Shown: positions 1-64,000, counted from the first letter of the stretch. The stretch: 64,000 nucleotides of DNA from Candidatus Saccharimonadota bacterium (GCA_017514025.1 JAFWLB010000002.1:188346-252345), one strand, 5' to 3'. A program made the numbers and translations. Notes: generated by a model from the sequence alone, not told the origin.

Positions 1-1
1 A

Positions 2-250
2 GATTTATTTGGTGATACGGGGGTGTTTAAGAAGATTACGAATACGATTTTGTATATCGTAGGAATTATCGCGGTAATAATGCTGATTATCGGGGGGATT
101 AAATATGTGATTTCGGGGGGAGACGCGAAGAAAGTGACGGATGCAAAAAATACGGTGTTGTATGCGATTATCGGGCTGGTGGTTTGTTTCTTGGCGTTTG
201 CGATTGTGAATTTTGTAATTTCTGCGTTGCCGTCTTCGTCGGGGGCTTAG
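2..250 (+). CDS. VirB2/TrbC-like two-helix pilin, 5' end cut by window
   Basis: A small membrane protein of the VirB2/TrbC pilin type. Two hydrophobic helices flank a polar turn with the pattern GGIKYVISGGDAKKVTDAK, which recurs in five other genes here. The frame is open back to the window edge and the upstream codons (DLFGDTGVFKK) look like normal family sequence, so the GTG at 23 is probably internal and the true start lies outside. It ends just before a convergent comF. No signal peptide can be judged because the N-terminus is missing. Family role is known in part (pilus subunit or membrane component of type IV secretion-like systems); its exact job here is inference. Confidence 0.75.
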   Translation, partial: DLFGDTGVFKKITNTILYIVGIIAVIMLIIGGIKYVISGGDAKKVTDAKNTVLYAIIGLVVCFLAFAIVNFVISALPSSSGA

Positions 251-254
251 ATAT

Positions 255-935
255 TTAGGAGCGAGCTAGTATTGTTAGGATAATGTTTTTGGTGCCGGCT
301 TTTTGGAGAAGTTGGCAGGCGGTTTGAGCGGAGGCGCCGGTAGTCCAGACGTCGTCAAAGATGATGTAGGTGGCGCTGGGGTCGATTTTGGCTTTGGGAT
401 TGAGGGTGTAGGCGGAGGCGGCTTGGGTTTTGCGAGTGGAAGAGTCGGAGCCGACTTGGACGGTGTTTTTGGCGCGGACGAGAAGGCGAGAGACGTGGCA
501 ATCGGGGCGGAGGCGTGCGAGATGCTTAGCGATGAGATAGGTGTGGTCAAAACCACGTTCGCGGATGTGGCGACTGATGGTGGGGAGAGGAATGATGATG
601 GATTTTTTGGTGGGGGGTAGGCAAGAATTCATGATTTCGGCGAGGGGGCGAGCAAGGGAGCGAACGGAGTCGTATTTGAGGTCATGAATGAGGTCGCCGA
701 TGAGGTCAGAGCGGTTGCCGGCGACGAAAGTGAGAGGAGAGTTGGGACAATTAGAACAAAGGCCAGTGGGATTTTTGGAACGACAAATTGGGCAGACGTT
801 TTGGTTGTGTTTAATTATGTAATTTTTACAACGGTCACAAAGTGGCTCTCCTAAGTGACCACAACCTCTACAAGAGTGGGGCGCGAGGAGGCTAAAAAGT
901 CCAGGAAATGTTGTATTTTTTACAATGATGGGCAT
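255..935 (-). CDS. comF: ComF family phosphoribosyltransferase-like protein
   Basis: 226 aa, the usual ComF length. The N-terminal 70 residues carry four CxxC-type pairs (CRGCG, CDRCK, CPICR, CSNC) forming a double zinc ribbon. The C-terminal half is a type I phosphoribosyltransferase fold with the PRPP-binding motif YIIFDDVWTTGAS near residue 195. ComF proteins are tied to single-stranded DNA import during natural transformation. Competence is plausible in this lineage and fits with the TfoX_N-like protein (24191) and PilB-like ATPase (62936), but the link is inferred. The ATG at 935 has only a weak purine stretch upstream. It is divergent from hsp20. Confidence 0.85.
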   Translation of the reverse strand: MPIIVKNTTFPGLFSLLAPHSCRGCGHLGEPLCDRCKNYIIKHNQNVCPICRSKNPTGLCSNCPNSPLTFVAGNRSDLIGDLIHDLKYDSVRSLARPLAEIMNSCLPPTKKSIIIPLPTISRHIRERGFDHTYLIAKHLARLRPDCHVSRLLVRAKNTVQVGSDSSTRKTQAASAYTLNPKAKIDPSATYIIFDDVWTTGASAQTACQLLQKAGTKNIILTILARS

Positions 936-941
936 ATTTTC

Positions 942-970
942 TTGATTTTACCATAGAGATGGTGTATAAT
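942..970 (+). promoter_or_regulatory. Sigma-70 promoter of hsp20
   Basis: TTGATT, a 17-nt spacer and TATAAT, followed 28 nt later by the hsp20 start with a GGAGG ribosome site. It lies in the divergent comF/hsp20 gap. No CIRCE operator is visible here, unlike at dnaK and dnaJ. Confidence 0.75.
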
Positions 971-998
971 AAAGCATAACAATATAAGTGGAGGAAAT

Positions 999-1511
999 AT
1001 GGCTCGTACAAACAGTGACGATTTGCTGATGGAAGACGATCTCGCTGCTGCATTCTTGGGTGGAGACGATGAGCTCACCGCGCCGGTGGCTACGGAGGAA
1101 CCTGTGGTAGAAGAGACCGTGACCCTAGAGGAAGAAGTTAGCGAACCGATCGAAGATGAGTGGGAAACTACCGACGATTTTCCTGGACAGCTCGCCGTGG
1201 ATGTCTATGAAACCGCCGACAAATTAGTTGTAAAAGCTCGTACTGCTGGCATTTCGAAATCTGATCTCGATGTCAGTATTTCCGACAATATCCTGACGAT
1301 TTCGGGAGTATTGTCTGGGGGTGAAGACGAGCAGACGACTAGGTGGCACATCCAGGAATGCTATTGGGGTGAGTTTTCGCGGACGATTGCTTTGCCGGTG
1401 CAAGTGCGCGAGGATGAGAATAGCGTGAAGGCGGAGTTGAAAGACGGGGTGCTGACGATTTCGTTTGAGAAAGAAAAGACGGAAGCGCCGAAGAAGATTA
1501 ATATCCAGTAG
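999..1511 (+). CDS. Hsp20/alpha-crystallin small heat shock protein
   Basis: 170 aa holdase-type chaperone. Residues 1-55 form an unusually acidic leader (many E and D). Residues ~65-160 are an alpha-crystallin domain with LAVDVYETADKLVVKA at its start and the closing motif LKDGVLTISFEK. Such proteins bind unfolding clients for later refolding by DnaK/DnaJ, both encoded in this window. The ATG is preceded by GTGGAGG at proper spacing. The gene has its own promoter and a strong terminator, so it is monocistronic. Confidence 0.9.
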   Translation: MARTNSDDLLMEDDLAAAFLGGDDELTAPVATEEPVVEETVTLEEEVSEPIEDEWETTDDFPGQLAVDVYETADKLVVKARTAGISKSDLDVSISDNILTISGVLSGGEDEQTTRWHIQECYWGEFSRTIALPVQVREDENSVKAELKDGVLTISFEKEKTEAPKKINIQ

Positions 1512-1525
1512 CAAAGATGGTCTTT

Positions 1526-1553
1526 AAAAAACGCCCTGTGAGGGGCGTTTTTT
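1526..1553. terminator. Bidirectional Rho-independent terminator
   Basis: An 11-bp stem (A-run plus ACGCCC pairing GGGCG plus T-run) with a 7-base loop and flanking A/T runs on both sides. It serves hsp20 on + and the 1571-1924 pilin gene on -. Confidence 0.85.
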
Positions 1554-1570
1554 GGGTGGGTCTTTGTATG

Positions 1571-1924
1571 TTAGTCAGCGACGCAGGTTTTGCTGTTACC
1601 GTCCCAGTGGGTGCCTTCACCACAAGTAGTAGCTGTGTTGCCAAGAATGCCAGTAATGACGAATTGGACGATAGCAAAGGCAAGAGCTGCAACGATGAGA
1701 CCGATGAGACCGTAGAGGATAGTCTTTTTGGCTTTTTCAACTTTGCCAGAGTCGCCAGAGGAAGTCATGTAGTTGACACCGCCGATGATCATAACGACGA
1801 CACAGGCGAGACCGAGGACGGCGATGATGGCCGTGAGAATAGTTTGGACGTCTCCAACTAAAGTGTTGCCGCCAGCGACTTGGTCGACTTTGCCACCTAC
1901 GGCGAATTGTGAAATTGAATTCAT
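1571..1924 (-). CDS. VirB2/TrbC-like pilin with Cys-containing tail
   Basis: 117 aa. There is no clear signal peptide. An N-terminal polar stretch of ~25 residues is followed by helix 1 (ILTAIIAVLGLACVVVMIIGG), the turn NYMTSSGDSGKVEKAKKT, and helix 2 (ILYGLIGLIVAALAFAIVQF). After these comes a ~22-residue tail with two cysteines (CGEGTHWDGNSKTC) that may form a disulfide outside the cell. The start is fixed by a strong AGGAGG site 9 nt upstream. It is the third in a row of - strand pilin-type genes. The tail is absent from its neighbours, so it may be a cap or adhesive variant; this is speculative. Confidence 0.75.
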   Translation of the reverse strand: MNSISQFAVGGKVDQVAGGNTLVGDVQTILTAIIAVLGLACVVVMIIGGVNYMTSSGDSGKVEKAKKTILYGLIGLIVAALAFAIVQFVITGILGNTATTCGEGTHWDGNSKTCVAD

Positions 1925-1949
1925 AAGTAATTACCTCCTAAAGTTGATA

Positions 1950-2252
1950 TTAATCGCCACCAAGGATGGTACCGATGACAAATTGGACGAGTGCGAAAGC
2001 GAGCACACAGACGATGAGGCCAATAAGGCCGTAAAGGATAGTGTCTTTGGCTTTTTTAACTTTGCCAGTGTCACCAGAGGAGGTCATATAGTTGACGCCG
2101 CCGATGATCATAACGACGACACAAACAAAACCAAGGACACCGATGATGGCGCTGAGGATGGTTTTGACGTCGGTTTCTAAAGTGTTATCATCTGCTACGT
2201 CGGTCAGAGTAACACCACCGTCGACAGCAAATTTGTTGATAAGATCTTTCAT
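1950..2252 (-). CDS. VirB2/TrbC-like two-helix pilin
   Basis: 100 aa and nearly the same in the helices and turn (NYMTSSGDTGKVKKAKDT) as the 1571-1924 product, so the two are recent paralogs. It lacks the cysteine tail and ends after helix 2. The ATG follows AAAAGGATAAAAA, an acceptable ribosome site. It lies between two related genes on the same strand. Membrane subunit of a secretion/pilus-like machine is the best guess. Confidence 0.75.
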   Translation of the reverse strand: MKDLINKFAVDGGVTLTDVADDNTLETDVKTILSAIIGVLGFVCVVVMIIGGVNYMTSSGDTGKVKKAKDTILYGLIGLIVCVLAFALVQFVIGTILGGD

Positions 2253-2315
2253 TTTTTATCCTTTTAGTTACTTAGTGTTATTTTACAACGTTTTTTTTGA
2301 AAAAGCAATGGTGAA

Positions 2316-2723
2316 TTATGGGAGAATACTGATAACCCAGTTGACGATAGCAAAAGCGAGGGCGGCGACGACGAGACCAATGACGGCGTAGAGGATGGTC
2401 TTTTTGGCTTTTTCGAGTTTGCCAGTATCGCCGTTGGAGGTGATGTAATTAACGCCACCGACGATGACGTAGATAACAGCAACAGTGCCGAGGATGGCAA
2501 TGATGGAGTTAAGGATGATTTGGATGACGCCGGGGAGTCTGTCTTTGTTGGCCTGACTACAGCCGCAGCCGGCTTTGACGCTGTCGGGGTAATTGCCACT
2601 ACAAACTTGAGGAGAGCATTGATCGGCGAAAGCCGGAGTAGGGGTGAAAGCGGCCATAGGGGCGAACGCGAGAAAAGCTGCGGCGAGGCAGGTGGTGATG
2701 GTTTTGATGATTTTAGATTTCAT
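2316..2723 (-). CDS. VirB2/TrbC-like pilin with signal peptide
   Basis: 135 aa. It begins with a Sec signal peptide (KSKIIKTI then a hydrophobic core and APMAAF...AFA). A short periplasmic segment with four cysteines (C-SPQVC, GCGC) follows, then the two family helices around GGVNYITSNGDTGKLEKAKK. The start at 2723 is chosen over an upstream codon because AAAGGAG sits 6 nt before it. The start overlaps the end of the preceding gene by 11 bp, so the two are translationally coupled. Confidence 0.75.
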   Translation of the reverse strand: MKSKIIKTITTCLAAAFLAFAPMAAFTPTPAFADQCSPQVCSGNYPDSVKAGCGCSQANKDRLPGVIQIILNSIIAILGTVAVIYVIVGGVNYITSNGDTGKLEKAKKTILYAVIGLVVAALAFAIVNWVISILP

Positions 2724-3450
2724 GAATCTCCTTTGCAATTAATGTTTGTGGCGAGGTGGAGGCCGTTTCGTTGGCATTTTTGATGACGCCAGAAACGAAG
2801 ACGACGATCATTTCAGAGAGAGCGACGATGGCGAGGCCGATGAGGGCGTAGGTGATGATCTTTTTGGCTTGTTGGAGTTTGCCGGGATCGCCGGCGGAAG
2901 TGGTATAAGAAATACCACCGTAAACGACGAAGATAAGAGCAACGGCACCAGCAATGCCGATAATCCAGTTGATAGCGTTGATGATCATGTTGCCAGGATC
3001 AACGCATTGGTTGGCGACGCAGTTTTGCGAGAAAGAGCCGCTGCCATTAAGAAGGGCGAAGCGGATGGCGTTGAGGATGACGTTGGCGGACATGATAATA
3101 GCAAGACCGATAAAAGCTTGAGTGAGGGCCTTTTTGCCAGTGGCGACTTTGCCTGGGTCGCCGGCAGAGAAAATATAGAGATAACCGCCGTAGATGACGT
3201 AGCCAACAATGAGGTAGGCGGCGATGACGGTGATGTCGGTAACGATGTTGGCAACGATGGTCCAGATGCTGGCTTTGAGATCGTCTTCGTTGTTAATATT
3301 AACGCCGCAGTCCCAAGAGGTCATGCCGAGGAAATTGTTGCGGCAGCTACCGGTAAAACCGTCGGCAAAAGTAGACTCAGCAGGAAGGACGGCCAAAGTG
3401 GCCGTAAGGACGGCTGCAAAGACGAGGAATTTTTTGAATAAGCTTTTCAT
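2713..3450 (-). CDS. Tandem-duplicated TrbC/VirB2-like membrane protein with signal peptide
   Basis: 245 aa. After a signal peptide (KSLFKKFLVFAAVLTATLAVL..FA) it carries two consecutive pilin-type modules. Module one centres on GGYLYIFSAGDPGKVATGKK and module two on GGISYTTSAGDPGKLQQAKK, each flanked by two hydrophobic helices. A cysteine-containing linker joins them. The ATG at 3450 is chosen over an upstream TTG because it starts the signal peptide and because TTGGCT-17-TAATAT lies just before it. It heads the cluster of pilin-like genes on this strand. The double repeat suggests an internal gene duplication, possibly forming a membrane base rather than a pilus subunit. Confidence 0.75.
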   Translation of the reverse strand: MKSLFKKFLVFAAVLTATLAVLPAESTFADGFTGSCRNNFLGMTSWDCGVNINNEDDLKASIWTIVANIVTDITVIAAYLIVGYVIYGGYLYIFSAGDPGKVATGKKALTQAFIGLAIIMSANVILNAIRFALLNGSGSFSQNCVANQCVDPGNMIINAINWIIGIAGAVALIFVVYGGISYTTSAGDPGKLQQAKKIITYALIGLAIVALSEMIVVFVSGVIKNANETASTSPQTLIAKEIHEI

Positions 3451-3553
3451 GATAGTATTTGAACTAATATTACCATAAAGTGAGAAAAAAGCCAACGGGT
3501 TTTAGCTGGGAGGTTTATTTTTTGACATAAGCGGAAAATGGTGGCGTGCACCG

Positions 3554-3582
3554 TTGACAAATAGGGGTGGGTGTGCTATAAT
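3554..3582 (+). promoter_or_regulatory. Consensus sigma-70 promoter of the VirB6-like gene
   Basis: Perfect TTGACA, 17 nt, perfect TATAAT. The VirB6-like start is 34 nt downstream with an AAAGGGAGG ribosome site. It is one of the best promoters in the window and suggests strong expression. Confidence 0.85.
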
Positions 3583-3616
3583 TGTTGTACGCCTTGAAAG
3601 GGAGGCGAATTTTACT

Positions 3617-6600
3617 ATGGTTGGGAAACAGAAGCTAAAAATGCGACTGGGTAGGGTTATTTTTGGGTTCTTTTTTGCAATGATAGCGGTCTTTGGGTTA
3701 CTGGGAAATGCGTTGACATCGCAAGAGGTGGCGTATGCGGACCCGGTGGAGACCACGACTACTACCGAGAGCAGTGGCGAAGGGACGACAAATAATGGAC
3801 TAACTGGCGATGGTTGTCAAGCGAGTCTTGGGGCGATAGGTTGGTTGGTTTGTCCGACAACAGGTAAAATTGCGGAGGCGGTGGATTGGTTGTATGACAA
3901 GATTCAAGATATTTTGGTGATCAATCCAATTTCGTCGGAGGACGGGTCGCCGATTTATGAGATTTGGAAGTATTGTCGGGGGCTGACGAATATCGTGTTT
4001 ATTATCTTCCTGCTGGTGGTGATTTATTCGCAGATTACGGGGTTAGGGATATCAAACTATGGGATAAAAAAGGCGTTACCAAAGTTGATCGTGGTGGTGA
4101 TTTTGGTGAATTTGAGCTTTTTGATATGTTCGTTAGTGGTGGATTTGTCGAACATTATTGGGAATAGTTTGAGGGGATTGTTTGACTCGGTACAAGAGGC
4201 GGCAGTGGCCGGAATGAGTGCTGGGGAGTCGGGGGCGAGCGCGACGGATTTGGCTTTAGCGGAAGCGGATATGTTTAGTGCGATTGCGACAGGATCGGCG
4301 CTAGCGATCGGGGGGACGGTGATTGCGTTTGAAACAGGAGCAATTTGGATGTTGATCCCGGTGGTACTAGGGGCGATTGTGGCAGTGGCAACGGGGTTAA
4401 TCACGATTGCACTAAGGCAGGCGGTGGTGGCGCTACTAGTGATGATTTCGCCGCTTGCGATAGTGGCGTATATGTTGCCGAATACAGAGAATTTGTTTAC
4501 GAAGTGGCGGAAGTTGTTGACGCAGATGTTGGTGTTTTATCCAATGTTTTCGTTGCTATTTGGGGCGTCGGCGCTAGCGGGATTTGCGATTATTGCAAGT
4601 GCGCAAGATGGATTTGGGTTGATATTAGGGACGGCGGTGCAGATTTTCCCGCTGTTTTTCTCTTGGAAGCTGATGCAGATGAGTGGGACGTTCCTGGGCG
4701 ATATCAATGCGAAGATACGGACTTTGGCGGCGCGGCCGGTGGGTGGGGCACGAGCGTGGTCGGATTCGCGCAAGATGTCTTCAAGGCAAAAGCATTTGGC
4801 GGCGGGGAGTTCGGTGATGCCGTCTAGAAGATTGATGCAGTATATGTCAAATAGGAAGGTGGCGAGAGAGGCGGAGAACGCGGAGAATGCGGAATTGATT
4901 AAGAATAGGGGGTTGGCGTATCGGGCGCAGCAAAATTACCGGAATGGGGTGCCGACGAGAGAAGGCGAACGGGCCTACGCAAATCAAGCGCGAAGTATGG
5001 AATATCAACGGGCGATTGAGCGAGATAAAAATAATATGAACAAGGGGCTGGGATATTTGGCGGCAGCAGGTACGGCACAGCGAGTGCGTTTGGAACAGTT
5101 GGATGCTAAGAATGTGATGGCGTCGGATAAGTTGAAAATGGAGCAAGCGCGAGGCGAAAAGATTGCTTACGAAAATGCGGTGGGATATCATAAGCGGATG
5201 GAAAATGCGGTCAATTCGCATTTTGATGATTTGCATGCGGGGGAGAAGACTTACCGTCCGCACAATATGGATACGACGGAGCGGGCAGAGGCGCGAGCGC
5301 GCTATGCGGCGGCAAATCAGATTATGGAAGGAAATTTGGGCGATATTCAATATGCGGCGGCAGATGCGGCGCATGCGTTTGATACGCAGAAGAAGATCTT
5401 GGAGACGAAGTATCAGAAGTACTTTGAGTTGACGCCGCCGACGAAAGATGTGGAATTTCGGCTTGGGGAGCTGACAAAGATGCCAAATGCGGCAGAGAAT
5501 ATTGATGCGATTTTGCCGGGCCTCAGGATTTTGAACCAAAGGGGGGATACGGATTTGGTGAAAGCGCAGCTAGATAATCTTTTGAGTAAGGATATTGGTG
5601 GAGGCATAAGATTAGGGACGCATGCATCGCAGGCACTGGCAAGTTTCTTGATGTTTGAAGTGAAAGATAATGATCCGTATTTGAGACGGTTTGGTAAATA
5701 TATCAATTTGGAAACAGCGCGAGTTTATAATAAAAATGAACGCCAGGTGATGGAAGTGACTTATGACGAGTATATTAAGGGATACCATGATGGCGAGCCG
5801 GTTACGGAAAATAATCCTACTGGTAGGATGTATGCGAAAAAGAGCATGGTGAATTTGATGGAAGGTACGGCATTTGATGGGATTGAGCGGACGGCTTTGG
5901 ACAATTATGACAGCAGTCTTAGGAAGGTTTATACTAATGAAAATGGCGAGTTGGATTTGGCGGCCTATAAGGCAAAGAGAGAAGAAGTAGACAAAGCGAT
6001 TGCTCCGCAGTTTATTTCGGCGAATTTGAAGTTTTTGTCTGGTAGCGAACAGATTGGCGCAGCCGTGAAAGCAAAAACAGGGTTCTTTTCTAAACAGGAT
6101 AGTGAGACGGGTGAGTATTTTGTGATGCCGATTTGGGATGACGAGAAAGAGGCTAAAAAGCTGTTTAGCGGTTTTAGGACTCCTGAAGAAAAGGCTCAGG
6201 CGAAAGAAAATTTGAAGAGTTGGTATAGAGAACAGACTTTGCAGTATCTGCTAGATCAAACACCGCATCAGATTTTAGGGCTTCGGTCGGATTATCATGA
6301 TGGTTTGAGGGAACATTTGGCGGATGCGTTTAATTTGAATAAGGATGAGGATTTGACGGAAGAGGAGTTAGCGGCGCGACGAGAATATGAAAAAGAAGTG
6401 TCGAGGATTCAAACGCAGTATGGCGATGAGCCGATTGGCGAGGCGAAGAGAAAGCGTGATAAAGAGATGCGGGCTGCGCGAGAGAAGATTGCTGGAGCTG
6501 AGTTTAGGAAGATTCTTGAAGATAAAGGCATCTTGGAACAAATTTACAGGACGCGACGTTCTGGTGCGGCGAATGCGGCGAAATCATGGGTGCGAGGCTG

Positions 6601-7075
6601 GTTGGGGCTTGATGATGAAGCGGCGATTAGAGATTATGAAGATAAAAAGCGTCCGAAGAAAAAGAATAGTGGTAATCAGAAAGATCAAAAAGCTAATGTC
6701 CCACCAGAAGAAAGAGTTATACGGGAGTTGGGTAAGAGATTATTGAAACAGATGGAGCAACAAGAGCGCGAAGAGTTGTTTAGCGCACAAGGACATAAAA
6801 CGTCTGATGACGATGAAGGGGAAGAACATCAAATTTATGATGAAGATAAGAGGAAGGAACTTCGCGATTATATTTACGACTTGTACCAGAATATGAAGAA
6901 TTTGGATGACGAAGATTTTTATGAGGAGTCTTTGGCGTATATTGTGGAGAATTTGAGTGACGAAAGTTATATTGCACAAGAATATCAGAGGATGCATGAG
7001 CGGGATTCGTATGCGAGTGCGTATGATATGAAAGAGTGGCTGTTGGGGATGTTAAACGATCCGGATAACTATTAG
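3617..7075 (+). CDS. VirB6/TrbL-like membrane protein with very long cytoplasmic tail
   Basis: 1152 aa. A signal peptide (about 35 residues) is followed by a short extracytoplasmic part and then at least six hydrophobic segments up to residue ~390, the organisation of VirB6/TrbL channel proteins. The remaining ~750 residues are hydrophilic, rich in Ala, Glu, Lys, Arg and Asp, with long stretches likely to form helices or coiled coils. They have no recognised catalytic motif. VirB6 proteins form the inner-membrane channel of type IV secretion; the tail is unusually large and has no assigned role. The ATG at 3617 is preferred over one at 3554 because it follows the ribosome site and begins the signal peptide; the upstream ATG lies inside the promoter. 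Confidence 0.75.
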   Translation: MVGKQKLKMRLGRVIFGFFFAMIAVFGLLGNALTSQEVAYADPVETTTTTESSGEGTTNNGLTGDGCQASLGAIGWLVCPTTGKIAEAVDWLYDKIQDILVINPISSEDGSPIYEIWKYCRGLTNIVFIIFLLVVIYSQITGLGISNYGIKKALPKLIVVVILVNLSFLICSLVVDLSNIIGNSLRGLFDSVQEAAVAGMSAGESGASATDLALAEADMFSAIATGSALAIGGTVIAFETGAIWMLIPVVLGAIVAVATGLITIALRQAVVALLVMISPLAIVAYMLPNTENLFTKWRKLLTQMLVFYPMFSLLFGASALAGFAIIASAQDGFGLILGTAVQIFPLFFSWKLMQMSGTFLGDINAKIRTLAARPVGGARAWSDSRKMSSRQKHLAAGSSVMPSRRLMQYMSNRKVAREAENAENAELIKNRGLAYRAQQNYRNGVPTREGERAYANQARSMEYQRAIERDKNNMNKGLGYLAAAGTAQRVRLEQLDAKNVMASDKLKMEQARGEKIAYENAVGYHKRMENAVNSHFDDLHAGEKTYRPHNMDTTERAEARARYAAANQIMEGNLGDIQYAAADAAHAFDTQKKILETKYQKYFELTPPTKDVEFRLGELTKMPNAAENIDAILPGLRILNQRGDTDLVKAQLDNLLSKDIGGGIRLGTHASQALASFLMFEVKDNDPYLRRFGKYINLETARVYNKNERQVMEVTYDEYIKGYHDGEPVTENNPTGRMYAKKSMVNLMEGTAFDGIERTALDNYDSSLRKVYTNENGELDLAAYKAKREEVDKAIAPQFISANLKFLSGSEQIGAAVKAKTGFFSKQDSETGEYFVMPIWDDEKEAKKLFSGFRTPEEKAQAKENLKSWYREQTLQYLLDQTPHQILGLRSDYHDGLREHLADAFNLNKDEDLTEEELAARREYEKEVSRIQTQYGDEPIGEAKRKRDKEMRAAREKIAGAEFRKILEDKGILEQIYRTRRSGAANAAKSWVRGWLGLDDEAAIRDYEDKKRPKKKNSGNQKDQKANVPPEERVIRELGKRLLKQMEQQEREELFSAQGHKTSDDDEGEEHQIYDEDKRKELRDYIYDLYQNMKNLDDEDFYEESLAYIVENLSDESYIAQEYQRMHERDSYASAYDMKEWLLGMLNDPDNY

Positions 7076-7088
7076 GAGCCGTGGCGCA

Positions 7089-7117
7089 TTGACAAAATTG
7101 GTTTTTTGTGATATTAT
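7089..7117 (+). promoter_or_regulatory. Sigma-70 promoter of gene 7180
   Basis: TTGACA, 17 nt, TATTAT. The ~60-nt leader contains TAGGTTTTTGGTGG, also present in the ackA leader (near 8063). Confidence 0.75.
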
Positions 7118-7179
7118 TTAGGTAGTTAGGTTTTTGGTGGCGAAAGACAGTACGTTTACAGCGAAAGAGGTGATTATCT

Positions 7180-7941
7180 ATGTATTTTACGGATGAAGAG
7201 ATTAGAACGATGGCGTGGGTGGTAGTGACTAGTATAGGAACTTACGAGGACGAGGAGGATGATTATTGTAGTAGCTTGAGTCATGATGTCGCGAGGGTTT
7301 ATGCGGGTTTCGGCCTGGCTATTGGCTTTCCGATGATTACTGGGAGCCAAAGGCTGACGATCCGATACGAAAGTAGGATTGTATTTAATACGGTGGTTGA
7401 CGGTGATACGATAAAACATGCGTGGCACAATCCGCGCTCTGTTTTTAGGCCGGATCTTTCTCAAAATCTGAGTTATGTATTTGAACACGGTGTTTGGGAA
7501 GATATTCTGTATGAATTGTGCCAAAAGTCGTCGAAAGTCAGAGCCGATGGCGTGAGGCGCGAGACGGAGGCGAGGGCGCAAGCGGCTTGGATTAGGCAGC
7601 TCAACGAAGATTGTTGCAACTACCTTCCTTTGACGTTTAACTATCACGTTGCTCCTGCGCGTAGCTATGAGGATGGTTTTTATGAAGATAGCGTCGTGAG
7701 AGTGACAAATAGTGGCAACCGGAGCCATCCGAGCATTTCGATTTATCGAAAGAAGGGGCTTTTTGGCAAGAGCGTTGAGTTGGTGTTCAAATATGATGGG
7801 ACTTTTGTCGATGGTGATTGGCTTGGCCACGTGCAGAGATTGATTGAGCAGGGCAAAGCTAGGAGACAGAGAGAAATAGCCACAGAGCTGGCTGCTAGGC
7901 CGACAGCCCAAGACTATTTGAACCAAATCCGTAATTTGTGA
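7180..7941 (+). CDS. Hypothetical protein, 253 aa
   Basis: I do not recognise this protein. It is soluble with no signal peptide or membrane helix, mixed alpha/beta in character, and has several cysteines scattered without a zinc pattern. A basic, Arg-rich C-terminal helix (residues ~222-253) ends in YLNQIRNL. The start is supported by AAAGAGGTGAT upstream of the ATG and by the promoter at 7089. It has its own terminator, so it is monocistronic. Codon use matches its neighbours, so recent transfer is not suggested. It sits between the VirB6-like gene and ackA, which gives no functional clue. Confidence 0.6.
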   Translation: MYFTDEEIRTMAWVVVTSIGTYEDEEDDYCSSLSHDVARVYAGFGLAIGFPMITGSQRLTIRYESRIVFNTVVDGDTIKHAWHNPRSVFRPDLSQNLSYVFEHGVWEDILYELCQKSSKVRADGVRRETEARAQAAWIRQLNEDCCNYLPLTFNYHVAPARSYEDGFYEDSVVRVTNSGNRSHPSISIYRKKGLFGKSVELVFKYDGTFVDGDWLGHVQRLIEQGKARRQREIATELAARPTAQDYLNQIRNL

Positions 7942-7963
7942 GGGTTACTGAACATTGCTGAAT

Positions 7964-7996
7964 AAAACCGCTGGGGCGTGGGCTCTGGCGGTTTTT
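7964..7996 (+). terminator. Rho-independent terminator
   Basis: AAAACCGC pairs with GCGGTTTT across a 17-base G-rich loop and runs into T residues, 22 nt after the 253-aa gene. Confidence 0.65.
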
Positions 7997-8021
7997 ACTT
8001 TTCTAGGCACGTTTGCTTCCA

Positions 8022-8050
8022 TTGACATTTTGGCATAAGTGTGTTATAAT
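8022..8050 (+). promoter_or_regulatory. Consensus sigma-70 promoter of ackA
   Basis: TTGACA, 17 nt, TATAAT. The predicted leader is about 130 nt long, unusual here, and begins with the TAGGTTTTTGGTGG element shared with gene 7180. Confidence 0.8.
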
Positions 8051-8189
8051 GGTGAAATAGGTAGGTTTTTGGTGGGGAAAATTGACTAGGTACTTTAAGA
8101 AGGAGGAAAGTGAGAACTGTGGTTGGAAATTGGCCGCAAAAGTGATACAATTAATGGAGTATTATAAGCCAATGGATAAGGGAGTAAAA

Positions 8190-9383
8190 ATGAAGATACT
8201 ATGTGTCAATGCTGGATCGTCATCTTTGAAGTTTCAGCTTTATGAGATGCCGGAAGAGATTTCGATCATCAGTGGCTATGTTGAGAAGATTGGGGCCGAC
8301 GACAGCTTTTATACGATTAAGTATAACGGCGAGAAAGTCGAGAAGCAGACCAAGATCAAGAACCATGCCGATGCAGTCAAAATCATGCTCGATGAGCTGA
8401 TCAACTATGGAGCAGTGGAAGATTTGGCTGAGATCAAGGGCGTGGGCCATCGAGTCCTGCATGGGGGAGAGAAGTACACCGATTCGGTGGTAATCAACGA
8501 GAAGGTGGTGGCCGACATCAAGGAGCTGACGAAGTTGGGGCCTTTGCACCATCCTGGCAATTTAGCAGGAATTAAAGCGATGCAAAAGGCTTTGCCGGAG
8601 GCTACGCAAGTGGCAGTGTTTGACACGGCGTTCCATCATACGATTCCAAAGGTGCAGTATATGTATCCGGTACCGATGGAGTGGTACACCAAATATGGTG
8701 TGCGTAAGTATGGGTTCCATGGGACCAGCCACAAATACATCACGCAAACGATGCAACAGAAGTTGGGCAAAACGGACGTGAACTTGATTATTTGTCACGT
8801 AGGTTCGGGCGCAAGTATCACTGCGGTGAAAAACAGTGAAAGCTATGATACCACAATGGGGTTGACGCCGCTCGATGGCCTGATGATGGGCACAAGGTCT
8901 GGTTCGATTGATCCGTCGATTATCAAATTTGTGATTGATGAGTCGGGGATGACTTATGATGAAGTGGATAACACTTTGAATAAGAAATCCGGATTGCTCG
9001 GGATCTGCGGGTTTAATGATAACCGCGACGTGGAAAGGGCGATTGCTGAAGGCGACGAGGACGCGAAGTTGGCGCTCGATATGTACGTGGACCGGATTGA
9101 TCGCTACATTGCGGAGTATTATCTGGAGCTAGGCGGCAAGGTCGACGCAATCGTGTTTACAGCTGGTGTGCTGGAAAACGGTGCGACTACGCGTGCGGCG
9201 ATCATTGAGGGGTTGGCGCCGCTCGGGATTAAGATTAATCACGAGGTGAACGATGCGATTGCAAGCTTCAAAGAGATCACTAGCGGGATAATCACTGCAG
9301 AGGATTCGACGGTGCCAGTATATGTGGAGCCGACCAACGAAGAAGTGATGATCACGCGTGATGCGTACAAGTTTTGCTCTTAA
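8190..9383 (+). CDS. ackA: Acetate kinase
   Basis: 397 aa, the normal family length. It interconverts acetyl phosphate plus ADP with acetate plus ATP, a substrate-level ATP source in fermenting cells. Family signatures are in order: NAGSSSLKFQL at the N-terminus (phosphate loop), VFDTAFHHTIP, YGFHGTSHKY, HVGSGASITAVK, LDGLMMGTRSGSIDP and FTAGVLENG. An in-frame ATG upstream would add 36 unrelated residues; the start at 8190 is chosen because it follows GGGAG and begins the ASKHA fold. The partner phosphotransacetylase is at 36233, not in the same operon. Confidence 0.96.
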   Translation: MKILCVNAGSSSLKFQLYEMPEEISIISGYVEKIGADDSFYTIKYNGEKVEKQTKIKNHADAVKIMLDELINYGAVEDLAEIKGVGHRVLHGGEKYTDSVVINEKVVADIKELTKLGPLHHPGNLAGIKAMQKALPEATQVAVFDTAFHHTIPKVQYMYPVPMEWYTKYGVRKYGFHGTSHKYITQTMQQKLGKTDVNLIICHVGSGASITAVKNSESYDTTMGLTPLDGLMMGTRSGSIDPSIIKFVIDESGMTYDEVDNTLNKKSGLLGICGFNDNRDVERAIAEGDEDAKLALDMYVDRIDRYIAEYYLELGGKVDAIVFTAGVLENGATTRAAIIEGLAPLGIKINHEVNDAIASFKEITSGIITAEDSTVPVYVEPTNEEVMITRDAYKFCS

Positions 9384-9400
9384 GAGCTGCTTTCCTCAGA

Positions 9401-9428
9401 AAACGCCGGGACAATAGTCTCGGCGTTT
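9401..9428 (+). terminator. Rho-independent terminator after ackA
   Basis: A 12-bp stem (AAACGCCGGGAC with GTCTCGGCGTTT, one G-U pair) and a 4-base loop. The trailing T-run is short. Confidence 0.7.
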
Positions 9429-9452
9429 CTGCTAAATTAAAAATAATTATGG

Positions 9453-9458
9453 TATAAT
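9453..9458 (+). promoter_or_regulatory. -10 box of the prgI-virB4 operon (near-leaderless)
   Basis: TATAAT ends 9 nt before the PrgI ATG and no ribosome site lies between, so the transcript probably starts within 2-3 nt of the start codon. Confidence 0.6.
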
Positions 9459-9467
9459 GTAAAGTAT

Positions 9468-10355
9468 ATGGCGCAATATAAAGTCCCTCAAGACGTTGAG
9501 GCGGATGATAAGTTACTAGGGCCGTTTAGTTTTCGGCAGTTTGTCTATCTTTTGATTGCCGGAGGTTTGATTGCGGTGGCGGTGGGGTTGTTTCAGATAT
9601 TTCCGCTTTTAGCGTTGATACCTTTGCCGCCGGTTTTACTGTTTGCGGCGCTGGCTTTGCCACTGAAAAAAGACCAGCCAATGGAGACGTATTTGGCGGC
9701 GGTGGCTTCGTATTATTTGAAGCCGCGAAATCGGAGGTGGTTGCCGGGTCAGAGGGGGACGACGATTGCGATTATGGCGCCGAAGGTGGTGGACGACCAT
9801 CGGGCGCGAGATATTACGGGAGAAGAGGCGACGCACCGGTTGTCGTTTTTAGCAGATATTGTGGACACGGAAGGGTATGCAATTAAGGGGGCGGGGGCGA
9901 ATCATGTGAATGCGGAGTTGGCGGCGGAGGCGGTGAGGGCGCCGGATATGTTTGAGGCGAAAGGATTTAGCAATTTGCAAAATGCGATTGCGCAAGATGA
10001 GAATGAGCGGCACGAAGAGGCGATTCGGGGGATGAAAGAAGAGATCGCGAAGGTTGAGAGCGAGATGATGATGGGTGGAATAGAAAAAAAATCCGAAAAG
10101 ACGATGTCGGAAGAGACGGTGGCGAGCGCGAAAGTGCAGGGGAAACCGGATTTTGGATCTTCTGTGGTAGTGACACCGGGAGCGCCAGTGGTGGAAAAGC
10201 CCGTGGAAAAGTCCAATAAAGTCGAGACAAAACCGACAAATCCTAGTATAATGGAATTAGCAAATAATACAGATTACTCGGTGGCGACAATCGCGAAAGA
10301 AGCTAATCGTATAAAAGAAAGGGAAGAGGGCGAAGTTTTCATTTCGTTACACTAA
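9468..10355 (+). CDS. PrgI family protein of a type IV secretion-like system
   Basis: 295 aa. Residues 1-90 match the PrgI family: the conserved opening (KVPQDVEADDKLLGPFSFRQ), two membrane helices and the PLKKDQPMETYLAA motif. The rest is a hydrophilic tail with charged and Pro/Val/Lys-rich stretches that looks disordered. PrgI proteins are short inner-membrane parts of Gram-positive-type conjugation or secretion complexes and are usually encoded next to a TraC/VirB4 ATPase, as here (3-bp gap to the next gene). The tail is longer than in typical PrgI proteins. Confidence 0.85.
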   Translation: MAQYKVPQDVEADDKLLGPFSFRQFVYLLIAGGLIAVAVGLFQIFPLLALIPLPPVLLFAALALPLKKDQPMETYLAAVASYYLKPRNRRWLPGQRGTTIAIMAPKVVDDHRARDITGEEATHRLSFLADIVDTEGYAIKGAGANHVNAELAAEAVRAPDMFEAKGFSNLQNAIAQDENERHEEAIRGMKEEIAKVESEMMMGGIEKKSEKTMSEETVASAKVQGKPDFGSSVVVTPGAPVVEKPVEKSNKVETKPTNPSIMELANNTDYSVATIAKEANRIKEREEGEVFISLH

Positions 10356-10358
10356 GGT

Positions 10359-11369
10359 ATGAATCCACAACAGATGCAACAACCACAGATGATAATGCCG
10401 CAAGGGCAGGTGCCGCAGCAGCCACAGGTGATGATGCCTGGGCAGCAAATGGCTGGGCAGCAAATGGCTGGGCAGATGCCAATGCAAGGGCAACAGATGC
10501 CGGTGCAAGGTCAGCAAATGCCTGGGCAGCAGATGATGGGTCAGCAGATGCCGGCGCAAAATCCGAATGCGGCGGGGATGGGGGCGGCAGCAATGCAGGC
10601 GCAGAAGATGGTGCCGGTTTCTCCGAATAAGGACAATCCGTTGTCGACACAGGCGACGTTATTGATTTCGGAGCTGAGGGACAATGTGGTGATTATGAAA
10701 GATGGGTCTTTCCGAGCAGTGGTGGCGTGTAAGTCGATTAACTTTGACCTGATGAGCGAAATGGAGCGAGAAGGGGTGGAATATTCGTATCAGAACTTTT
10801 TGAATTCGTTGAAATTTACGACGCAGATTTTGGTGCGAAGCCAGCGAGTGGATATTGGGCCATATATTGAGAGGCTGTCAGAGATTCGGCGAAATAATGA
10901 TAATATGCTCCTAGGAGTGTTGATGGACGATTATATCAACTTCATTGATATTTTGTCGCAAGAGGCGAATATTATGGACAAGTCGTTCTTTATCATTGTG
11001 CCGTATTATACTTCGGCGGAGGTAGAGAAAGATTTGCAACAGACGAAGAATTTCTTTAAGACTTTTTCAAAGTCGAAGGGGCCGGAAGTGACGAAGATTG
11101 ACCGAGCGACTTATGACAAGGCTTTGACGGAGTTGACTAACCGAGTGGATTCGGTGATGTCGGGTCTATTTCAGATTGGGATTCATTCGGTGCGATTGAA
11201 TACAAAGGAATTGGCGGAGCTTTATTATAACTTCAATAATCCGGATACGGCGGTGAGGGAGCCTTTGGTTGATTTTTCGAAATTGGCGACGATGTATGTG
11301 AAGAAAGGGACGCAGCCGCAAGAGGGGCAGACAGGAATGGAAAATAATGGAGGGCAGGTAAATGGCTAG
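10359..11369 (+). CDS. TraC-like N-terminal component of a split VirB4
   Basis: 336 aa. Residues 1-85 are low complexity, with repeated units such as GQQMAGQQM and GQQMPGQQM rich in Gln, Met, Pro and Gly. From residue ~90 the protein matches the N-terminal domain of TraC/VirB4-type proteins (LLISELRDNVVIMKDGSFRAVVACKSINFDLM). It lacks a Walker A motif. It overlaps the virB4 ATPase gene by 8 bp, so the two are probably co-translated and act together as a two-part VirB4. The Met/Gln repeats are unusual and may be a flexible or membrane-proximal tether. Confidence 0.75.
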   Translation: MNPQQMQQPQMIMPQGQVPQQPQVMMPGQQMAGQQMAGQMPMQGQQMPVQGQQMPGQQMMGQQMPAQNPNAAGMGAAAMQAQKMVPVSPNKDNPLSTQATLLISELRDNVVIMKDGSFRAVVACKSINFDLMSEMEREGVEYSYQNFLNSLKFTTQILVRSQRVDIGPYIERLSEIRRNNDNMLLGVLMDDYINFIDILSQEANIMDKSFFIIVPYYTSAEVEKDLQQTKNFFKTFSKSKGPEVTKIDRATYDKALTELTNRVDSVMSGLFQIGIHSVRLNTKELAELYYNFNNPDTAVREPLVDFSKLATMYVKKGTQPQEGQTGMENNGGQVNG

Positions 11370-13185
11370 AAAGAAACAGCAGCAATTGACGGCGGCGCAG
11401 ATTGCGGCGCAGAATGAGGCGATGGAGTCGGCGGAAATCCAGCGAGCGTTCGAGCAAGGGACGAATACGCTGAGGGATTTGATTTCGCCGTCGGCGATTG
11501 AGATTCATTCGGATTATTTTCGGTTAGGGAATAAATACGGGCGGACTTTGTATGTTTATGGGTATCCGCGCTCGATTTATACGGGATGGTTGTCGCCGAT
11601 TATTAATATTGATGAAGTGATTGACGTGTCGATGTATATTTATCCGGTGGAATCGGCGGTGGTGATGAAGAATCTTAGAACGAAAGCGACGCAGCTTGAG
11701 GCGTCGATGAATTTGAATATGGAAAAAGGCAAGGTGCGGGATCCGGAGCTAGAGGCGGCTTTACAAGATACGGAGGAGTTGCGAGATCAGCTGCAGGTGG
11801 GGGCGGAGAAGTTTTTCCGGTTTGGACTATATATTACGTTGTGGGCGGATTCTTTGGATGAGATGAAGTTTGTGCAACAAAAGATTGAAACGATTTTTGG
11901 GCAGCAGATGGTGTTTTCGAAAGTAGCGAACTCGCAACAGGAGCAGGGGCTAAATTCAATTATGCCGCAGTGTATGGATCAGTTGCAGATTCGGCGGAAC
12001 ATGAATACGGGGGCGATTTCGACTTCTTTCCCGTTTACGTCGGCAGATTTGACGCAAGATAAGGGGATTTTGTACGGGATTAACATGCATAATAACGGGT
12101 TGGTGATTTTTGACAGATTTTCGCTGGAGAATGCGAACATGGTGGTGTTTGCAAAGTCTGGTGCGGGTAAATCGTTCACGGTAAAGTTAGAGGCTTTGCG
12201 TTCGATGATGGTGGGGGCGGAGATTTTGATTATTGATCCGGAAAATGAGTATCAGAAGTTGTGTGATGCGGTAGGCGGGTCGTATATTCGGTTGTCGCTG
12301 AACTCGGACGTGCGGATAAATCCGTTTGATTTGCCAAAGGTGGTAGATTCGGAAGATGCGAACGATGCCCTCAGAGCTAATTTGGTGACTTTGCACGGCT
12401 TGTTTAGATTGATGTTGGGTGGAAACACCGGAGCAGGGGGTAGTGTAGTGCCGGCTTTGACAGCGAACGAAGAAGCGGATCTTGACCAGGCTTTGATTGA
12501 TACGTATGCGAGAGCGGGGATTACTTCGGATCCGTTGACACATCAGTCGACGCCGCCGACGATTGCGAATTTGTATGATACGTTACTGCACATGGGGGGA
12601 TCGGGTCCGCAGCTAGCGCAGAGACTACGTAAATATACGACCGGGACGTTTGCAGGGATTTTCTCGCAGCAGAGTAATATTGAAATTAATAACCAGATGG
12701 TGGTGTTTAATATTCGGGATCTTGAAGATGAGCTGCGGCCGGTGGCGATGTATATTGTGTTGTCACATATTTGGAATATTGTGCGGGCGGAGCAGAAGAA
12801 ACGACTTTTGATTGTGGATGAGGCGTGGCAGTTGATGCAACACGAAGATTCGGCGAATTTTTTGTTTTCTCTCGCGAAGCGGGCGCGAAAATACTATTTG
12901 GGTTTGACGACGATTACGCAGGACGTGGAAGATTTTATGGGTTCGAAGATGGGACGGGCGATTGTGGGGAACTCGTCGATGCAACTACTTTTGAAACAGT
13001 CGGTATCGGCGGTGGATGTTTTGTCGGACGTGTTTAAATTGACGGAAGAGGAAAAGCGGCGGTTGTCGAATTTCCCGGTGGGGCAGGGGCTGTTCTTCGC
13101 TGGACCGAATCATGTGCATATTCAGATTATTGCGTCGGAAACGGAAGAGGGGCTGATTACAACGAATCCAGGTGGCGTTAATTAG
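11362..13185 (+). CDS. virB4: VirB4/TraC-type secretion ATPase
   Basis: 607 aa. The C-terminal ATPase carries Walker A (KSGAGKSFT, near residue 266) and Walker B (LLIVDEAWQLM, near residue 483), followed by TTITQDVEDF. VirB4 energises pilus assembly and substrate transfer at the inner membrane. There is no relaxase or VirD4 coupling gene in the window, so this looks like the chromosomal secretion or pilus system typical of the lineage rather than a conjugative plasmid. Its stop codon lies inside the CIRCE operator of dnaJ. Confidence 0.9.
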   Translation: MARKKQQQLTAAQIAAQNEAMESAEIQRAFEQGTNTLRDLISPSAIEIHSDYFRLGNKYGRTLYVYGYPRSIYTGWLSPIINIDEVIDVSMYIYPVESAVVMKNLRTKATQLEASMNLNMEKGKVRDPELEAALQDTEELRDQLQVGAEKFFRFGLYITLWADSLDEMKFVQQKIETIFGQQMVFSKVANSQQEQGLNSIMPQCMDQLQIRRNMNTGAISTSFPFTSADLTQDKGILYGINMHNNGLVIFDRFSLENANMVVFAKSGAGKSFTVKLEALRSMMVGAEILIIDPENEYQKLCDAVGGSYIRLSLNSDVRINPFDLPKVVDSEDANDALRANLVTLHGLFRLMLGGNTGAGGSVVPALTANEEADLDQALIDTYARAGITSDPLTHQSTPPTIANLYDTLLHMGGSGPQLAQRLRKYTTGTFAGIFSQQSNIEINNQMVVFNIRDLEDELRPVAMYIVLSHIWNIVRAEQKKRLLIVDEAWQLMQHEDSANFLFSLAKRARKYYLGLTTITQDVEDFMGSKMGRAIVGNSSMQLLLKQSVSAVDVLSDVFKLTEEEKRRLSNFPVGQGLFFAGPNHVHIQIIASETEEGLITTNPGGVN

Positions 13186-13208
13186 CACTCTTGTGTTTTG
13201 AGTGCTAG
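13182..13208. promoter_or_regulatory. CIRCE operator and dnaJ promoter
   Basis: TTAGCACTC, 9 nt, GAGTGCTAG: a near-perfect CIRCE inverted repeat, the HrcA binding site. It overlaps a TTGTGT-17-TATAAT promoter (13191-13219), so bound HrcA would block polymerase. The first half overlaps the end of virB4. A matching element sits at dnaK. Confidence 0.9.
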
Positions 13209-13229
13209 TGGGGTATAATAGATTGTATT

Positions 13230-14147
13230 ATGGCTGGTAAACGTGATTATTATGAAGTTTTAGGGGTTTCGAAATCGGCATCGGATGATGAGATTAAAAA
13301 AGCTTACCGGAAGTTGGCGGTAAAATATCACCCGGACAAAAATCCAGGAGATAAGGAAGCCGAAGCAAAATTTAAAGAGATAAATGAGGCGCACGATGTG
13401 CTGGCGGACAAACAGAAACGGGCGAGATATGACCAGTTTGGGCACGCGGGAGTAGGAGGTGCGGGTGGGAATCCGTTTTCGGGAGGGGGAGCTGGGGGGC
13501 CGTTTGGCGGGTTTGACTTTGGGGGACAAACGTTTAACTTTGATTTTGGCGGGGGCGGAGCGTTTGACGATATTTTGGGAAGTATTTTTGGATTTGGCGG
13601 GCCGGGGTCGCGAAGGCCGCGGAGAGGGGCAGATTATCAAACGTCGGTGACACTGGATTTTGAAGAAGCGATTTTTGGAACGACGAAGAAAGTGTCGGTG
13701 AACGGGACGGAGTTAAAAGTGAAGATTCCGGCGGGAATTGACGACGGGATGAGCATACGTTTGCGTGGCAAAGGCGGGCCGGCACCAGAGGGTGGTGCGG
13801 AGCCAGGAGATTTGTATGTGCGAGTGCGAGTGAAGTCGCACAAGCATTTGACGCGAGAGGGAGCGATTATTTTGTCCGAGGAGAAGATTAGTATGGTGGA
13901 TGCGGCACTGGGGTGTGAAATCGAAGTGGAGACGGTGGACGGAACGGTGACGATGAAAGTGCCGGCGGGGACGCAAGCTGGAACGCCGTTTAAGCTGTCT
14001 GGACATGGAGTACCGTTTCGGAATGATGGTGATAGGGGGCCACATATTGTGACGGTGATTGTAGAAACGCCGCGGAATTTGTCGCGTAAACAGAAAGAAT
14101 TGTTGGAAGAATTTCGGAACGCGAAAAAGCGGGGATTGTTTCGATAA
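13230..14147 (+). CDS. dnaJ: DnaJ-type co-chaperone without zinc finger (CbpA-like)
   Basis: 305 aa. The J domain spans residues 1-70 with the catalytic HPD in [15 protein letters not shown] Gly/Phe-rich linker (to ~125) and a C-terminal substrate-binding region ([14 protein letters not shown]) follow. The CxxCxGxG zinc repeats of classical DnaJ are absent, so it is a type II/CbpA-like protein. It stimulates DnaK (37074) ATPase and delivers clients. The -10 box ends 10 nt before ATG, so the message is nearly leaderless. Heat control by HrcA is expected from the CIRCE element. Confidence 0.9.
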
Positions 14148-14156
14148 TTTAATTTG

Positions 14157-14375
14157 CTAGGCGGCTAGGCGCATTTCTACTAGTCCGGTGCTGGTGTTGC
14201 GAACAATGAGATCTACGCCGTTGGAGGAGCGTTCGATTTTATGGGTGACCCAGCCAGATGAGTTTCGCACAACTAAAGTGTTTGATACTAGACTGCCCTC
14301 AATGTAGGATGATGACCCATCTGGGGCGCGATAGATGATACCGTTTGCTAGTAACATCTCTTGTAATTTACCCAT
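14157..14375 (-). CDS. Small hypothetical protein, 72 aa
   Basis: Not recognised. The protein has an N-terminal helix (MGKLQEMLLANG) followed by what look like repeated short beta strands (SYIEGSLVSNTLVVRN, VTHKIERSSNGVDLIVRN), suggesting a small all-beta domain. The gene is supported by a strong GGAGGT site and by a promoter TTGCAT-17-TAAACT on the same strand (near 14407-14435). It converges on dnaJ with a 9-bp gap. Confidence 0.6.
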   Translation of the reverse strand: MGKLQEMLLANGIIYRAPDGSSSYIEGSLVSNTLVVRNSSGWVTHKIERSSNGVDLIVRNTSTGLVEMRLAA

Positions 14376-14568
14376 TTTACCTCCACATTTAAAAAATAAC
14401 TAAACTCATTTTTAGTTTACGACGGGTGATGCAAAAATGCAAGCATGACTGATTTATTTTTCTTAAATTTTGTGATATAATGGAGAGTGGAATATTATAA
14501 TTTGATGTTTATTTGTTACACCGCTGGTATAGAGAAAAATACCGGCAAAAACAATTAGAAAGGTTAGT

Positions 14569-16086
14569 ATGGAAATAGTAATTCCAATTATTGCCGCCGT
14601 AGTGGGTGTTGCTGCTGGGGCTGGCGGGATTTTTGCGTATAATAAAAGTAAAGAGAACGGGGGAAAGGATAAGGCTGACGATTTGGTGCGAAAGGCAAAG
14701 CGAGAGGCGTCGGATATTGTGTTGGCTGCGAAAAAAGAAGCGGCAGCAGTGACCGAAAAAAATCAGAGAGAAGAGAACGAGCGGCGACGGGAATGGAAGA
14801 AGACGGAGAATCGGTTGGCAGAGCGGGAGACGACATTGGATGCGAAGTTGGACCAGCTAGAAAAAAAGTCGGATAAGTTGAATAAGGAGACGCGCGAGAT
14901 TGAAGATTTGAAAAATGAGATCAAGGATATCCGGACGAAGCAACACGAGAAGTTGGAGAAGATTGCGGGGCTGTCGAAGGCGGATGCGCGCGACAAACTA
15001 ATGAAGATGACCGAGCATGACATTCGACAAGATTTGGTGGGGTTGGTGGCGAAAGAACAACGAGAGACTCAACACGATGTGGATGAGGCGGCACAGGCGA
15101 TGCTGCTCACAGCGATGGAACGGATGTCTTCGGAAGTGACGGCAGATCGGACGGTGACGGCTTTGAAGTTGCCAGATGATGATATGAAGGGGCGGATTAT
15201 TGGTAAAGAAGGGCGAAATATCCAGGCGTTGCAACGAGCGACGGGTGTGGACGTGATGGTGGACGATACGCCGGGGATGGTGGTGCTTTCTTCATTTGAC
15301 CCGATTCGGCGGCAGGTAGCGCGGTATGCTTTGGAACGACTGATGAAGGACGGGCGAATTAACCCGGCGTCGATCGAGGCGGCGGTGGCAAAAGCTGAGA
15401 AGGAAATTGAGAAAGAAGTGGTGCGAGCTGGTGAGGATGCGGTGCGCGAAGTAGGGATTGTGGGGATCCCGCGGGAGTTGGTACATCTTTTGGGCGAGCT
15501 GAAGTTCCGGACTTCGTATGGGCAGAATGTTTTGCTCCATTCGATTGAGATGGCGCATGTGGCAGGGATGATTGCGGAAGAAATTGGAGCGGACAAGCGG
15601 ATTGCGAAAACGGCGGCCTTGATGCATGATATGGGTAAAGCGGTGACGCACAAAATTGAGGGGAAGCATGCGGATATTGGGGCGGAGCTAGCGAAGAAAT
15701 ATGGAATGCCGGATGAGGTAGTACATGCGATTGCAGCACATCACAATGATATTGAACCAACTACGCCAGAAGCGATTATTGTGAAGATTTGTGATGCGAT
15801 GTCTGCTGCTCGTCCGGGGGCACGGAATATTTCAGCAGAGAACTTTGCGGAACGGATGAAAGATTTGGAAAATATCGCAACGTCGTTCCCGGGGATTGAT
15901 AAAGCTTATGCGATTTCGGCAGGACGCGAGATTCGGGTGATTGTGGAACCGAAGCAGATTGATGACCTTTCGGCGCTAAAGTTGGCACGGGATATTGCGA
16001 ATAAGATTGAGGCGACGATGAGCTATCCGGGGGTGATTAAGGTGAATGTGATAAGAGAGACGCGCGCAGTGGAGTATGCGAAATAG
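14569..16086 (+). CDS. rny: Ribonuclease Y
   Basis: 505 aa, the usual length. An N-terminal membrane anchor (residues 3-24) is followed by a long charged coiled coil (~30-150), a KH RNA-binding domain with GRIIGKEGRNIQ (~205) and an HD phosphohydrolase domain with catalytic HD in MHDMGKAV (~352) and HHNDIEP. RNase Y starts mRNA turnover at the membrane. TATAAT lies near 14475 and the leader is ~85 nt, one of the longer ones in the window, with a small hairpin (CCGCTGGTAT..ATACCGG). GAAAGG precedes the ATG. Confidence 0.95.
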   Translation: MEIVIPIIAAVVGVAAGAGGIFAYNKSKENGGKDKADDLVRKAKREASDIVLAAKKEAAAVTEKNQREENERRREWKKTENRLAERETTLDAKLDQLEKKSDKLNKETREIEDLKNEIKDIRTKQHEKLEKIAGLSKADARDKLMKMTEHDIRQDLVGLVAKEQRETQHDVDEAAQAMLLTAMERMSSEVTADRTVTALKLPDDDMKGRIIGKEGRNIQALQRATGVDVMVDDTPGMVVLSSFDPIRRQVARYALERLMKDGRINPASIEAAVAKAEKEIEKEVVRAGEDAVREVGIVGIPRELVHLLGELKFRTSYGQNVLLHSIEMAHVAGMIAEEIGADKRIAKTAALMHDMGKAVTHKIEGKHADIGAELAKKYGMPDEVVHAIAAHHNDIEPTTPEAIIVKICDAMSAARPGARNISAENFAERMKDLENIATSFPGIDKAYAISAGREIRVIVEPKQIDDLSALKLARDIANKIEATMSYPGVIKVNVIRETRAVEYAK

Positions 16087-16110
16087 TTTTTTAAAATGTA
16101 GGACTGAACT

Positions 16111-16836
16111 ATGAAAAACATTGTAGAGATAAAAAAATTTAAGATGCAGTTTGGGCGAAAAACCGTAATTAAGGATCTTAGCTTTGAGGTGCGAGAAGGA
16201 GAGATCTTTGGGTTCCTAGGCTCAAACGGGTCGGGCAAAACGACGACGGTGCGAACTTTGTTGGGGCTTTATCAGCCGACGAGTGGAGAGCTATTGATTG
16301 CCGGGAAGAAGTTTGATCCGGAAGATACTAGTGTGGTCGTGGGGTATTTGCCGGAGGAGCGGGGGCTTTATCGGAAAGAATCAGTGATTGACACGATGGT
16401 GTATTTTGGCGAGCTGAAGGGTTTGCGGAATGCTAGAGAATGGTCGCTTAAATATCTGAAGCGAGTAGGACTTTTGGACAAAGCTGATGAGAGAGTAGAA
16501 AAATTGTCGGGTGGACAACAACAGAAAATACAGCTAGGGATTACGATTATGAATAATCCGAAATTGCTGATTTTGGATGAGCCGACGAAGGGTTTTGATC
16601 CGGTAAACCGAAGGCTTTTGATGGATATTATCGATGAAGAACATAAGAAGGGTTGTGCAATTATTATGATTACGCATTATATGGATGAAGTGGAACGGTT
16701 GTGTGACCGGGCGATTTTGTTGAAAGATGGAGTAGCTCGAGCTTATGGTGAAATTAAAGCGATTAGAAAAGAGTTTGGCGGTAAATCGCTAGACCAAATT
16801 TTTATCGATGTGTATGGGGAGGCAGAAAATGAATAA
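16111..16836 (+). CDS. ABC transporter ATP-binding protein (NatA-like)
   Basis: 241 aa nucleotide-binding subunit. Walker A is GSNGSGKTT (~residue 38), the signature is LSGGQQQK (~132), Walker B is LLILDEPTKGFDP, and the switch histidine lies in ITHYMDE. The C-terminal extension after ~215 fits the ABC-2 export type. It overlaps its permease gene by 8 bp, so the pair forms one exporter. Substrate unknown; the NatAB family exports sodium, but others export drugs or lipids. Confidence 0.9.
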   Translation: MKNIVEIKKFKMQFGRKTVIKDLSFEVREGEIFGFLGSNGSGKTTTVRTLLGLYQPTSGELLIAGKKFDPEDTSVVVGYLPEERGLYRKESVIDTMVYFGELKGLRNAREWSLKYLKRVGLLDKADERVEKLSGGQQQKIQLGITIMNNPKLLILDEPTKGFDPVNRRLLMDIIDEEHKKGCAIIMITHYMDEVERLCDRAILLKDGVARAYGEIKAIRKEFGGKSLDQIFIDVYGEAENE

Positions 16837-18016
16837 ACCGATTTTGAAAGTTACTAAATTTGAAATAATACGACAACTGAAGAAACCGTCGTTTTGGGTG
16901 GCGGTGTTGGCGATGCCGGTATTGATAGGGATAGGTTTAATTATTAGTGTGGTGGCGAGTGCGCCACAGGAAGCGACGACAATAAGTGATGACACTAAGA
17001 TTGCGATTACGGATGAGGCGGGGATTATACCAAAAGATAATCCGTTTGCTCTGTATGCGACGAAGGATGAGGGAATTGAAGCAGTAAAGGAAAATCAAGT
17101 AGATTTATATTATTATATTCCGGCGGATTTTACGGAGACGAAGAAAGTAGAGGCTTATCGGATTCAAAATGGACTAGGATTGTTTGACCAGCAGACGGAG
17201 GCTCTGAAGGGGATTTTGGCGGGGTATGTTGAGAAGGAGGTAACGGATTTGGAAACTTTGGCTCTGACCGGAGGGTATGCAATAGAGGATATTAAATTCA
17301 CTTCAGATGGGGAAATATCAAATGCAATGGGCAAGGCGATCGTGCCGGCGGTGTTTGTGATAGCGTTCTTTATCTTTGTTTGTGTGTTTGGCAATCGGAT
17401 GTTGATGACGGTAGTAGAGGAAAAAGAAAATCGAGTGAGTGAAATGATTTTGACGGCGGTATCATCTAAACATTTGATTATTGGAAAGATTTTGGCGCTT
17501 TTGGCGCTGGGGATGATTCAGATATTGGCGTTATTTGTGCCGCTGGTGATTTTTATGATAGCGAATAGCGGAAATGAAATGATGAGCGCAATAATGAGTA
17601 TGATAGTGATTGATCCTGTAACTTTGATTATTTGCGTGGCGTTGTTTATCTTTTCGATCTTGCTGTTTGCGGGATTTTGTACGTATATTGGGGCAATTAC
17701 GCCCACGGCGAAAGATGCGGCGCAGTTTATCGGGCCGATTATCATTGGCGTGGTGCTGCCGCTGTATTTTATGCAATTAATGCTAAGTGGAGAAGTAAAT
17801 GGGTTGGTGGAGTTTTTGACTTATTTCCCATTTTCGGCGCCGATTGCTTTGATGGGGAGAGTGGCGGTAGGTTCGATTAGCACGACTGGGTTGATTATTG
17901 GGATTGTGGAACTGGCGGTGTTGTCTGTAGTGGTGGTGAGAGCGACGGTGGTATCATTCCAGAAAAATGCAATTAATTTTTCGGTGGCTTTGCCGAAGTT
18001 TTTGAAGAAGGGTTGA
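16829..18016 (+). CDS. ABC-2 type permease (NatB-like)
   Basis: 395 aa. One N-terminal membrane helix (residues ~25-47), a large extracytoplasmic loop of ~130 residues, then five to six C-terminal helices: the ABC-2 export permease layout. EEKENRVSEMILTAVSSKHLIIGK is the conserved coupling-helix motif of the family. The start at 16829 is preferred because GGGGAGG lies just upstream; an earlier ATG would add seven residues. It pairs with the ATPase encoded immediately upstream. Confidence 0.88.
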   Translation: MNKPILKVTKFEIIRQLKKPSFWVAVLAMPVLIGIGLIISVVASAPQEATTISDDTKIAITDEAGIIPKDNPFALYATKDEGIEAVKENQVDLYYYIPADFTETKKVEAYRIQNGLGLFDQQTEALKGILAGYVEKEVTDLETLALTGGYAIEDIKFTSDGEISNAMGKAIVPAVFVIAFFIFVCVFGNRMLMTVVEEKENRVSEMILTAVSSKHLIIGKILALLALGMIQILALFVPLVIFMIANSGNEMMSAIMSMIVIDPVTLIICVALFIFSILLFAGFCTYIGAITPTAKDAAQFIGPIIIGVVLPLYFMQLMLSGEVNGLVEFLTYFPFSAPIALMGRVAVGSISTTGLIIGIVELAVLSVVVVRATVVSFQKNAINFSVALPKFLKKG

Positions 18017-18017
18017 T

Positions 18018-18206
18018 TTGGGACGTAATTTTGGGGCGTATGAGCCGGAGAGATGTTGGGTAGGGGAAGTGCAGAAGATTTGTTATGGGTCTCGTGAAGA
18101 GGCGGAAATGGCAGCACGAGTGGCGGAGTATGACCATGGGATCACTGGTTTGACGGTTTATAAATGTGAGTATGGGGAGCATTGGCATTTGACGGGTGGG
18201 AAATAA
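18018..18206 (+). CDS. Small hypothetical protein with YKC-WHLT motif
   Basis: 62 aa from a TTG codon placed 1 nt after the permease stop. The sequence is polar with two cysteines and ends in a motif of the form YKCEYGEHWHLT, which resembles a type of small protein common in this lineage. Function unknown. The start is uncertain because the ribosome site is poor. It may be translated by coupling to the gene upstream. The -10 box of the next gene lies just past its stop. Confidence 0.5.
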   Translation: MGRNFGAYEPERCWVGEVQKICYGSREEAEMAARVAEYDHGITGLTVYKCEYGEHWHLTGGK

Positions 18207-18226
18207 GAGTGTGCTATAATGAGGCT

Positions 18227-18877
18227 ATGGTTGTAAAGAGACGGAAAAGTTATAAGGAGACGTTTCGGGAGTATTTGGAGAAGGGGGTGAAGCTAGAGCG
18301 GTGGCAGAAGGTGGGTGTGTTGTTTTTGGTGGTGGTGATTGCTGGATTTATGGGGTGGCTGTATGAGTTTGTCTTTTATTTTTTTGACGGGGGAATGACG
18401 GAGTGGTATATGCAGGGTGGGAATTTGTTGCCGTGGATAAATATTTATGCGATTGGGGCGATTTTGATTGTGGTGACGACTTATAAGTTGAGACGGTGGC
18501 CGTGGATGGTGTTTTTAGTTTCGGTATTAGTGACTGGGGCGTTGGAGTTGGTCGGTGGATGGTTGGTGTATACGATTGGCGACGGGACGCGGTATTGGGA
18601 TTATAATACGGAGATTTTGAATTTTGGAAACATTGGGGGGTTTGTGTGTCTCCGGAGTGTGTTGGTATTTGGGGTGTCGGCGCTGTTTTTGATGTATTTG
18701 GTGGTGCCGTTTTGTGTGTGGTTGGCGCAAAGGATGTCTAAACGGGCGTTTTTGACGTTGGCGGTGGGACTGTTTGCGGTGGTGATGGCGGATGAGGTGG
18801 TGAATTTGACGTTGAAAAATTTGGATCTGCCAACGGCGATGGATTTTTATAGGTCGTTGGGATTGAAATATAAATAA
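18227..18877 (+). CDS. ABC_trans_CmpB-type membrane protein
   Basis: 216 aa integral membrane protein with about five or six helices and a cytoplasmic basic start (KRRKSYKETFREYLEKG). The motif WLYEFVFYFF, the acidic GALELVGGWLVY and WDY within TRYWDYNTEILNFGNIGGFVCLRSV match the family annotated as putative ABC transporter permease type IV (CmpB). No ATPase partner is adjacent. TATAAT ends 6 nt before the ATG at 18227, indicating a leaderless message; upstream in-frame ATGs fall before the -10 box. Confidence 0.75.
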   Translation: MVVKRRKSYKETFREYLEKGVKLERWQKVGVLFLVVVIAGFMGWLYEFVFYFFDGGMTEWYMQGGNLLPWINIYAIGAILIVVTTYKLRRWPWMVFLVSVLVTGALELVGGWLVYTIGDGTRYWDYNTEILNFGNIGGFVCLRSVLVFGVSALFLMYLVVPFCVWLAQRMSKRAFLTLAVGLFAVVMADEVVNLTLKNLDLPTAMDFYRSLGLKYK

Positions 18878-18886
18878 AAAATGTTT

Positions 18887-18908
18887 ATCCCGGAGCACGC
18901 TCCGGGAT
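18887..18908. terminator. Convergent terminator hairpin
   Basis: A 10-bp perfect stem (ATCCCGGAGC with GCTCCGGGAT). The T-rich tail follows on the - strand, so it best serves the Lar-like gene, but it may stop both directions. Confidence 0.65.
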
Positions 18909-18914
18909 TGGATG

Positions 18915-19133
18915 TTAGAAATTGTTGCTGTTCCAGAGCTCGATAGCTCTGATCCTGAGTTCCTTACTTGATTCGCCTGGCTTTGGCTCCAATTTGGGCG
19001 TTCGGTGAAGACATTTTGGATTTAAACATTGAACGAAGGCGAATCTTGTTTTGGAATTTCCCATGTTGGGGAGGCCTTGTCGGGCTTTGGCTTTGTGACC
19101 ACACTTTTTGCAAGGATTTGGTAGAACAGGCAT
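18915..19133 (-). CDS. Lar-like (restriction alleviation) zinc-binding protein
   Basis: 72 aa. Cysteine pairs CKKCGHK near the N-terminus and CLNPKC mid-protein, followed by a C-terminal IRAIELWN helix, match the layout of the Lar/restriction-alleviation family (CPFCG...C..C...AIEAWN). Lar modulates type I restriction in Rac prophage; a similar role here is only inference, but restriction-type genes start 400 bp away. The start at 19133 follows AAAGGGGG; an ATG 18 nt earlier overlaps that ribosome site. A TTGACG-16-TATAAT promoter lies near 19172-19199. Confidence 0.6.
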   Translation of the reverse strand: MPVLPNPCKKCGHKAKARQGLPNMGNSKTRFAFVQCLNPKCLHRTPKLEPKPGESSKELRIRAIELWNSNNF

Positions 19134-19332
19134 ACAATTACCCCCTTTCATGATTGGTTAAGGTGCTTTATATATTATAGCATATTTTGGGTATACGTCA
19201 ATAGTATATGGCGTTAGACGGAAATTGGACTTCTCAAAGGGGGAGATTTGTGGTATAATAGGTGGAGTTCGCATTTGCGGATTGGCGAGTTTTGCCTACT
19301 ATGATTTGTAGGTTTTACTCGTTGCAATTTGT

Positions 19333-19409
19333 GGTCCGGTAGCTCAGCTGGTTAGAGCACGAGCCTCTTAAGCTTGGTGTCGTGGGTTCGAGTCCCACCC
19401 GGATCACCA
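19333..19409 (+). tRNA. tRNA-Lys (CTT)
   Basis: A 77-nt cloverleaf. Acceptor GGTCCGG pairs with CCGGATC (one G-U), the D arm is AGCTCAGCTGGTTAGAGC, the anticodon stem CGAGC/GCTTG encloses loop CTCTTAA with anticodon CTT, the T arm is GTGGG TTCGAGT CCCAC, and CCA is encoded. A TATAAT lies near 19253. It borders the accessory block that follows. Confidence 0.93.
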
Positions 19410-19558
19410 TTTGGATATAGTGCCCCTAGCGGTACTATTTTACTGGAGATTTGGGTTTTTGGCGTAAATCTTATTTGGGTGCGGTCTTTGGTGGTAATTT
19501 GGTCGGGATATTGGCGTACGTTAAGAATTATAGATAAAGCGGTGGGAGAAGGTGTAAA

Positions 19559-21010
19559 GTGGATTTTTCAGATTATTTTAGAGTTGATAAGAGATATTTA
19601 GATGAGTACGGGGCTTTGGATATTTCTTTGGATCAAGATTTGCCATTATTTATAGATCCTTTCTTGTTGTACGCAAGTGATAACATTGAATATAATTTAT
19701 TGCACGACGAGATTATAAGGTATTTAGCGTTCTTGTGTGATCTTTCGATTTTGGATACGGATAAGGCGAAACTAAAATATTATTATTGCTTCAAAGAAAT
19801 TAAACAGAATTGGCTTGGTTTTACTTACAATGGCAATAGTGGGAGTGGACTCAATATGGATTTTGCGAAAAAATTGCATAGATCCTTGCACGGAGTTTTT
19901 AACAATTTTGGTAATGAAGAATATGGTGCCAACTCACATTTGGAAAAGTTGGTTATACTCGAAAGAGGAGTAGGGAAAGACAAGATAAGTGATTTTACGG
20001 CCAATCTGATGATTGACTATCTTGCACGTTATACTGAAAAATTTGCCGAGAAGTTTATAGGGTCAGATCTATGTAAAAAACATAGGATAAATAGGGCTGT
20101 TTTTAATTATGAAAGTAAATTATGGGAACCTAAAGAGTATTTCCTGCCGACGTTTAACGGAGATTATGTTTTATTAACTCCGAAAAACATTCTGGCTAGA
20201 GATAATACTTGGATAAATAGGGATGATTTGTGCGATCGAGGGTTGGATTTTTATATGGCGGCAGCGGATAATGCGGAACAAAGATTAGTATTGAACGAAC
20301 ATTTGCGTCAGCAGATAAGGGAATATCGTGAAAAACCGTCGAAGGCAATGGCGAAGAAGATTATTCCTGAACTTCTTTCGATGAACCCATTTTTACTAGA
20401 TTTGTATATAAAAGAGAGAGAGGATTCGTGGGATAGTGCCAATAAGAGATCTGAACTTATGGTGGCGCAGCTCGAAGAAATAAAAGCTTTCACGCGTATA
20501 ATCAGGGCGGATTTGGATGCATCTAGTGATTTTGCGAATACTTATGATGAGGCGCATTATTTTGCGGGAGTATTTAAGAATTATATTGAGAGTAACGATG
20601 GCTACAGGGTAATAAATCGACATGATTTTGAAAAACCATGTGATGAGCGAACCGTGCAAGATTATTTTGGGCTGGTGTTAAGAACGTCTAAGAAAAGCCA
20701 AGTTGATCGAGAGGTGAATAATGGGCGCGGTCCGGTGGATTATAAATTAAGTAGGGGAAAAGATGACGCGACTTTGATAGAGATGAAACTCGCTAGCAAT
20801 AGAAAATTAAAGAAGAATTTGGAAAATCAACTAGACGTTTATAAGGTGGCGAATGATACGAAAAAAGGTATAGTGATAATAGTGTATTATACCGAGAAGG
20901 AATTTGATAGGGCGAAAGAAATCTTATGGGATCTTGGTTTGGCTGAGAGCCCGGATGTTTATTTGATTGATGCTAGAAACGATAATAAAAAATCGGCTTC
21001 TACTGTTTAG
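19559..21010 (+). CDS. PD-(D/E)XK nuclease-like protein, probable defence gene
   Basis: 483 aa from a GTG codon after GGGAGAAGG. Residues 1-380 are helical and unrecognised. The C-terminus carries a likely PD-(D/E)XK core: GPVDYKLS (D near 394), then TLIEMKLASN (E-x-K near 407-409), then a beta strand (IVIIVYY). This is the geometry of restriction-endonuclease-fold proteins. With the methylase and HNH genes downstream it could be the nuclease of a modification-restriction set. The gene follows tRNA-Lys by 150 bp with nothing else recognised between. Target and cut type are unknown. Confidence 0.6.
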   Translation: MDFSDYFRVDKRYLDEYGALDISLDQDLPLFIDPFLLYASDNIEYNLLHDEIIRYLAFLCDLSILDTDKAKLKYYYCFKEIKQNWLGFTYNGNSGSGLNMDFAKKLHRSLHGVFNNFGNEEYGANSHLEKLVILERGVGKDKISDFTANLMIDYLARYTEKFAEKFIGSDLCKKHRINRAVFNYESKLWEPKEYFLPTFNGDYVLLTPKNILARDNTWINRDDLCDRGLDFYMAAADNAEQRLVLNEHLRQQIREYREKPSKAMAKKIIPELLSMNPFLLDLYIKEREDSWDSANKRSELMVAQLEEIKAFTRIIRADLDASSDFANTYDEAHYFAGVFKNYIESNDGYRVINRHDFEKPCDERTVQDYFGLVLRTSKKSQVDREVNNGRGPVDYKLSRGKDDATLIEMKLASNRKLKKNLENQLDVYKVANDTKKGIVIIVYYTEKEFDRAKEILWDLGLAESPDVYLIDARNDNKKSASTV

Positions 21011-21062
21011 CTATTGTGCTTATGTCATAAAAAGTGTATAGTAATAGTAGAGGTAATACTTT

Positions 21063-22229
21063 ATGGCGAATAAAAGGTTGGATGATGCTAAAAGGAACAA
21101 AGCCGACGAGTTCTACACACAACTTGTCGACATTGAGTTGGAAATGAAGCATTATCGTGACCAGTTCAAAGGTAAAACCGTTTTTTGCAACTGTGATGAT
21201 CCCTACGAGAGTAACTTCTTTAAATACTTTGCAATGAACTTTAATTTTTTAGGGCTCAAAAAGCTTATTGCAACTTGCTATGCCGGCTCTCCAATAGCTA
21301 ATAAGCAACTGTCTCTCTTCGATGATGAGCCGATAGATAATAAAACTACTGGTAATGCTCATAAGATTGTTATCACGGAAGTAAATGATGAGAATAAAGA
21401 TGGTGCCGTTGATTTAGCAGACGTAGAATGGCTTTGTAGAAATAAGAAAAACACTCTCACAAGACTTAAAGGGGACGGCGACTTTCGCTCTGAAGAATGT
21501 GTTGAACTATTGAAAGAAGCCGATATCGTTGTAACAAATCCACCTTTTTCGTTATTCAGAGACTATGTTGCTCAACTTATAAAATATAACAAAGATTTTA
21601 TAATTATCGGCAGTCAAAATGCTATCACGTATAAAGAAATATTTCCACTAATAAAAGAGAACAAAATGTTCTTGGGGCTTACTATGAACGGAAGTAATAG
21701 ATATTTCCAAGTCCCAGATAATTATCCGCTGACAGAAAAAACTGGAATAATAAAAGACGGTAAAAAATATGCTTTTGTAAAAGGGGTTGTCTGGTTCACT
21801 AGTCTTGACCACAGTGGAAGACACGAAGAAATCACATTATATAAGCGATACAATGAAGACGAGTATCCACAATACGTAAATTATGATGCTATAAACGTAG
21901 ATAAAGTGTCAGACATACCATATGACTATGACGGAAACATTGGTGTTCCCATCACATTCCTACACAAATATAACCCAAATCAATTTAAGATAGTAGAACT
22001 TGGGATTGTAGGAAGTTGCAATTTCAAAAACAACAGGAAAATGGAAATTTTAAATAACCACGGCGTTCCCACTGGAAAATATACGTTTAACGCTAAAGGA
22101 ACGTTGTATAGAAAATTTAATCCAGAGAAAGATAAAGTCCCAGCCTTCAAAGATGTGGAAACTAGTGAGTTATATTCTAGTATTTATGCTAGAATTATAA
22201 TAAGGAGAAAAAAGACCGATGAAGATTGA
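21063..22229 (+). CDS. EcoRI-type adenine-specific DNA methyltransferase
   Basis: 388 aa. The opening (ADEFYTQLVDIELEM and HYRDQFKGKTVFCNCDDPYESNFFKYF) and the catalytic NPPF in VVTNPPFSLFRDYV (near residue 159) match the EcoRI modification methylase family, which makes N6-methyladenine using SAM. AGAGGTAATA precedes the ATG. Base use shifts here: the strong gcg/ttg/gtg codon preference of neighbours is replaced by AT-rich, balanced codons, a sign of horizontal transfer. It overlaps the DUF262-HNH gene by 11 bp, so the two are one unit. Confidence 0.88.
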   Translation: MANKRLDDAKRNKADEFYTQLVDIELEMKHYRDQFKGKTVFCNCDDPYESNFFKYFAMNFNFLGLKKLIATCYAGSPIANKQLSLFDDEPIDNKTTGNAHKIVITEVNDENKDGAVDLADVEWLCRNKKNTLTRLKGDGDFRSEECVELLKEADIVVTNPPFSLFRDYVAQLIKYNKDFIIIGSQNAITYKEIFPLIKENKMFLGLTMNGSNRYFQVPDNYPLTEKTGIIKDGKKYAFVKGVVWFTSLDHSGRHEEITLYKRYNEDEYPQYVNYDAINVDKVSDIPYDYDGNIGVPITFLHKYNPNQFKIVELGIVGSCNFKNNRKMEILNNHGVPTGKYTFNAKGTLYRKFNPEKDKVPAFKDVETSELYSSIYARIIIRRKKTDED

Positions 22230-23301
22230 ATTACATTCAGTCAAAGTCCGAGAGGTGGCAGAGGGCTATGAAGACAACGCCGAAGCGGGCGTAAAAGGCT
22301 ATGGCGGCAGGCTAGATATCCGCCCGAAATACCAACGAGAGTTTGTCTATGATGAGATAAAACGTAGTGCTGTTATAGACACGATAAATAGGGGTTTTCC
22401 TCTTAACGTTATGTATTGGGTTAAGAACGAAGATGGAACTTATGAGGTTCTTGACGGGCAGCAACGTACAATAAGTTTTTGTCAATACATAAATGGCGAT
22501 TTTTCATTGGATAATAAAGCGTTCCATAATCTTACCGAAACAGAAAAAGATAAAATTCTCGATTATGAATTAATGGTCTATTTCTGTGAAGGCAATGATA
22601 AAGAAAAATTGGATTGGTTCAAGGTTATCAATATTGCTGGTGAAAAATTAACTGACCAAGAGTTGAGAAATGCTGTTTATACTGGTCCGTGGCTTTCAGA
22701 TGCAAAATTAAAGTTTAGCAAAAGTGGATGTGCCGCTTTTCTACTTGCAGAAAAATATGTAAACGGTTCGCCTATTCGCCAAGAAATATTAGAAACCGCG
22801 TTGAAGTGGATAAATAAGGGTAATCCAGAAGCCTATATGTCCGCTCACCAGCATGACCCAAATGCTAACGAATTGTGGACTTATTTTCGCAACGTGATTG
22901 AATGGGCCAAGGATACGTTTACTACTTATCGTTTCCAAATGAAAGGTATTGATTGGGGATTTCTCTATGACAATTTTCATGCACAGACTTTTGACACAAA
23001 TAAATTAGAAGAAGGGATCGCTGCTTTGATGGCAGATGAAGACGTTACAAATAAGAAAGGCATATACTCATATGTGCTAACCAGTGACGAGAGATATTTA
23101 AATATTCGTGCTTTTTCGGAAAACCAGAAGAGAGAAGCATATGAGAGACAAAACGGAATTTGTGCCAATTGTGGTAAACATTTTGAAATAACAGAAATGG
23201 AAGCAGACCATATTACTCCTTGGCATCTTGGTGGAAAAACTATTTCGGAAAATTGTCAGATGCTATGCAGAGATTGCAATAGGCGAAAGTCTGGTAAGTA
23301 A
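22219..23301 (+). CDS. DUF262 (GmrS-like) plus HNH nuclease protein
   Basis: 360 aa. The N-terminal ~250 residues are a DUF262 domain with its hallmark motifs: PKYQREFVYDEIKRSAVIDTI, then GFPLNVMYWV and DGQQRTISFCQY (the DGQQR motif, near residue 80, is tied to nucleotide binding or hydrolysis in this family). The C-terminal ~45 residues are an HNH nuclease: CANCGKHF, EADHITPWHLGG, and CRDCNRRKSG. DUF262-HNH proteins include GmrSD-type and SspE-type restriction enzymes sensitive to DNA modification. Overlap with the methylase gene suggests the methyl mark guides or blocks this enzyme. Same foreign-looking codon use. Confidence 0.85.
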   Translation: MKIELHSVKVREVAEGYEDNAEAGVKGYGGRLDIRPKYQREFVYDEIKRSAVIDTINRGFPLNVMYWVKNEDGTYEVLDGQQRTISFCQYINGDFSLDNKAFHNLTETEKDKILDYELMVYFCEGNDKEKLDWFKVINIAGEKLTDQELRNAVYTGPWLSDAKLKFSKSGCAAFLLAEKYVNGSPIRQEILETALKWINKGNPEAYMSAHQHDPNANELWTYFRNVIEWAKDTFTTYRFQMKGIDWGFLYDNFHAQTFDTNKLEEGIAALMADEDVTNKKGIYSYVLTSDERYLNIRAFSENQKREAYERQNGICANCGKHFEITEMEADHITPWHLGGKTISENCQMLCRDCNRRKSGK

Positions 23302-23361
23302 CGAGTCTGTTCTAATTGGCGTTTGCTAACAGATATACTTAGATGTGTTAAAATATATAGT

Positions 23362-23817
23362 ATGGATGAAGATAATGTGATTGATGGAGCAGTAAATTAT
23401 TTGAAAGAGAAGCACCGGCATCGGGATGGATTTAGAGTATTACATCGATCGTATGCGAAGGATTGGGACAAAGGAATTGATTTGAAGTGTGCGGCGTATT
23501 CTGGTGGGGTTATTTCGAATCGTTGTTATATTGAAGCGAAGGGGACTTTGAAAGCGAAGGATAATCGGAGAAAAGATCGAAATTTGAAACGGAGTTTTCG
23601 GTGGGCGATTCCACAGATTATTTTGCAGATGAAAGAGCGGTCGGTGGCGACTAATTACGGCATTGCGGTACCGGAAAGTGAAAAAGAAGATTGCTTACGA
23701 TTGATGCGAGGCAATAAAGGTTTGGTAAAATTGAAGGTTAGATTATATCTGGCGTGTAAAGCGGAGAACGGAGAATGCTCTGCGAAAGAAATGAAACCGA
23801 GCGAAATTTATAAATGA
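23362..23817 (+). CDS. Possible PD-(D/E)XK nuclease-like protein
   Basis: 151 aa. A conserved-looking core KGIDLK...RCYIEAKGT (D near 38, E-x-K near 58) fits a small PD-(D/E)XK fold, and the flanking basic stretch (KAKDNRRKDRNLKRSFR) could contact DNA. The rest is unassigned. The ATG at 23362 follows TAAAAT by 7 nt, in the leaderless style of this genome; the earlier ATG is in poor context. Codon use is host-like, unlike the two genes before it. It may be a separate insertion or the rest of the same defence set. Confidence 0.5.
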   Translation: MDEDNVIDGAVNYLKEKHRHRDGFRVLHRSYAKDWDKGIDLKCAAYSGGVISNRCYIEAKGTLKAKDNRRKDRNLKRSFRWAIPQIILQMKERSVATNYGIAVPESEKEDCLRLMRGNKGLVKLKVRLYLACKAENGECSAKEMKPSEIYK

Positions 23818-23829
23818 AGGTAATTGTAT

Positions 23830-24177
23830 ATGGTGCATAGGATGAATTTGCAGAGGAAGTATCTCGATTATATTAAGAATGGAGCGAAGCGGGTGGAGAT
23901 GAGGCTTTTTGATGAAAAGAGGAGTAAAATTCAAATTGGGGATAAGATCGAGTTTGGAATATCGGGGGAAGATGGCGGTGAAGTGATTCGTGCAAAAGTA
24001 ATTGAGCTACTCAAGTATCGGAGTTTCGAAGATTTGGTGGAGGATTTTCCGATTGAAATGTTGGCGGGCGTTGGGATGACGAAGGCGGAGTTGGCGGCGG
24101 ATTTGGACGAGTTTTATCCCAAGGGAATGCAAGAAAAATATGGTGTGGTGGGGATAAGATTTGAGCTGATTGCTTGA
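23830..24177 (+). CDS. ASCH domain protein
   Basis: 115 aa. It matches the ASCH fold: MNLQRKYLDYIKNGAKRVEMRLFDEKRSKIQIGDKIEF is the typical N-terminal beta barrel entry with the E..R..D..R pattern, and it ends in YGVVGIRFELI. ASCH proteins bind RNA or nucleotides and some are hydrolases of modified nucleosides. It lies 12 bp after the previous gene, so it is probably cotranscribed with the accessory block. The ATG at 23830 follows AAGG; a TTG two codons earlier is possible. Confidence 0.8.
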   Translation: MVHRMNLQRKYLDYIKNGAKRVEMRLFDEKRSKIQIGDKIEFGISGEDGGEVIRAKVIELLKYRSFEDLVEDFPIEMLAGVGMTKAELAADLDEFYPKGMQEKYGVVGIRFELIA

Positions 24178-24190
24178 TGAAATGGTGAGG

Positions 24191-24484
24191 TCATTTTGTT
24201 AGGGATTTGATGGTGGCGGTGGTGACTTTGGTGAGTTTTGGTTTGTTGTCGACATCTTCGACTAGATACATTGGTTTGGCGCCTTTGTAGGGGATGGCTT
24301 CGGGCATGTCAAAATCGGAATTTGTTGGGACGATTTTGACGAGCAGGCGGTCATCGTAGATGCCGCCGAATAGGATGCCGTCAGAATAAAGTAGGAACTC
24401 GCCCATCATGGGACGGCAGGTGATATTTGGGACTTCAGATAATTGCTCCAGAATGAAGTCACGGTATGATTTGGAGCTAGACAT
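24191..24484 (-). CDS. TfoX N-terminal domain protein
   Basis: 97 aa. The pattern ITCRPMMGEFLLYSDGILFGGIYDDRLLVKI and ...PYKGAKPMYLVEDVD matches the TfoX_N family. In gammaproteobacteria full TfoX induces competence; the lone N-terminal domain is widespread and its function is not settled. It overlaps the zinc-ribbon gene upstream by 8 bp. It converges with the ASCH gene across a 13-bp gap. Confidence 0.85.
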   Translation of the reverse strand: MSSSKSYRDFILEQLSEVPNITCRPMMGEFLLYSDGILFGGIYDDRLLVKIVPTNSDFDMPEAIPYKGAKPMYLVEDVDNKPKLTKVTTATIKSLTK

Positions 24485-24737
24485 TGGCTTTCCAGCGCTT
24501 TAGGGTGGGGAAAACTTTGGTGCAGTATTGGCGCATTTCGTCGTTGGTCATGCCGGCTTGTTCGCCGAACTGGGAGCATTTTTCAATGAATTCTTCCATA
24601 GTGCATTTATCGAGAAATTCGCCTTTGTCGTAACACCATTTGCAATAATCTTCGTTGATGCTGCCGTCGGCGTTGGTGCCGAGTAGATCTTTTGAAGTGA
24701 GTGGCATAGCGCAGCTTTGGCAGATTTTTTGTTCCAT
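24477..24737 (-). CDS. Putative zinc ribbon protein
   Basis: 86 aa. The N-terminus carries CQSCAMPL and YCKWCYDKGEF, the two CxxC knuckles of the zinc_ribbon_2-type family (QSCGMPL...YCxxCYxxGxF). A helical region with MTNDEMRQYC and a conserved Trp near the C-terminus follows. GAAAGGAAAATT lies upstream of the ATG. It is coupled to the TfoX_N gene. Molecular role unknown; family members are often encoded near transcription regulators. Confidence 0.8.
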   Translation of the reverse strand: MEQKICQSCAMPLTSKDLLGTNADGSINEDYCKWCYDKGEFLDKCTMEEFIEKCSQFGEQAGMTNDEMRQYCTKVFPTLKRWKANV

Positions 24738-24826
24738 AATTTTCCTTTCTGTGATGGTTTTCTATATATTATTATAATCTCGCTAGAGAAAAAACAATAA
24801 CTTTATCTGTTGACTGTGTGGGGTTT

Positions 24827-25465
24827 TTAATTTCGTTTGCGTTTGGCGTTGTGGGTGCGCATGACTTTGGCGAATTTTGCGGGGGTACGGGTGACTTCTT
24901 CTACTTTTGTTAAGGTTGCAGTAAAATCTGGGTCGTCAAAATACATAGTGTTGGCGGCGTAGCCGTCGGGGGAGTATTTGATGCGTAAGTGATAACGGGC
25001 GTCTTCCAGGATTTCGTCTTCGTTCATTTCTGGATGTAAATGTTTGGTGTAATCGTAAACGCGGCTTAGCATGTCATTGATATCTGTGTTGCGGTCTGCG
25101 GAGGAAACGAGCTTGCCGTAAGTACTGCGTGGTTCGCGTCCAAGTGAGGCGCGGTGGTCTTCGATGGCTTCTGCCATGATGTTTATTTCGTCGGCGGAGA
25201 AATGTGATTTGATAAAATTATCTGCGCGCAATAATTTTGCTGATTCGATATGATGGGTTTTGTTATCGACTAATCTGCCTAAATCGTGGTATGCGGCGAT
25301 TACGTAAACCATGTTGATGTCGAGATCTGGTGACTGCTGATAAAATTTGAGACTACGGTCGATAACTTGTTCTATGTGACTGTTGGTGTGACCACCTAGT
25401 TTGGTGTATTTTGGCAAAATTTCAGTTTCGATGTAATTGACGATTTCTTGATCGACTTGTTTCAT
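24827..25465 (-). CDS. HD domain phosphohydrolase
   Basis: 212 aa. Metal ligands of the HD superfamily are visible: HTNSHIEQVI, YHDLGRLVD (HD near residue 60), HHIESAKLL, EDHRASLG and SADRNTD. The layout resembles small HD hydrolases of the YedJ/Cas3''-like nucleotide phosphohydrolase type; substrate unknown. The start codon directly follows the methyltransferase stop, so the pair is coupled. The C-terminus is basic (AKRKRN). Confidence 0.8.
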   Translation of the reverse strand: MKQVDQEIVNYIETEILPKYTKLGGHTNSHIEQVIDRSLKFYQQSPDLDINMVYVIAAYHDLGRLVDNKTHHIESAKLLRADNFIKSHFSADEINIMAEAIEDHRASLGREPRSTYGKLVSSADRNTDINDMLSRVYDYTKHLHPEMNEDEILEDARYHLRIKYSPDGYAANTMYFDDPDFTATLTKVEEVTRTPAKFAKVMRTHNAKRKRN

Positions 25466-26119
25466 TTATTTCTCCAAGGTGAAACAAAACCAATCGTTAT
25501 GGCCACCGTGTTCGTGCCAGTTAGATATTATTTTGAATTTAGTTTTATTGATGAGGTTTAGGATCTCATTTTTGTCGTAGTAGGCATAATAACGTTTGGC
25601 GCCCATTTTGTAGTCGCCATCGAAATCTTTCATTTCGCTATTGCAATTATGCGTTGCGCGGTCAATGACGTTAAAGACGAGGCGACTTTGCGGTAAAAGT
25701 GCATCGTAAATTCGTTGTAGAGCCAGTGTGATGTCACCGGGTGTAAAATGGACAAATACGCGCCAACATAAAACGCCTTGAAGTTCAGAAGGTAAATTAT
25801 CTGTCAAAACGTTTAGTTTGATGGTTTTAAGGTTTTGTTTTTTGCAGGCGTTAAGGAAAGCGGGTGCAACATCAGAAGCGGTAACGTTAAAGCCGAATGA
25901 TTCGAGGATTTTGGCGTTGTCGCCATCTGCTGAACCGATTTCTAGGACTTTGGCGCCTTGTGGTAGAGAGCTGAAGGCCTTTTTGAGGTTGGCTGTTAAT
26001 TGTTTTCTCTTTTCGGCTGCATGTTCTGGGCGTTTTTGGTCATGCGCGATAGTGTTGTTTAGGTAGATTTTCGCTGCAACATTGTATGTGTTTAGGGTAT
26101 CTTCGTTTTCTCTGCTCAT
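25466..26119 (-). CDS. Class I SAM-dependent methyltransferase
   Basis: 217 aa. Motif I is VLEIGSADGDN (~residue 60), followed by the acidic SAM ribose contact (VTASDVAP) and motif IV/V-like CWRVFVHFTPGD. No substrate-specific motif is recognised; it resembles UbiE/bifunctional small-molecule methylases. It is the first gene of a - strand set with the HD hydrolase. It is divergent from the LiaF-like gene, sharing a 50-bp promoter gap. Confidence 0.78.
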   Translation of the reverse strand: MSRENEDTLNTYNVAAKIYLNNTIAHDQKRPEHAAEKRKQLTANLKKAFSSLPQGAKVLEIGSADGDNAKILESFGFNVTASDVAPAFLNACKKQNLKTIKLNVLTDNLPSELQGVLCWRVFVHFTPGDITLALQRIYDALLPQSRLVFNVIDRATHNCNSEMKDFDGDYKMGAKRYYAYYDKNEILNLINKTKFKIISNWHEHGGHNDWFCFTLEK

Positions 26120-26169
26120 ATGATATCATTATAGCACTTGTGTGGTATAATGGCAGAAAAGGAGAGTAT

Positions 26170-26880
26170 ATGAAAAAACAGATTAGGACGGTGGTGTGGG
26201 GAATTGCGATTATTGCGTTGGGGGTGATATTTGGTGGGAATGCGCTGGGGCTATTTAGTATTGATATTTTCTTTGATGGGTGGTGGACGTTGTTTATCAT
26301 TGTACCGAGTGTGATTAGTTTATTCACCGAGAAGGAAAAAGTTTCTAGCTTAATACTTTTGGCGGTGGGGGTGATATTGTTGTTGGCGGCGCAGAATGTG
26401 TTCTCGTGGGACGTTGCGTGGAAGGTGATTTTGGCGGTAGTATTGATCGCGATCGGGATTGGGATTATTGTGAAAAGTCTAATTCATAAAAATAGCGACA
26501 AGGAAGTCGAAAAGAAAACCCGAGACATGAAAAATGACAAAGTGATGGACGTGCAGACGGCGATTTTCTCGGGGAGTGAGAGGGTTTATAACGATGAGGT
26601 GTTTACGGGAGCAAATTTGACAGCGGTGTTTGGTGGGGTGGACTTAGATTTGACAAAAGCGAAGTTTGAAAAAGATGCTGTGATCAAGGCGTTTGCGCTG
26701 TTTGGCGGAGTGGATATTATGGTGCCGGATGATGTGCAAGTAAAGATAAAATCTGGGTTTATCTTTGGTGGAGCTTCGGATGAACGGAAAGGCAGTGCGA
26801 GCAAAGGTAAGCACACAATTTATTTGGACGCGGCAGGGGGATTTGGTGGGGTGACTGTGAGTGATGCGGGGAAGAAATAG
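26170..26880 (+). CDS. LiaF-like membrane protein
   Basis: 236 aa. Four hydrophobic helices in residues 1-105 (the DUF5668-like part) precede a soluble C-terminal domain with repeated beta motifs FGGVDLDLTKAKF, FGGVDIMVPDDVQV and FIFGGASDERKG, typical of the LiaF/cell-wall-active antibiotic response domain. LiaF restrains the LiaRS stress sensor in Firmicutes; no LiaRS genes are seen here. TATAAT lies ~22 nt before the ATG, with AAAAGGAG as ribosome site; in-frame codons upstream lie within the divergent gene and are rejected. Confidence 0.82.
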   Translation: MKKQIRTVVWGIAIIALGVIFGGNALGLFSIDIFFDGWWTLFIIVPSVISLFTEKEKVSSLILLAVGVILLLAAQNVFSWDVAWKVILAVVLIAIGIGIIVKSLIHKNSDKEVEKKTRDMKNDKVMDVQTAIFSGSERVYNDEVFTGANLTAVFGGVDLDLTKAKFEKDAVIKAFALFGGVDIMVPDDVQVKIKSGFIFGGASDERKGSASKGKHTIYLDAAGGFGGVTVSDAGKK

Positions 26881-27026
26881 ACTAGTTGACTTTCTTGTAG
26901 AGAGTGTTGGCGTTAGAAACGATAATTGCGAAGGCGAGTTGTAATGAAGGCGGGTTGGGATTTCAAGCTGGGTTTCAGGAAGGATTGTATAATAAAAGTA
27001 TAAACATTAAATAATGGAGAAGTAAC

Positions 27027-27320
27027 ATGGAAAATGAAATTAACGAAGTTAGAGCTGAGAAGCGGGATACAGCGAAAGTGAAAATTATCCTGTTTGTGAT
27101 CGGTGTATTGGTGGGAGCGGTGGTTTCGACTGCGGCGTTTTTTGTGTATACGCAAACATTGAATACAAGTTCAAATTCTAATGGGAATTCAATGCAGATG
27201 CCGGGCGGCGGTACACCACCGGAAATGCCAAGTGGGGATAATTCTGGAAATGGCCAGAGTGGTACGCCACCGGAGAAACCAAGTAACGACAGCAACAGTT
27301 CGCAAAGTAGCGATAACTAG
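27027..27320 (+). CDS. Single-pass membrane protein with Pro/Gly/Ser-rich outer tail
   Basis: 97 aa. A cytoplasmic charged start is followed by one helix (IILFVIGVLVGAVVSTAAFFVY) and a ~50-residue tail with repeats of the form GGTPPEMPSGDNSGN and SGTPPEKPSND. The tail looks disordered and surface-exposed. It has TATAAT near 26987 and a GGAG site. It is followed after 19 bp by the beta-helix surface protein, so the two may form a unit. Function unknown. Confidence 0.65.
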   Translation: MENEINEVRAEKRDTAKVKIILFVIGVLVGAVVSTAAFFVYTQTLNTSSNSNGNSMQMPGGGTPPEMPSGDNSGNGQSGTPPEKPSNDSNSSQSSDN

Positions 27321-27339
27321 AGGTTAGGAAGGAGGGCAG

Positions 27340-28671
27340 ATGAGGCGTAAGGAATGTTTATCTTATACGGCGATAATCGTGGTTTTGGTGGTGATACTGG
27401 GGGTGCTCTGGTTTTTGATGGTGAATACGTTGAATGATAGGTTTGCGGGGAGCGGTGAGGTGCCGGCAATGAATAGTAGTTTATCGGTGTCGTACTCTGC
27501 CGTGAAAGAAATTACGACGGATGAAACTATTGATGGTGGGGATTTTGTCTCGATAAATAGCGATGAAAACGCGATTTTGGCATCTGGAAATATCACGGCA
27601 ACTCTCACTGATATCAATGTGGCCAAGACTGGTGATAGCGACGGTGGTGATAATACGAGTTTTTATGGAACGAATTCGGCGATTTTGGCGAAAGGTGGAG
27701 CGAATTTGACGATTAAAGGAGCTACGATTACGACTGATGCGACCGGAGCAAATGGGGTGTTTAGCTACGGAGGTTCGGCGACTACTAATAATTCGTCGTC
27801 GGATGGAACAACGGTAAATATTTCTGATTCCACCATTACTACTAGCAAAGATAATTCTGGCGGGATTATGGCGACCGGTGGCGGCGTGATGAACGCGGAG
27901 AACCTGACGATTACTACGGCGGGGACGTCTAGCGCGGCGATTCGTTCGGATCGTGGGGGCGGAACAGTGACAGTGGATGAAGGCACTTATAAAACCACCG
28001 GAAAGGGCTCGCCAGCGATTTATTCGACGGCGGATATTACGGTGAAAAATGCAACTTTGATTGCGACGGCATCTGAGGGGGCGATTATTGAGGGCAAAAA
28101 TAGTATTACGCTGGAGAACGTAGATTTGACCGATACAAATAGTACTTTGAATGGTCAATCTACTACCTATAAAAATATCTTTTTGTATCAATCGATGAGC
28201 GGTGATGCGGCGTCGGGCGAAGCGGTGTTTACGGCTAAAGATTCTACAATTACGACTAATAAAGGTGATAGTTTTTACGTGACGAATACGACGGCGACGA
28301 TTAATTTGGAAAATAATAAAATCGTGAATAATGATGCGAGCGGAAATTTCCTGAGGATCCAAAAAGATTCGTGGGGGAATTCTGGCAGTAATGGTGGGGC
28401 AGTTGTGCTGAATTTGACAGATCAATCGGTGACGGGGAACATTGTAGTGGATGAGATTTCTGAGTTGATGATGAGTTTAAAAAATGGCTCTTCGTTTAAA
28501 GGGGCGATAAACGGTGAAAATGCAGGTGAAGTGTCGCTGACTTTGGATAGTTCGAGCACGTTGACTCTGACAGGTGATACCTATGTGAAATCGCTGATAA
28601 ATGCGGATACGACGAACAGCAACATAAATTTGAATGGCTATAAGTTATATATTGATGGCGTAGAGATGTGA
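27340..28671 (+). CDS. Membrane-anchored beta-helix surface protein
   Basis: 443 aa. One N-terminal helix (AIIVVLVVILGVLWFLMV) anchors a long, Thr/Ser/Asn/Gly-rich ectodomain. Short repeats such as NITATLTDINVAKTG, ANLTIKGATITTD, TVNISDSTITTS and SITLENVDLTDTN have the spacing of right-handed parallel beta-helix rungs. Such proteins serve as adhesins or polysaccharide-binding proteins. No cell-wall sorting motif is seen. AAGGAGGGCAG precedes the ATG. It is a candidate host-contact protein for an epibiotic cell; this is inference. Confidence 0.7.
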   Translation: MRRKECLSYTAIIVVLVVILGVLWFLMVNTLNDRFAGSGEVPAMNSSLSVSYSAVKEITTDETIDGGDFVSINSDENAILASGNITATLTDINVAKTGDSDGGDNTSFYGTNSAILAKGGANLTIKGATITTDATGANGVFSYGGSATTNNSSSDGTTVNISDSTITTSKDNSGGIMATGGGVMNAENLTITTAGTSSAAIRSDRGGGTVTVDEGTYKTTGKGSPAIYSTADITVKNATLIATASEGAIIEGKNSITLENVDLTDTNSTLNGQSTTYKNIFLYQSMSGDAASGEAVFTAKDSTITTNKGDSFYVTNTTATINLENNKIVNNDASGNFLRIQKDSWGNSGSNGGAVVLNLTDQSVTGNIVVDEISELMMSLKNGSSFKGAINGENAGEVSLTLDSSSTLTLTGDTYVKSLINADTTNSNINLNGYKLYIDGVEM

Positions 28672-28709
28672 TATAATGGGGGTAATATCAATCTAACGGA
28701 GTTTTTGAT

Positions 28710-30539
28710 ATGTGTGGAATTGTGGGGTATGTGGGGGATAAAAACGCGCAAGATTTTTTGGTGTCGGGACTGAAACGATTGGAGTATCGGGGGTATGATT
28801 CGGCGGGGGTGGTGACTTTTGATGATGACAACAGGGCGACTTTGATAAAAACGAAGGGGAAAATCGCGGATTTGGAAGCGAAGTTAATGGGGAATAAACG
28901 TGAGGACAAGGTGGGGATTGGCCATACGCGGTGGGCGACGCATGGGGAGCCGTCAGAGGTGAATGCACATCCGCACCAGGTGGGTGACATATATTTGGTA
29001 CATAATGGGATTATTGAAAATTATAAAGAATTAAAGGCGACGCTGGAAGGGAAATACGAGTTTAAGTCAGAGACGGATTCGGAGGTTTTGGCGGCGCTGG
29101 TGGATTCGTTTTATGAGGGCGGTAGGTATCCGCTAACGAATGCGGTGGTGCAGGCGCTCAAATTAGTGCAGGGGACTTATGGAATTGCGGTGATGTCGGA
29201 TAAAAATCCGGGTGAAATTGTGGTGGCACGAGCCGGATCGCCGTTAGTGATCGGCGTGGGGCACGGTGAGACTTTGATTGCTTCGGATGCGTCGGCACTT
29301 CTGGGACACACTAAGCAGGCGATTTATTTGAATGATGGCGAGGTGGCGACGGTGACGGACAAAAGTGTGGAAATAAAAACTTTGAACGCGGAGCCGGTGT
29401 CGGCAAAGGTGGAGGAGATTGAGACGAACCTGGCGGCGATCCAAAAAGATGGCTATGAACACTTTTTGCTGAAGGAAATTATGGAGCAGCCGCGCTCTTT
29501 GAAGGAGACTCTACGGGGACGGATTGACCTAAGAGACGGGATGGTGCGACTGGGTGGGCCGGGTTTGCCAGAGAAAGAACTACGAAAAGTGAAGCATTTA
29601 GTGATTGTGGGGTGTGGGACGGCTTATAATGCGGGGCTGCTCGCATCGTATTATATTGAGCGATTTGCGCCGGAAGTGACGGTGGAAGTAGTGGTGGCGA
29701 GCGAATACAGATACCGGCAAGCATATATTCCGAAAGATTCGGTGGCGTTGATTGTGTCACAATCGGGAGAGACGGCAGATACTCTCGCGTGTTTGCGTGA
29801 AATTAAAAAGCAGGGGATCAAGACGATTGGAATTGTGAATGCGATTGGTTCGACGATTGCGCGAGAAGTGGATGGGGGAACTTACGTGCATGTGGGGCCG
29901 GAGATTTCAGTGGCGTCGACAAAGGCGTTTACGTCGCAGGCGATTGCGATGGTGATGTTTGGGCTGACGATTGCGCAGGCAAAGGGAGTGCGAAGTGGGA
30001 TTCTAAGACCGTATATTGAAGAAATTGCCAAGATGCCGGCGGAAATTCAAAAAGTTTTGGAAGAAGTGAAGGGGCCAGTGTGGGAAATTGCGAGACGATA
30101 TAAAGATTACGACCACGCGATTTATTTGGGGCGAGATACGGCTTATCCGACGGCGATGGAAGCGGCATTGAAACTCAAAGAGATTTCGTATATTGATGCA
30201 AATGCGTATGCGTTTGGGGAATTGAAACACGGGCCGTTGGCGTTGGTGGATGATAGATTCTTTGAATTTGCGATGTTGCCGACGGGGGAGCTTTATGAAA
30301 AGGCGGTTTCAAATGTGCAGGAGGTTTTGGCTAGAGGCGGGCATGTGATTGCGGTGACGAATCGGGCGGACTTTGATTTGGGGGTGGAGAGTGTTGTAAA
30401 AATTACAACATCTTTGAAGATATTTGTGCCGGTTCTATTGAATTTGGTGGCACAGTTGTTTGCCTATTATGTGGCGCTAGAGAAAGGCTTAGACGTAGAT
30501 CAACCGAGAAATCTTGCGAAATCTGTTACGGTAGAGTAA
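28710..30539 (+). CDS. glmS: Glucosamine-fructose-6-phosphate aminotransferase
   Basis: 609 aa, the normal length. It makes glucosamine-6-phosphate from fructose-6-phosphate and glutamine. The catalytic Cys follows the initiator Met (MCGIVGYVG). The glutaminase domain has GHTRWATHGEPS and HNGIIENY; two SIS isomerase domains carry SQSGETADTLA and the C-terminal RNLAKSVTVE. TATAAT lies near 28673 and the ~30-nt leader has CGGAG. No glmS ribozyme fits in this short leader. It opens an operon with the exopolysaccharide genes, feeding UDP-GlcNAc supply with GlmM (34921). Confidence 0.97.
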   Translation: MCGIVGYVGDKNAQDFLVSGLKRLEYRGYDSAGVVTFDDDNRATLIKTKGKIADLEAKLMGNKREDKVGIGHTRWATHGEPSEVNAHPHQVGDIYLVHNGIIENYKELKATLEGKYEFKSETDSEVLAALVDSFYEGGRYPLTNAVVQALKLVQGTYGIAVMSDKNPGEIVVARAGSPLVIGVGHGETLIASDASALLGHTKQAIYLNDGEVATVTDKSVEIKTLNAEPVSAKVEEIETNLAAIQKDGYEHFLLKEIMEQPRSLKETLRGRIDLRDGMVRLGGPGLPEKELRKVKHLVIVGCGTAYNAGLLASYYIERFAPEVTVEVVVASEYRYRQAYIPKDSVALIVSQSGETADTLACLREIKKQGIKTIGIVNAIGSTIAREVDGGTYVHVGPEISVASTKAFTSQAIAMVMFGLTIAQAKGVRSGILRPYIEEIAKMPAEIQKVLEEVKGPVWEIARRYKDYDHAIYLGRDTAYPTAMEAALKLKEISYIDANAYAFGELKHGPLALVDDRFFEFAMLPTGELYEKAVSNVQEVLARGGHVIAVTNRADFDLGVESVVKITTSLKIFVPVLLNLVAQLFAYYVALEKGLDVDQPRNLAKSVTVE

Positions 30540-30548
30540 AATTAGAGT

Positions 30549-31973
30549 ATGCGGAAAAAATCCGATTTTGTTTTACGGCTGCTATTAATTATCGGGGATG
30601 CGTTGGCGCTTTTGTTGTCATTTGCGATGGCGTATTTTATCCGAGTGAAAGTGGACCCGCGGCCGTTTACGTTTGAATCACAGTTTTTTGATTTTGTGCA
30701 AACGGTAGTGTGGCTGGTGCCGGTGATGCTGATAATATTGGCGGCGTTGGGGTTGTATCGGAAAGACATCTTTTTGGGGCGGTCTAGGTTGCCGGAGCGA
30801 GGAAGATTGGCACTGGCGGCGGTTTTGTCGGTGGCGGCGCTGATTGTTTATGATTTCTTTGTGGGGGAAGATTTGTTCCCGGTGCGGGTGATGGCGTTGA
30901 CGTCGGTGCTGCTGTCGTTTGTATTTTTGCTGGCGGAGCGGGTGGTGCTAAGATTTGTGGTGCGACAGATTTTTAAGAGTGATTACGGAGCGAAACGAGT
31001 GGTGATTATCGGTAACCACAAAAATACGGAATATTTGGCGGATTATATTGCTTCGACGCCGGAATCTGGATATAGGTTGGTGGGGATTGTGGCGGCGAAA
31101 AAATACATCCCAAAGGATTTGAAAACACATCAATATTCGTCGCTTAAAGATGCGTTGAAAAAAGCACAGGTGGATGTGATTTTTCAGACGGATGAGAAAT
31201 CGACAGAATATGTATATAAACAGACGGTGCAGCGGCATTTGTTGTATTATTTTGTGCCGAGTGAGACGGCGTTGTCGTCGCATTTTGGAGAGATGGAACT
31301 GATTGGAGCGACGCCGGCGGTGTTGGTGTTGACGACGCCGCTGACTGGTTGGTATGCGGGAGTGAAACGGACATTTGATATAGTGTTTTCGCTGTGTGCT
31401 TTGGTAGTGGCGGCGATACCGATGGTTTTGACGTGGCTGATTTTGAAATTGTCAGATATTAAAGCACCGGCGATTTATGCGGATGAGAGATTGACGCAGT
31501 ATAACCGGAAGTTTAAGTGCTATAAGTTTCGGTCGATGAAGCCGGAATATTCGGGGATGACAGCGGAGGAAGCGTTTACGAAAATGGGGAAGCCGGAGCT
31601 GATTAAAAAGTATCGGAAGGATGGGGATTATTTGAAAAATGATCCGCGGATTACGGGCTTTGGGCGATTTATGCGAAAGACGTCGCTAGATGAGTTGCCG
31701 CAGCTGATAAACATTTTGAAGGGAGACATTTCGCTGATTGGGCCGCGGGCGTTGTTGCCGGGAGAATTACGGGATTATGGAGATAGGTCGCTGATTTTGA
31801 CGGTGAAGTCGGGGTTGACAGGGTTTGCGCAAGTGTCGGGGCGGCGAGATATTCCGTTTGAAGAGCGGCGGGCGCTAGATATTTATTATGTGCGGAATTG
31901 GTCTTTGACGCTAGATATGCAGATTTTCTTTAAAACGATTGCGGCGGTGTTTAAAGGCGAGGGAGCAAAGTAG
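30549..31973 (+). CDS. Undecaprenyl-phosphate sugar phosphotransferase
   Basis: 474 aa. Four N-terminal helices, a Rossmann-like CoA-binding-type domain (VVIIGNHKNTEYLADYI near 155), a fifth helix (~280-300) and the C-terminal bacterial sugar transferase domain with YKFRSMKPE, DPRITGFGRFMRKTSLDELPQL and LTGFAQVSGRRD. This is the WbaP/WcaJ-type polyprenyl glycosylphosphotransferase that starts capsule or exopolysaccharide units on the lipid carrier. It lies 9 bp after glmS and 2 bp before the glycosyltransferase. Confidence 0.92.
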   Translation: MRKKSDFVLRLLLIIGDALALLLSFAMAYFIRVKVDPRPFTFESQFFDFVQTVVWLVPVMLIILAALGLYRKDIFLGRSRLPERGRLALAAVLSVAALIVYDFFVGEDLFPVRVMALTSVLLSFVFLLAERVVLRFVVRQIFKSDYGAKRVVIIGNHKNTEYLADYIASTPESGYRLVGIVAAKKYIPKDLKTHQYSSLKDALKKAQVDVIFQTDEKSTEYVYKQTVQRHLLYYFVPSETALSSHFGEMELIGATPAVLVLTTPLTGWYAGVKRTFDIVFSLCALVVAAIPMVLTWLILKLSDIKAPAIYADERLTQYNRKFKCYKFRSMKPEYSGMTAEEAFTKMGKPELIKKYRKDGDYLKNDPRITGFGRFMRKTSLDELPQLINILKGDISLIGPRALLPGELRDYGDRSLILTVKSGLTGFAQVSGRRDIPFEERRALDIYYVRNWSLTLDMQIFFKTIAAVFKGEGAK

Positions 31974-31975
31974 CT

Positions 31976-33160
31976 ATGGCTGACGGGGTCGGCAAGGCTG
32001 GTGAAAAAAAAGTGGCGATTGTTTGTGATTGGTTGACAAATGTGGGGGGTGCGGAGAAGGTGCTTCTCAAAATACACCAAATGTATCCGGAGGCACCGAT
32101 TTATACTTCCAAATATGACCCGAAGGGTATCGATTGGTTCAAAAATGCGGAAGTGCGGACGGGGTGGCTGCAGGTTTTTCCGTCGCGGATGAGGCGGATT
32201 TTGGGCCCTCTACGGCAATGGTATTTTTCGCGGCTGGATTTGTCGGAATACGATTTGATTATTTCAGTGACGGGAGCGGAAGCTAAGTCTGTGAAGTCGG
32301 GAAGGTGGCTTTCGCGGCAAGGGAAAAAATCTGCGAATCCGCGAGGGATACATATTTCGTTTTGTCATGTGCCGACGCAATATTATTGGCAGATGTATGA
32401 TGACTACATTAAAAATCCGGGATTTGGGATTTTGAATCCGTTTGTGAGATTGTTTTTTCGGATGTTGGTGCGACCTTTGAGGCGGGCGGATCTCAAGGCA
32501 GCGCAGAGACCGGATTATTTTGTGACAATTTCGGAGTATGCAAAGGAAGCGATTAAGAAATATTATGGGCGAGAAGCGACCGTGATACATCCGGGAGTGG
32601 AAATTAAAGATTTTCAAAATAAAAAGGAAGGGGAAACTGAGGATTATTATGTGGTGACGAGCCGGCAGGTGAATTGGAAGCGGATTGATCTCGCCGTGAA
32701 GGCGTGCATGATGACGCAGCGGAAACTGGTGGTGATTGGCGAAGGGCCGGAGCATAAGAAATTGGTGAAGTTGGCTAAAGGGTCGGGGCTAGTGGAGTTT
32801 TTGCCGGTGATGGGGAAGAAAGATTTGGCGAAGTATTTGGCGCGGGCGAAGGGGTATTTGTTCCCGAGTATGGAGCCATTTGGGATTGCGCCGGTGGAGG
32901 CTTTGGCGGCGGGGTGTCCGGTGATTGCCTACGGAGTGGGAGGAGCGTGTGATTATGTGGTGGAAGGGAAAAACGGGATTTTGTTTAAAGAGCAGACGGC
33001 GACGAGTTTGGCGGAGGCGATTTTGCAGTTTGAGAAATGCAAATTTAACCGAGAGAGAGTGGCGAAGTCGGTATTAAAATTTGATGAGGCGAGGTTTGAC
33101 AAGGAGATGAGGGATTTTATCAAAAGGTGCGAGAAGAAAAATGGTAAAGACGAAAAATAA
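31976..33160 (+). CDS. Glycosyltransferase family 4
   Basis: 394 aa GT-B enzyme. The N-terminal domain has DWLTNVGGAEKVL, and the C-terminal donor domain has the E-x7-E motif in MEPFGIAPVEALAAG plus VIAYGVGGACDYV. It probably adds a hexose or related sugar to the lipid-linked oligosaccharide begun by the preceding enzyme. It overlaps the ligase gene by 20 bp. Confidence 0.9.
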   Translation: MADGVGKAGEKKVAIVCDWLTNVGGAEKVLLKIHQMYPEAPIYTSKYDPKGIDWFKNAEVRTGWLQVFPSRMRRILGPLRQWYFSRLDLSEYDLIISVTGAEAKSVKSGRWLSRQGKKSANPRGIHISFCHVPTQYYWQMYDDYIKNPGFGILNPFVRLFFRMLVRPLRRADLKAAQRPDYFVTISEYAKEAIKKYYGREATVIHPGVEIKDFQNKKEGETEDYYVVTSRQVNWKRIDLAVKACMMTQRKLVVIGEGPEHKKLVKLAKGSGLVEFLPVMGKKDLAKYLARAKGYLFPSMEPFGIAPVEALAAGCPVIAYGVGGACDYVVEGKNGILFKEQTATSLAEAILQFEKCKFNRERVAKSVLKFDEARFDKEMRDFIKRCEKKNGKDEK

Positions 33161-34520
33161 ATTGGAGCGATGGTGGCGGGGGATGGTGTATGTGTTGCCG
33201 GCGGTGTTGTTTTTTTCGTATCAGCCGTTGATTGCGCTGGGTAGTAGCGAGTCGATGAACTTTGAACTATCACTACCTTTGATATGGTTGGTGATTTTTG
33301 ACGGAGTGACGGTGTGGCTGATGTGGCGGCGAAAGCTGCTACTTAAGAATTGGCGAAAAAAATGGGTGTGGTTGCTGCTGCCGGTGTGGCTGAGTTTGTC
33401 GGTGCTGTGGTCTTTGAATCCGCTGAGGGGGATTTTGACGGTGGGGATTTTGTGGCTGGTGTATTTGGCGGCGGATGGGTTTTGGAGTTTGAAGAGTTTG
33501 TTTAACGAAGTGGGGGTGAAGGAGAAATTCTGGAAAACGTTTTTTGGATCTTCTTTGGTGATATGTGGATGGTGCTGGTTGCAATGCATATTGGATCTTG
33601 TGGGGGTGGGGCGTGAAGCGAGTTTGATGTGTGCGGGATGTACGTACGTGAGTTTTGGGTTTCCGCATCCGAATGGGTTTGCGATAGAGCCGCAGTTTAT
33701 GGGGAATTTGTTGCTCGCGCCGTTATTTATGTCTGGTTATTTTGTGTTAAAAAATAAAAAATATTTATGGATATTTTTTATTTTGGCGGCGACGTTGTTT
33801 TTGACGTTTTCACGAGGGGCGATTTATGCGTTTGGAGTGGGGATGGTGGTGGTGACGGTTTGGGAGATTTGGCAGTCACGGAAGTGGCGAGAGTTGGTGG
33901 TGTGGCCGGTGATTTTGCTGGCGTTTTTGTTTACTTTGAATGCGCAGGGAGTGATGGCGCAAGCTTCGCGAACAAATGATACGTATTTTACGGGAGTGGC
34001 GAAAGTGTTAAATCATTTGTCGCTGGGGGTAATTAATATTCAGGCGAATGAGAGCGGGAATGTGGGGGCGGCTGATGGGAGTGAGGAAGTTGGCGGTGAG
34101 GCGGCGTGGTTTGATGGGTATGTGGAGGAGTCTACGGATACGCGGCTCCGACTGTCGGGAGCGGCATACGAGGTGTGGAGTAGCGATGTGAAAACGGTTT
34201 TGTTTGGTGTGGGGCTGGGAGGAGCGGGACAGGCGTTGTATGTAAATGGATTGTCGCCGGCGCCAAAAGAAATTGTGCAAAATCAGTATGCGTCGCTTCT
34301 ATTAGAAAGCGGGGTGGTGGGAGTTTTGCTAGCAGTGTTTAGTCTAGGATTAGTGGTGAGAGCAGTTTGGAAAAGTCCTTTGCGGATAGTGTTAGCGGCT
34401 TTGATTGTGGCATATATGGTTTCGCTATGTTTCTTTTCGGGATTGCCGAATGCGCTGCAGATTTATCTACTGCCAGCGGTGATTTATGCGATAGGTTTGC
34501 GGAAGAAGTTGGTGTCGTAG
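33141..34520 (+). CDS. O-antigen ligase/polymerase-like membrane protein
   Basis: 459 aa with about ten to twelve hydrophobic helices and one large outer loop (~residues 270-370). TFSRGAIYAFGVG and FGVGLGGAG match the Wzy/WaaL family core, where a helix-border Arg and a loop near GVGLG are conserved. It would polymerise or transfer lipid-linked glycans outside the membrane. Its end overlaps the convergent GNAT gene by 37 bp, coding on both strands. Confidence 0.8.
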   Translation: MVKTKNKLERWWRGMVYVLPAVLFFSYQPLIALGSSESMNFELSLPLIWLVIFDGVTVWLMWRRKLLLKNWRKKWVWLLLPVWLSLSVLWSLNPLRGILTVGILWLVYLAADGFWSLKSLFNEVGVKEKFWKTFFGSSLVICGWCWLQCILDLVGVGREASLMCAGCTYVSFGFPHPNGFAIEPQFMGNLLLAPLFMSGYFVLKNKKYLWIFFILAATLFLTFSRGAIYAFGVGMVVVTVWEIWQSRKWRELVVWPVILLAFLFTLNAQGVMAQASRTNDTYFTGVAKVLNHLSLGVINIQANESGNVGAADGSEEVGGEAAWFDGYVEESTDTRLRLSGAAYEVWSSDVKTVLFGVGLGGAGQALYVNGLSPAPKEIVQNQYASLLLESGVVGVLLAVFSLGLVVRAVWKSPLRIVLAALIVAYMVSLCFFSGLPNALQIYLLPAVIYAIGLRKKLVS

Positions 34521-34924
34521 ACGGTAGCGCCTTTTCGTTTGTAGAATTCTTGCGAAGCTTCGCGGCCATTGCCGCAGGTGAATTCGAGATTTCGGCAACC
34601 TTTTGATTTGGCCCAGTCGAGCATGGCGTTCCAGAGGGCGCTGCCGATGCCTTTGCCGCGGACTTCGGTGTCGGTGACGAAATCTTCGAGGTAGGCGTTT
34701 TTGCGAATGCCGGGGCCCATAGTTACAGAGAGGGTGGCGATGCCGAGAATTTGGCCGTCTTCTTCGGCGATGAGTATATCATGCCAGGGGGAGTTGATGA
34801 TGTCGTTGAACCATTCTTCCGGGATTTCGCCTTTGTCTTTGCCGGAACGAGAAAGTTGGATGAGTAGTTCGCGAATGCGCTGGGCGGTGGCGGGGGTATA
34901 TGATTTTAGAGTGGTGATATTCAT
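34484..34924 (-). CDS. GNAT family N-acetyltransferase
   Basis: 146 aa. The acetyl-CoA motif A is VTDTEVRGKGIGSALWNAM (R/Q-x-x-G-x-G/A at RGKGIG), followed by GCRNLEFTCGNGREASQEFYKRKGA. Substrate not identifiable. A TAGGAG site precedes the ATG, which overlaps the glmM stop by 4 bp, so it is the last gene of the pta-glmM-GNAT operon. In glmM context it could modify a sugar amine, but that is a guess. Confidence 0.85.
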   Translation of the reverse strand: MNITTLKSYTPATAQRIRELLIQLSRSGKDKGEIPEEWFNDIINSPWHDILIAEEDGQILGIATLSVTMGPGIRKNAYLEDFVTDTEVRGKGIGSALWNAMLDWAKSKGCRNLEFTCGNGREASQEFYKRKGATVYDTNFFRKPIA

Positions 34925-36240
34925 AAAGTTTCTCCTAATTTAGTTTTTAGTTCGTTGGCGAGTTGGTCGATGGTGGGAGCGTCATTTCCCCACATGGTGA
35001 TGCGGATTAAGTTTTCGGTGCCGGAAGGGCGGACGAGGAGGCGACCTGCTACGGATTTTAATTTTTGATCGTAGTCTAAGAGGAGTTGTTTGGCCGCGGG
35101 GCTGGTTTTGAGAGAATCCTTTTGCTCGGGAGTGGCGGGCATGTTGACAATGACTTGGGGGAATTTGGTGATGATGCCGGCGAGGTTGTTTAGAGATTTG
35201 CTGGACTTGGTGACGGCTTTGGCGATCATGAGGGCGGTGAGCATGCCGTCGCCGGAAGTGAGGCCGGGCAGGATGACGTGGCCGTTTTGTTCGGAGCCGA
35301 TTTTGATATCTTTTTCGAGCATGGCGGCGACGACGTTGGGATCGCCGACAGCGGTGATTTCGGCGTGGATGTTGTTGTCTTTAGCCCAGTTGAGGAGACC
35401 TTGGTTGGCCATGACAGTGGTGACGATGGAATCAAGCTGGAGGAATTGGGAGAGGAAGGCGAGCATTTGGTCGCCGTCGACTTCATTGCCTTCGGCGTCT
35501 ATGGCAAGGCAGCGGTCGCCATCGCCGTCAAAAGCGACGCCGAAATCGAGATGGTTTTTGGTGACAAGCTGCTTTAGCTGGTCGAGGTGGGTGCTGCCGC
35601 AATCCTGGTTGATTTCGGTATTGTAGTCTGGTTGGCAGTTGATGAGCTCGACCGAAGCGCCAAGGTTTTCGAAAACGGTCTTGTTGATGACACTGGTGGC
35701 GCCGTTGGCGCAGTCCATGCCGATGTGAAGATCGCTAAAGTCGGCATCGCTGAGGTAGTCGGTGAGATGTTCGAGGTAGAGATCGGTGGCCTCGGTGTGT
35801 AAATCTTCGCGGATGGTGGGGGAAATGGGGGTGTAGAAAAAGTCGGAGGAGGCGAGGGCGGCTTCGATTTTGGCACGGCCGACTTCGTCGAGTTTGGTGC
35901 CTTGAGTTTTTCCGCGTTCAAAGATTTTGATGCCGTTGTCGGTGAAGGGATTGTGAGAAGCGGTGACGTCGATGGCAAAATCGAAATTCATTTCGTAGAA
36001 ACAATAGTTGATGCCGGGGGTAGGGAAAATGCCGGCGCTGGCGTATTCGATACCAAAGGTTTCACAGGCGGCGGCGAGGTCTTGCAAAATCCATTCGGTG
36101 GATTCGCGGGTGTCACCGGCGAGGAAGATTTTGATGTTGTCGCCAGCGTAGTCGACGAGACCTTTGATGATACGGGCGAGAAAGTCGGGGGTGAAATCTT
36201 CGGCTTTGCTACGGATGCCATCGGTACCAAATTTATGCAT
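34921..36240 (-). CDS. glmM: Phosphoglucosamine mutase/phosphohexomutase
   Basis: 439 aa alpha-D-phosphohexomutase. FGTDGIRS opens domain 1, the catalytic phosphoserine loop is TASHNPFTDNG (~105), the metal loop is FDGDGDRCLAID (~235), the sugar loop is GSEQNGH, and the phosphate loop is RPSGTENLIRI. It likely converts glucosamine-6-P to glucosamine-1-P, completing the step after GlmS. The ATG at 36240 follows AAAGGAG; earlier ATGs sit inside pta. It overlaps pta by 8 bp. Specificity for GlcN versus mannose is not provable by eye. Confidence 0.88.
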   Translation of the reverse strand: MHKFGTDGIRSKAEDFTPDFLARIIKGLVDYAGDNIKIFLAGDTRESTEWILQDLAAACETFGIEYASAGIFPTPGINYCFYEMNFDFAIDVTASHNPFTDNGIKIFERGKTQGTKLDEVGRAKIEAALASSDFFYTPISPTIREDLHTEATDLYLEHLTDYLSDADFSDLHIGMDCANGATSVINKTVFENLGASVELINCQPDYNTEINQDCGSTHLDQLKQLVTKNHLDFGVAFDGDGDRCLAIDAEGNEVDGDQMLAFLSQFLQLDSIVTTVMANQGLLNWAKDNNIHAEITAVGDPNVVAAMLEKDIKIGSEQNGHVILPGLTSGDGMLTALMIAKAVTKSSKSLNNLAGIITKFPQVIVNMPATPEQKDSLKTSPAAKQLLLDYDQKLKSVAGRLLVRPSGTENLIRITMWGNDAPTIDQLANELKTKLGETL

Positions 36241-36994
36241 TTTGAACTCCTTTGATTTGTTTAATAAGAACGTCGAGAGTGAGCCGAACGTCATCTGCGG
36301 TGCTACCGCGAGAGAGGTCAGCGAGGGGCTTCACAAAACCTTGGATGATGGGGCCAGCGACGGTGAAACCGCCGAAACGTTCGAGAGATTTGTAGAGGAT
36401 GTTGCCGGAGTTTAAGTCAGGAGTGATGAGGACGTTGGCGTGGCCTTTTGTGGTGGATTCGGGGAATTTTTTGTGACTAATTTCGGGGTCGATGGCGGTG
36501 TCGAGTTGCATTTCGCCGTCGATGAGCCAGTCGGGGTGATTTTTACGGATTTGGTCAATAACGAAGTGGATTTTGGCGAGGTCGGGATTTTTGCCGCCGG
36601 AGCCGTTAGTGGAGTAGGAAAGCATGGCGATGACGGGCTGATTGTTGGTGTAGTTTTGGTAGGTGGTGGCGGTGTCTTCGACGATGGTGTAGAGTTGGTT
36701 TTCGTCGGGGAGTTTGTTGACGCCGCCGTCAGCGAGGGCGAGAATTTGGCTGTCTTTTTGGCAGATGAAGCAGCTGGAGAAGTATCGTGATTTTACGGGG
36801 ATGGCGGCTTTGTAGGCGAGGAGGACGTCGCGAGAGGAGTAGTCGAGGCCGGAGAGCATGGAGTCGGCTTGGCCGTCTATCAGTATGGTGGTGGCTTGTT
36901 CGAGACTGTCGGCAGGGAGAAACTCGACTTCGGGGAAGGTTTGAATAGCTTCCTTTATGGTGGGATTTTCTAGTTCGGGGATGATGATTTTCAT
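36233..36994 (-). CDS. pta: Phosphate acetyltransferase (short form)
   Basis: 253 aa, shorter than the usual ~330. Family motifs are LSYSTNGSGG, DGEMQLDTAIDPE, HANVLITPDLNSGNILYKSLERFGG and PLADLSRGSTADDV. It turns acetyl-CoA and phosphate into acetyl phosphate for AckA (8190). Part of the N-terminal domain seems compressed, though the C-terminal active-site half is complete. The - strand TATAAT (37001-37006) ends 6 nt before ATG: leaderless. It is first in the operon with glmM and the GNAT gene. Confidence 0.85.
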   Translation of the reverse strand: MKIIIPELENPTIKEAIQTFPEVEFLPADSLEQATTILIDGQADSMLSGLDYSSRDVLLAYKAAIPVKSRYFSSCFICQKDSQILALADGGVNKLPDENQLYTIVEDTATTYQNYTNNQPVIAMLSYSTNGSGGKNPDLAKIHFVIDQIRKNHPDWLIDGEMQLDTAIDPEISHKKFPESTTKGHANVLITPDLNSGNILYKSLERFGGFTVAGPIIQGFVKPLADLSRGSTADDVRLTLDVLIKQIKGVQNA

Positions 36995-37022
36995 AGGGTA
37001 ATTATATCATTTTTTGTGGCAT

Positions 37023-37052
37023 CAGAAAAGCAACCTCGCGGTTGCTTTTCTG
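37023..37052 (-). terminator. Terminator after dnaK
   Basis: A 13-bp perfect stem (CAGAAAAGCAACC with GGTTGCTTTTCTG) and a 4-base loop, between dnaK and pta on the - strand. The T-tract is inside the stem rather than after it. Confidence 0.7.
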
Positions 37053-37073
37053 GGTAGATACGCGCCTCTGCTT

Positions 37074-38963
37074 TTATTTGTCGACGACTTCGCCTTCGAC
37101 TGGCTCGTCATCTGATTTGGCATCAGATTTTTTGTCCTCAGCCTTAGACTCATTAGCGGAAGCTTGGTAAAGTTTCGCGCCGATGGGCATAATCTTATCG
37201 TTCAAATCCTTAGTAGCAGATTCAAAGGCGTCCTTATCAGCCTTGTCGTCGTTCAAAACTTTGCGAGCTTCCTCGACCGCCTTTTTGATAGCGTCTTTAT
37301 CTTCGTCAGAGATTTTATCTTTAAACTCAGAAGGCATTTTTTCAGCTTGGTAGATGGTATTTTCTAGGTGGTTTTTAGCATCAACGCCGTCTTTCTTTTT
37401 CTTGTCCTCTTCAGCGTGAGCCTCGGCTTCTTTCTGAGCCTTTTCGATATCTTCCTTGCTCATGTTGCCAGAGTTTTGGATGGTGATAGACTGCTCTTTG
37501 CCAGTGCCCTTGTCCCGCGCGGTAACGTTCAAAATGCCATTAGCGTCGAGGTTAAAGGTCACTTCAATTTGTGGCACACCACGCGGTGCCGGTGCAATCC
37601 CGTCCAAAATGAAACGGCCGAGTGACTTATTGTCAGCGGCAAATTCACGTTCGCCCTGCAAGACATGAATTTCTACCTGCGGCTGGTTATCAGAAGCAGT
37701 AGAAAAAGTCTCAGATTTAGACGTTGGAATTGTAGTGTTACGATCGATCAGAGGGGTGCGAACGCCGCCCATAGTCTCAATTCCGAGGGTCAACGGGGTC
37801 ACATCAAGGAGCAAAATGTCCTTAACATCACCTTGCAAAACCCCACCTTGAATAGCAGCGCCAATGGCGACCACTTCGTCCGGGTTGACGCCTTGCATCG
37901 GGTCTTTGCCAAAAATTTCTTTGACTTTAGCCACCACGGCCGGCATCCGAGTCATCCCGCCGACCATCACAATTTCGTCGATATCTTTAGTTGTAAGCTT
38001 CGCATCTTTCAAAGCCTTTTCTACCGGCCCAGCGAGGCGGTCGATAAGATCAGAAACTAACTCTTCGAGCTTGGCACGGGTCAGAGTATATTCGAAGTGC
38101 TTCGGACCATCAGCATCGGCAGACAAAAACGGCAAGTTGATATCAGTAGAAGTCGAGCTCGAAAGTTCCTTTTTGGCTTTTTCAGCTTCGTCTTTGACGC
38201 GCTGCATCGCTGCCGCATCACCCTTGATGTCGATACCGGATTCTTTTTTGAACTCGTCAACCAAGAAATTCACAATTACGTTATCAAAATCCTCACCACC
38301 GAGGTGGGTATCACCATTAGTGGACATCACTTCAAAGACCCCATCACCAAGCTCTAGGATGCTGACGTCAAAGGTCCCACCGCCGAGGTCAAAGACCACG
38401 ATTTTCTCGTCTTTTTTGGATTCTAGACCGTAGGCAAGCGCCGCTGCAGTAGGCTCATTGATGATACGTTTGACTTCGAGACCGGCGATTTTGCCGGCAT
38501 CTTTGGTAGCCTGGCGTTGAGAATCGTCAAAGTAAGCCGGGACTGTGATAATAGCTTCCGTTACAGGTTCACCCAAGAAGGCCTCGGCGTCAGCTTTGAT
38601 CTTAGAAAGCACCATGGCGCTGATTTCCTCTGGCGTATATTCCTTGCCGTCCATTTCCACCGCCACGCCGTTGCCCTTTTTCACGATCTTGTAGGGGCTG
38701 ATTTCGGTGTCGCGCTGGACTTCCTTGTCGGTAAATTTGCGGCCGATCAAACGTTTGATACCATAGATAGTGTTTTTAGGATTAGTCACCCGCTGCCGCT
38801 GAGCAACTTTACCGACCAATCTCTCACCTTTTTTGGTAACAGCTACCACCGACGGAGTGGTGCGATCACCTTCGCTATTCGTGATAACCTCAGGTTTACC
38901 AGCCACCATATACGCAAAAGCGCTGTTGGTGGTGCCGAGGTCAATACCGATGATTTTACTCAT
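37074..38963 (-). CDS. dnaK: Hsp70 chaperone DnaK
   Basis: 629 aa. The ATPase domain starts [13 protein letters not shown], with [13 protein letters not shown] and [11 protein letters not shown]; the substrate domain has [23 protein letters not shown]. The tail is acidic and ends EGEVVDK. Codon use differs from neighbours (more C-ending codons), typical for a highly expressed gene. AGGAT precedes the ATG. It is controlled by CIRCE and paired with the separately located dnaJ; grpE is not in the window. Confidence 0.97.
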
Positions 38964-39003
38964 TTTTATCCTCCATATATATTATTATAGTTCTTAGTTT
39001 GCG

Positions 39004-39069
39004 CTGGCACTCACACTGCATGAGTGCTAAGTCTACCTCTATTGTAGCAAATTAGCACTCGCATGTCAA
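39004..39069 (-). promoter_or_regulatory. dnaK promoter with CIRCE and an extra half-site
   Basis: On the - strand TTGACA (39069-39064), 17 nt, TACAAT (39046-39041). Just downstream lies CIRCE: CTGGCACTC (39004-39012), 9 nt, GAGTGCTAA (39022-39030). A further TTAGCACTC half-site (39052-39060) lies inside the -35/-10 spacer. HrcA repression is expected; the third half-site could strengthen it. Confidence 0.88.
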
Positions 39070-39126
39070 TACTGCCAATTTTTGTGGGGCGGTGGAAAAG
39101 TGGGGCTTGGAGTGGAAATTTAAGCG

Positions 39127-39155
39127 TTGCGTGGTGAAAGTGGTTGTGGTATAAT
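39127..39155 (+). promoter_or_regulatory. Promoter of the DGR target gene
   Basis: TTGCGT, 17 nt, TATAAT, about 100 nt upstream of the target ATG. The long leader can form hairpins (GTGGC with GCCAC, GGCA with TGCC) and ends in ACGGAGGTC before the start. Long leaders are rare in this genome, so post-transcriptional control is possible. Confidence 0.7.
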
Positions 39156-39263
39156 GGAGGGGCAACGATTAATTTGCTTGTTTGGTTGTTGCGCTGAGTG
39201 GCACTGTTTTTGGGATGCCAAGGGCAGGCCACGAGGTGGTTAATAGTTTAACGGAGGTCTACT

Positions 39264-41027
39264 ATGTCTCAAATCATGAAGAAAACTGTAAAACTCGCGG
39301 GTAGCCCGGCGCGGAGGGTTGTCGGCTTTTATGCGGGTGCGATAGCGCTGGCGATGCTGGCGATGCCGGTGTTGGCAGGCGGAGGCGCGGCCTACGCAGA
39401 CGAGTTCATCACGATGACCATAGACAAATCCACGGTGAATCTGGACGTTGCGGCCAGAAGCACGGCGGGGACCTTCTCCAAATCTGCCGTGAGTACGGTA
39501 TCGGTAAAGACCACCAACGGTACTGGCTATACCATAGGCATCAGAGCCGATGGGGCAAATCCAAGCAAGCTTATCAACAGTAGTGACCCAGACACTAGCA
39601 CAAATTCTCTGATCTCCATTGATGGGGCGACTACCATAGACCAGTTCAAGGCTCTATCTGCTACTACTCTCAATGGTAAATGGGGTTATATGCCGAGCCG
39701 GTATTGTACGGGCGAGAGCAGTAGCACTTGTAGCAATAATACTAATACTTTCCTGAAAGCTCCGACCACGGGTGATACCCTAGACATTACCGAAGTAGCT
39801 AATCCAACTACGGCCAATACCTACGAACTATCCGTGGGGGCGAGAGTGGATGCTACGCAGAAACTCGGTACATATAATAATACTTATGTGATCTACGCAA
39901 ATACTAATCCGGTGCCTTATTCTATCATTTATGACGATGATGCAGTGGGTAATATGCCGGAGGATGTGAATTCGGGGCAGGCAGTGGGAAATACTTTAAA
40001 TCTGGCCAGTAACACGCCAACTAGAGCTGGTTATACCTTTATTGGGTGGTGTACAACGCAACCCACCGTTAATACTAACGGGACAGATACTTGTTCTGGT
40101 ACTACTTATCAGCCTAGCGCTAGTATTACTATTTCTGTGGCTACAGCTTTCCATCTATATGCGATGTGGAGTAATAACTACACTATAGATTCCTTTGTTG
40201 CCGGTGGTGGGACGATGCAAGATTTCGCTAGGATGTCAGCGGACAAAAAGAGTAAGATAATTGCCAGCATGGCTCTAGAAACTGATTATACGGTTAAAGA
40301 TAGTCGTGACAACCAAGATTATACCATTGCGAAGCTGAAAGACGGCAATGTCTGGATGACGAAGAACCTCAATCTGGCTGGCAATACTGCGATTTCTTGT
40401 AATACTACTGATTGTAGCAACGGTTACACTACACCTACTAACCAAGGGTGGCAGAGTGATGGTAAACTCCCAGCTTCTAGTACCGCAGGATTTAACCAAA
40501 ACAACTACGCCTATGTCTATAATTCTGGGAATGCTACTACGAACTGCACTAGTTCCCAGCCTTGTTACTCCTACTATTCTTGGGATGCGGCGACGTTAGG
40601 TTCGGGTAGGAGTATTGGTACACAAGATACAGATGCGCCGTATAGCATTTGCCCGAAGGGTTGGAGACTGCCGACGTCTGGTAACCATGAAGTTAATGAC
40701 CCAACGGGGTTGAGCGGCTGGAAGCGCGGCGACTTTTACAGATTGGCTACTGCTTATGGTGTTAACCTGGAGAATGCCTACAACAGTAGCACCACGACCT
40801 TCTACAATAACGCAGGGCCGGGTACGAAGGCAAGCTTCCTGCTCGCCGGCTACTACAGCGGCGGCCAGTTCTACCGCGGTGGCGCGCGCGGGTACTACTG
40901 GTCGGCTACGTCGTACGGTAGTACCTCCGTCGCGCGTAACCTGCGCTTCAATTCCGGCAACGTGTATTCTGCCGATTACGGCAATCGTTACGACGGGTTC
41001 TCCGTGCGCTGTATGGTGGCGGAGTAG
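39264..41027 (+). CDS. DGR target: secreted FISUMP/C-type-lectin-like protein
   Basis: 587 aa. A signal peptide (~residues 14-46, ending AYA) is followed by a beta-rich domain with Thr/Ser repeats, a MucBP/InlB-like repeat region (~220-305, with TFIGWCTTQP and FHLYAMWSN), and a FISUMP domain with VWMTKNLNL (~363) and CPKGWRLPT (~463). The last ~64 residues are the variable region (VR, from 40834), where Tyr, Arg, Asp, Ser, Gly and Val replace template Asn. FISUMP is a C-type-lectin-like fold known as a DGR scaffold. The ATG at 39264 follows GGAGG. No sorting motif or membrane anchor follows the VR, so attachment to the cell is unexplained. Confidence 0.9.
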   Translation: MSQIMKKTVKLAGSPARRVVGFYAGAIALAMLAMPVLAGGGAAYADEFITMTIDKSTVNLDVAARSTAGTFSKSAVSTVSVKTTNGTGYTIGIRADGANPSKLINSSDPDTSTNSLISIDGATTIDQFKALSATTLNGKWGYMPSRYCTGESSSTCSNNTNTFLKAPTTGDTLDITEVANPTTANTYELSVGARVDATQKLGTYNNTYVIYANTNPVPYSIIYDDDAVGNMPEDVNSGQAVGNTLNLASNTPTRAGYTFIGWCTTQPTVNTNGTDTCSGTTYQPSASITISVATAFHLYAMWSNNYTIDSFVAGGGTMQDFARMSADKKSKIIASMALETDYTVKDSRDNQDYTIAKLKDGNVWMTKNLNLAGNTAISCNTTDCSNGYTTPTNQGWQSDGKLPASSTAGFNQNNYAYVYNSGNATTNCTSSQPCYSYYSWDAATLGSGRSIGTQDTDAPYSICPKGWRLPTSGNHEVNDPTGLSGWKRGDFYRLATAYGVNLENAYNSSTTTFYNNAGPGTKASFLLAGYYSGGQFYRGGARGYYWSATSYGSTSVARNLRFNSGNVYSADYGNRYDGFSVRCMVAE

Positions 41028-41056
41028 TCTTAGCCCTCTAGCCCTTTTGCTCCCCA
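40834..41056 (+). repeat. DGR variable repeat (VR)
   Basis: 223 bp, matching the reverse complement of 43337-43559 with 21 substitutions and no gaps. All 21 are at template adenines, giving 11 G, 7 T and 3 C. They fall between 40851 and 40992 and change 16 codons, 15 of them AAC/AAT. The final 64 bp (40993-41056) are invariant although they contain adenines, so this end is the likely initiation-of-mutagenic-homology (IMH) region. It spans the target stop codon. Confidence 0.97.
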
Positions 41057-41072
41057 CCTCTCCCAAAAAGGG
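41042..41072 (+). repeat. Inverted repeat at the VR 3' boundary
   Basis: CCCTTTTG and CAAAAAGGG face each other across 14 bases, with one bulged A. In well-studied DGRs a hairpin or cruciform just after the IMH aids retrohoming; here it straddles the VR end. It could also be a weak terminator of the target gene. Confidence 0.4.
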
Positions 41073-41158
41073 ATAGTGCAGGGGGCGGACTGAGAGTAGG
41101 AAACTGGAGCAAGAAAGATAAAATGATAAAATAAGATAGGGGATCGAGAAGGAACAAA

Positions 41159-42220
41159 ATGGCAATCGTGGGACGTGAGCGCCCGGGGGAAAAGCAGCAA
41201 AGAGAAGCTAGCAAGAGGGCGGAAGTGGCGAGGAGGGTGGCGCACGAGGATCGGCCGCGATTGAAAGCTGCCAGACAACTGGAGGACGAACAAAAAAAGC
41301 AGTTGATGGAGCGAGAAAAGGGTAACTACACCAGAATTTTGGCATTGAAGTGTCACAATGGGTGGTTAAAGCTTTGTGACAACTCGGCGATGATTGTGGG
41401 GAAAAAATTAGATGGAAGATTGGGGAAGACGTATAAAGTAGCGGCAGACAATGGCTACGGAACGCGGGCGGAGTACGGCGTGATTTCGATCCCGCCGGTG
41501 CAGGTGGAGGATTTCATCGGAAGGTTGGACCGGGCGGGAATTAAACTCGTGGTGGATGGGGCGTGGTCTTTGGAATTTGATCTGGGGGAAAGAGTAAGCC
41601 AAGAAGAAATGGTCAGGATGCTGCAGGAAGACTCCTTGCTGATCGAACGGGCAAACAAACTGGTGATGCCAAAGGTAGTATTGCCGGAGCTGCGAGCGGA
41701 TGTGAAAGCGCTGTTAGAATTCGTGCACGTGCAGGTGCGAAACCAAAAAGATACAACCAGGCAAGTGTTGATGAACGACGTGGAGCGACGAGCGATTGAG
41801 GCGAACAAGCTGATCATCGCAACGGCGCGGGGGTATGTGGGAATAAAGGAATGCTTGGACGAGATAGGATTTTTTACGGAAGAAATGTACGAAGACGCGA
41901 CGACGATGTGTGACATGAAAGTAATCACGGCGAAGAAATACAGGGAGTGCGTGAATTTGATCATGCGAATAGAGTCAGACCGGGCGCGAGAGCTAAAGCG
42001 AATGGTGATAGCAAAGACTGAAGCAGAAATGAATAAACCAAAAAAGAGGAGTAAACATGAGAGCACTATTGTTGGAGAGCGGCGACCTAGAGTCGTACAA
42101 CGAACGTTGGGAGATCTTGAACAATTTGGTGGAGGGGACAAAGCAACCGCGGAAGAAAAAGAAGAAGAACCTGGAGGAGCTAGTCGACAGGAACTTGCTG
42201 TCCAAGCTGCCGAGCAATAA
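41159..42220 (+). CDS. DGR accessory protein: MutS-I-like plus helical Avd-like region
   Basis: 353 aa. Residues 1-50 are charged and helical. Residues ~52-140 (RILALKCHNGWLKLCDNSA, then IPPVQVEDFIGRLDRAGIKLVV) resemble the mismatch-repair MutS N-terminal domain. Residues ~175-290 are an all-helical stretch with the look of a four-helix bundle like Avd, which feeds template RNA to DGR reverse transcriptases. The acidic tail (~295-353) is encoded in a 164-bp overlap with the RT gene. MutS-like DGR accessory genes are, as I recall, known; the joined Avd-like part is my inference. AGAAGGAAC precedes the ATG. Confidence 0.65.
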   Translation: MAIVGRERPGEKQQREASKRAEVARRVAHEDRPRLKAARQLEDEQKKQLMEREKGNYTRILALKCHNGWLKLCDNSAMIVGKKLDGRLGKTYKVAADNGYGTRAEYGVISIPPVQVEDFIGRLDRAGIKLVVDGAWSLEFDLGERVSQEEMVRMLQEDSLLIERANKLVMPKVVLPELRADVKALLEFVHVQVRNQKDTTRQVLMNDVERRAIEANKLIIATARGYVGIKECLDEIGFFTEEMYEDATTMCDMKVITAKKYRECVNLIMRIESDRARELKRMVIAKTEAEMNKPKKRSKHESTIVGERRPRVVQRTLGDLEQFGGGDKATAEEKEEEPGGASRQELAVQAAEQ

Positions 42221-43307
42221 TAGTGAACTGGATGGTGCGCTGTATGAGTGCTTTTTGATGGCGAAGCGGGGGAAATCTAGAACGGTGGACGAGTGGAATT
42301 TTGAGGTTTTTTGGGAAGAGAATCTGGCGAGACTAAAGGAAGACATCGTGAATAGGCGATGGGAGCCGGGGTCGTCCAAGGCGTTTATGGTACATGAGCC
42401 GGTGGACCGGGAGATATTTGCGGCGCCGTTTCGGGACAGGATAGTGCACCATTTTTTGTATGCGGTGATTGCGCCGTGGTGGAACAGACGTTTCATTCAC
42501 GATGCGTATTCTTGTCGGAGGGGGAGAGGGACGGATTTTGGGGTGGAGAGGATGCAGAAATTTATCCAGTCTGTGTCTATGAACGGGACGAAGAAGGCGT
42601 ATATTTTGAAGGGGGATTTGTCAGGATATTTTATGAGCCTCTCTCGGAAGAAGTTATACGAGAAGGTGATGTGGGGGCTAAAAAAGCAGTTGCCGGAACG
42701 GGGATGGCTGTATGATTTGTGTGCGTATTTGTGGAAGAAAGTAATTTTTGATGACCCGTGCCTAGAGGCGCGGGTAGTGGGAGGCAAGAGAGATTGGGCA
42801 TGTTTGCCGTGGAATAAATCGCTGTTTCACCAACCGCCGGGACAGGGGATAGTGATCGGGAATTTGACGTCGCAGCTGCTGTCGAACATCATGCTGAATG
42901 AGTTTGACTGGTTTGTGAAAAAGAAGCTAGGATTTAAATACTACGGGCGGTATGTGGATGACTTTTTTATCGTGGTGTCGGAAGAAGATTACGAGAGGGC
43001 GAAAAAAGCGATGCGGGAGGACATGCCGAAATATTTGGAAAAAATGGGGCTGAGGATGCACCCGAAGAAGATTTATATTCAGGAAGTGGAGAAGGGGTGT
43101 CCGTTTCTAGGTAAGATGGTGCGACCGGACGTGTTGACGCCAGGGCAAAGGTATCTGAAGAATATGCGGAAAGCGTTTCGGGGTTATGTACGAGGAAAGG
43201 TGGACTATGAGACGATGCAGTCGTATGTGGGGATGGGGCAGAACATGGCGGCCTATACGCAGATGAAAAAAGTCGTCCGCGAGCTAGAAGCTAAAACGGA
43301 CGACTGA
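42057..43307 (+). CDS. DGR reverse transcriptase
   Basis: 416 aa. The RT fingers-palm core runs from ~105 to ~345: FRDRIVHHFLYAVIAPWWNRRFI, KGDLSGYFMSL (motif with the first catalytic Asp), GQGIVIGNLTSQ (267-273, the IGxxxSQ form specific to DGR enzymes, not QGxxxSP of group II introns), YVDD (299-302) and a C-terminal HPKKIYIQ. There is no maturase or nuclease domain. It copies TR RNA into adenine-mutagenised cDNA. The ATG follows GAGGAGTAAAC, a strong ribosome site inside the upstream gene, giving an unusually long 164-bp overlap. Confidence 0.95.
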   Translation: MRALLLESGDLESYNERWEILNNLVEGTKQPRKKKKKNLEELVDRNLLSKLPSNNSELDGALYECFLMAKRGKSRTVDEWNFEVFWEENLARLKEDIVNRRWEPGSSKAFMVHEPVDREIFAAPFRDRIVHHFLYAVIAPWWNRRFIHDAYSCRRGRGTDFGVERMQKFIQSVSMNGTKKAYILKGDLSGYFMSLSRKKLYEKVMWGLKKQLPERGWLYDLCAYLWKKVIFDDPCLEARVVGGKRDWACLPWNKSLFHQPPGQGIVIGNLTSQLLSNIMLNEFDWFVKKKLGFKYYGRYVDDFFIVVSEEDYERAKKAMREDMPKYLEKMGLRMHPKKIYIQEVEKGCPFLGKMVRPDVLTPGQRYLKNMRKAFRGYVRGKVDYETMQSYVGMGQNMAAYTQMKKVVRELEAKTDD

Positions 43308-43336
43308 GTGAGGCTGTCACTTTTTCTCTGGAGAAA

Positions 43337-43559
43337 TGGGGAGCAAAAGGGCTAGAGGGCTAAGACTACTCCGCCACCATACAGCGCACGGAGAACCCGT
43401 TGTAACGATTGTTGTTATTGGCAGAATTCACGTTGCCGGAATTGAAGTTCAGGTTACGCGCGTTGGAGGTATTACCGTTCGACGTAGCCGACCAGTAGTT
43501 CCCGTTCGTGCCACCGTTGTTGAACTGGCCGCCGTTGTAGTTGCCGGCGAGCAGGAAGC
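43337..43559 (-). repeat. DGR template repeat (TR)
   Basis: 223 bp, read on the - strand, 30 bp past the RT stop and opposite to the RT. Read in frame it would encode the target C-terminus with Asn (AAC/AAT) at the variable sites. AAY codons cannot mutate at adenine into stops, the classic DGR design. A short hairpin (TTTCTC-TG-GAGAAA) lies just beyond its 3' end, next to the RT gene. It does not form part of any gene. Confidence 0.97.
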
Positions 43560-43902
43560 CAATAACAGCCCTTAAAGGTACGCGATCCTAGCGCAGGAAG
43601 CGCTAGAGGAATGCAATTAAAGCCTAGGGAGTCATTTTGCCTTACGTTTTCACGGCCTTGCCTTTAACGGGAAGGATGGTGCCGGGTGGTTTGTTGGCGC
43701 CGGGCGGCGACTCTGAAGGCGAAGTTCAACTCGTAATGAGGGCACTCCTACCTCTCCAGAGGACACTTTAGCTGATGTGATTTGATCCTGACAAAAGATT
43801 TTTGGCTTAACCTAATAGGCACAGTCCTGCTGCTTACCGCCAACTCTGAACCTACAGTGCTTGATTACTTTTTTTGTCGATACATCGGCGAATATGCCTC
43901 AT
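43560..43902 (-). ncRNA. Probable structured leader of the TR RNA, family unknown
   Basis: About 340 nt with no convincing gene on either strand. On the - strand it would be the 5' part of a TR transcript. It contains a perfect 7-bp hairpin with a 5-base loop (43588-43606, 28 bp from the TR), a CCTCT/AGAGG hairpin (43752-43763) and GC-rich complementary segments (43690-43712). I compared it by eye with tmRNA, RNase P, 6S and SRP RNA and found no match. A 16-aa leaderless-style ORF (43852-43902) opens it. Confidence 0.5.
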
Positions 43903-43908
43903 GGTTTT

Positions 43909-43917
43909 ATTATAACA
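43909..43917 (-). promoter_or_regulatory. Extended -10 promoter for the TR RNA
   Basis: On the - strand TGT-TATAAT, a perfect extended -10 box, with no -35 at the usual distance. The start would fall near 43902, driving RNA through the leader into the TR. It is divergent from the sigma factor promoter. Confidence 0.65.
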
Positions 43918-43936
43918 CTTATTTTTATTACGGGGG

Positions 43937-43965
43937 TTGCCAAAAAGACAAGAATAGAATATAAT
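43937..43965 (+). promoter_or_regulatory. Sigma factor promoter, leaderless type
   Basis: TTGCCA, 17 nt, TATAAT, with the chosen ATG 9 nt further on. Confidence 0.8.
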
Positions 43966-43973
43966 TGTCAATA

Positions 43974-44942
43974 ATGAGCGGTAAAAAAGATGATATTTTG
44001 AACGCAAAAGATTTGGACTTTGATGAACCTCAGACGGGGGATTTGGAAAAGGAAGAAGAGCTTACAGACGAAGAGCTGGCGATTACGGCGGAGAACGTGG
44101 ATTCGTTTGCGGATGACTCGGTGCGGTTGTATCTGCGCGAAATCGGGAAAATCCCGCTTTTGACACCAGAAGAAGAGGCGGATCTAGCGGCAAAGATTGT
44201 AAAGGGCGACAAAAAAGCCAAGGATAAGATGGTGGAGTCTAATATGCGATTGGTGGTGTCGATTGCGAAGCGTTACGGGGGGCGAGGGTTGGACTTTTTG
44301 GATTTGATTCAAGAGGGGAATACGGGGTTGCTACGCGCGGTGGAGAAGTTTGACCCGGATAAGGGATTTAAGTTTTCGACTTATGCGACGTGGTGGGTGC
44401 GACAGGCGATCACGCGGGCGATTGCGGATCAGGCGCGAACAATTCGGATCCCGGTGCATATGGTGGAGACGATTAACAAAGTGCTACGGACAACGCGGAA
44501 ATTGACGGCGGAATTGAACCGTGAGCCGACTAACGAGGAAATCGCGGAAGCGCTGGACATGGACGTGGAGAAGATTGATTATGTGATGCGAATTAAGCAG
44601 GATATTGCGTCTTTGGACGCGTCGGTGGGGCGCGAAGGGGACGAGGAAGACAGCGTGCTGGGGGATTTTGTGGAAGACGAAGAGCGAGATAGCCCGGAGG
44701 AGTCGGCGGCGAACCAGATTTTGAAGGAGCAGCTGTCGGAGATTATCGCGACTTTGAGCGAGCGAGAGCAGAAGATCATCCGGCTAAGGTTTGGGATTGG
44801 GGGCGGCCGGCCGCATACCCTCGAGGAAGTGGGAAATGAGTTTGACGTGACGCGGGAGCGGATTCGCCAGATTGAGGCGAAGGCGCTATCGAAACTGAGG
44901 AAAAATAAGGAAACGAAAAAATTGCACGAATATTTGAGGTAG
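43974..44942 (+). CDS. rpoD: Primary sigma factor (RpoD/SigA, compact)
   Basis: 322 aa, short for RpoD because region 1.1 is absent and replaced by ~40 acidic residues. Region 1.2 is [16 protein letters not shown], region 2 has [25 protein letters not shown] and [13 protein letters not shown], region 3 [14 protein letters not shown], and region 4.2 [27 protein letters not shown]. It recognises the TTGACA/TATAAT promoters seen throughout. The ATG at 43974 is 8 nt after the -10 box; a TTG three codons earlier overlaps that box and is rejected. Confidence 0.95.
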
Positions 44943-44955
44943 GAGGTAAGGTAAA

Positions 44956-45348
44956 ATGAAAAAAGTTTTTTATAGTTTGGTAGCGATGGTGATAGGGGGG
45001 ATGATGTTGATGGCGCCGGCGATGGCGAGGTGTACGCAAGACCAGTTGGATAGCGGATGTGTGAGTACTTCGATTTTGGCGAACGGGTGTAGCTGTGATG
45101 ACGGAAGTGGGTCGGAGACGAAGCGGATTTTGCAGCTGGTGGTGACAATCATGACGATGGGGGTGGGGATTTTGGCAGTGCTAGGGATTACGATTGTGGG
45201 GATCCAGTATTTGACAGCGGGGGGAAGCGAAGAAAAAACTCGCAAGGCAAAGCGACGGATGTTTGAAATCGTGATTGGGTTGGTGGCGTATGTGATTATT
45301 TATGCGGTGCTACATTGGTTAATTCCGGACTTTAGTGTGTCGTTTTAG
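44956..45348 (+). CDS. VirB2/TrbC-like pilin with signal peptide
   Basis: 130 aa. A signal peptide (KKVFYSLVAMVIGGMMLMAPAMA) precedes a cysteine-containing segment (CTQDQLDSGC, CSC) and two helices around GIQYLTAGGSEEKTRKAKRR. It is a diverged member of the family clustered at 1.5-3.5 kb, with a more basic turn. GTAGGAGGTAAGG gives a strong start. It follows rpoD by 13 bp, an odd operon partner. Confidence 0.72.
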   Translation: MKKVFYSLVAMVIGGMMLMAPAMARCTQDQLDSGCVSTSILANGCSCDDGSGSETKRILQLVVTIMTMGVGILAVLGITIVGIQYLTAGGSEEKTRKAKRRMFEIVIGLVAYVIIYAVLHWLIPDFSVSF

Positions 45349-45354
45349 GGGCTT

Positions 45355-46272
45355 ATGAAAAGGTTGTTTGTCGTCTATAATCCGCGGTCGTCTAGATACG
45401 CGAGTGTGAAGGCGGAAGTTTTGGAGCGGCTGAACGAGCTGGCAGGGTTTTTGGTGGGGAAATATGAAGTGGAAAAAATCGGGATTGAGGGGAATGTGGA
45501 GAAGTTGGCGAAGCTTTTGAAAGACGGGGACACGGTGCTGGCGGCGGGGGGAGATGCGACGGGAGTGATTGCGGCGAATGCGATAATGCAATCTGGTTGT
45601 GACGTGACGCTGGCGGTGTTGCCGTATGGGAACTTTAATGACCTTGCTCGAACACTAGGAACCAATAGTTTTGATGATGTGTTTGATGATAATGCGAAAG
45701 TGAGGAAATTTTATTCGCTGGAGGTCATTGTGGACGGGAAACATTGGCGGTATGCGACGTGTTATGTGACGATGGGAATGACGGCGGAGGCAGTGAAACT
45801 ATACGATGCGGCGAAGATGCGGAAAGTGTTGAAGAAAAAATGGGGGAGATATGTAGGGTCGTATACGAATTTGATGGGGTGGTATTTTAAGCATCGGCAT
45901 AAAAAAGAGTTTATACCGGAGTTTAAATTGAACGGAGTTTTGCAGGATAAGCGGATTTCGGATTACGCGGCGGTGAACGGACGAAGCATGGCGCGGGTGA
46001 TGAAAGGAGGAGAAGATTATTATAAGCCGCGAGAGTTTCGGCGAGAGGTGGGGAGGCTAACGAGTTTTTGGCGACTGTTTGATTTGATGGTGAAGAGTAT
46101 TTTTGTGAGGACGCCGGGCGAAGAGACGAAAGGGGATGTGTTGGAGTTCGTGAAAAGTGGTCGAGTGGAGGTGCAAGCGGAGGGGGAGTCGCAAGTATTT
46201 GAGGGGATGAAAAAAATTGAAGTAAGAAAGGCAAAAAAATGTTTGAAGGTGATCGAGGGCTGGCAAAAGTAG
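45355..46272 (+). CDS. Diacylglycerol/lipid kinase family protein
   Basis: 305 aa. Residues 1-130 show the DAGK catalytic fold: FVVYNPRSSRYA, AAGGDATGVIAANAIM (the GGDGT loop, here GGDAT) and LPYGNFNDLARTLG (GTGNDFAR-type motif). The C-terminal half is the beta-rich lipid-binding part. It phosphorylates diacylglycerol or a related lipid at the membrane, perhaps recycling lipid for envelope synthesis. It overlaps the next gene by 34 bp. Confidence 0.82.
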   Translation: MKRLFVVYNPRSSRYASVKAEVLERLNELAGFLVGKYEVEKIGIEGNVEKLAKLLKDGDTVLAAGGDATGVIAANAIMQSGCDVTLAVLPYGNFNDLARTLGTNSFDDVFDDNAKVRKFYSLEVIVDGKHWRYATCYVTMGMTAEAVKLYDAAKMRKVLKKKWGRYVGSYTNLMGWYFKHRHKKEFIPEFKLNGVLQDKRISDYAAVNGRSMARVMKGGEDYYKPREFRREVGRLTSFWRLFDLMVKSIFVRTPGEETKGDVLEFVKSGRVEVQAEGESQVFEGMKKIEVRKAKKCLKVIEGWQK

Positions 46273-47045
46273 TAGAATATATGAAGGCGCATTGGCCTTC
46301 GCGGGTGAAGGAAGAATGGCAGGTGGGGATAAATGAATATCCGGGAATTGTGAAAAAAGTGGTGGAAGAATTTACGCTGGCGGCGACGCAGAACCGACAT
46401 TTGATACGGATAGCGGGAGTGAGTGGGTCGGGAAAAACGACGCAGATTTTGCCGGCGGTGGAAGCCTATTGCAAGACGAGAGAGTTGGAGCCGATTTTGC
46501 TGGCGGCGCGGAGGTTTGTAGAATATCATCCGCATTATGAGGAAATACGGGAGTTTTATGGGGATGCGAATTTGCGGAAGATGACGGATGAGTTTTCGAC
46601 GATTATGCTGTTTTTGACTTTGAGCGAGTTGATGCGGGGCGGGTATGATATTGTGCTGGACGTGACGCTGCTCGACCCGGAGATGGAGGGGATTTTGCTA
46701 AAGCTGGCGGGAGCTTCTGAATATGAAATGTTGATGCTGATGATTGCAGTGAGTCCGGAAGTGACGGAGCATTATTTGGCGGGGCGGGCGTGGCGACATA
46801 CGAAAGAAACTGAGAAAGAGTTTATCCGAGCGACGTCGCGGGCTTTAGAGTTTTATGCTGCTAGTGCGCCGGAGATGCGGGTGGTGATATGGAGTGTGTA
46901 TGACCTTTTGCCGGTTTATGATGGGGTGGTGAAAGATTGTTTGCCGGTGTTTGCGGACTATTCGGCGCGAGAGGAGATGCCGAAGCCTGACGACGACGAG
47001 CGGCGAGAAGCGAAAATAAAATATCTCACAACTGATTTAAGTTGA
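46239..47045 (+). CDS. Zeta-toxin-like P-loop kinase
   Basis: 268 aa. Walker A is IAGVSGSGKTTQ (~61-70), followed by FVEYHPHYEEI and DIVLDVTLLDPE, a layout seen in zeta-toxin/UDP-GlcNAc kinase-like proteins (large P-loop with an Asp-rich strand). Zeta toxins phosphorylate UDP-GlcNAc; no epsilon antitoxin is seen, so a housekeeping kinase is equally possible. Its end overlaps the convergent APH gene by 20 bp. Confidence 0.6.
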   Translation: MFEGDRGLAKVVEYMKAHWPSRVKEEWQVGINEYPGIVKKVVEEFTLAATQNRHLIRIAGVSGSGKTTQILPAVEAYCKTRELEPILLAARRFVEYHPHYEEIREFYGDANLRKMTDEFSTIMLFLTLSELMRGGYDIVLDVTLLDPEMEGILLKLAGASEYEMLMLMIAVSPEVTEHYLAGRAWRHTKETEKEFIRATSRALEFYAASAPEMRVVIWSVYDLLPVYDGVVKDCLPVFADYSAREEMPKPDDDERREAKIKYLTTDLS

Positions 47046-47838
47046 TTTCGGGGAAGTTGGTGCGGATGTGCTCGGCGTAGCCGGCGTCGATATGTTGCCA
47101 GGCTTCTCGCATGCGGGTGATCTCGGCGGGATTGTCGAACTCTTGGATGAGAGTGTCGGTGAATTCTTTGGGGGCGGGGCGGGAGAGCATGCGGGCGACG
47201 TCCATATTGGGGTTGCCAGTGCCAGCGAAACAAAAGTCGATGATGCCGATGACTTTATCGTTTTTATCGAGGAGGATATTGCCGAGATTGAGGTCGCCGT
47301 GGACGAGATTTTGTTTTTCGGTTTGTTTGATGTAGATGTGATCTTGGTCAATGTGTTGGTCGTAATGTTGGTAATCTAGTTCTTTCAAAAAATCAGAGAG
47401 GGGGTATTTGACTGGCTCGGGGGCGTTTTTGAGACTAATGCTGGAGAGCTCTTTGACGAATTTGGCGACGTCGTAGGCGGCGCCGGTGAGAGCGGTGTGA
47501 GAAAGATGATAAATGCGATCGCCGAGGCAATAGCCCTCGATTTTTTGATGGATGGAGAAAGGACGGTTCTGGCGGTCGTAGCAGAGTTTCATTTGAGGGG
47601 TATAGAAACTGGTTTTGCCGTCGACAAAATTACAGACGGTGGCGTCTTTGACAATCATTTTGGACCAGAAAGGATTGCGGGGAAAGCGGAAAAAATAAGC
47701 GCCTTTGTCGGTGGTGACTTCAATGACGATGTTGGTCCAGCCGGTTAAAATATGCTCGGTTTTTTGAACTTGGTGGCCTTTTAAGGTATCGCGGATGATT
47801 TTTTCCAGATTGTCAGAAGTTGTAAAAAAGTTTCTCAT
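47026..47838 (-). CDS. Aminoglycoside phosphotransferase-family kinase
   Basis: 270 aa. The Brenner box is LVHGDLNLGNILLDKNDKVIG, with HGDLNLGN the catalytic loop and IIDFCFAGTGNPNMDVARML the DFG-like metal motif. The N-terminal lobe is small (EVTTDKGAYFFRFPRNPF). APH-fold enzymes phosphorylate antibiotics, choline, sugars or homoserine; the substrate here is unknown. It shares a promoter gap with the divergent kinase at 47855. Confidence 0.85.
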   Translation of the reverse strand: MRNFFTTSDNLEKIIRDTLKGHQVQKTEHILTGWTNIVIEVTTDKGAYFFRFPRNPFWSKMIVKDATVCNFVDGKTSFYTPQMKLCYDRQNRPFSIHQKIEGYCLGDRIYHLSHTALTGAAYDVAKFVKELSSISLKNAPEPVKYPLSDFLKELDYQHYDQHIDQDHIYIKQTEKQNLVHGDLNLGNILLDKNDKVIGIIDFCFAGTGNPNMDVARMLSRPAPKEFTDTLIQEFDNPAEITRMREAWQHIDAGYAEHIRTNFPEINLNQL

Positions 47839-47854
47839 ATCTTATAATAATAGC

Positions 47855-48421
47855 ATGGAAAATGTAAAAATTCTAGCAGTAGTGGGGATGAGTGGAAGCG
47901 GGAAGTCGGTGGTGGTGAACCATTTGACGGAGAAAGGATATCCGAAAGTTTATTTCGGGGGGATGATTTACAAAGAGATGGAGAAGCGGGGGATTGAACG
48001 GACGGAAGATGGGTCGAGCGAAAAAGAGTTTCGGGAGATGATTCGAGCTACGGAGGGGGCGGACTGGGTGGTCCGACAGGTAATCGAAGAAGTGCATGAT
48101 TTGATCGGGGCGGGGCAGAAGCGGATAATTTTGGACGGAGTGTATTCGTGGACGGAGTATAAGACTTTGAAACATGAGTTTCCGGGTCGTTTGACGTTTT
48201 TGGCGGTGGTGGTAGATAAGAATTTGAGGTATGCGCGAGTGGCGAGGCGGCCGGAGCGAGCTTTTGATGCGAAAGCGATCCGGGAACGCGACCAAAGCGA
48301 GATCGAAAATTTGGAAAAAGGAGGGCCGATCGCGGCGGCGGATTATTACGTTCTCAATAATGGGACGGTGGACGAAACGTGTGAACAGGTGGATGGGGTT
48401 TTGAAGGAGATTGATTTTTGA
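47855..48421 (+). CDS. P-loop kinase, dephospho-CoA kinase-like
   Basis: 188 aa. Walker A is VVGMSGSGKSVVV, then a conserved YPKVYFGGMIYKEM and the RRPERAFDAKAIRERDQSEI lid-like region, which resembles archaeal-type dephospho-CoA kinase or adenylate-kinase relatives. The substrate is not certain. TATAAT (47843-47848) ends 6 nt before the ATG, so it is leaderless. It overlaps polA by 4 bp. Confidence 0.7.
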   Translation: MENVKILAVVGMSGSGKSVVVNHLTEKGYPKVYFGGMIYKEMEKRGIERTEDGSSEKEFREMIRATEGADWVVRQVIEEVHDLIGAGQKRIILDGVYSWTEYKTLKHEFPGRLTFLAVVVDKNLRYARVARRPERAFDAKAIRERDQSEIENLEKGGPIAAADYYVLNNGTVDETCEQVDGVLKEIDF

Positions 48422-50538
48422 AACGGTTAGTATTGATTGACGGGAAATCGGTGTTTTATCGGGGGTATTATGCGATGGGGGCTTTGTCATTGTCTGATGG
48501 GACGCCGACGGGGGGCGTGTATGGGTTTGCGGCGATTGCGATGGAAATTGTTTCAAGACTTTCGCCGACGAAAGTGGTGGTGGCGTGGGATTCGCGGACG
48601 TCTACGGCAAAGCGGCGGGCGATTTTTGCGGATTACAAGGCCGGGAGGCATAAGCCGGGGGAGGATTTTTATGCGCAGATACCTTTACTGCAAGAACTAG
48701 TGGCGGATCTCGGGTGGAGTTTTGTGGAAGTGCCGGAATATGAGGCGGATGATATTATTGGGACACTTTCTCGGCAAGCAGATGATAGTCTGGATGCTAG
48801 TGGTAAATGCGAGTGGGAGACTTTTATTATATCGTCGGATCTCGATATGTTGCAGATTGTGGATGAGAATACGCATATGTGGCGGATACTGAAAGGTTTT
48901 TCTGATATTCAGCAGATTGATGTGAAGGAAATTGAGGCAAAGTATGGGATATTGAAATCGCAATTTTTGGATCTGAAAGCGCTGAAAGGAGATGCGTCGG
49001 ATAATATTCCGGGGGTGCCGGGAATTGGTGAAAAAACGGCGGCGAAGCTTTTGAACGAATATGGAGATTTGGACGGTATATATAATAATATTGACAAAAT
49101 ATCTGGTGCCACTAAGACAAAATTGGAAAACGGCAAAGAATCGGCGTATATGTCGCGGGATTTGGCAAAGATAATGTTTGACGCGCCCGTGTCACTGGCT
49201 GAAATGCCTGATTTTAAATTTGATTGCGAAAGGATGATCAAGGGTTTAAAGAAATTGGAGTTTAAGTCGCTGATCCGCAAATTTGCTGGAGAGGAGGATA
49301 TTGCGATAGATGATAAAAAGGAAGTGAAAACTGAGGCAGAGAGATTAGACCGAGAAATGGTGCCGGTGTTACATAGAATGGAAAAACGAGGAATGTTGAT
49401 AGACAGGGAGTATTTTGCAAAATTAAAACAGGAATATACGAAGAAAGTTGAGCGGCTGAAGGAGGAAATTTGGGAGCTGGCGGGGCGAGAGTTTAACGTG
49501 AATTCGCCGATACAGCTATCAGAAATATTATTTGTGGACTTGGGGTTGCCGACGAAGGGGATCAAAAAGACTACCCGGGGATATTCGACGGGAGCGAAGG
49601 AACTTTTGAAGTTAGCGGATTTGCACCCGATTGTGCCGAAGTTGATGGAATATCGAGAGGCGGCGAAGTTGCTGACTACTTATATTGTGCCGATGCCGGA
49701 GTTGGCAGATTCGGAAGGGCGAGTCCATACGACCTTTACACAAGATGTAACAGCGACGGGGCGGTTGAGTTCGAAAGATCCGAATTTGCAGAATATTCCG
49801 GTGCGGACGGAAGAGGGACGAAGGATCCGGACTGGGTTTGTGGCTCCGGCTGGGCGTGTTTTGGTTTCGGCGGATTATTCGCAGTTTGAGCTGAGGCTAG
49901 CGGCGGCGCTGGCGGGGGATGCAAAATTGATAGATGATTTTAATGCGGGGGTGGATATTCATACCAAAACGGCGGCTGATGCGTTTGGGGTGCCGATGGA
50001 TTCAGTGACAAAAAATCAGCGGCGGGCGGCGAAAGTGATCAACTTTGGGATTTTGTATGGGATGAGCGCAAAAGGATTGGCGGAGGCGTCGGGGATGTCT
50101 GTGGCGCAAGCGAAAGAGTTTATTGATAATTATTTCCGATTACGGGCGCCGATTAAGAAGTATTTGGAGAAGATTTTGCAGCAGGCGCGAGAAGAGGGGT
50201 ATGTGGAGACTTATTACGGGCGACGACGGCCAACGCCGGATGTGAAGTCGGCTAATTTTGTGGTGAGACAGGCGGCGGAGCGGGCAGCTCAGAATATGCC
50301 AATTCAGGGGACGGAAGCGGATTTGATGAAGAAAGCGATGATCGCTGTGGATAGGGCTTTGCCTGAGGGGGCGGAGCTGGTGATGCAGGTGCATGATTCG
50401 CTGATTGTGGAGTGTGACGAGGGGCTAGCTTCGGAGGTGTCTGAGATTTTGCGGCGTGAAATGGAATCGGTGGCGCCAGAGCTGAAAATAAAACTCGCCC
50501 TTGAGATTACCGTTGGTAAAAACTGGGGCGAGTTGTAA
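48418..50538 (+). CDS. polA: DNA polymerase I lacking the proofreading domain
   Basis: 706 aa, against ~930 in E. coli. Residues 1-290 are the 5'-3' flap nuclease: LIDGKSVFYRGYYAM, YEADDIIGTL, GDASDNIPGVPGIGEKTAAKLL. At ~295 the chain passes almost directly into the polymerase thumb and palm (EAERLDREMVPVLHRMEKRGM; TGRLSSKDPNLQNIP; SADYSQFELRLAA; QVHDSLIVECDE), leaving no room for the 3'-5' exonuclease. It repairs DNA and removes primers. It starts with TTG, supported by AAGGAG and a 4-bp overlap with the gene upstream. Confidence 0.95.
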   Translation: MKRLVLIDGKSVFYRGYYAMGALSLSDGTPTGGVYGFAAIAMEIVSRLSPTKVVVAWDSRTSTAKRRAIFADYKAGRHKPGEDFYAQIPLLQELVADLGWSFVEVPEYEADDIIGTLSRQADDSLDASGKCEWETFIISSDLDMLQIVDENTHMWRILKGFSDIQQIDVKEIEAKYGILKSQFLDLKALKGDASDNIPGVPGIGEKTAAKLLNEYGDLDGIYNNIDKISGATKTKLENGKESAYMSRDLAKIMFDAPVSLAEMPDFKFDCERMIKGLKKLEFKSLIRKFAGEEDIAIDDKKEVKTEAERLDREMVPVLHRMEKRGMLIDREYFAKLKQEYTKKVERLKEEIWELAGREFNVNSPIQLSEILFVDLGLPTKGIKKTTRGYSTGAKELLKLADLHPIVPKLMEYREAAKLLTTYIVPMPELADSEGRVHTTFTQDVTATGRLSSKDPNLQNIPVRTEEGRRIRTGFVAPAGRVLVSADYSQFELRLAAALAGDAKLIDDFNAGVDIHTKTAADAFGVPMDSVTKNQRRAAKVINFGILYGMSAKGLAEASGMSVAQAKEFIDNYFRLRAPIKKYLEKILQQAREEGYVETYYGRRRPTPDVKSANFVVRQAAERAAQNMPIQGTEADLMKKAMIAVDRALPEGAELVMQVHDSLIVECDEGLASEVSEILRREMESVAPELKIKLALEITVGKNWGEL

Positions 50539-50540
50539 GA

Positions 50541-50978
50541 TTATCTAGTGTAGGCGAGATTGTGCTCCATGGCTTGGGTTTCGAGCATGACCATGCGAGT
50601 GGCGTCGTCGACAGATGAGTTGACGGAGTGTTTGACGCGGGCGTGCTCTTCGGCTTTTTTGGCGTCGTTCCAGCGATCGAGGGTGCCGACGAGGTAGCCG
50701 GTGATACGGCGCAAACGTTCGAATTTGCCTTCGTCGAAGTATTCGGCGTGGGCGTCGAAGTATTTTTCGGCGGCTTCAGCGCTGGCTTTGTCGGCGATGA
50801 GCCGAGTACCGACTTCTACCAAGCAGGAAACGTGCAAAGTGTCATAGTGTTCGAAATCGGTGAGAGCATCTTTGACTTCTTTTTCGGAAACTTTGGTGTA
50901 TTCGTTTAATGATTTAACAAAACGCTTGATGTCGAAATTTTGAGCGTCTGATGGATTGCGATAAATAATATTCTTCAT
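50541..50978 (-). CDS. Hypothetical protein, 145 aa
   Basis: Not recognised. A mostly alpha-helical, charged soluble protein without signal peptide or motif; the helix around KYFDAHAEYFDEGKFERLRR is acidic and aromatic. The ATG at 50978 follows GAAAGGGTC, better than an upstream in-frame start that would place the promoter inside the gene. TTGACA-17-TACAAT is visible on the - strand near 51040-51068. It converges with polA, 2 bp away. Confidence 0.6.
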   Translation of the reverse strand: MKNIIYRNPSDAQNFDIKRFVKSLNEYTKVSEKEVKDALTDFEHYDTLHVSCLVEVGTRLIADKASAEAAEKYFDAHAEYFDEGKFERLRRITGYLVGTLDRWNDAKKAEEHARVKHSVNSSVDDATRMVMLETQAMEHNLAYTR

Positions 50979-51125
50979 GGTTTTTATGACCCTTTCTGTC
51001 AATGATTGTTTATAAGTATTACCTTGTTCTATTGTAAATCCATATTTAGTGGGTGTCAATATGATTTTTACGCTATATGTAGTGTTTTTTGTGGAAAAGT
51101 CAGATTTTTGTGATAAAATAGATAT

Positions 51126-51971
51126 ATGCCAGAATTACCGGAAGTAGAAACAGTGAGGAGGGGCCTAAAAAAGTTTATTTTGAAGCAGAAACTTCAGAAA
51201 GTTGAGGTTTTGTGCGAAAAATCGTTTGTGGGGGAGAGCGATTTGGTGGTGAGGGCAAAAGTGCAAGATATTCGAAGATTCGGGAAAGCGTTGGTGATTG
51301 ATTTTGATAATTTATATTCTTTGTTGATTCATCTCAGAATGACGGGGCAGCTGATTTATGACGGGAAGGAGCGGTATGCGGCGGGGCACCCGAGTGAGAA
51401 TTTTGTGGCGGAGTTGCCGAATGGGCAGACGCGAGTGGTTTTGACGTTTGACAAAGGCACGTTGTATTTTAACGATCAGCGGAAGTTTGGTTTTATCAAG
51501 GTTTTGGATACTTTTGATGTGGAGAAGGAGGAGTTTATAGAGAAGCTGGCGAGAGAGCCGTGGAAAATGTCGGGGGATGAGTTTTTTGAAAAATTGCAAA
51601 GACACAAGGATGCGTCAATAAAAGCAGTGATTTTGGACCAGAAGGTGATTTGTGGGCTAGGGAATATTTATGCGGATGAGGCGTTGTGGATGGCGGAGAT
51701 TCATCCGAAGCGGAAGGCGGGGAGTTTGAGCCGGGGGGAGGCGATGAGCTTGCTAGGGGCGGCTTGTGCGGTGATGGAAAAATCGATTGAATTGGGCGGG
51801 TCGACGATACGAAATTATGTGAAGGCGGATGGGACGAGGGGAAATTATTTGGATTCATTTGCGAGAGTTTATCATCGAGATGGTGAGGCGTGTGCGCGGT
51901 GCGGAGGTACGATTGAAAAAATTAAGGTGGCAGGGCGGGGGACGCATTATTGTCCGGTGTGTCAAAAATGA
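51126..51971 (+). CDS. mutM: Formamidopyrimidine-DNA glycosylase
   Basis: 281 aa. The N-terminus PELPEVETVRRGL supplies the catalytic Pro and Glu after Met removal. DNA-intercalation and H2TH regions (ALWMAEIHPKRKAG) and the zinc finger CARCGGTIEK..HYCPVCQK at the C-terminus are complete. It removes 8-oxoguanine and opened purines. TAAAAT ends 6 nt before ATG, so leaderless. It overlaps the HolA-like gene by 4 bp (ATGA). Confidence 0.96.
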   Translation: MPELPEVETVRRGLKKFILKQKLQKVEVLCEKSFVGESDLVVRAKVQDIRRFGKALVIDFDNLYSLLIHLRMTGQLIYDGKERYAAGHPSENFVAELPNGQTRVVLTFDKGTLYFNDQRKFGFIKVLDTFDVEKEEFIEKLAREPWKMSGDEFFEKLQRHKDASIKAVILDQKVICGLGNIYADEALWMAEIHPKRKAGSLSRGEAMSLLGAACAVMEKSIELGGSTIRNYVKADGTRGNYLDSFARVYHRDGEACARCGGTIEKIKVAGRGTHYCPVCQK

Positions 51972-52573
51972 TCAAAGTTTTTTACGGCGAAAATAGGGTG
52001 GCGATAAGCGAGGCAGTGCGGAAGTTTTTAGGTGAGGACTATGAGGTGGTGGAGGGGACAGAACTGGCGGCGGAGGATTTGCCGAGTTTGATGAAGGGGA
52101 ATTCGTTGTTTGAGACGGAGCGGCGAATTTTGGTGCGGGATATTTTGGCGAACAAGGCGGCGTGTGAAGATTTGCCAAAATATGTGGATACGCCGCACAA
52201 GATGGTGTTTTGGGAGATGAAGGTAGATAAGCGTGCTGGTGTTTATAAAGATTTGGAGGGGGAAGTGGAGTTTCGGGAGTTTGCGATGCCGAGAGATAAA
52301 AATGCGGGGTTGGTGTTTGATATATATAGGACGGCGAAGCGAGATGGGGTGCGGGCGGTGGCGATGTTGGACAAGATCAAAGATGAGCAGGAGCCGATAA
52401 TGTTTTTGGGACTGATGGTAAGTCAGGCGGTGCGGGATTTTGCGGTGCGGCCGGGAATGAAAGAAAAGAGAGCTCTTTTGGAGCTCTCGAAACTGGACAT
52501 GGATTTGAAATCTGCTAAGCTGCAGCCTTGGCTGTTGATTTCTTCGTTTCTTTTGCGGTTGTCTTCTTTGTAG
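51968..52573 (+). CDS. holA: DNA polymerase III delta subunit-like protein, truncated
   Basis: 201 aa, well below the usual ~330. The opening MIKVFYGENRVAISEAVRKFL and the closing LELSKLDMDLKSAKLQPWLLISSFLLRL match HolA domain ends, but much of the middle AAA+ region is missing. It would help load the sliding clamp. The last 59 bp overlap the convergent rpsT gene, and the rpsT terminator hairpin lies within it. Whether it is functional or decaying is open. Confidence 0.65.
   Translation: MIKVFYGENRVAISEAVRKFLGEDYEVVEGTELAAEDLPSLMKGNSLFETERRILVRDILANKAACEDLPKYVDTPHKMVFWEMKVDKRAGVYKDLEGEVEFREFAMPRDKNAGLVFDIYRTAKRDGVRAVAMLDKIKDEQEPIMFLGLMVSQAVRDFAVRPGMKEKRALLELSKLDMDLKSAKLQPWLLISSFLLRLSSL
52461..52488 (-). 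terminator. rpsT terminator inside the holA coding region
   Basis: On the - strand GAGAGCTC and GAGCTCTC form an 8-bp stem followed by TTTTCTTT, 27 nt after the rpsT stop. Confidence 0.75.
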
Positions 52574-52910
52574 TTGGTTTTTTAGTTGCTGGTTTTTTGG
52601 CCGCCGGTTTGGCCGTTGCGGTCTTTGCGGCTGGTTTTGCGGCTGGTTTTTTAGCGGCTACGAGTTTGACGCCGGCAGCTTTGGCCGCGGCGTGAAGACG
52701 AGCTTTGCGACGAGCAGCGGTGTTTTTCTTGAGGAGATTCTTTTTGACGGCTTTGTCGTATTCGGACTGAGCATGCGCTAGAGTCTCGGAGGTGGGGTTG
52801 GTTTTAAAAGCCTTAAGAGCGGCCTTGATGTCTTTCTTGATTCCTTTATTGTGCTCGGTACGTTTAACGGTTTGCCGGGCAGCCTTTTTGGCAGATTTGA
52901 TAATCGGCAT
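52515..52910 (-). CDS. rpsT: Ribosomal protein S20 with Lys/Ala/Pro tail
   Basis: 131 aa. Residues 1-85 are normal bS20 (IIKSAKKAARQTVKRTEHNKG, KKNTAARRKARLHAAAKA). Residues ~86-131 are an added low-complexity tail of Ala, Lys, Pro and Thr with repeats like KPAAKPAAK and KKPTTKKTT, resembling the C-terminus of histone H1. S20 binds 16S rRNA. The promoter TTTACT-17-TATAAT lies near 52946-52974 with an AGGAAG ribosome site. Confidence 0.93.
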   Translation of the reverse strand: MPIIKSAKKAARQTVKRTEHNKGIKKDIKAALKAFKTNPTSETLAHAQSEYDKAVKKNLLKKNTAARRKARLHAAAKAAGVKLVAAKKPAAKPAAKTATAKPAAKKPATKKPTTKKTTAKETKKSTAKAAA

Positions 52911-53039
52911 TTTCTTCCTATATGAGTTAAAAATTAATGACTTTTGATTATTATAACTCTTTTCTCTGAAAAAGTAAAGAGGTAAAAGCTTGTAATTTTT
53001 TTGAGCTTATGGTAAGATTTTAGCAGGAAGGAATTTTAA

Positions 53040-54956
53040 ATGCCTGATGATAATAATTCTGCAGCTGCTCCGGTGACAAATGCGGGAGCGCCGACTTTGC
53101 CGACGGTGACGGTGCCGGACGTGCCGGTGAGTGCGCCGGTGGTTTCGGATGCGCCAGCGGCTTCTGATGTGGGCGTAAGTGAGCCAGCTCCGAGTGTGAC
53201 GGTGCCAAGTCCGGTGGTGGCGCCGACGGTGCCGACAAATCCAGCGGCGGCAGCAGCGCCGACGGTGGGGGACGAAAAGAAAGAGCCGGAAGATGATACG
53301 GAAATTCCGATGGAAGTGGCGCGAAAGATTGGCGAGGCACATAATGTATTGATTGCTCTGTCTTCGGATCCGTCGGTGGATGAAATGGCGGCAGCGATTG
53401 GTTTGTCTTTGTATTTAGATAAGTTGGGCAAGCGAGCGACAGCGATTTATTCTGGATCGACGCCGAATGCTTTGGAATTTTTGAAACCGGAAGAGACTTT
53501 TGAACCTTCGGCGGATACTTTGCAAGATTTTGTGATTGCCCTGAATAAGGATAAGGCGGATCATTTGCGGTATAAGCTGGACGGGGATTTTGTAAAAGTG
53601 TATATTACGCCGTATAAGTCGAGAATTTCGGAAGAAGATCTGGAATTTTCGTACGGTGATTTTAATGTGGATTTGGTGCTAGCGCTAGATGTGGCGAATG
53701 GGATTGATTTGGACTCGGCGCTGAGAGAGCACGGGCGGATTATGCACGATGCGGTGATTATCAATATCACGACGGGAAATCCGGGGAAGTTGGGGGAGAT
53801 CGAGTGGAGTGATAAGAATGCTAGCTCGGTGTCGGAGATGATTGCGAGACTGCTGTATAGCGTGAAGAGCAAGGTGAAGATAGAAAAAGAAGAAGCAACG
53901 GCGTTTTTGACGGGGATTGTGGCGGCGACAAATCGTTTTGCTAACGCGAAGACGACGTCGGAGACGATGCGGATGTCTTCGAAACTGATTGAGTCGGGGG
54001 CGAATCAGCAGTTGGTGTCAAAGAATATTACACCGGAGATTGATAATGAGATGATGAGCATGGGGGAAAACTTAGGTGTGATGGGGGGTGAAGGTAGGAG
54101 AGATGACGACCCGACGAAGTTGGATATTGCGCATGGCAATGAAGAGGGGAAGGTGGATGAGAGTAAAGTAGTTGATGATGTAGTAACGGAGAAAGAGTCG
54201 ACTTTGCTGGATGATTTGAAGGCGGCAGAGGCGAGTTTGGCGGAAACAGGGGCGGAAACTACGCCGGAGAAGAAGGAAGAGCCGTTAAAGATTGAAAGTG
54301 AAGAGAGCGAGCCGGTTGAATCTGCTGAGCCTGCTACTGAGTCTGCGCCGCCAGTTGAAGCTGCGCCGGTGAGTGAGCCAGTTGAAACTGCGCCGGTGAC
54401 TGAGCCTGTTTCGGAGCCTGCGAGTGCGCCAGAGTCTGAGGCTGGGATGATTAGCGAACCGGGTGAGACTGGGGCTGGGACGAGCGAAGGTTTTGTGAGC
54501 GCTCAGCCGGAAAAGGTGCTTCAGCCTTTGGCGGAGATGACTGATTTGAGTAATTTTGGCGAAGGGCTAAATAAATATGGTCAGATGCTAGAGGATGCAC
54601 TTGAAAGTGCAACGCCAGCGGTGCCAGAGCCTGTACCGGCGTCGGTAGCGGCGATGCCGAGCGTGCCGAGTATGCCGGAGGTGAATCCGGCGGTGATGGG
54701 GGCGCCAGCGGTGCCGACGAATCCGGAGATTAACGGAGTGCCAGAGATTAATTATATGCCGATGCCGGGTGATGCAGTTTTGCCGCCGCCACCGACGCCG
54801 CCGATTGCGGATGCGGGAAGTGTGCCGCCGGTTGCGCCGGCTGCGCCAGCGTCGGAACCGACGCCGGAGCCTTTGGGGGCACAACCGGCAATGCAAGATC
54901 AGGTGTATAATGCGCCGGCGAATGATCCGGGAGCGTTTAAGATTCCTGGGATGTAA
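53040..54956 (+). CDS. DHH-family phosphoesterase-like protein with disordered arms
   Basis: 638 aa. Residues 1-80 are Pro/Ala/Val/Ser-rich. Residues ~90-340 resemble the DHH/NrnA phosphoesterase fold (NVLIALSSDPSVDEMAAAIGLSLYLDKLGKRATAIYSG and LALDVANGIDLDSAL), but the metal-binding DHH signature is degenerate, so activity is doubtful. Residues ~400-638 are low complexity, rich in Glu, Pro, Ala and Val, with repeats of the PVEAAPVSEPVE kind. AAGGAAGG precedes the ATG and TTGTAA-17-TAAGAT the leader. A regulatory or scaffolding role is possible. Confidence 0.6.
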   Translation: MPDDNNSAAAPVTNAGAPTLPTVTVPDVPVSAPVVSDAPAASDVGVSEPAPSVTVPSPVVAPTVPTNPAAAAAPTVGDEKKEPEDDTEIPMEVARKIGEAHNVLIALSSDPSVDEMAAAIGLSLYLDKLGKRATAIYSGSTPNALEFLKPEETFEPSADTLQDFVIALNKDKADHLRYKLDGDFVKVYITPYKSRISEEDLEFSYGDFNVDLVLALDVANGIDLDSALREHGRIMHDAVIINITTGNPGKLGEIEWSDKNASSVSEMIARLLYSVKSKVKIEKEEATAFLTGIVAATNRFANAKTTSETMRMSSKLIESGANQQLVSKNITPEIDNEMMSMGENLGVMGGEGRRDDDPTKLDIAHGNEEGKVDESKVVDDVVTEKESTLLDDLKAAEASLAETGAETTPEKKEEPLKIESEESEPVESAEPATESAPPVEAAPVSEPVETAPVTEPVSEPASAPESEAGMISEPGETGAGTSEGFVSAQPEKVLQPLAEMTDLSNFGEGLNKYGQMLEDALESATPAVPEPVPASVAAMPSVPSMPEVNPAVMGAPAVPTNPEINGVPEINYMPMPGDAVLPPPPTPPIADAGSVPPVAPAAPASEPTPEPLGAQPAMQDQVYNAPANDPGAFKIPGM

Positions 54957-54982
54957 AAAATCGCCCTACGGGGCGTTTTTTG
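54955..54982 (+). terminator. Rho-independent terminator
   Basis: AAAAAATCGCCC with GGGCGTTTTTT, a compact hairpin directly after the DHH-like stop codon. Confidence 0.85.
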
Positions 54983-54991
54983 ATGTTTTTG

Positions 54992-55068
54992 TGGCGGAAC
55001 CGACGAGACTCGAACTCGCGACCTCTGCCGTGACAGGGCAGCGCTCTAACCAACTGAGCTACGATTCC
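54992..55068 (-). tRNA. tRNA-Asp (GTC)
   Basis: 77 nt with CCA encoded. Acceptor GGAATCG pairs with CGGTTCC, the anticodon stem CTGCC/GGCAG encloses CTGTCAC (anticodon GTC), and the T arm is CGAG-TTCGAGT-CTCG-like. It lies 10 bp past the terminator, transcribed toward it. Confidence 0.93.
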
Positions 55069-55128
55069 GTGGTTTGTATTATATAGTATCTTGCGAAAAT
55101 AGTCAAGCTGTGATATAATGTGGGGAGT

Positions 55129-55347
55129 ATGGCTATAAAAGTTACAAGAAAAGATCAGAGCGAAGCGAACGAAAACATTATTCGGCGTTTTAACCGGAAG
55201 GTTCTTCAGAGTGGGATGATGCCGCTAAAGAAGTCGCAAATGCGGTTTAGCAAACCGATTTCGAAGCGTGAACGACGCATCAAGGCAATTATTCGCGAGA
55301 AGCGTAAGGCCGAAAAGACGGAGCGGATTAAGTTAGGACTTCGATAA
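55129..55347 (+). CDS. rpsU: Ribosomal protein S21
   Basis: 72 aa, very basic. EANENIIRRFNRKVLQSGM and the tail RRIKAIIREKRKAEKTERIK match bS21, somewhat longer than E. coli (71). TATAAT (55114-55119) ends 9 nt before the ATG at 55129, so the message is nearly leaderless; a Met three codons earlier is too close to the -10. It has its own terminator. Confidence 0.9.
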   Translation: MAIKVTRKDQSEANENIIRRFNRKVLQSGMMPLKKSQMRFSKPISKRERRIKAIIREKRKAEKTERIKLGLR

Positions 55348-55349
55348 CG

Positions 55350-55376
55350 AAAATCTCCCTTCGGGGAGATTTTTTT
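55350..55376 (+). terminator. rpsU terminator
   Basis: A perfect 10-bp stem (AAAATCTCCC with GGGAGATTTT), TTCG tetraloop and T-run. Confidence 0.9.
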
Positions 55377-55411
55377 CGAGAATATGATAAAATAAGGAAA
55401 AGGAGAAAAAA

Positions 55412-56005
55412 ATGATTGCATTGTTTGGGCTAGCGGGGTCTGGTAAGGGCACACAGGGAAAGGCGCTTGCGGAGATTTTTGGTTGGAAGTGGTTGTCGGT
55501 GGGAGAAGCGATTCGACAAACGGGAGAATATAAGGAAATTATTGACGGGGGGAATTTGATCCCGGATGAGGATGTGATTAAATTGATGAACCGACAGATT
55601 GAAAAGGCCGAAGACGAAGGTTTTGACGTGATACTAGATGGATATCCGAGGAGTGTGGCGCAAGCGGAATATATTGCTACTCATATGGCGGATAAGATTG
55701 ACGGGGCGATTGTGTTGGAAGTGCCGAAAGAGGAGTTGTTTGAGAGATTGGCGTTAAGGGGGCGGGATGACGACAAGGAACGGGAAGCGATAGAACGGCG
55801 TTTTGAGATTTTTGAAAGTAATATCCAGCCGATTTTGGGTTTGTTTAGCGAAGCTGGGATACGAGTGGAGCGAGTAGATGGAGTGGGGAAAATTGAGGAA
55901 GTGACGGAGCGGTTGGTGAAGGTGGTAGAGGAACTAAATCCGGAAGCGACGGAGCAGAAAGATGATGTAAACGGTGGAGAAATCGAGCGAAGCTATGGTG
56001 AATAA
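55412..56005 (+). CDS. adk: Adenylate kinase
   Basis: 197 aa. P-loop GLAGSGKGTQ, NMP-binding part (VGEAIRQTGEY), DGYPRSVAQAEY and the lid region LALRGRDDDKEREAIERRFEIF. The lid is the short form without zinc cysteines. It balances AMP, ADP and ATP. AAAAGGAG lies before the ATG. The C-terminal ~15 residues are acidic and extend into the map start, an 11-bp overlap. Confidence 0.92.
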   Translation: MIALFGLAGSGKGTQGKALAEIFGWKWLSVGEAIRQTGEYKEIIDGGNLIPDEDVIKLMNRQIEKAEDEGFDVILDGYPRSVAQAEYIATHMADKIDGAIVLEVPKEELFERLALRGRDDDKEREAIERRFEIFESNIQPILGLFSEAGIRVERVDGVGKIEEVTERLVKVVEELNPEATEQKDDVNGGEIERSYGE

Positions 56006-56777
56006 AGAAAATAGTAGTCCGAAGGAGTTGGCAGAGAAAATCGCGGCGATGCGAAGGGGGGGGAGGATTTTGGGAAATCTTCTAAGAGATTTGAAGAATT
56101 ATGTGCAGCCGGGGATGACAGGACGTGAGGTCGATGCTTGGGTGCGAAGTGAGATTGTGAAAAGAGGAGCGGGGGTGGCGTATGATGATTTAGAAGAGGA
56201 GTTTCCGGGGGCGATTTGTATTTCGATAAATGACCAGTTGGTGCATGGGGCGCCTTCGGATGAGATATTTGAAGAGGGGGACAAGGTGTCGTTTGACGAA
56301 GTGATTTCGTATGGGGGATATTATGTGGATGCGGCGTTTACGATGATTGTGGGCGGCTCCGGATCGTCGGCGGTGAAAAAAATGATTGCGGTGACGGAGT
56401 CTGCGCTTTGGGAAGGAATTGAACAAGTGAAACCGGGGGCGCGAATTGGCGATATTGGACATGCGGTGGAAAAAGTTTTGCGCAAAGGGCATCTCGGGGT
56501 AATTGAAAATTACATTGGGCACGGAATTGATAAAAAAATGCACCAAGCGCCGGAAGTGCCGAATTATGGTAAAAAGGGGTACGGATATAAATTGGTGGAG
56601 GGAGATACGATTTGTATTGAGCCGATGTCGTGTTTGGGCAAACCGGCGAATTATGTGGATAAAGATGATGGCTGGAGTGTGAAGATGAAGGATGGATCGA
56701 TCGGGTGTCACGTGGAACATACGGTTTTGGTGACGGCGGATGGTTATGAGGTTTTGACGTTGCCTGACCCGGAATAA
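55995..56777 (+). CDS. map: Methionine aminopeptidase
   Basis: 260 aa, type I. The five metal ligands are visible: D in VSFDEVI, D in YYVDAAF, H in GHGIDKK, E in CIEPMS and E in VEHTVLV. It trims the initiator Met from nascent proteins such as GlmS and MutM, whose catalytic residues follow it. The ATG at 55995 lies within the adk end; a GTG at 55974 is an alternative, and neither has a clear ribosome site, so translation may be coupled to adk. Confidence 0.92.
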   Translation: MVNKENSSPKELAEKIAAMRRGGRILGNLLRDLKNYVQPGMTGREVDAWVRSEIVKRGAGVAYDDLEEEFPGAICISINDQLVHGAPSDEIFEEGDKVSFDEVISYGGYYVDAAFTMIVGGSGSSAVKKMIAVTESALWEGIEQVKPGARIGDIGHAVEKVLRKGHLGVIENYIGHGIDKKMHQAPEVPNYGKKGYGYKLVEGDTICIEPMSCLGKPANYVDKDDGWSVKMKDGSIGCHVEHTVLVTADGYEVLTLPDPE

Positions 56778-56795
56778 TTGTGGTATAATAAGCTT

Positions 56796-58034
56796 ATGGA
56801 TGAAAATAAACGTTTTGTGACGGGGCTAGATGTGGGCACGGAGAATATGCGGGCGGTGATTGCGACCGTATCTAAAGGTGGGGAATTTGCGATCGTGGGA
56901 TACAACGAGGGGAAATCAGCGGGGATGCGAAAGGGAATCCCGGCGAATTTGGCTGGTCCGGCGGAGGCGATTGATAAAATGTTGGGGGATGCAGAGCGGA
57001 TGGGGGGAGTGGATGTGCGCAATGCTTATGTGTCGATTAACGGGTCGACGGTGCTGTCGACAAGGACAGAGGGAATGATTGCGGTGGGAGCGGCAGACCA
57101 TGAGATTACGGATGTAGATTTGGATAGAGTAGAGGGAGTGGCAGTAACAGGGCGGATTCCGGCGAACCGAGATGTGCTGGATGTGGTGCCACTAGAATAT
57201 GCCTTGGATGGACAGGGCGGGATAAAGGATCCACTAGGCATGGCAGGGTCGCGACTGGAAATGCGGGCTCTGGTAGTGTCGGCGCTCTCGCCAAATTGTG
57301 AGAATTTGCGACGGGCGACAATGACGGCAGATGTGAAGGCGGAGCGGTTAGTGCCATCAGTGGTGGCGGCGGCAAAAGCAGTTCTTTCTGATCGGCAACG
57401 CGAAAATGGCGTGGCAGTAGTAGATATGGGGGCGGCAACGACTTCGGTAGCGGTGTACGAAGAAGGGGATTTGCAATATGTAGGAGTAGTGCCGGCAGGG
57501 TCGAATAACGTGACTAATGATCTAGCGATAGTGCTGGCGATTGATCCGGATTTGGCAGAAGAAATCAAAACGCGATTTATTACGGGAGATTTTGATTCGG
57601 AAAAAAGTTTGGCGATTAAAATTGGTAAAAATGGCGAGCGGACTTTTGATAGAAAAGAAGTAGAAGAAGTGGTAAAGGCGCGGCTGACGGAGATTTTTGA
57701 AGAAGTGCGGAAAAAGTTGAAGGCGGCGAAGTATGATCAAAGATTGCCGGAAGGGGTGGTGCTAGTTGGTGGCGGGGCAAAGATGCGAGACATTGAGTTG
57801 TTTGCGAAGAAAGTTTTGGAGGCGGCGGTGAAGGTAGGCAAACCTTCTGGGTTGAATGGAGTTTCGGAGGCTGTGCAAAAGCCGGAGTTTGCGACGGCGG
57901 TGGGTCTTACGATGCTGGCGGCAGAGGATGGGCGGTATGGCGAAGCTGCTTCTAATAAAAAAGGATTTAAGATTGCGAAAAATAAGGGCGAGAAAAAATC
58001 CGGCTTTTTGAAGCGGATTTTCTCGAAATTTTAA
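56796..58034 (+). CDS. ftsA: FtsA-like cell division ATPase
   Basis: 412 aa. An actin-fold protein: GLDVGTENMRAVI (phosphate 1), SINGSTVLSTRTEGMI with the 1C-domain neighbourhood, VAVVDMGAATTSVAVYEEGDL (phosphate 2) and LVGGGAKM (adenosine). The C-terminus ends in an amphipathic basic helix (SGFLKRIFSKF), the membrane-targeting sequence of FtsA. It links FtsZ filaments to the membrane; ftsZ is not adjacent. TATAAT ends 6 nt before ATG, leaderless. Confidence 0.88.
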   Translation: MDENKRFVTGLDVGTENMRAVIATVSKGGEFAIVGYNEGKSAGMRKGIPANLAGPAEAIDKMLGDAERMGGVDVRNAYVSINGSTVLSTRTEGMIAVGAADHEITDVDLDRVEGVAVTGRIPANRDVLDVVPLEYALDGQGGIKDPLGMAGSRLEMRALVVSALSPNCENLRRATMTADVKAERLVPSVVAAAKAVLSDRQRENGVAVVDMGAATTSVAVYEEGDLQYVGVVPAGSNNVTNDLAIVLAIDPDLAEEIKTRFITGDFDSEKSLAIKIGKNGERTFDRKEVEEVVKARLTEIFEEVRKKLKAAKYDQRLPEGVVLVGGGAKMRDIELFAKKVLEAAVKVGKPSGLNGVSEAVQKPEFATAVGLTMLAAEDGRYGEAASNKKGFKIAKNKGEKKSGFLKRIFSKF

Positions 58035-58049
58035 TATATAGTTTAAGCT

Positions 58050-58154
58050 TTAGCGACCGTTTTTGAGGCGCGGATGTTGGCGCTTGTCGCTGTGCTTGTG
58101 ATTATTATTGCGGTTTTGTTTGGAAACCGGTTTCATTTTGAATTTTCTTGCCAT
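58050..58154 (-). CDS. Short basic protein, 34 aa
   Basis: A 35-codon frame (including stop) with an extremely basic, Asn/His/Lys/Arg-rich product: MARKFKMKP, then NRNNNHKHS, and a C-terminus PRLKNGR. An extended -10 box (TGT-TATAAT, 58161-58166 on the - strand) ends 6 nt before its ATG, exactly as in the leaderless genes elsewhere. It fills the only gap between ftsA and tRNA-Ser. It resembles no small ribosomal protein I know. The promoter makes it likely real; function unknown. Confidence 0.6.
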   Translation of the reverse strand: MARKFKMKPVSKQNRNNNHKHSDKRQHPRLKNGR

Positions 58155-58200
58155 GGGACTATTATAACATATTTTGGAGCTTTATGATATAATTGAGAGT

Positions 58201-58286
58201 GGAAAGGTGGCCGAGTGGTTGAAGGCACTGGTCTTGAAAACCAGAGACGGAAACGTCCGCAGGTTCGAATCCTGTCCTTTCCGCCA
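58201..58286 (+). tRNA. tRNA-Ser (TGA)
   Basis: 86 nt, class II with a long variable arm (GACGGAAACGTC region). Acceptor GGAAAGG pairs with CCTTTCC, anticodon loop CTTGAAA gives TGA, and CCA is encoded. Its last 21 nt are repeated at 58365. Confidence 0.93.
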
Positions 58287-58297
58287 CATTAGTTCAT

Positions 58298-58318
58298 TGC
58301 CTCCAGTGGGCATTTTTT
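58298..58318 (+). terminator. Possible weak terminator after tRNA-Ser
   Basis: TGCC and GGCA around a 7-base loop followed by a T-run. The stem is only 4 bp. Confidence 0.35.
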
Positions 58319-58364
58319 AGTTGGGGATAGGGATCTCGCTTCGCTCGATTCGAATCTAAAGATG

Positions 58365-58385
58365 CGAATCCTGTCCTTTCCGCCA
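58365..58385 (+). repeat. Direct repeat of the tRNA-Ser 3' end
   Basis: 21 bp (CGAATCCTGTCCTTTCCGCCA) identical to 58266-58286, 99 bp away, and also followed by T-rich sequence. The 78 bp between hold no tRNA body. It looks like an attachment-site duplicate or a deletion scar. Confidence 0.7.
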
Positions 58386-58481
58386 TTTTTTATGAATATT
58401 TTAATATTTAAGTTTTTATTATGCTTGTGCTATAATGATATATATAAATAGGTCATATATAAATTTAATGGGTGGGAGGAG

Positions 58482-60143
58482 GTGCCCGAAGCAGTGAAAA
58501 ATAAAAAATGTAAATACATATTTGTGACTGGGGGAGTGTTGTCGGGCGTAGGCAAAGGAATTACGGCGGCGAGTATGGGGGCAATTCTGAAGGCGAAGGG
58601 TTTTAAAGTGACAATGCAAAAGTGTGACCCGTATCTAAATGTGGATGCGGGACTTTTAAATCCGGTGGAGCATGGGGAATGTTTTGTGACGCATGATGGA
58701 GTGGAGACGGATTTGGATTTGGGGCATTATGAGAGGTTTTTGGATTTTGAAACTTCTAGGTATTCGATCACTTTGTCGGGGTCGATTTATAAGGAGTTGA
58801 TTGAAAAAGAAAGATCGGGTGGATTTCACGGGAAAACGGTGCAACTAGTGCCACATTTCACGGGACTAGTGTGTGAAAAAATTGAAAAAGCGTCGAAAGA
58901 TAGTGATATTCATATTGTGGAAATTGGGGGGACGGTGGGTGATTACGAGGGATTGCCGTTTATTGAAGCGATTCGGCTGTTTGCGAATAAGGTGGGGCGA
59001 CGGAACTGTTTGTATGTTTCGGTGGTGTATGTGCCGTTTATTCATACGTCGAACGAACTGAAGACGAAGCCGGCACAAAATGCGCTGAAGGATTTGCGGG
59101 GGTTTGGGATTATTCCGGATATTGTATGCGTGCGGACGGAAGAAGCTTGTCCGAGGGCGATTTGCGAAAAGATTGCGGCGTTCTCAGGAATTCCGGGAGA
59201 AGCGGTGTTGAATTTGCCGGATATTGACAGCGTGTATGATGTGCCGTTTAATGTGCTAAAAAGTGGGGTGTTGCCGATTTTGAATGATTTTGTGGACGAT
59301 AAGACGGAGCCGGATATGAGCGAGTGGGAGAAGTTTTCCAAGCGGCGAGCGGCGGAACATGAGCGGACGGTGAAAGTGGGGTTAGTGGCAAAATATGTGG
59401 GGAATGATGACACTTATATTTGTGTGACGGAGGCTTTGAAGGCGGCAGCGGCTTGGGCGGAAGTCAATCTTGACCTCAAGTGGTTAAACGCGGAAAAAGT
59501 GACAGAAGTGGATCTTGAGAAAGTGGATGGGATTGTAGTGCCAGGAGGATTTGGCGAGCGAGGAGTGGAAGGAAAAATCAGGGCGGCTGCTTATGCTTTG
59601 GAGAATGATGTGCCGTATCTTGGTTTGTGTTTGGGCATGCAGACGGCTTGTATTGCGGCGGCTCGGAAGGGCGGCGTAAAAAAAGCAAATTCGGAGGAAT
59701 TTGGAGCAAGTGAGAAAGACGGAAATAATGTGATATATATTATGGAAGGGCAGAAGGGGAAGGAGTCAACGGGTGGGACGATGCGGTTGGGGGATTATCC
59801 GGCGGTACTAAAGAAAGGGACGAAGACGGCAGAGGCCTATATGGAAGCGCTGGAGAGGGGACATTATATAGATGGAACGGAAGTTAAAAAGAACGGTGAT
59901 ATAAAGGTGGTGGAGCGACATCGGCACCGCTATGAAGTGAACCAGAAGTTTTTGCCGGAGATTAAGAAAGGTGGCTTGGTGGTGTCGGGGATGTCGCCGG
60001 ATGGGAAGTTGGTAGAATTTGTGGAAGCGCCGGATCGTAAATTCTTTATGGCGACGCAGGCACATCCGGAGTTTAAATCGCGACCGTTGACGGTGCACCC
60101 GATGTTTACGAAGTTTTTAAAAAATATTAAATATAATAATTAA
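58482..60143 (+). CDS. pyrG: CTP synthase
   Basis: 553 aa. The synthase domain has FVTGGVLSGVGKGITAAS and DPYLNVDAGLLNPVEHGE; the glutaminase domain has YLGLCLGMQ with nucleophile Cys and QAHPEFKSRP with His and Glu. It aminates UTP to CTP. The start is GTG after GGGAGGAG; TATAAT lies near 58431. It converges with the ATPase gene, overlapping by 4 bp. Confidence 0.96.
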   Translation: MPEAVKNKKCKYIFVTGGVLSGVGKGITAASMGAILKAKGFKVTMQKCDPYLNVDAGLLNPVEHGECFVTHDGVETDLDLGHYERFLDFETSRYSITLSGSIYKELIEKERSGGFHGKTVQLVPHFTGLVCEKIEKASKDSDIHIVEIGGTVGDYEGLPFIEAIRLFANKVGRRNCLYVSVVYVPFIHTSNELKTKPAQNALKDLRGFGIIPDIVCVRTEEACPRAICEKIAAFSGIPGEAVLNLPDIDSVYDVPFNVLKSGVLPILNDFVDDKTEPDMSEWEKFSKRRAAEHERTVKVGLVAKYVGNDDTYICVTEALKAAAAWAEVNLDLKWLNAEKVTEVDLEKVDGIVVPGGFGERGVEGKIRAAAYALENDVPYLGLCLGMQTACIAAARKGGVKKANSEEFGASEKDGNNVIYIMEGQKGKESTGGTMRLGDYPAVLKKGTKTAEAYMEALERGHYIDGTEVKKNGDIKVVERHRHRYEVNQKFLPEIKKGGLVVSGMSPDGKLVEFVEAPDRKFFMATQAHPEFKSRPLTVHPMFTKFLKNIKYNN

Positions 60144-62524
60144 GTGATACTGATTTCGTTTTCGGTGATGGTTAGCTGGGAGCCGGGTTGGGCGGCACCA
60201 GAAAGAATAGCAGCAGCGACGATGTTTTCGACGGTTTTTTGGACGATGCGGCGCATGGGGCGAGCACCCATTTTGGGGTCGTAACCTTTTTCAATGAGAA
60301 TTTGTTTGGCGCCAGGAGTAAGATTGACGGCGATTTTTTGTGGTTCGAGAGTTTTGTTGGTGGAAGCGATGATAAGGTCGAGAACTCCGACAAGGTCTTG
60401 TTTTGATAAAGGCTTAAAGAGACAGATTTCGTCGAAACGGTTCAAGAATTCAGGTTTGAATTCACCAGAGGAGATAAGCGATTCGATAAGAGGTTCTTTG
60501 AAATCAGCGATGGAGTGACCGGCGATGATTTGATCGCGGATAGTGTTGGCGCCAGCGTTAGAAGTGGCGATGATAATGGTGTCGCGGAAAGAGACTTCGC
60601 GATTTTTTTCGTCGCGGAGGATGCCTTCGTCGAGAACTTGAAGAAGAGTGGTGAGGACGGCGGGATGGGCCTTTTCGATTTCATCGAGAAGGACGACGGC
60701 GAAAGGTTGTTTCATGACTTCGGCAGTGAGACTGGTGGCATCGGTAGCACCGTCGCGAATGAGGCGATTAACATCATCCGGAGAGGCAAACTCGTTCATA
60801 TCGAGACGGATGATGTTGCTTTCGCCATTGAAATAAACTTCGGAAAGAGTTTTGGCTAATTCGGTTTTACCGACACCGGTGGGGCCAAGGAAGAGGAAGG
60901 TGCCGATGGGGCGTGACTCATTTTTGACGCCGGCACCAGCACGGCGAAGAGCGTTAGCGACGGCGGAAACGGCTTCTTGTTGGTCGATCATGCGGGCATG
61001 GATAAGTTGTTCGAGATTTAACAATTTGTTTTTGTCTTCGTTGCTATCGGCAACTTTGACTTTGACGCCGTAAGATTTTTCGACGGCGGTTTGGACGGAT
61101 TCGGCGGTGACTAGGCCACGGTCGGAATAATTAGCGGCGGACTCCAAAAGGAGCTTGGCTTTGCCGGGCATTTCGACGTCGTGGATGTATTGCTCGCCAA
61201 GACGGTAGGCTTCAACTAGAGATTGATAAGTGTAAACAACGTGTTTTTGATATTCGAGGAGCGGAGCTTGGTCCATGAGGATTTTGAGAGTTTCTTCGCG
61301 ATTTGATGGATTTACGATGATTTTATTAAGAGAATTGGCGAGAGCGGGATTTTTGGCGGAGATTTCGAGGAATTTTTGATCATCCATAATCATGATGATG
61401 CGGATGCGGCCGGCTTCCAGAACTGGAACTAGGAGATTAGCGATGTCGACAGAACCCGGGCCTTCTTCGAAAAAGAGGTGAGCGTTGTCGAGACAGAGGA
61501 TGATGTTTTTAGCTGAATAGATTTCGTTGAGGATTTTGATCATGAGATATTCGAGTTCGCCTTGATTTTTGGCAGCGGAAATGAGGCTGGGGGCATCAAG
61601 AGAGTAGATTTGACGATATTTGAGGCTAGTGGGGACTTTGCTGTCGGCGTTCATGAGAGTTTCGGCGAGGGAGTTGACGATTGAGGAACGACCAGAGCCG
61701 TAAGCGCCGATAAGAGCGACGTTTTGACGGCCACCATGAGTGAAAGTATCGATGATTTTTTGCATGATTTCGGCGTTTTCGGCTTGTTGAATTTTTTGAG
61801 AGAAGCCTGAAAAGCGAGTGGAAAGATTGATAGCGAAATGTTGCAAGGTGGGGGTGTAGCCGAAGGCGAAGTCGCGAGCGATGCCGCCGGTATGGACGGG
61901 TTTTTTGCGGTCCTTTAAGTGGCCATTGAGATAATTAAACCAGGTGATACCTTGATAAAGATCGTTGAGACTGAGTTTGAGTTGATTTAAAATTTGTTCG
62001 TAGTTGGGGATGCTGGCGATGGCGGCAGTAATGAGAATAGCGCCGTCTATGGTTTTGGAATTGGTTTGCTCGCGGATGGTGCGGGCGGCGTTGTAAATCG
62101 GTTCGATAGAAGTGGGGAAAAATGGAGCGATTTGTTCAAGGACGGGAATAGTGAGCATGAAACGAGCCATAAGGAAGGCACCGCTGCGAGTTTTGGGGAT
62201 GATTTTGACAAGATCGGCGGGAGTAGTGTCGGACTTAAGAAGGAGAAGTAGGTCGGGAGAGAGGAGATCGGTGAAATCGTCGGTTTTGCCGAGGGGGATG
62301 GTGTCGAGGGCATTCTTGATCCAAAAAATTAGCATGAGGGGGAGGGTGGAAAAACCAAGAAAAGTCCAACCGATCGCGAGTTTGAAAAAGAGAAGAGTGA
62401 GACCGCCGATGAAAAGTAGAGCAAAAATGACAAAATTTAAAGTAATGACGGCGGGGGAATTAAGGGCGCTCCTTTCGCGGGCTTGATGGATGCGGGGATT
62501 TTTGGGGTCGAAGGAATTTTTCAT
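60140..62524 (-). CDS. Membrane-anchored Clp-type AAA+ ATPase
   Basis: 794 aa. Two adjacent helices (~31-70) at the N-terminus, a ClpC-like middle, then two AAA+ modules. Module 1 has GAYGSGRSSIVN (~270), where the usual Walker A Lys is Arg, with IILCLDNAHLFF as Walker B. Module 2 is intact: GPTGVGKTELAKTL (~560), VVLLDEIEKAHP, TSNAGANTI. The C-terminal part matches the ClpB/C D2 small domain. An unfoldase at the membrane is likely. It begins after TGGAG and overlaps the next gene by 4 bp. Confidence 0.85.
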   Translation of the reverse strand: MKNSFDPKNPRIHQARERSALNSPAVITLNFVIFALLFIGGLTLLFFKLAIGWTFLGFSTLPLMLIFWIKNALDTIPLGKTDDFTDLLSPDLLLLLKSDTTPADLVKIIPKTRSGAFLMARFMLTIPVLEQIAPFFPTSIEPIYNAARTIREQTNSKTIDGAILITAAIASIPNYEQILNQLKLSLNDLYQGITWFNYLNGHLKDRKKPVHTGGIARDFAFGYTPTLQHFAINLSTRFSGFSQKIQQAENAEIMQKIIDTFTHGGRQNVALIGAYGSGRSSIVNSLAETLMNADSKVPTSLKYRQIYSLDAPSLISAAKNQGELEYLMIKILNEIYSAKNIILCLDNAHLFFEEGPGSVDIANLLVPVLEAGRIRIIMIMDDQKFLEISAKNPALANSLNKIIVNPSNREETLKILMDQAPLLEYQKHVVYTYQSLVEAYRLGEQYIHDVEMPGKAKLLLESAANYSDRGLVTAESVQTAVEKSYGVKVKVADSNEDKNKLLNLEQLIHARMIDQQEAVSAVANALRRAGAGVKNESRPIGTFLFLGPTGVGKTELAKTLSEVYFNGESNIIRLDMNEFASPDDVNRLIRDGATDATSLTAEVMKQPFAVVLLDEIEKAHPAVLTTLLQVLDEGILRDEKNREVSFRDTIIIATSNAGANTIRDQIIAGHSIADFKEPLIESLISSGEFKPEFLNRFDEICLFKPLSKQDLVGVLDLIIASTNKTLEPQKIAVNLTPGAKQILIEKGYDPKMGARPMRRIVQKTVENIVAAAILSGAAQPGSQLTITENEISIT

Positions 62525-62901
62525 AGGAAAGCTCCAGTGATGGTGAGGATAATGCCGGCGAGAGGTGCAAGGGGGATAACAGGCCAAAGAACAATGAGAA
62601 CGAGGCTAAGGATGGCGCCAAGTAGGATAATGATAGTGCCAGCAAGGAGCAAAGTGAGGCGGGAGAAAAAGCCGACAATGCGAGAGACCAGACGGTCGAT
62701 GAACATGTGAAATTTGAGGTCGAGGGAAGATTCGGCAGAGGCGGTGGCGGCGGAGATTTGGCGGAAAGGTTGAAAAAGAGTGCGGACGAGGTCGCTCATG
62801 GAGAAGAAGTCGATAATGCTGGCCATGAAATTTTTGATTTTTTGGACAAAAACTGACCAGCCGTGAACATACCACCACAAAAACATTTCAGCGATTGCCA
62901 T
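62521..62901 (-). CDS. Small membrane protein paired with Clp-type ATPase
   Basis: 126 aa. An N-terminal amphipathic segment rich in Trp and Phe (EMFLWWYVHGWSVFVQ), then two closely spaced hydrophobic helices at ~80-126 (LTLLLAGTIIILLGAILSLVLI, WPVIPLAPLAGIILTI). It overlaps the ATPase gene by 4 bp and is probably its partner. -10 box TATAAT (62913-62908) ends 6 nt before ATG, leaderless. Confidence 0.6.
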   Translation of the reverse strand: MAIAEMFLWWYVHGWSVFVQKIKNFMASIIDFFSMSDLVRTLFQPFRQISAATASAESSLDLKFHMFIDRLVSRIVGFFSRLTLLLAGTIIILLGAILSLVLIVLWPVIPLAPLAGIILTITGAFL

Positions 62902-62907
62902 GTTTTT

Positions 62908-62929
62908 ATTATAACACTTATGCTATAAT
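62908..62929. promoter_or_regulatory. Divergent leaderless promoters
   Basis: TATAAT boxes on both strands (62913-62908 minus, 62924-62929 plus), 10 bp apart, each 6 nt from its start codon. Polymerases on the two could interfere. Confidence 0.65.
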
Positions 62930-62935
62930 TATGGT

Positions 62936-64000
62936 ATGGATGAGAGTGAAATTCAGCAAAAGCGACGAGAAAATGAGGAACGAGCGACGGCGGAACGGGC
63001 GCGGATTTTGGGTTTGCCGTATTTGGATACTAGGGATTTTGAAAATGAAATAGGATTGGTGCCGGGACTTCTAGAAATAGAGCAGATGCATCGGGATTTT
63101 ATAATTCCCTTGCAGCGAGGTGGGGGCGAAGAACATTTTCAGTTTATGGTGACCAGTCAAACGCCGCGGTCGGTGATTGAACAAATGCGACAAAAATACA
63201 CAGATGAAGGTGAGCGAGCGGATTTCTTTCTGATTTCGAATTCGGCGTATAAAGTTTTTATGTTGCGTTATGATCCGCCGAAAGAAATTCATTATGATGA
63301 TATTAAGATTGCGGGTGAGGGGGATTCAGAGACGATTGCGAGCGTGTCGCGAACTTTGAATATGGTGTCGACGGAGCGAGTGTTTGACTTTTTGATTGAG
63401 CAGGCGGATAAATTGGGGGCGAGCGATATTCATATTGAAAATATGCGACGAGAAATTCGGATTCGGATGCGGGTAGATGGGATTTTGCATCCGGTGGCAA
63501 ATATTGATCGAGACCGGTACCGGATTTTTATGGGGGAATTGTCATCACGAGCGAATGTTTCGATGGCTTCGAGCAAGCCGCAATCCGGACATATGCAAAA
63601 AGATATTACGCGGGATGGGGCGACGCATCTTTTGAATATTCGTGTGGAAACGATCCCGACGATGTATGGGCAGGATGCGGTGCTCCGGTTGTTTAATTTT
63701 GATGAGACTTTGCTGAATTTGGATCTTCTGGGCTTGTCGGAGGAGGAGCGTGCTGAGATTAATGAAGTGATTTCGCATCCGCGGGGTTTGGTATTAATGG
63801 TAGGGCCAACTGGTTCTGGTAAGTCGACAACTTTGTATTCGATTTTGAATGCGCTGAACACGTCGGATCGAAAAATTATTACTTTGGAGGATCCGATTGA
63901 ATATGGGATTACGGGAATTTCGCAAATTCCGATTCATACGGGCGATGGAGGGTCGTTTGCAGAGGGGCTTCGTTCGGTGCTGAGGTTGGATCCGGATGTA
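62936..64000 (+). CDS. PilB/GspE-type assembly ATPase, cut by window end
   Basis: 355 codons visible, no stop before the window edge. It opens with a charged helix, then a GspE N-terminal-like region, and the secretion ATPase core: ASDIHIENMRREIRIRMRVDG, GPTGSGKSTTLYSIL (Walker A, ~288) and ITLEDPIEYG (Asp box). It powers type IV pilus extension or type II-like secretion, fitting ComF and competence. A second ATG at 62931 is out of frame; 62936 sits 6 nt after its -10 box. Confidence 0.92.
   Translation, partial: MDESEIQQKRRENEERATAERARILGLPYLDTRDFENEIGLVPGLLEIEQMHRDFIIPLQRGGGEEHFQFMVTSQTPRSVIEQMRQKYTDEGERADFFLISNSAYKVFMLRYDPPKEIHYDDIKIAGEGDSETIASVSRTLNMVSTERVFDFLIEQADKLGASDIHIENMRREIRIRMRVDGILHPVANIDRDRYRIFMGELSSRANVSMASSKPQSGHMQKDITRDGATHLLNIRVETIPTMYGQDAVLRLFNFDETLLNLDLLGLSEEERAEINEVISHPRGLVLMVGPTGSGKSTTLYSILNALNTSDRKIITLEDPIEYGITGISQIPIHTGDGGSFAEGLRSVLRLDPDV

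Follow-up and report, generated by a model that had tools for sequence, protein, structure and literature searches.

Evidence for a chromosomal diversity-generating retroelement with an antisense template repeat and a two-domain Avd protein in a Saccharibacterium

A 64,000-nucleotide stretch of a Candidatus Saccharimonadota genome, here called the window, holds two nearly identical repeats in opposite orientation, one closing the gene of a secreted protein and the other lying beyond a reverse transcriptase (RT) gene. What has made the two copies differ, and to what end? The original prediction read the locus as a complete diversity-generating retroelement (DGR). Our analysis bears out the RT, the target and the pair of template repeat (TR) and variable repeat (VR), and adds an open reading frame for the accessory protein Avd, absent from that prediction. 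The source genome belongs to a Saccharibacterium (679 kb, 7 contigs), probably a host-dependent, gut-dwelling bacterium. The features of the locus, in window coordinates, are the following.

39264–41027, plus strand: target gene, 587 aa; signal peptide, beta-sandwich at about residues 46–216, InlB B-repeat-like domain and FISUMP domain ending in the VR (AlphaFold2 model and fold searches)
39918–40109, plus strand: InlB B-repeat-like domain of the target; Z 6.6 and 26% identity to 2y5p, Pfam Flg_new over its cut-off
40344–41012, plus strand: FISUMP domain of the target, with the VR at its end
40834–41056, plus strand: VR; 21 substitutions relative to the TR, all at TR adenines; its last 29 nt lie past the target stop
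41159–42220, plus strand: accessory gene, 353 aa, two-domain Avd; 164-nt overlap with the RT start
41333–41581, plus strand: extra N-terminal alpha/beta domain of the accessory protein, residues 59–141, preceded by a long helix (11–53)
41672–42022, plus strand: Avd four-helix-bundle domain, residues 172–288 (HHalign, Foldseek, VIA)
42057–43307, plus strand: DGR RT, 416 aa; the first ~57 residues are not conserved and the true start may be later
42855–42875, plus strand: RT motif IGNLTSQ, of DGR type
42951–42962, plus strand: RT catalytic motif YVDD
43337–43559, minus strand: TR, antisense to the RT; begins 29 nt past the RT stop codon
43765–43794, minus strand: promoter-like site, a possible start of the TR RNA; weak (9 of 12), consensus match only

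An unprompted repeat search of the window returned a 230-nt inverted repeat (40834–41063 and 43330–43559). Computed alignment of 40834–41056 with the reverse complement 43559–43337 gives 202 identities and 21 mismatches, and all 21 fall on TR adenines, of which 11 read as G, seven as T and three as C in the VR; this is the pattern originally predicted for two 223-bp repeats at these positions. The mutated span (repeat offsets 17–158) contains 44 adenines among 142 nt, matching the earlier figure of about 44, and the hypergeometric chance of finding 21 of 21 mismatches on A is 3e-13. Two T-to-C changes at 41057–41058 lie outside the 223-bp comparison, at the far edge where homology stops. The target stop codon (41025–41027) is itself inside the repeat, as are 29 nt more beyond it. 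Sixteen codons differ between TR and VR, 15 of them AAY and one ACG, and no stop arises in them because A changes in AAY or ACG cannot give one, which upholds the claim that the changed codons are nearly all AAY and stop-proof. The locus thus combines near-identical repeats, whose differences are confined to TR adenines, with a VR at the 3′ end of a protein-coding target, as in a DGR. Comparison of the repeats establishes that adenine-specific transfer from template to target, with a DGR RT and Avd, happened in the past.

The predicted secreted FISUMP target with a C-terminal VR is supported by the signal peptide and by an HMM match to TIGR02145 (E = 1e-14; 55.6 bits against a cut-off of 41.65); a match to Pfam PF09603 falls just under its cut-off. 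TIGR02145 is present in 43 of 45 aligned targets of the genus. The beta-sandwich bears a weak likeness to pilins and fibre subunits, with Z up to 7.7, in the tool's "common" range. As to a C-type lectin fold of the FISUMP domain, PDB fold searches were filled by N-terminal domains, and in BFVD the top hit is a phage protein with FISUMP. A "Pam pilin" domain was considered for the targets and rejected: it appears in two of 45 at best E 0.001, and a search of the source genome gave no match, though neither did any control genome. The target may be lectin-like, judging solely from the published similarity of FISUMP to DUF1566 DGR targets (PMC4159848), and the changed residues are expected on the protein surface.

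Five close relatives allow the two repeats to be followed across species, where the VR diverges over a conserved TR, as the original prediction would have it. Translated, their TRs are rich in asparagine and hardly vary; it is at these asparagines that each VR differs, within a framework that is kept (FLLAG, YWS, GF[SP]VRC). The relatives' TRs are 75–80% identical to the window TR; among their VRs only that of L118/L058 matches the window TR, at 67%. One relative, L119, also has some non-A differences in an ungapped comparison, part of them past the repeat edge.

The same genome carries two more complete DGRs on contig C6 (L018 and L019), each with its own FISUMP target, an accessory gene of the same family, an RT and a TR. 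Mismatches fall on A in 17 of 19 cases in L018, both exceptions being G and outside the A span, and in 13 of 13 cases in L019. About 400 nt from the L018 TR are two tandem 81-nt tRNA-like repeats (L018:3042–3204), perhaps an old insertion site. Other FISUMP genes of the genome (contigs C2, C4, the start of C6, and C7) were rejected as further VRs, having no TR similarity. FISUMP-like proteins are encoded at L020:103–816, L021:32–658, L022:3761–5329 and L023:103–807, three of them at contig ends, with no significant similarity to the three TRs. The window DGR is flanked by dnaK and a sigma factor gene, with no phage genes among its neighbours, which argues for a chromosomal rather than a prophage-borne element; a search for copies of the window TR in viral contigs found none. 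Just after the sigma factor gene, 44956–45348 encodes a small membrane protein with a below-cut-off match to the Mbov_0395 family pilin-like conjugal transfer protein.

We infer that the target binds a bacterial host cell, a phage or a gut surface, and variation of the VR may tune a surface binder for host attachment. A use in phage defence or immune evasion, through a varied phage receptor or gut antigen, would be compatible with the DGR mechanism. Secretion of the targets accords with it, and Roux et al. 2021 (PMC8144416) offer a virus–receptor arms race as another purpose that the targets of cellular DGRs could serve. The three FISUMP targets that the genome has in parallel, with the InlB-repeat and (weakly) pilin-like scaffolds of the window target, fit binding at least as well; we regard defence or evasion as possible, if rather unlikely.

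The accessory protein, searched as a single sequence, matched no family in profile searches. Its AlphaFold2 model (72 aligned sequences, pLDDT 89) consists of a helix (11–53), an alpha/beta domain (59–141) and a helical bundle (148–291). Foldseek aligns the bundle with BPP-1 Avd at TMt 0.80–0.83 (4dwl_D/A, 8ub7_E), with E-values of just 0.08–0.3. VIA gives Z 14.0 to 8ub8_C and 13.9 to 4dwl_C (rmsd 2.0–2.1 over 109–111 residues), and the only entries above Avd are 2gsc, of unknown function (Z 16.4), and 2rld, of the S23 family (Z 14.9). Helical bundles can reach high Z by chance. The Avd assignment does not hang on the bundle Z alone, since HHalign matches the accessory protein to a profile of 21 Avd-like proteins encoded at DGR loci of phages and viruses (97.7%, E = 2e-12) independently of structure; HHalign against one Avd sequence was too weak to decide, whereas the 21-Avd profile was decisive. 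The protein is therefore placed in the Avd family (S23/bAvd fold), the accessory family of DGRs.

Among 295 genomes of the class Saccharimonadia, the full two-domain form occurs in the window genus; weaker matches to it come from three sister genera, with one genome each (G297, G326, G198). Most other genera match profile positions ~165–279 alone, in open frames of ~115–185 aa, and the 18 loci of such shorter matches that we read encode, in most cases, Avds of 112–128 aa, often with an RT of DGR motif or a TR/VR pair with adenine bias nearby. Given the bundle homology and the single-domain Avds of other genera, the accessory gene is, on these comparisons, an Avd fused to a lineage-specific N-terminal domain. 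The alpha/beta domain, searched as part of the whole protein, matched no known family. A kinship with MutS domain I found no support (HHalign 2% to E. coli MutS 1–125, single sequence), and MutS_I is not among the 25 Pfam families listed for 72 accessory-family members. MutS domain I is matched in 11 of 14 control genomes and has no match in the DGR-bearing genome, where substitutions might therefore be left uncorrected.

The RT has both motifs claimed for it, IGNLTSQ and YVDD, and its assignment to the DGR family is borne out by several comparisons. The nearest solved structure is 8ub7, the RT of the BPP-1 DGR (E = 3e-24), and the best family is phrog_1423 (E = 3e-76). In a tree of 56 rows the window RT joins RTs of its genus (100/100), and these lie inside a supported set (98/98) with DGR-motif RTs of IMG/VR, Bacteroides phage and Segatella. 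Two group II intron RTs (ltrA), which carry QGGxxSP, fall apart from this set; BPP-1 Brt is a long branch outside it, of unsure placement. The motif (IGxxxSQ) and the position among DGR RTs thus agree. The genus has other RTs, about 26–37% identical to the window RT in matched parts: L278–L280 carry IGAM[TA]SQ and YMDD, and L281–L285 carry YMDD without such a motif.

Within the window, target, accessory gene and RT follow one another on the plus strand and the TR comes last, alone on the minus strand, opposite both the RT and its VR. We read 63 loci of the genus, of which 59 have a TR/VR pair and 58 an unambiguous polarity. In these 58, 1198 of 1274 TR/VR mismatches are at TR adenines. RT and TR occupy opposite strands in 57 of the 58, L115 being the exception, and in 56 of these 57 (all except L068) the TR follows downstream of the RT, usually directly, for either target orientation. 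L115, the sole locus with its TR on the RT strand, also has, at 303 nt, the longest repeat among these loci. At E <= 0.001, relatives of the RT turn up in 58 of 100 genus genomes; no genome has more than four matches, and a small number of the matches are fragments or distant RTs. One record, L186, is named Clostridia bacterium MS499-75 and contains a Saccharibacteria-like DGR RT with a two-domain accessory protein; the contig is probably mis-binned.

DGRs are already in the literature, as are their enrichment in CPR bacteria (Patescibacteria) (Roux et al. 2021, PMC8144416), FISUMP as a target (PMC4159848) and the inverted arrangement (PMC3521204); neither a two-domain Avd nor a genus-wide antisense TR came up in a limited literature search. 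The window locus shares with the DGR of Bordetella phage BPP-1 (mtd/avd/TR/brt) the RT, the Avd four-helix bundle, the adenine-specific TR/VR changes and the VR at the target C-terminus. It differs in that its target is a chromosomal host gene, its Avd has the extra N-terminal domain, its repeat is 223 rather than 134 nt long, and its TR is antisense to and downstream of the RT, whereas that of BPP-1 is on the RT strand between avd and brt. The "inverted" DGRs of Shewanella, Vibrio and Photobacterium (DiGReF, PMC3521204) likewise have RT and TR on opposite strands, but in those elements the TR is on the strand of its VR and target, whereas in the window the latter two go with the RT and the TR stands alone on the other strand. 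The window locus, as a cell-encoded DGR in a CPR bacterium, is comparable by host group with the Patescibacteria clade 2 DGRs (PMC8144416); clade 2 targets typically have no recognisable domains, in contrast to the signal peptide, InlB B-repeat and FISUMP of the window target. In human-gut DGRs with Fib_succ_major/DUF1566 targets, too, the VR is located, or predicted, in a C-terminal FISUMP domain; the N-terminal architecture of the window target differs from that of the example given for them, an Mfa2 lipoprotein (PMC4159848).

A further difference from BPP-1 concerns RNA and DNA structure. BPP-1 needs a stem-loop after the VR for efficient homing (PMC3240598), and a folded spacer 3′ of its TR recruits RT and Avd (PMC12875486). 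No GC-rich stem-loop was found just after the window VR; strong stems within 70 nt occur at the VR in 16 of 59 genus loci and after the TR in nine of 59, where shuffled sequences give 0.6. Across the genus, the sequence immediately 3′ of the TR forms better folds than its shuffled versions (mean z −1.3, 52 loci); as the signal is nearly equal on both strands, this peak is a lead only, and a terminator is as likely. In the window this sequence is the last part of the RT gene, read in antisense. A conserved leader RNA upstream of the TR was rejected: the genus has no common sequence there beyond a few close pairs, window positions 43560–43860 show no unusual fold (z +0.6), and Rfam gives no match upstream of the window TR. 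The TR presumably has its own promoter and a separate transcript; besides the site at 43765–43794, a second promoter-like site (43985–43958) matches the consensus only.

We consider it highly probable that the locus is a chromosomal DGR in which a separate minus-strand TR RNA undergoes adenine mutagenesis by RT and Avd, and the cDNA replaces the VR of the FISUMP gene. The TR would be transcribed from its own minus-strand promoter, and the RT, with the accessory Avd domain, would copy this RNA into cDNA, placing random bases opposite adenines. This cDNA would then take the place of the VR that closes the gene of the secreted FISUMP protein; identical sequence, the stop codon and the following 29 nt included, would guide the exchange. 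Asparagine (AAY) codons of the FISUMP domain would thus be randomised while the framework stays fixed, with 16 codons changed so far.

Could the element instead be decayed or silent, its VR diversified once and the TR/VR differences left as fossils of dead machinery? The want of an obvious stem-loop after the window VR would suit such a history. Yet all frames are open and the RT active site is intact, the variable span has zero non-adenine mismatches where drift would add some, and targets and TRs are still patterned in dozens of species; decay is very improbable, and the DGR is likely to be active now. Plain gene conversion or duplication involving two copies of FISUMP, in which a retron, DRT or intron RT is a bystander, can be dismissed almost entirely: the NCBIfam matches to group II intron, retron and DRT RTs that might favour it are far under cut-off, the adenine-only changes go unexplained and recur across 58 loci, the TR is not a gene, and the window RT falls among RTs of DGR motif and apart from the ltrA sequences.

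If the locus is a working DGR, its extra Avd domain may handle RNA or target recognition. A bolder proposal, which we hold tentatively and think doubtful as it stands, is that the fused domain is a new DGR module recognising the antisense-transcribed template RNA or the target site, in place of the classical sense-strand spacer and post-VR stem-loop, and would so explain function with TR and VR on opposite strands. The fusion of Avd to this domain, together with the antisense TR, offers a natural variant for working out how the complex of RT, Avd and RNA is built. Cultivated Saccharibacteria live on other bacteria, and their host recognition is largely open (PMC12206443). Three cassettes randomising secreted proteins in a 0.68 Mb genome, with such RTs in over half of the sampled species of the genus, point to a concrete, testable answer to how hosts may be recognised.
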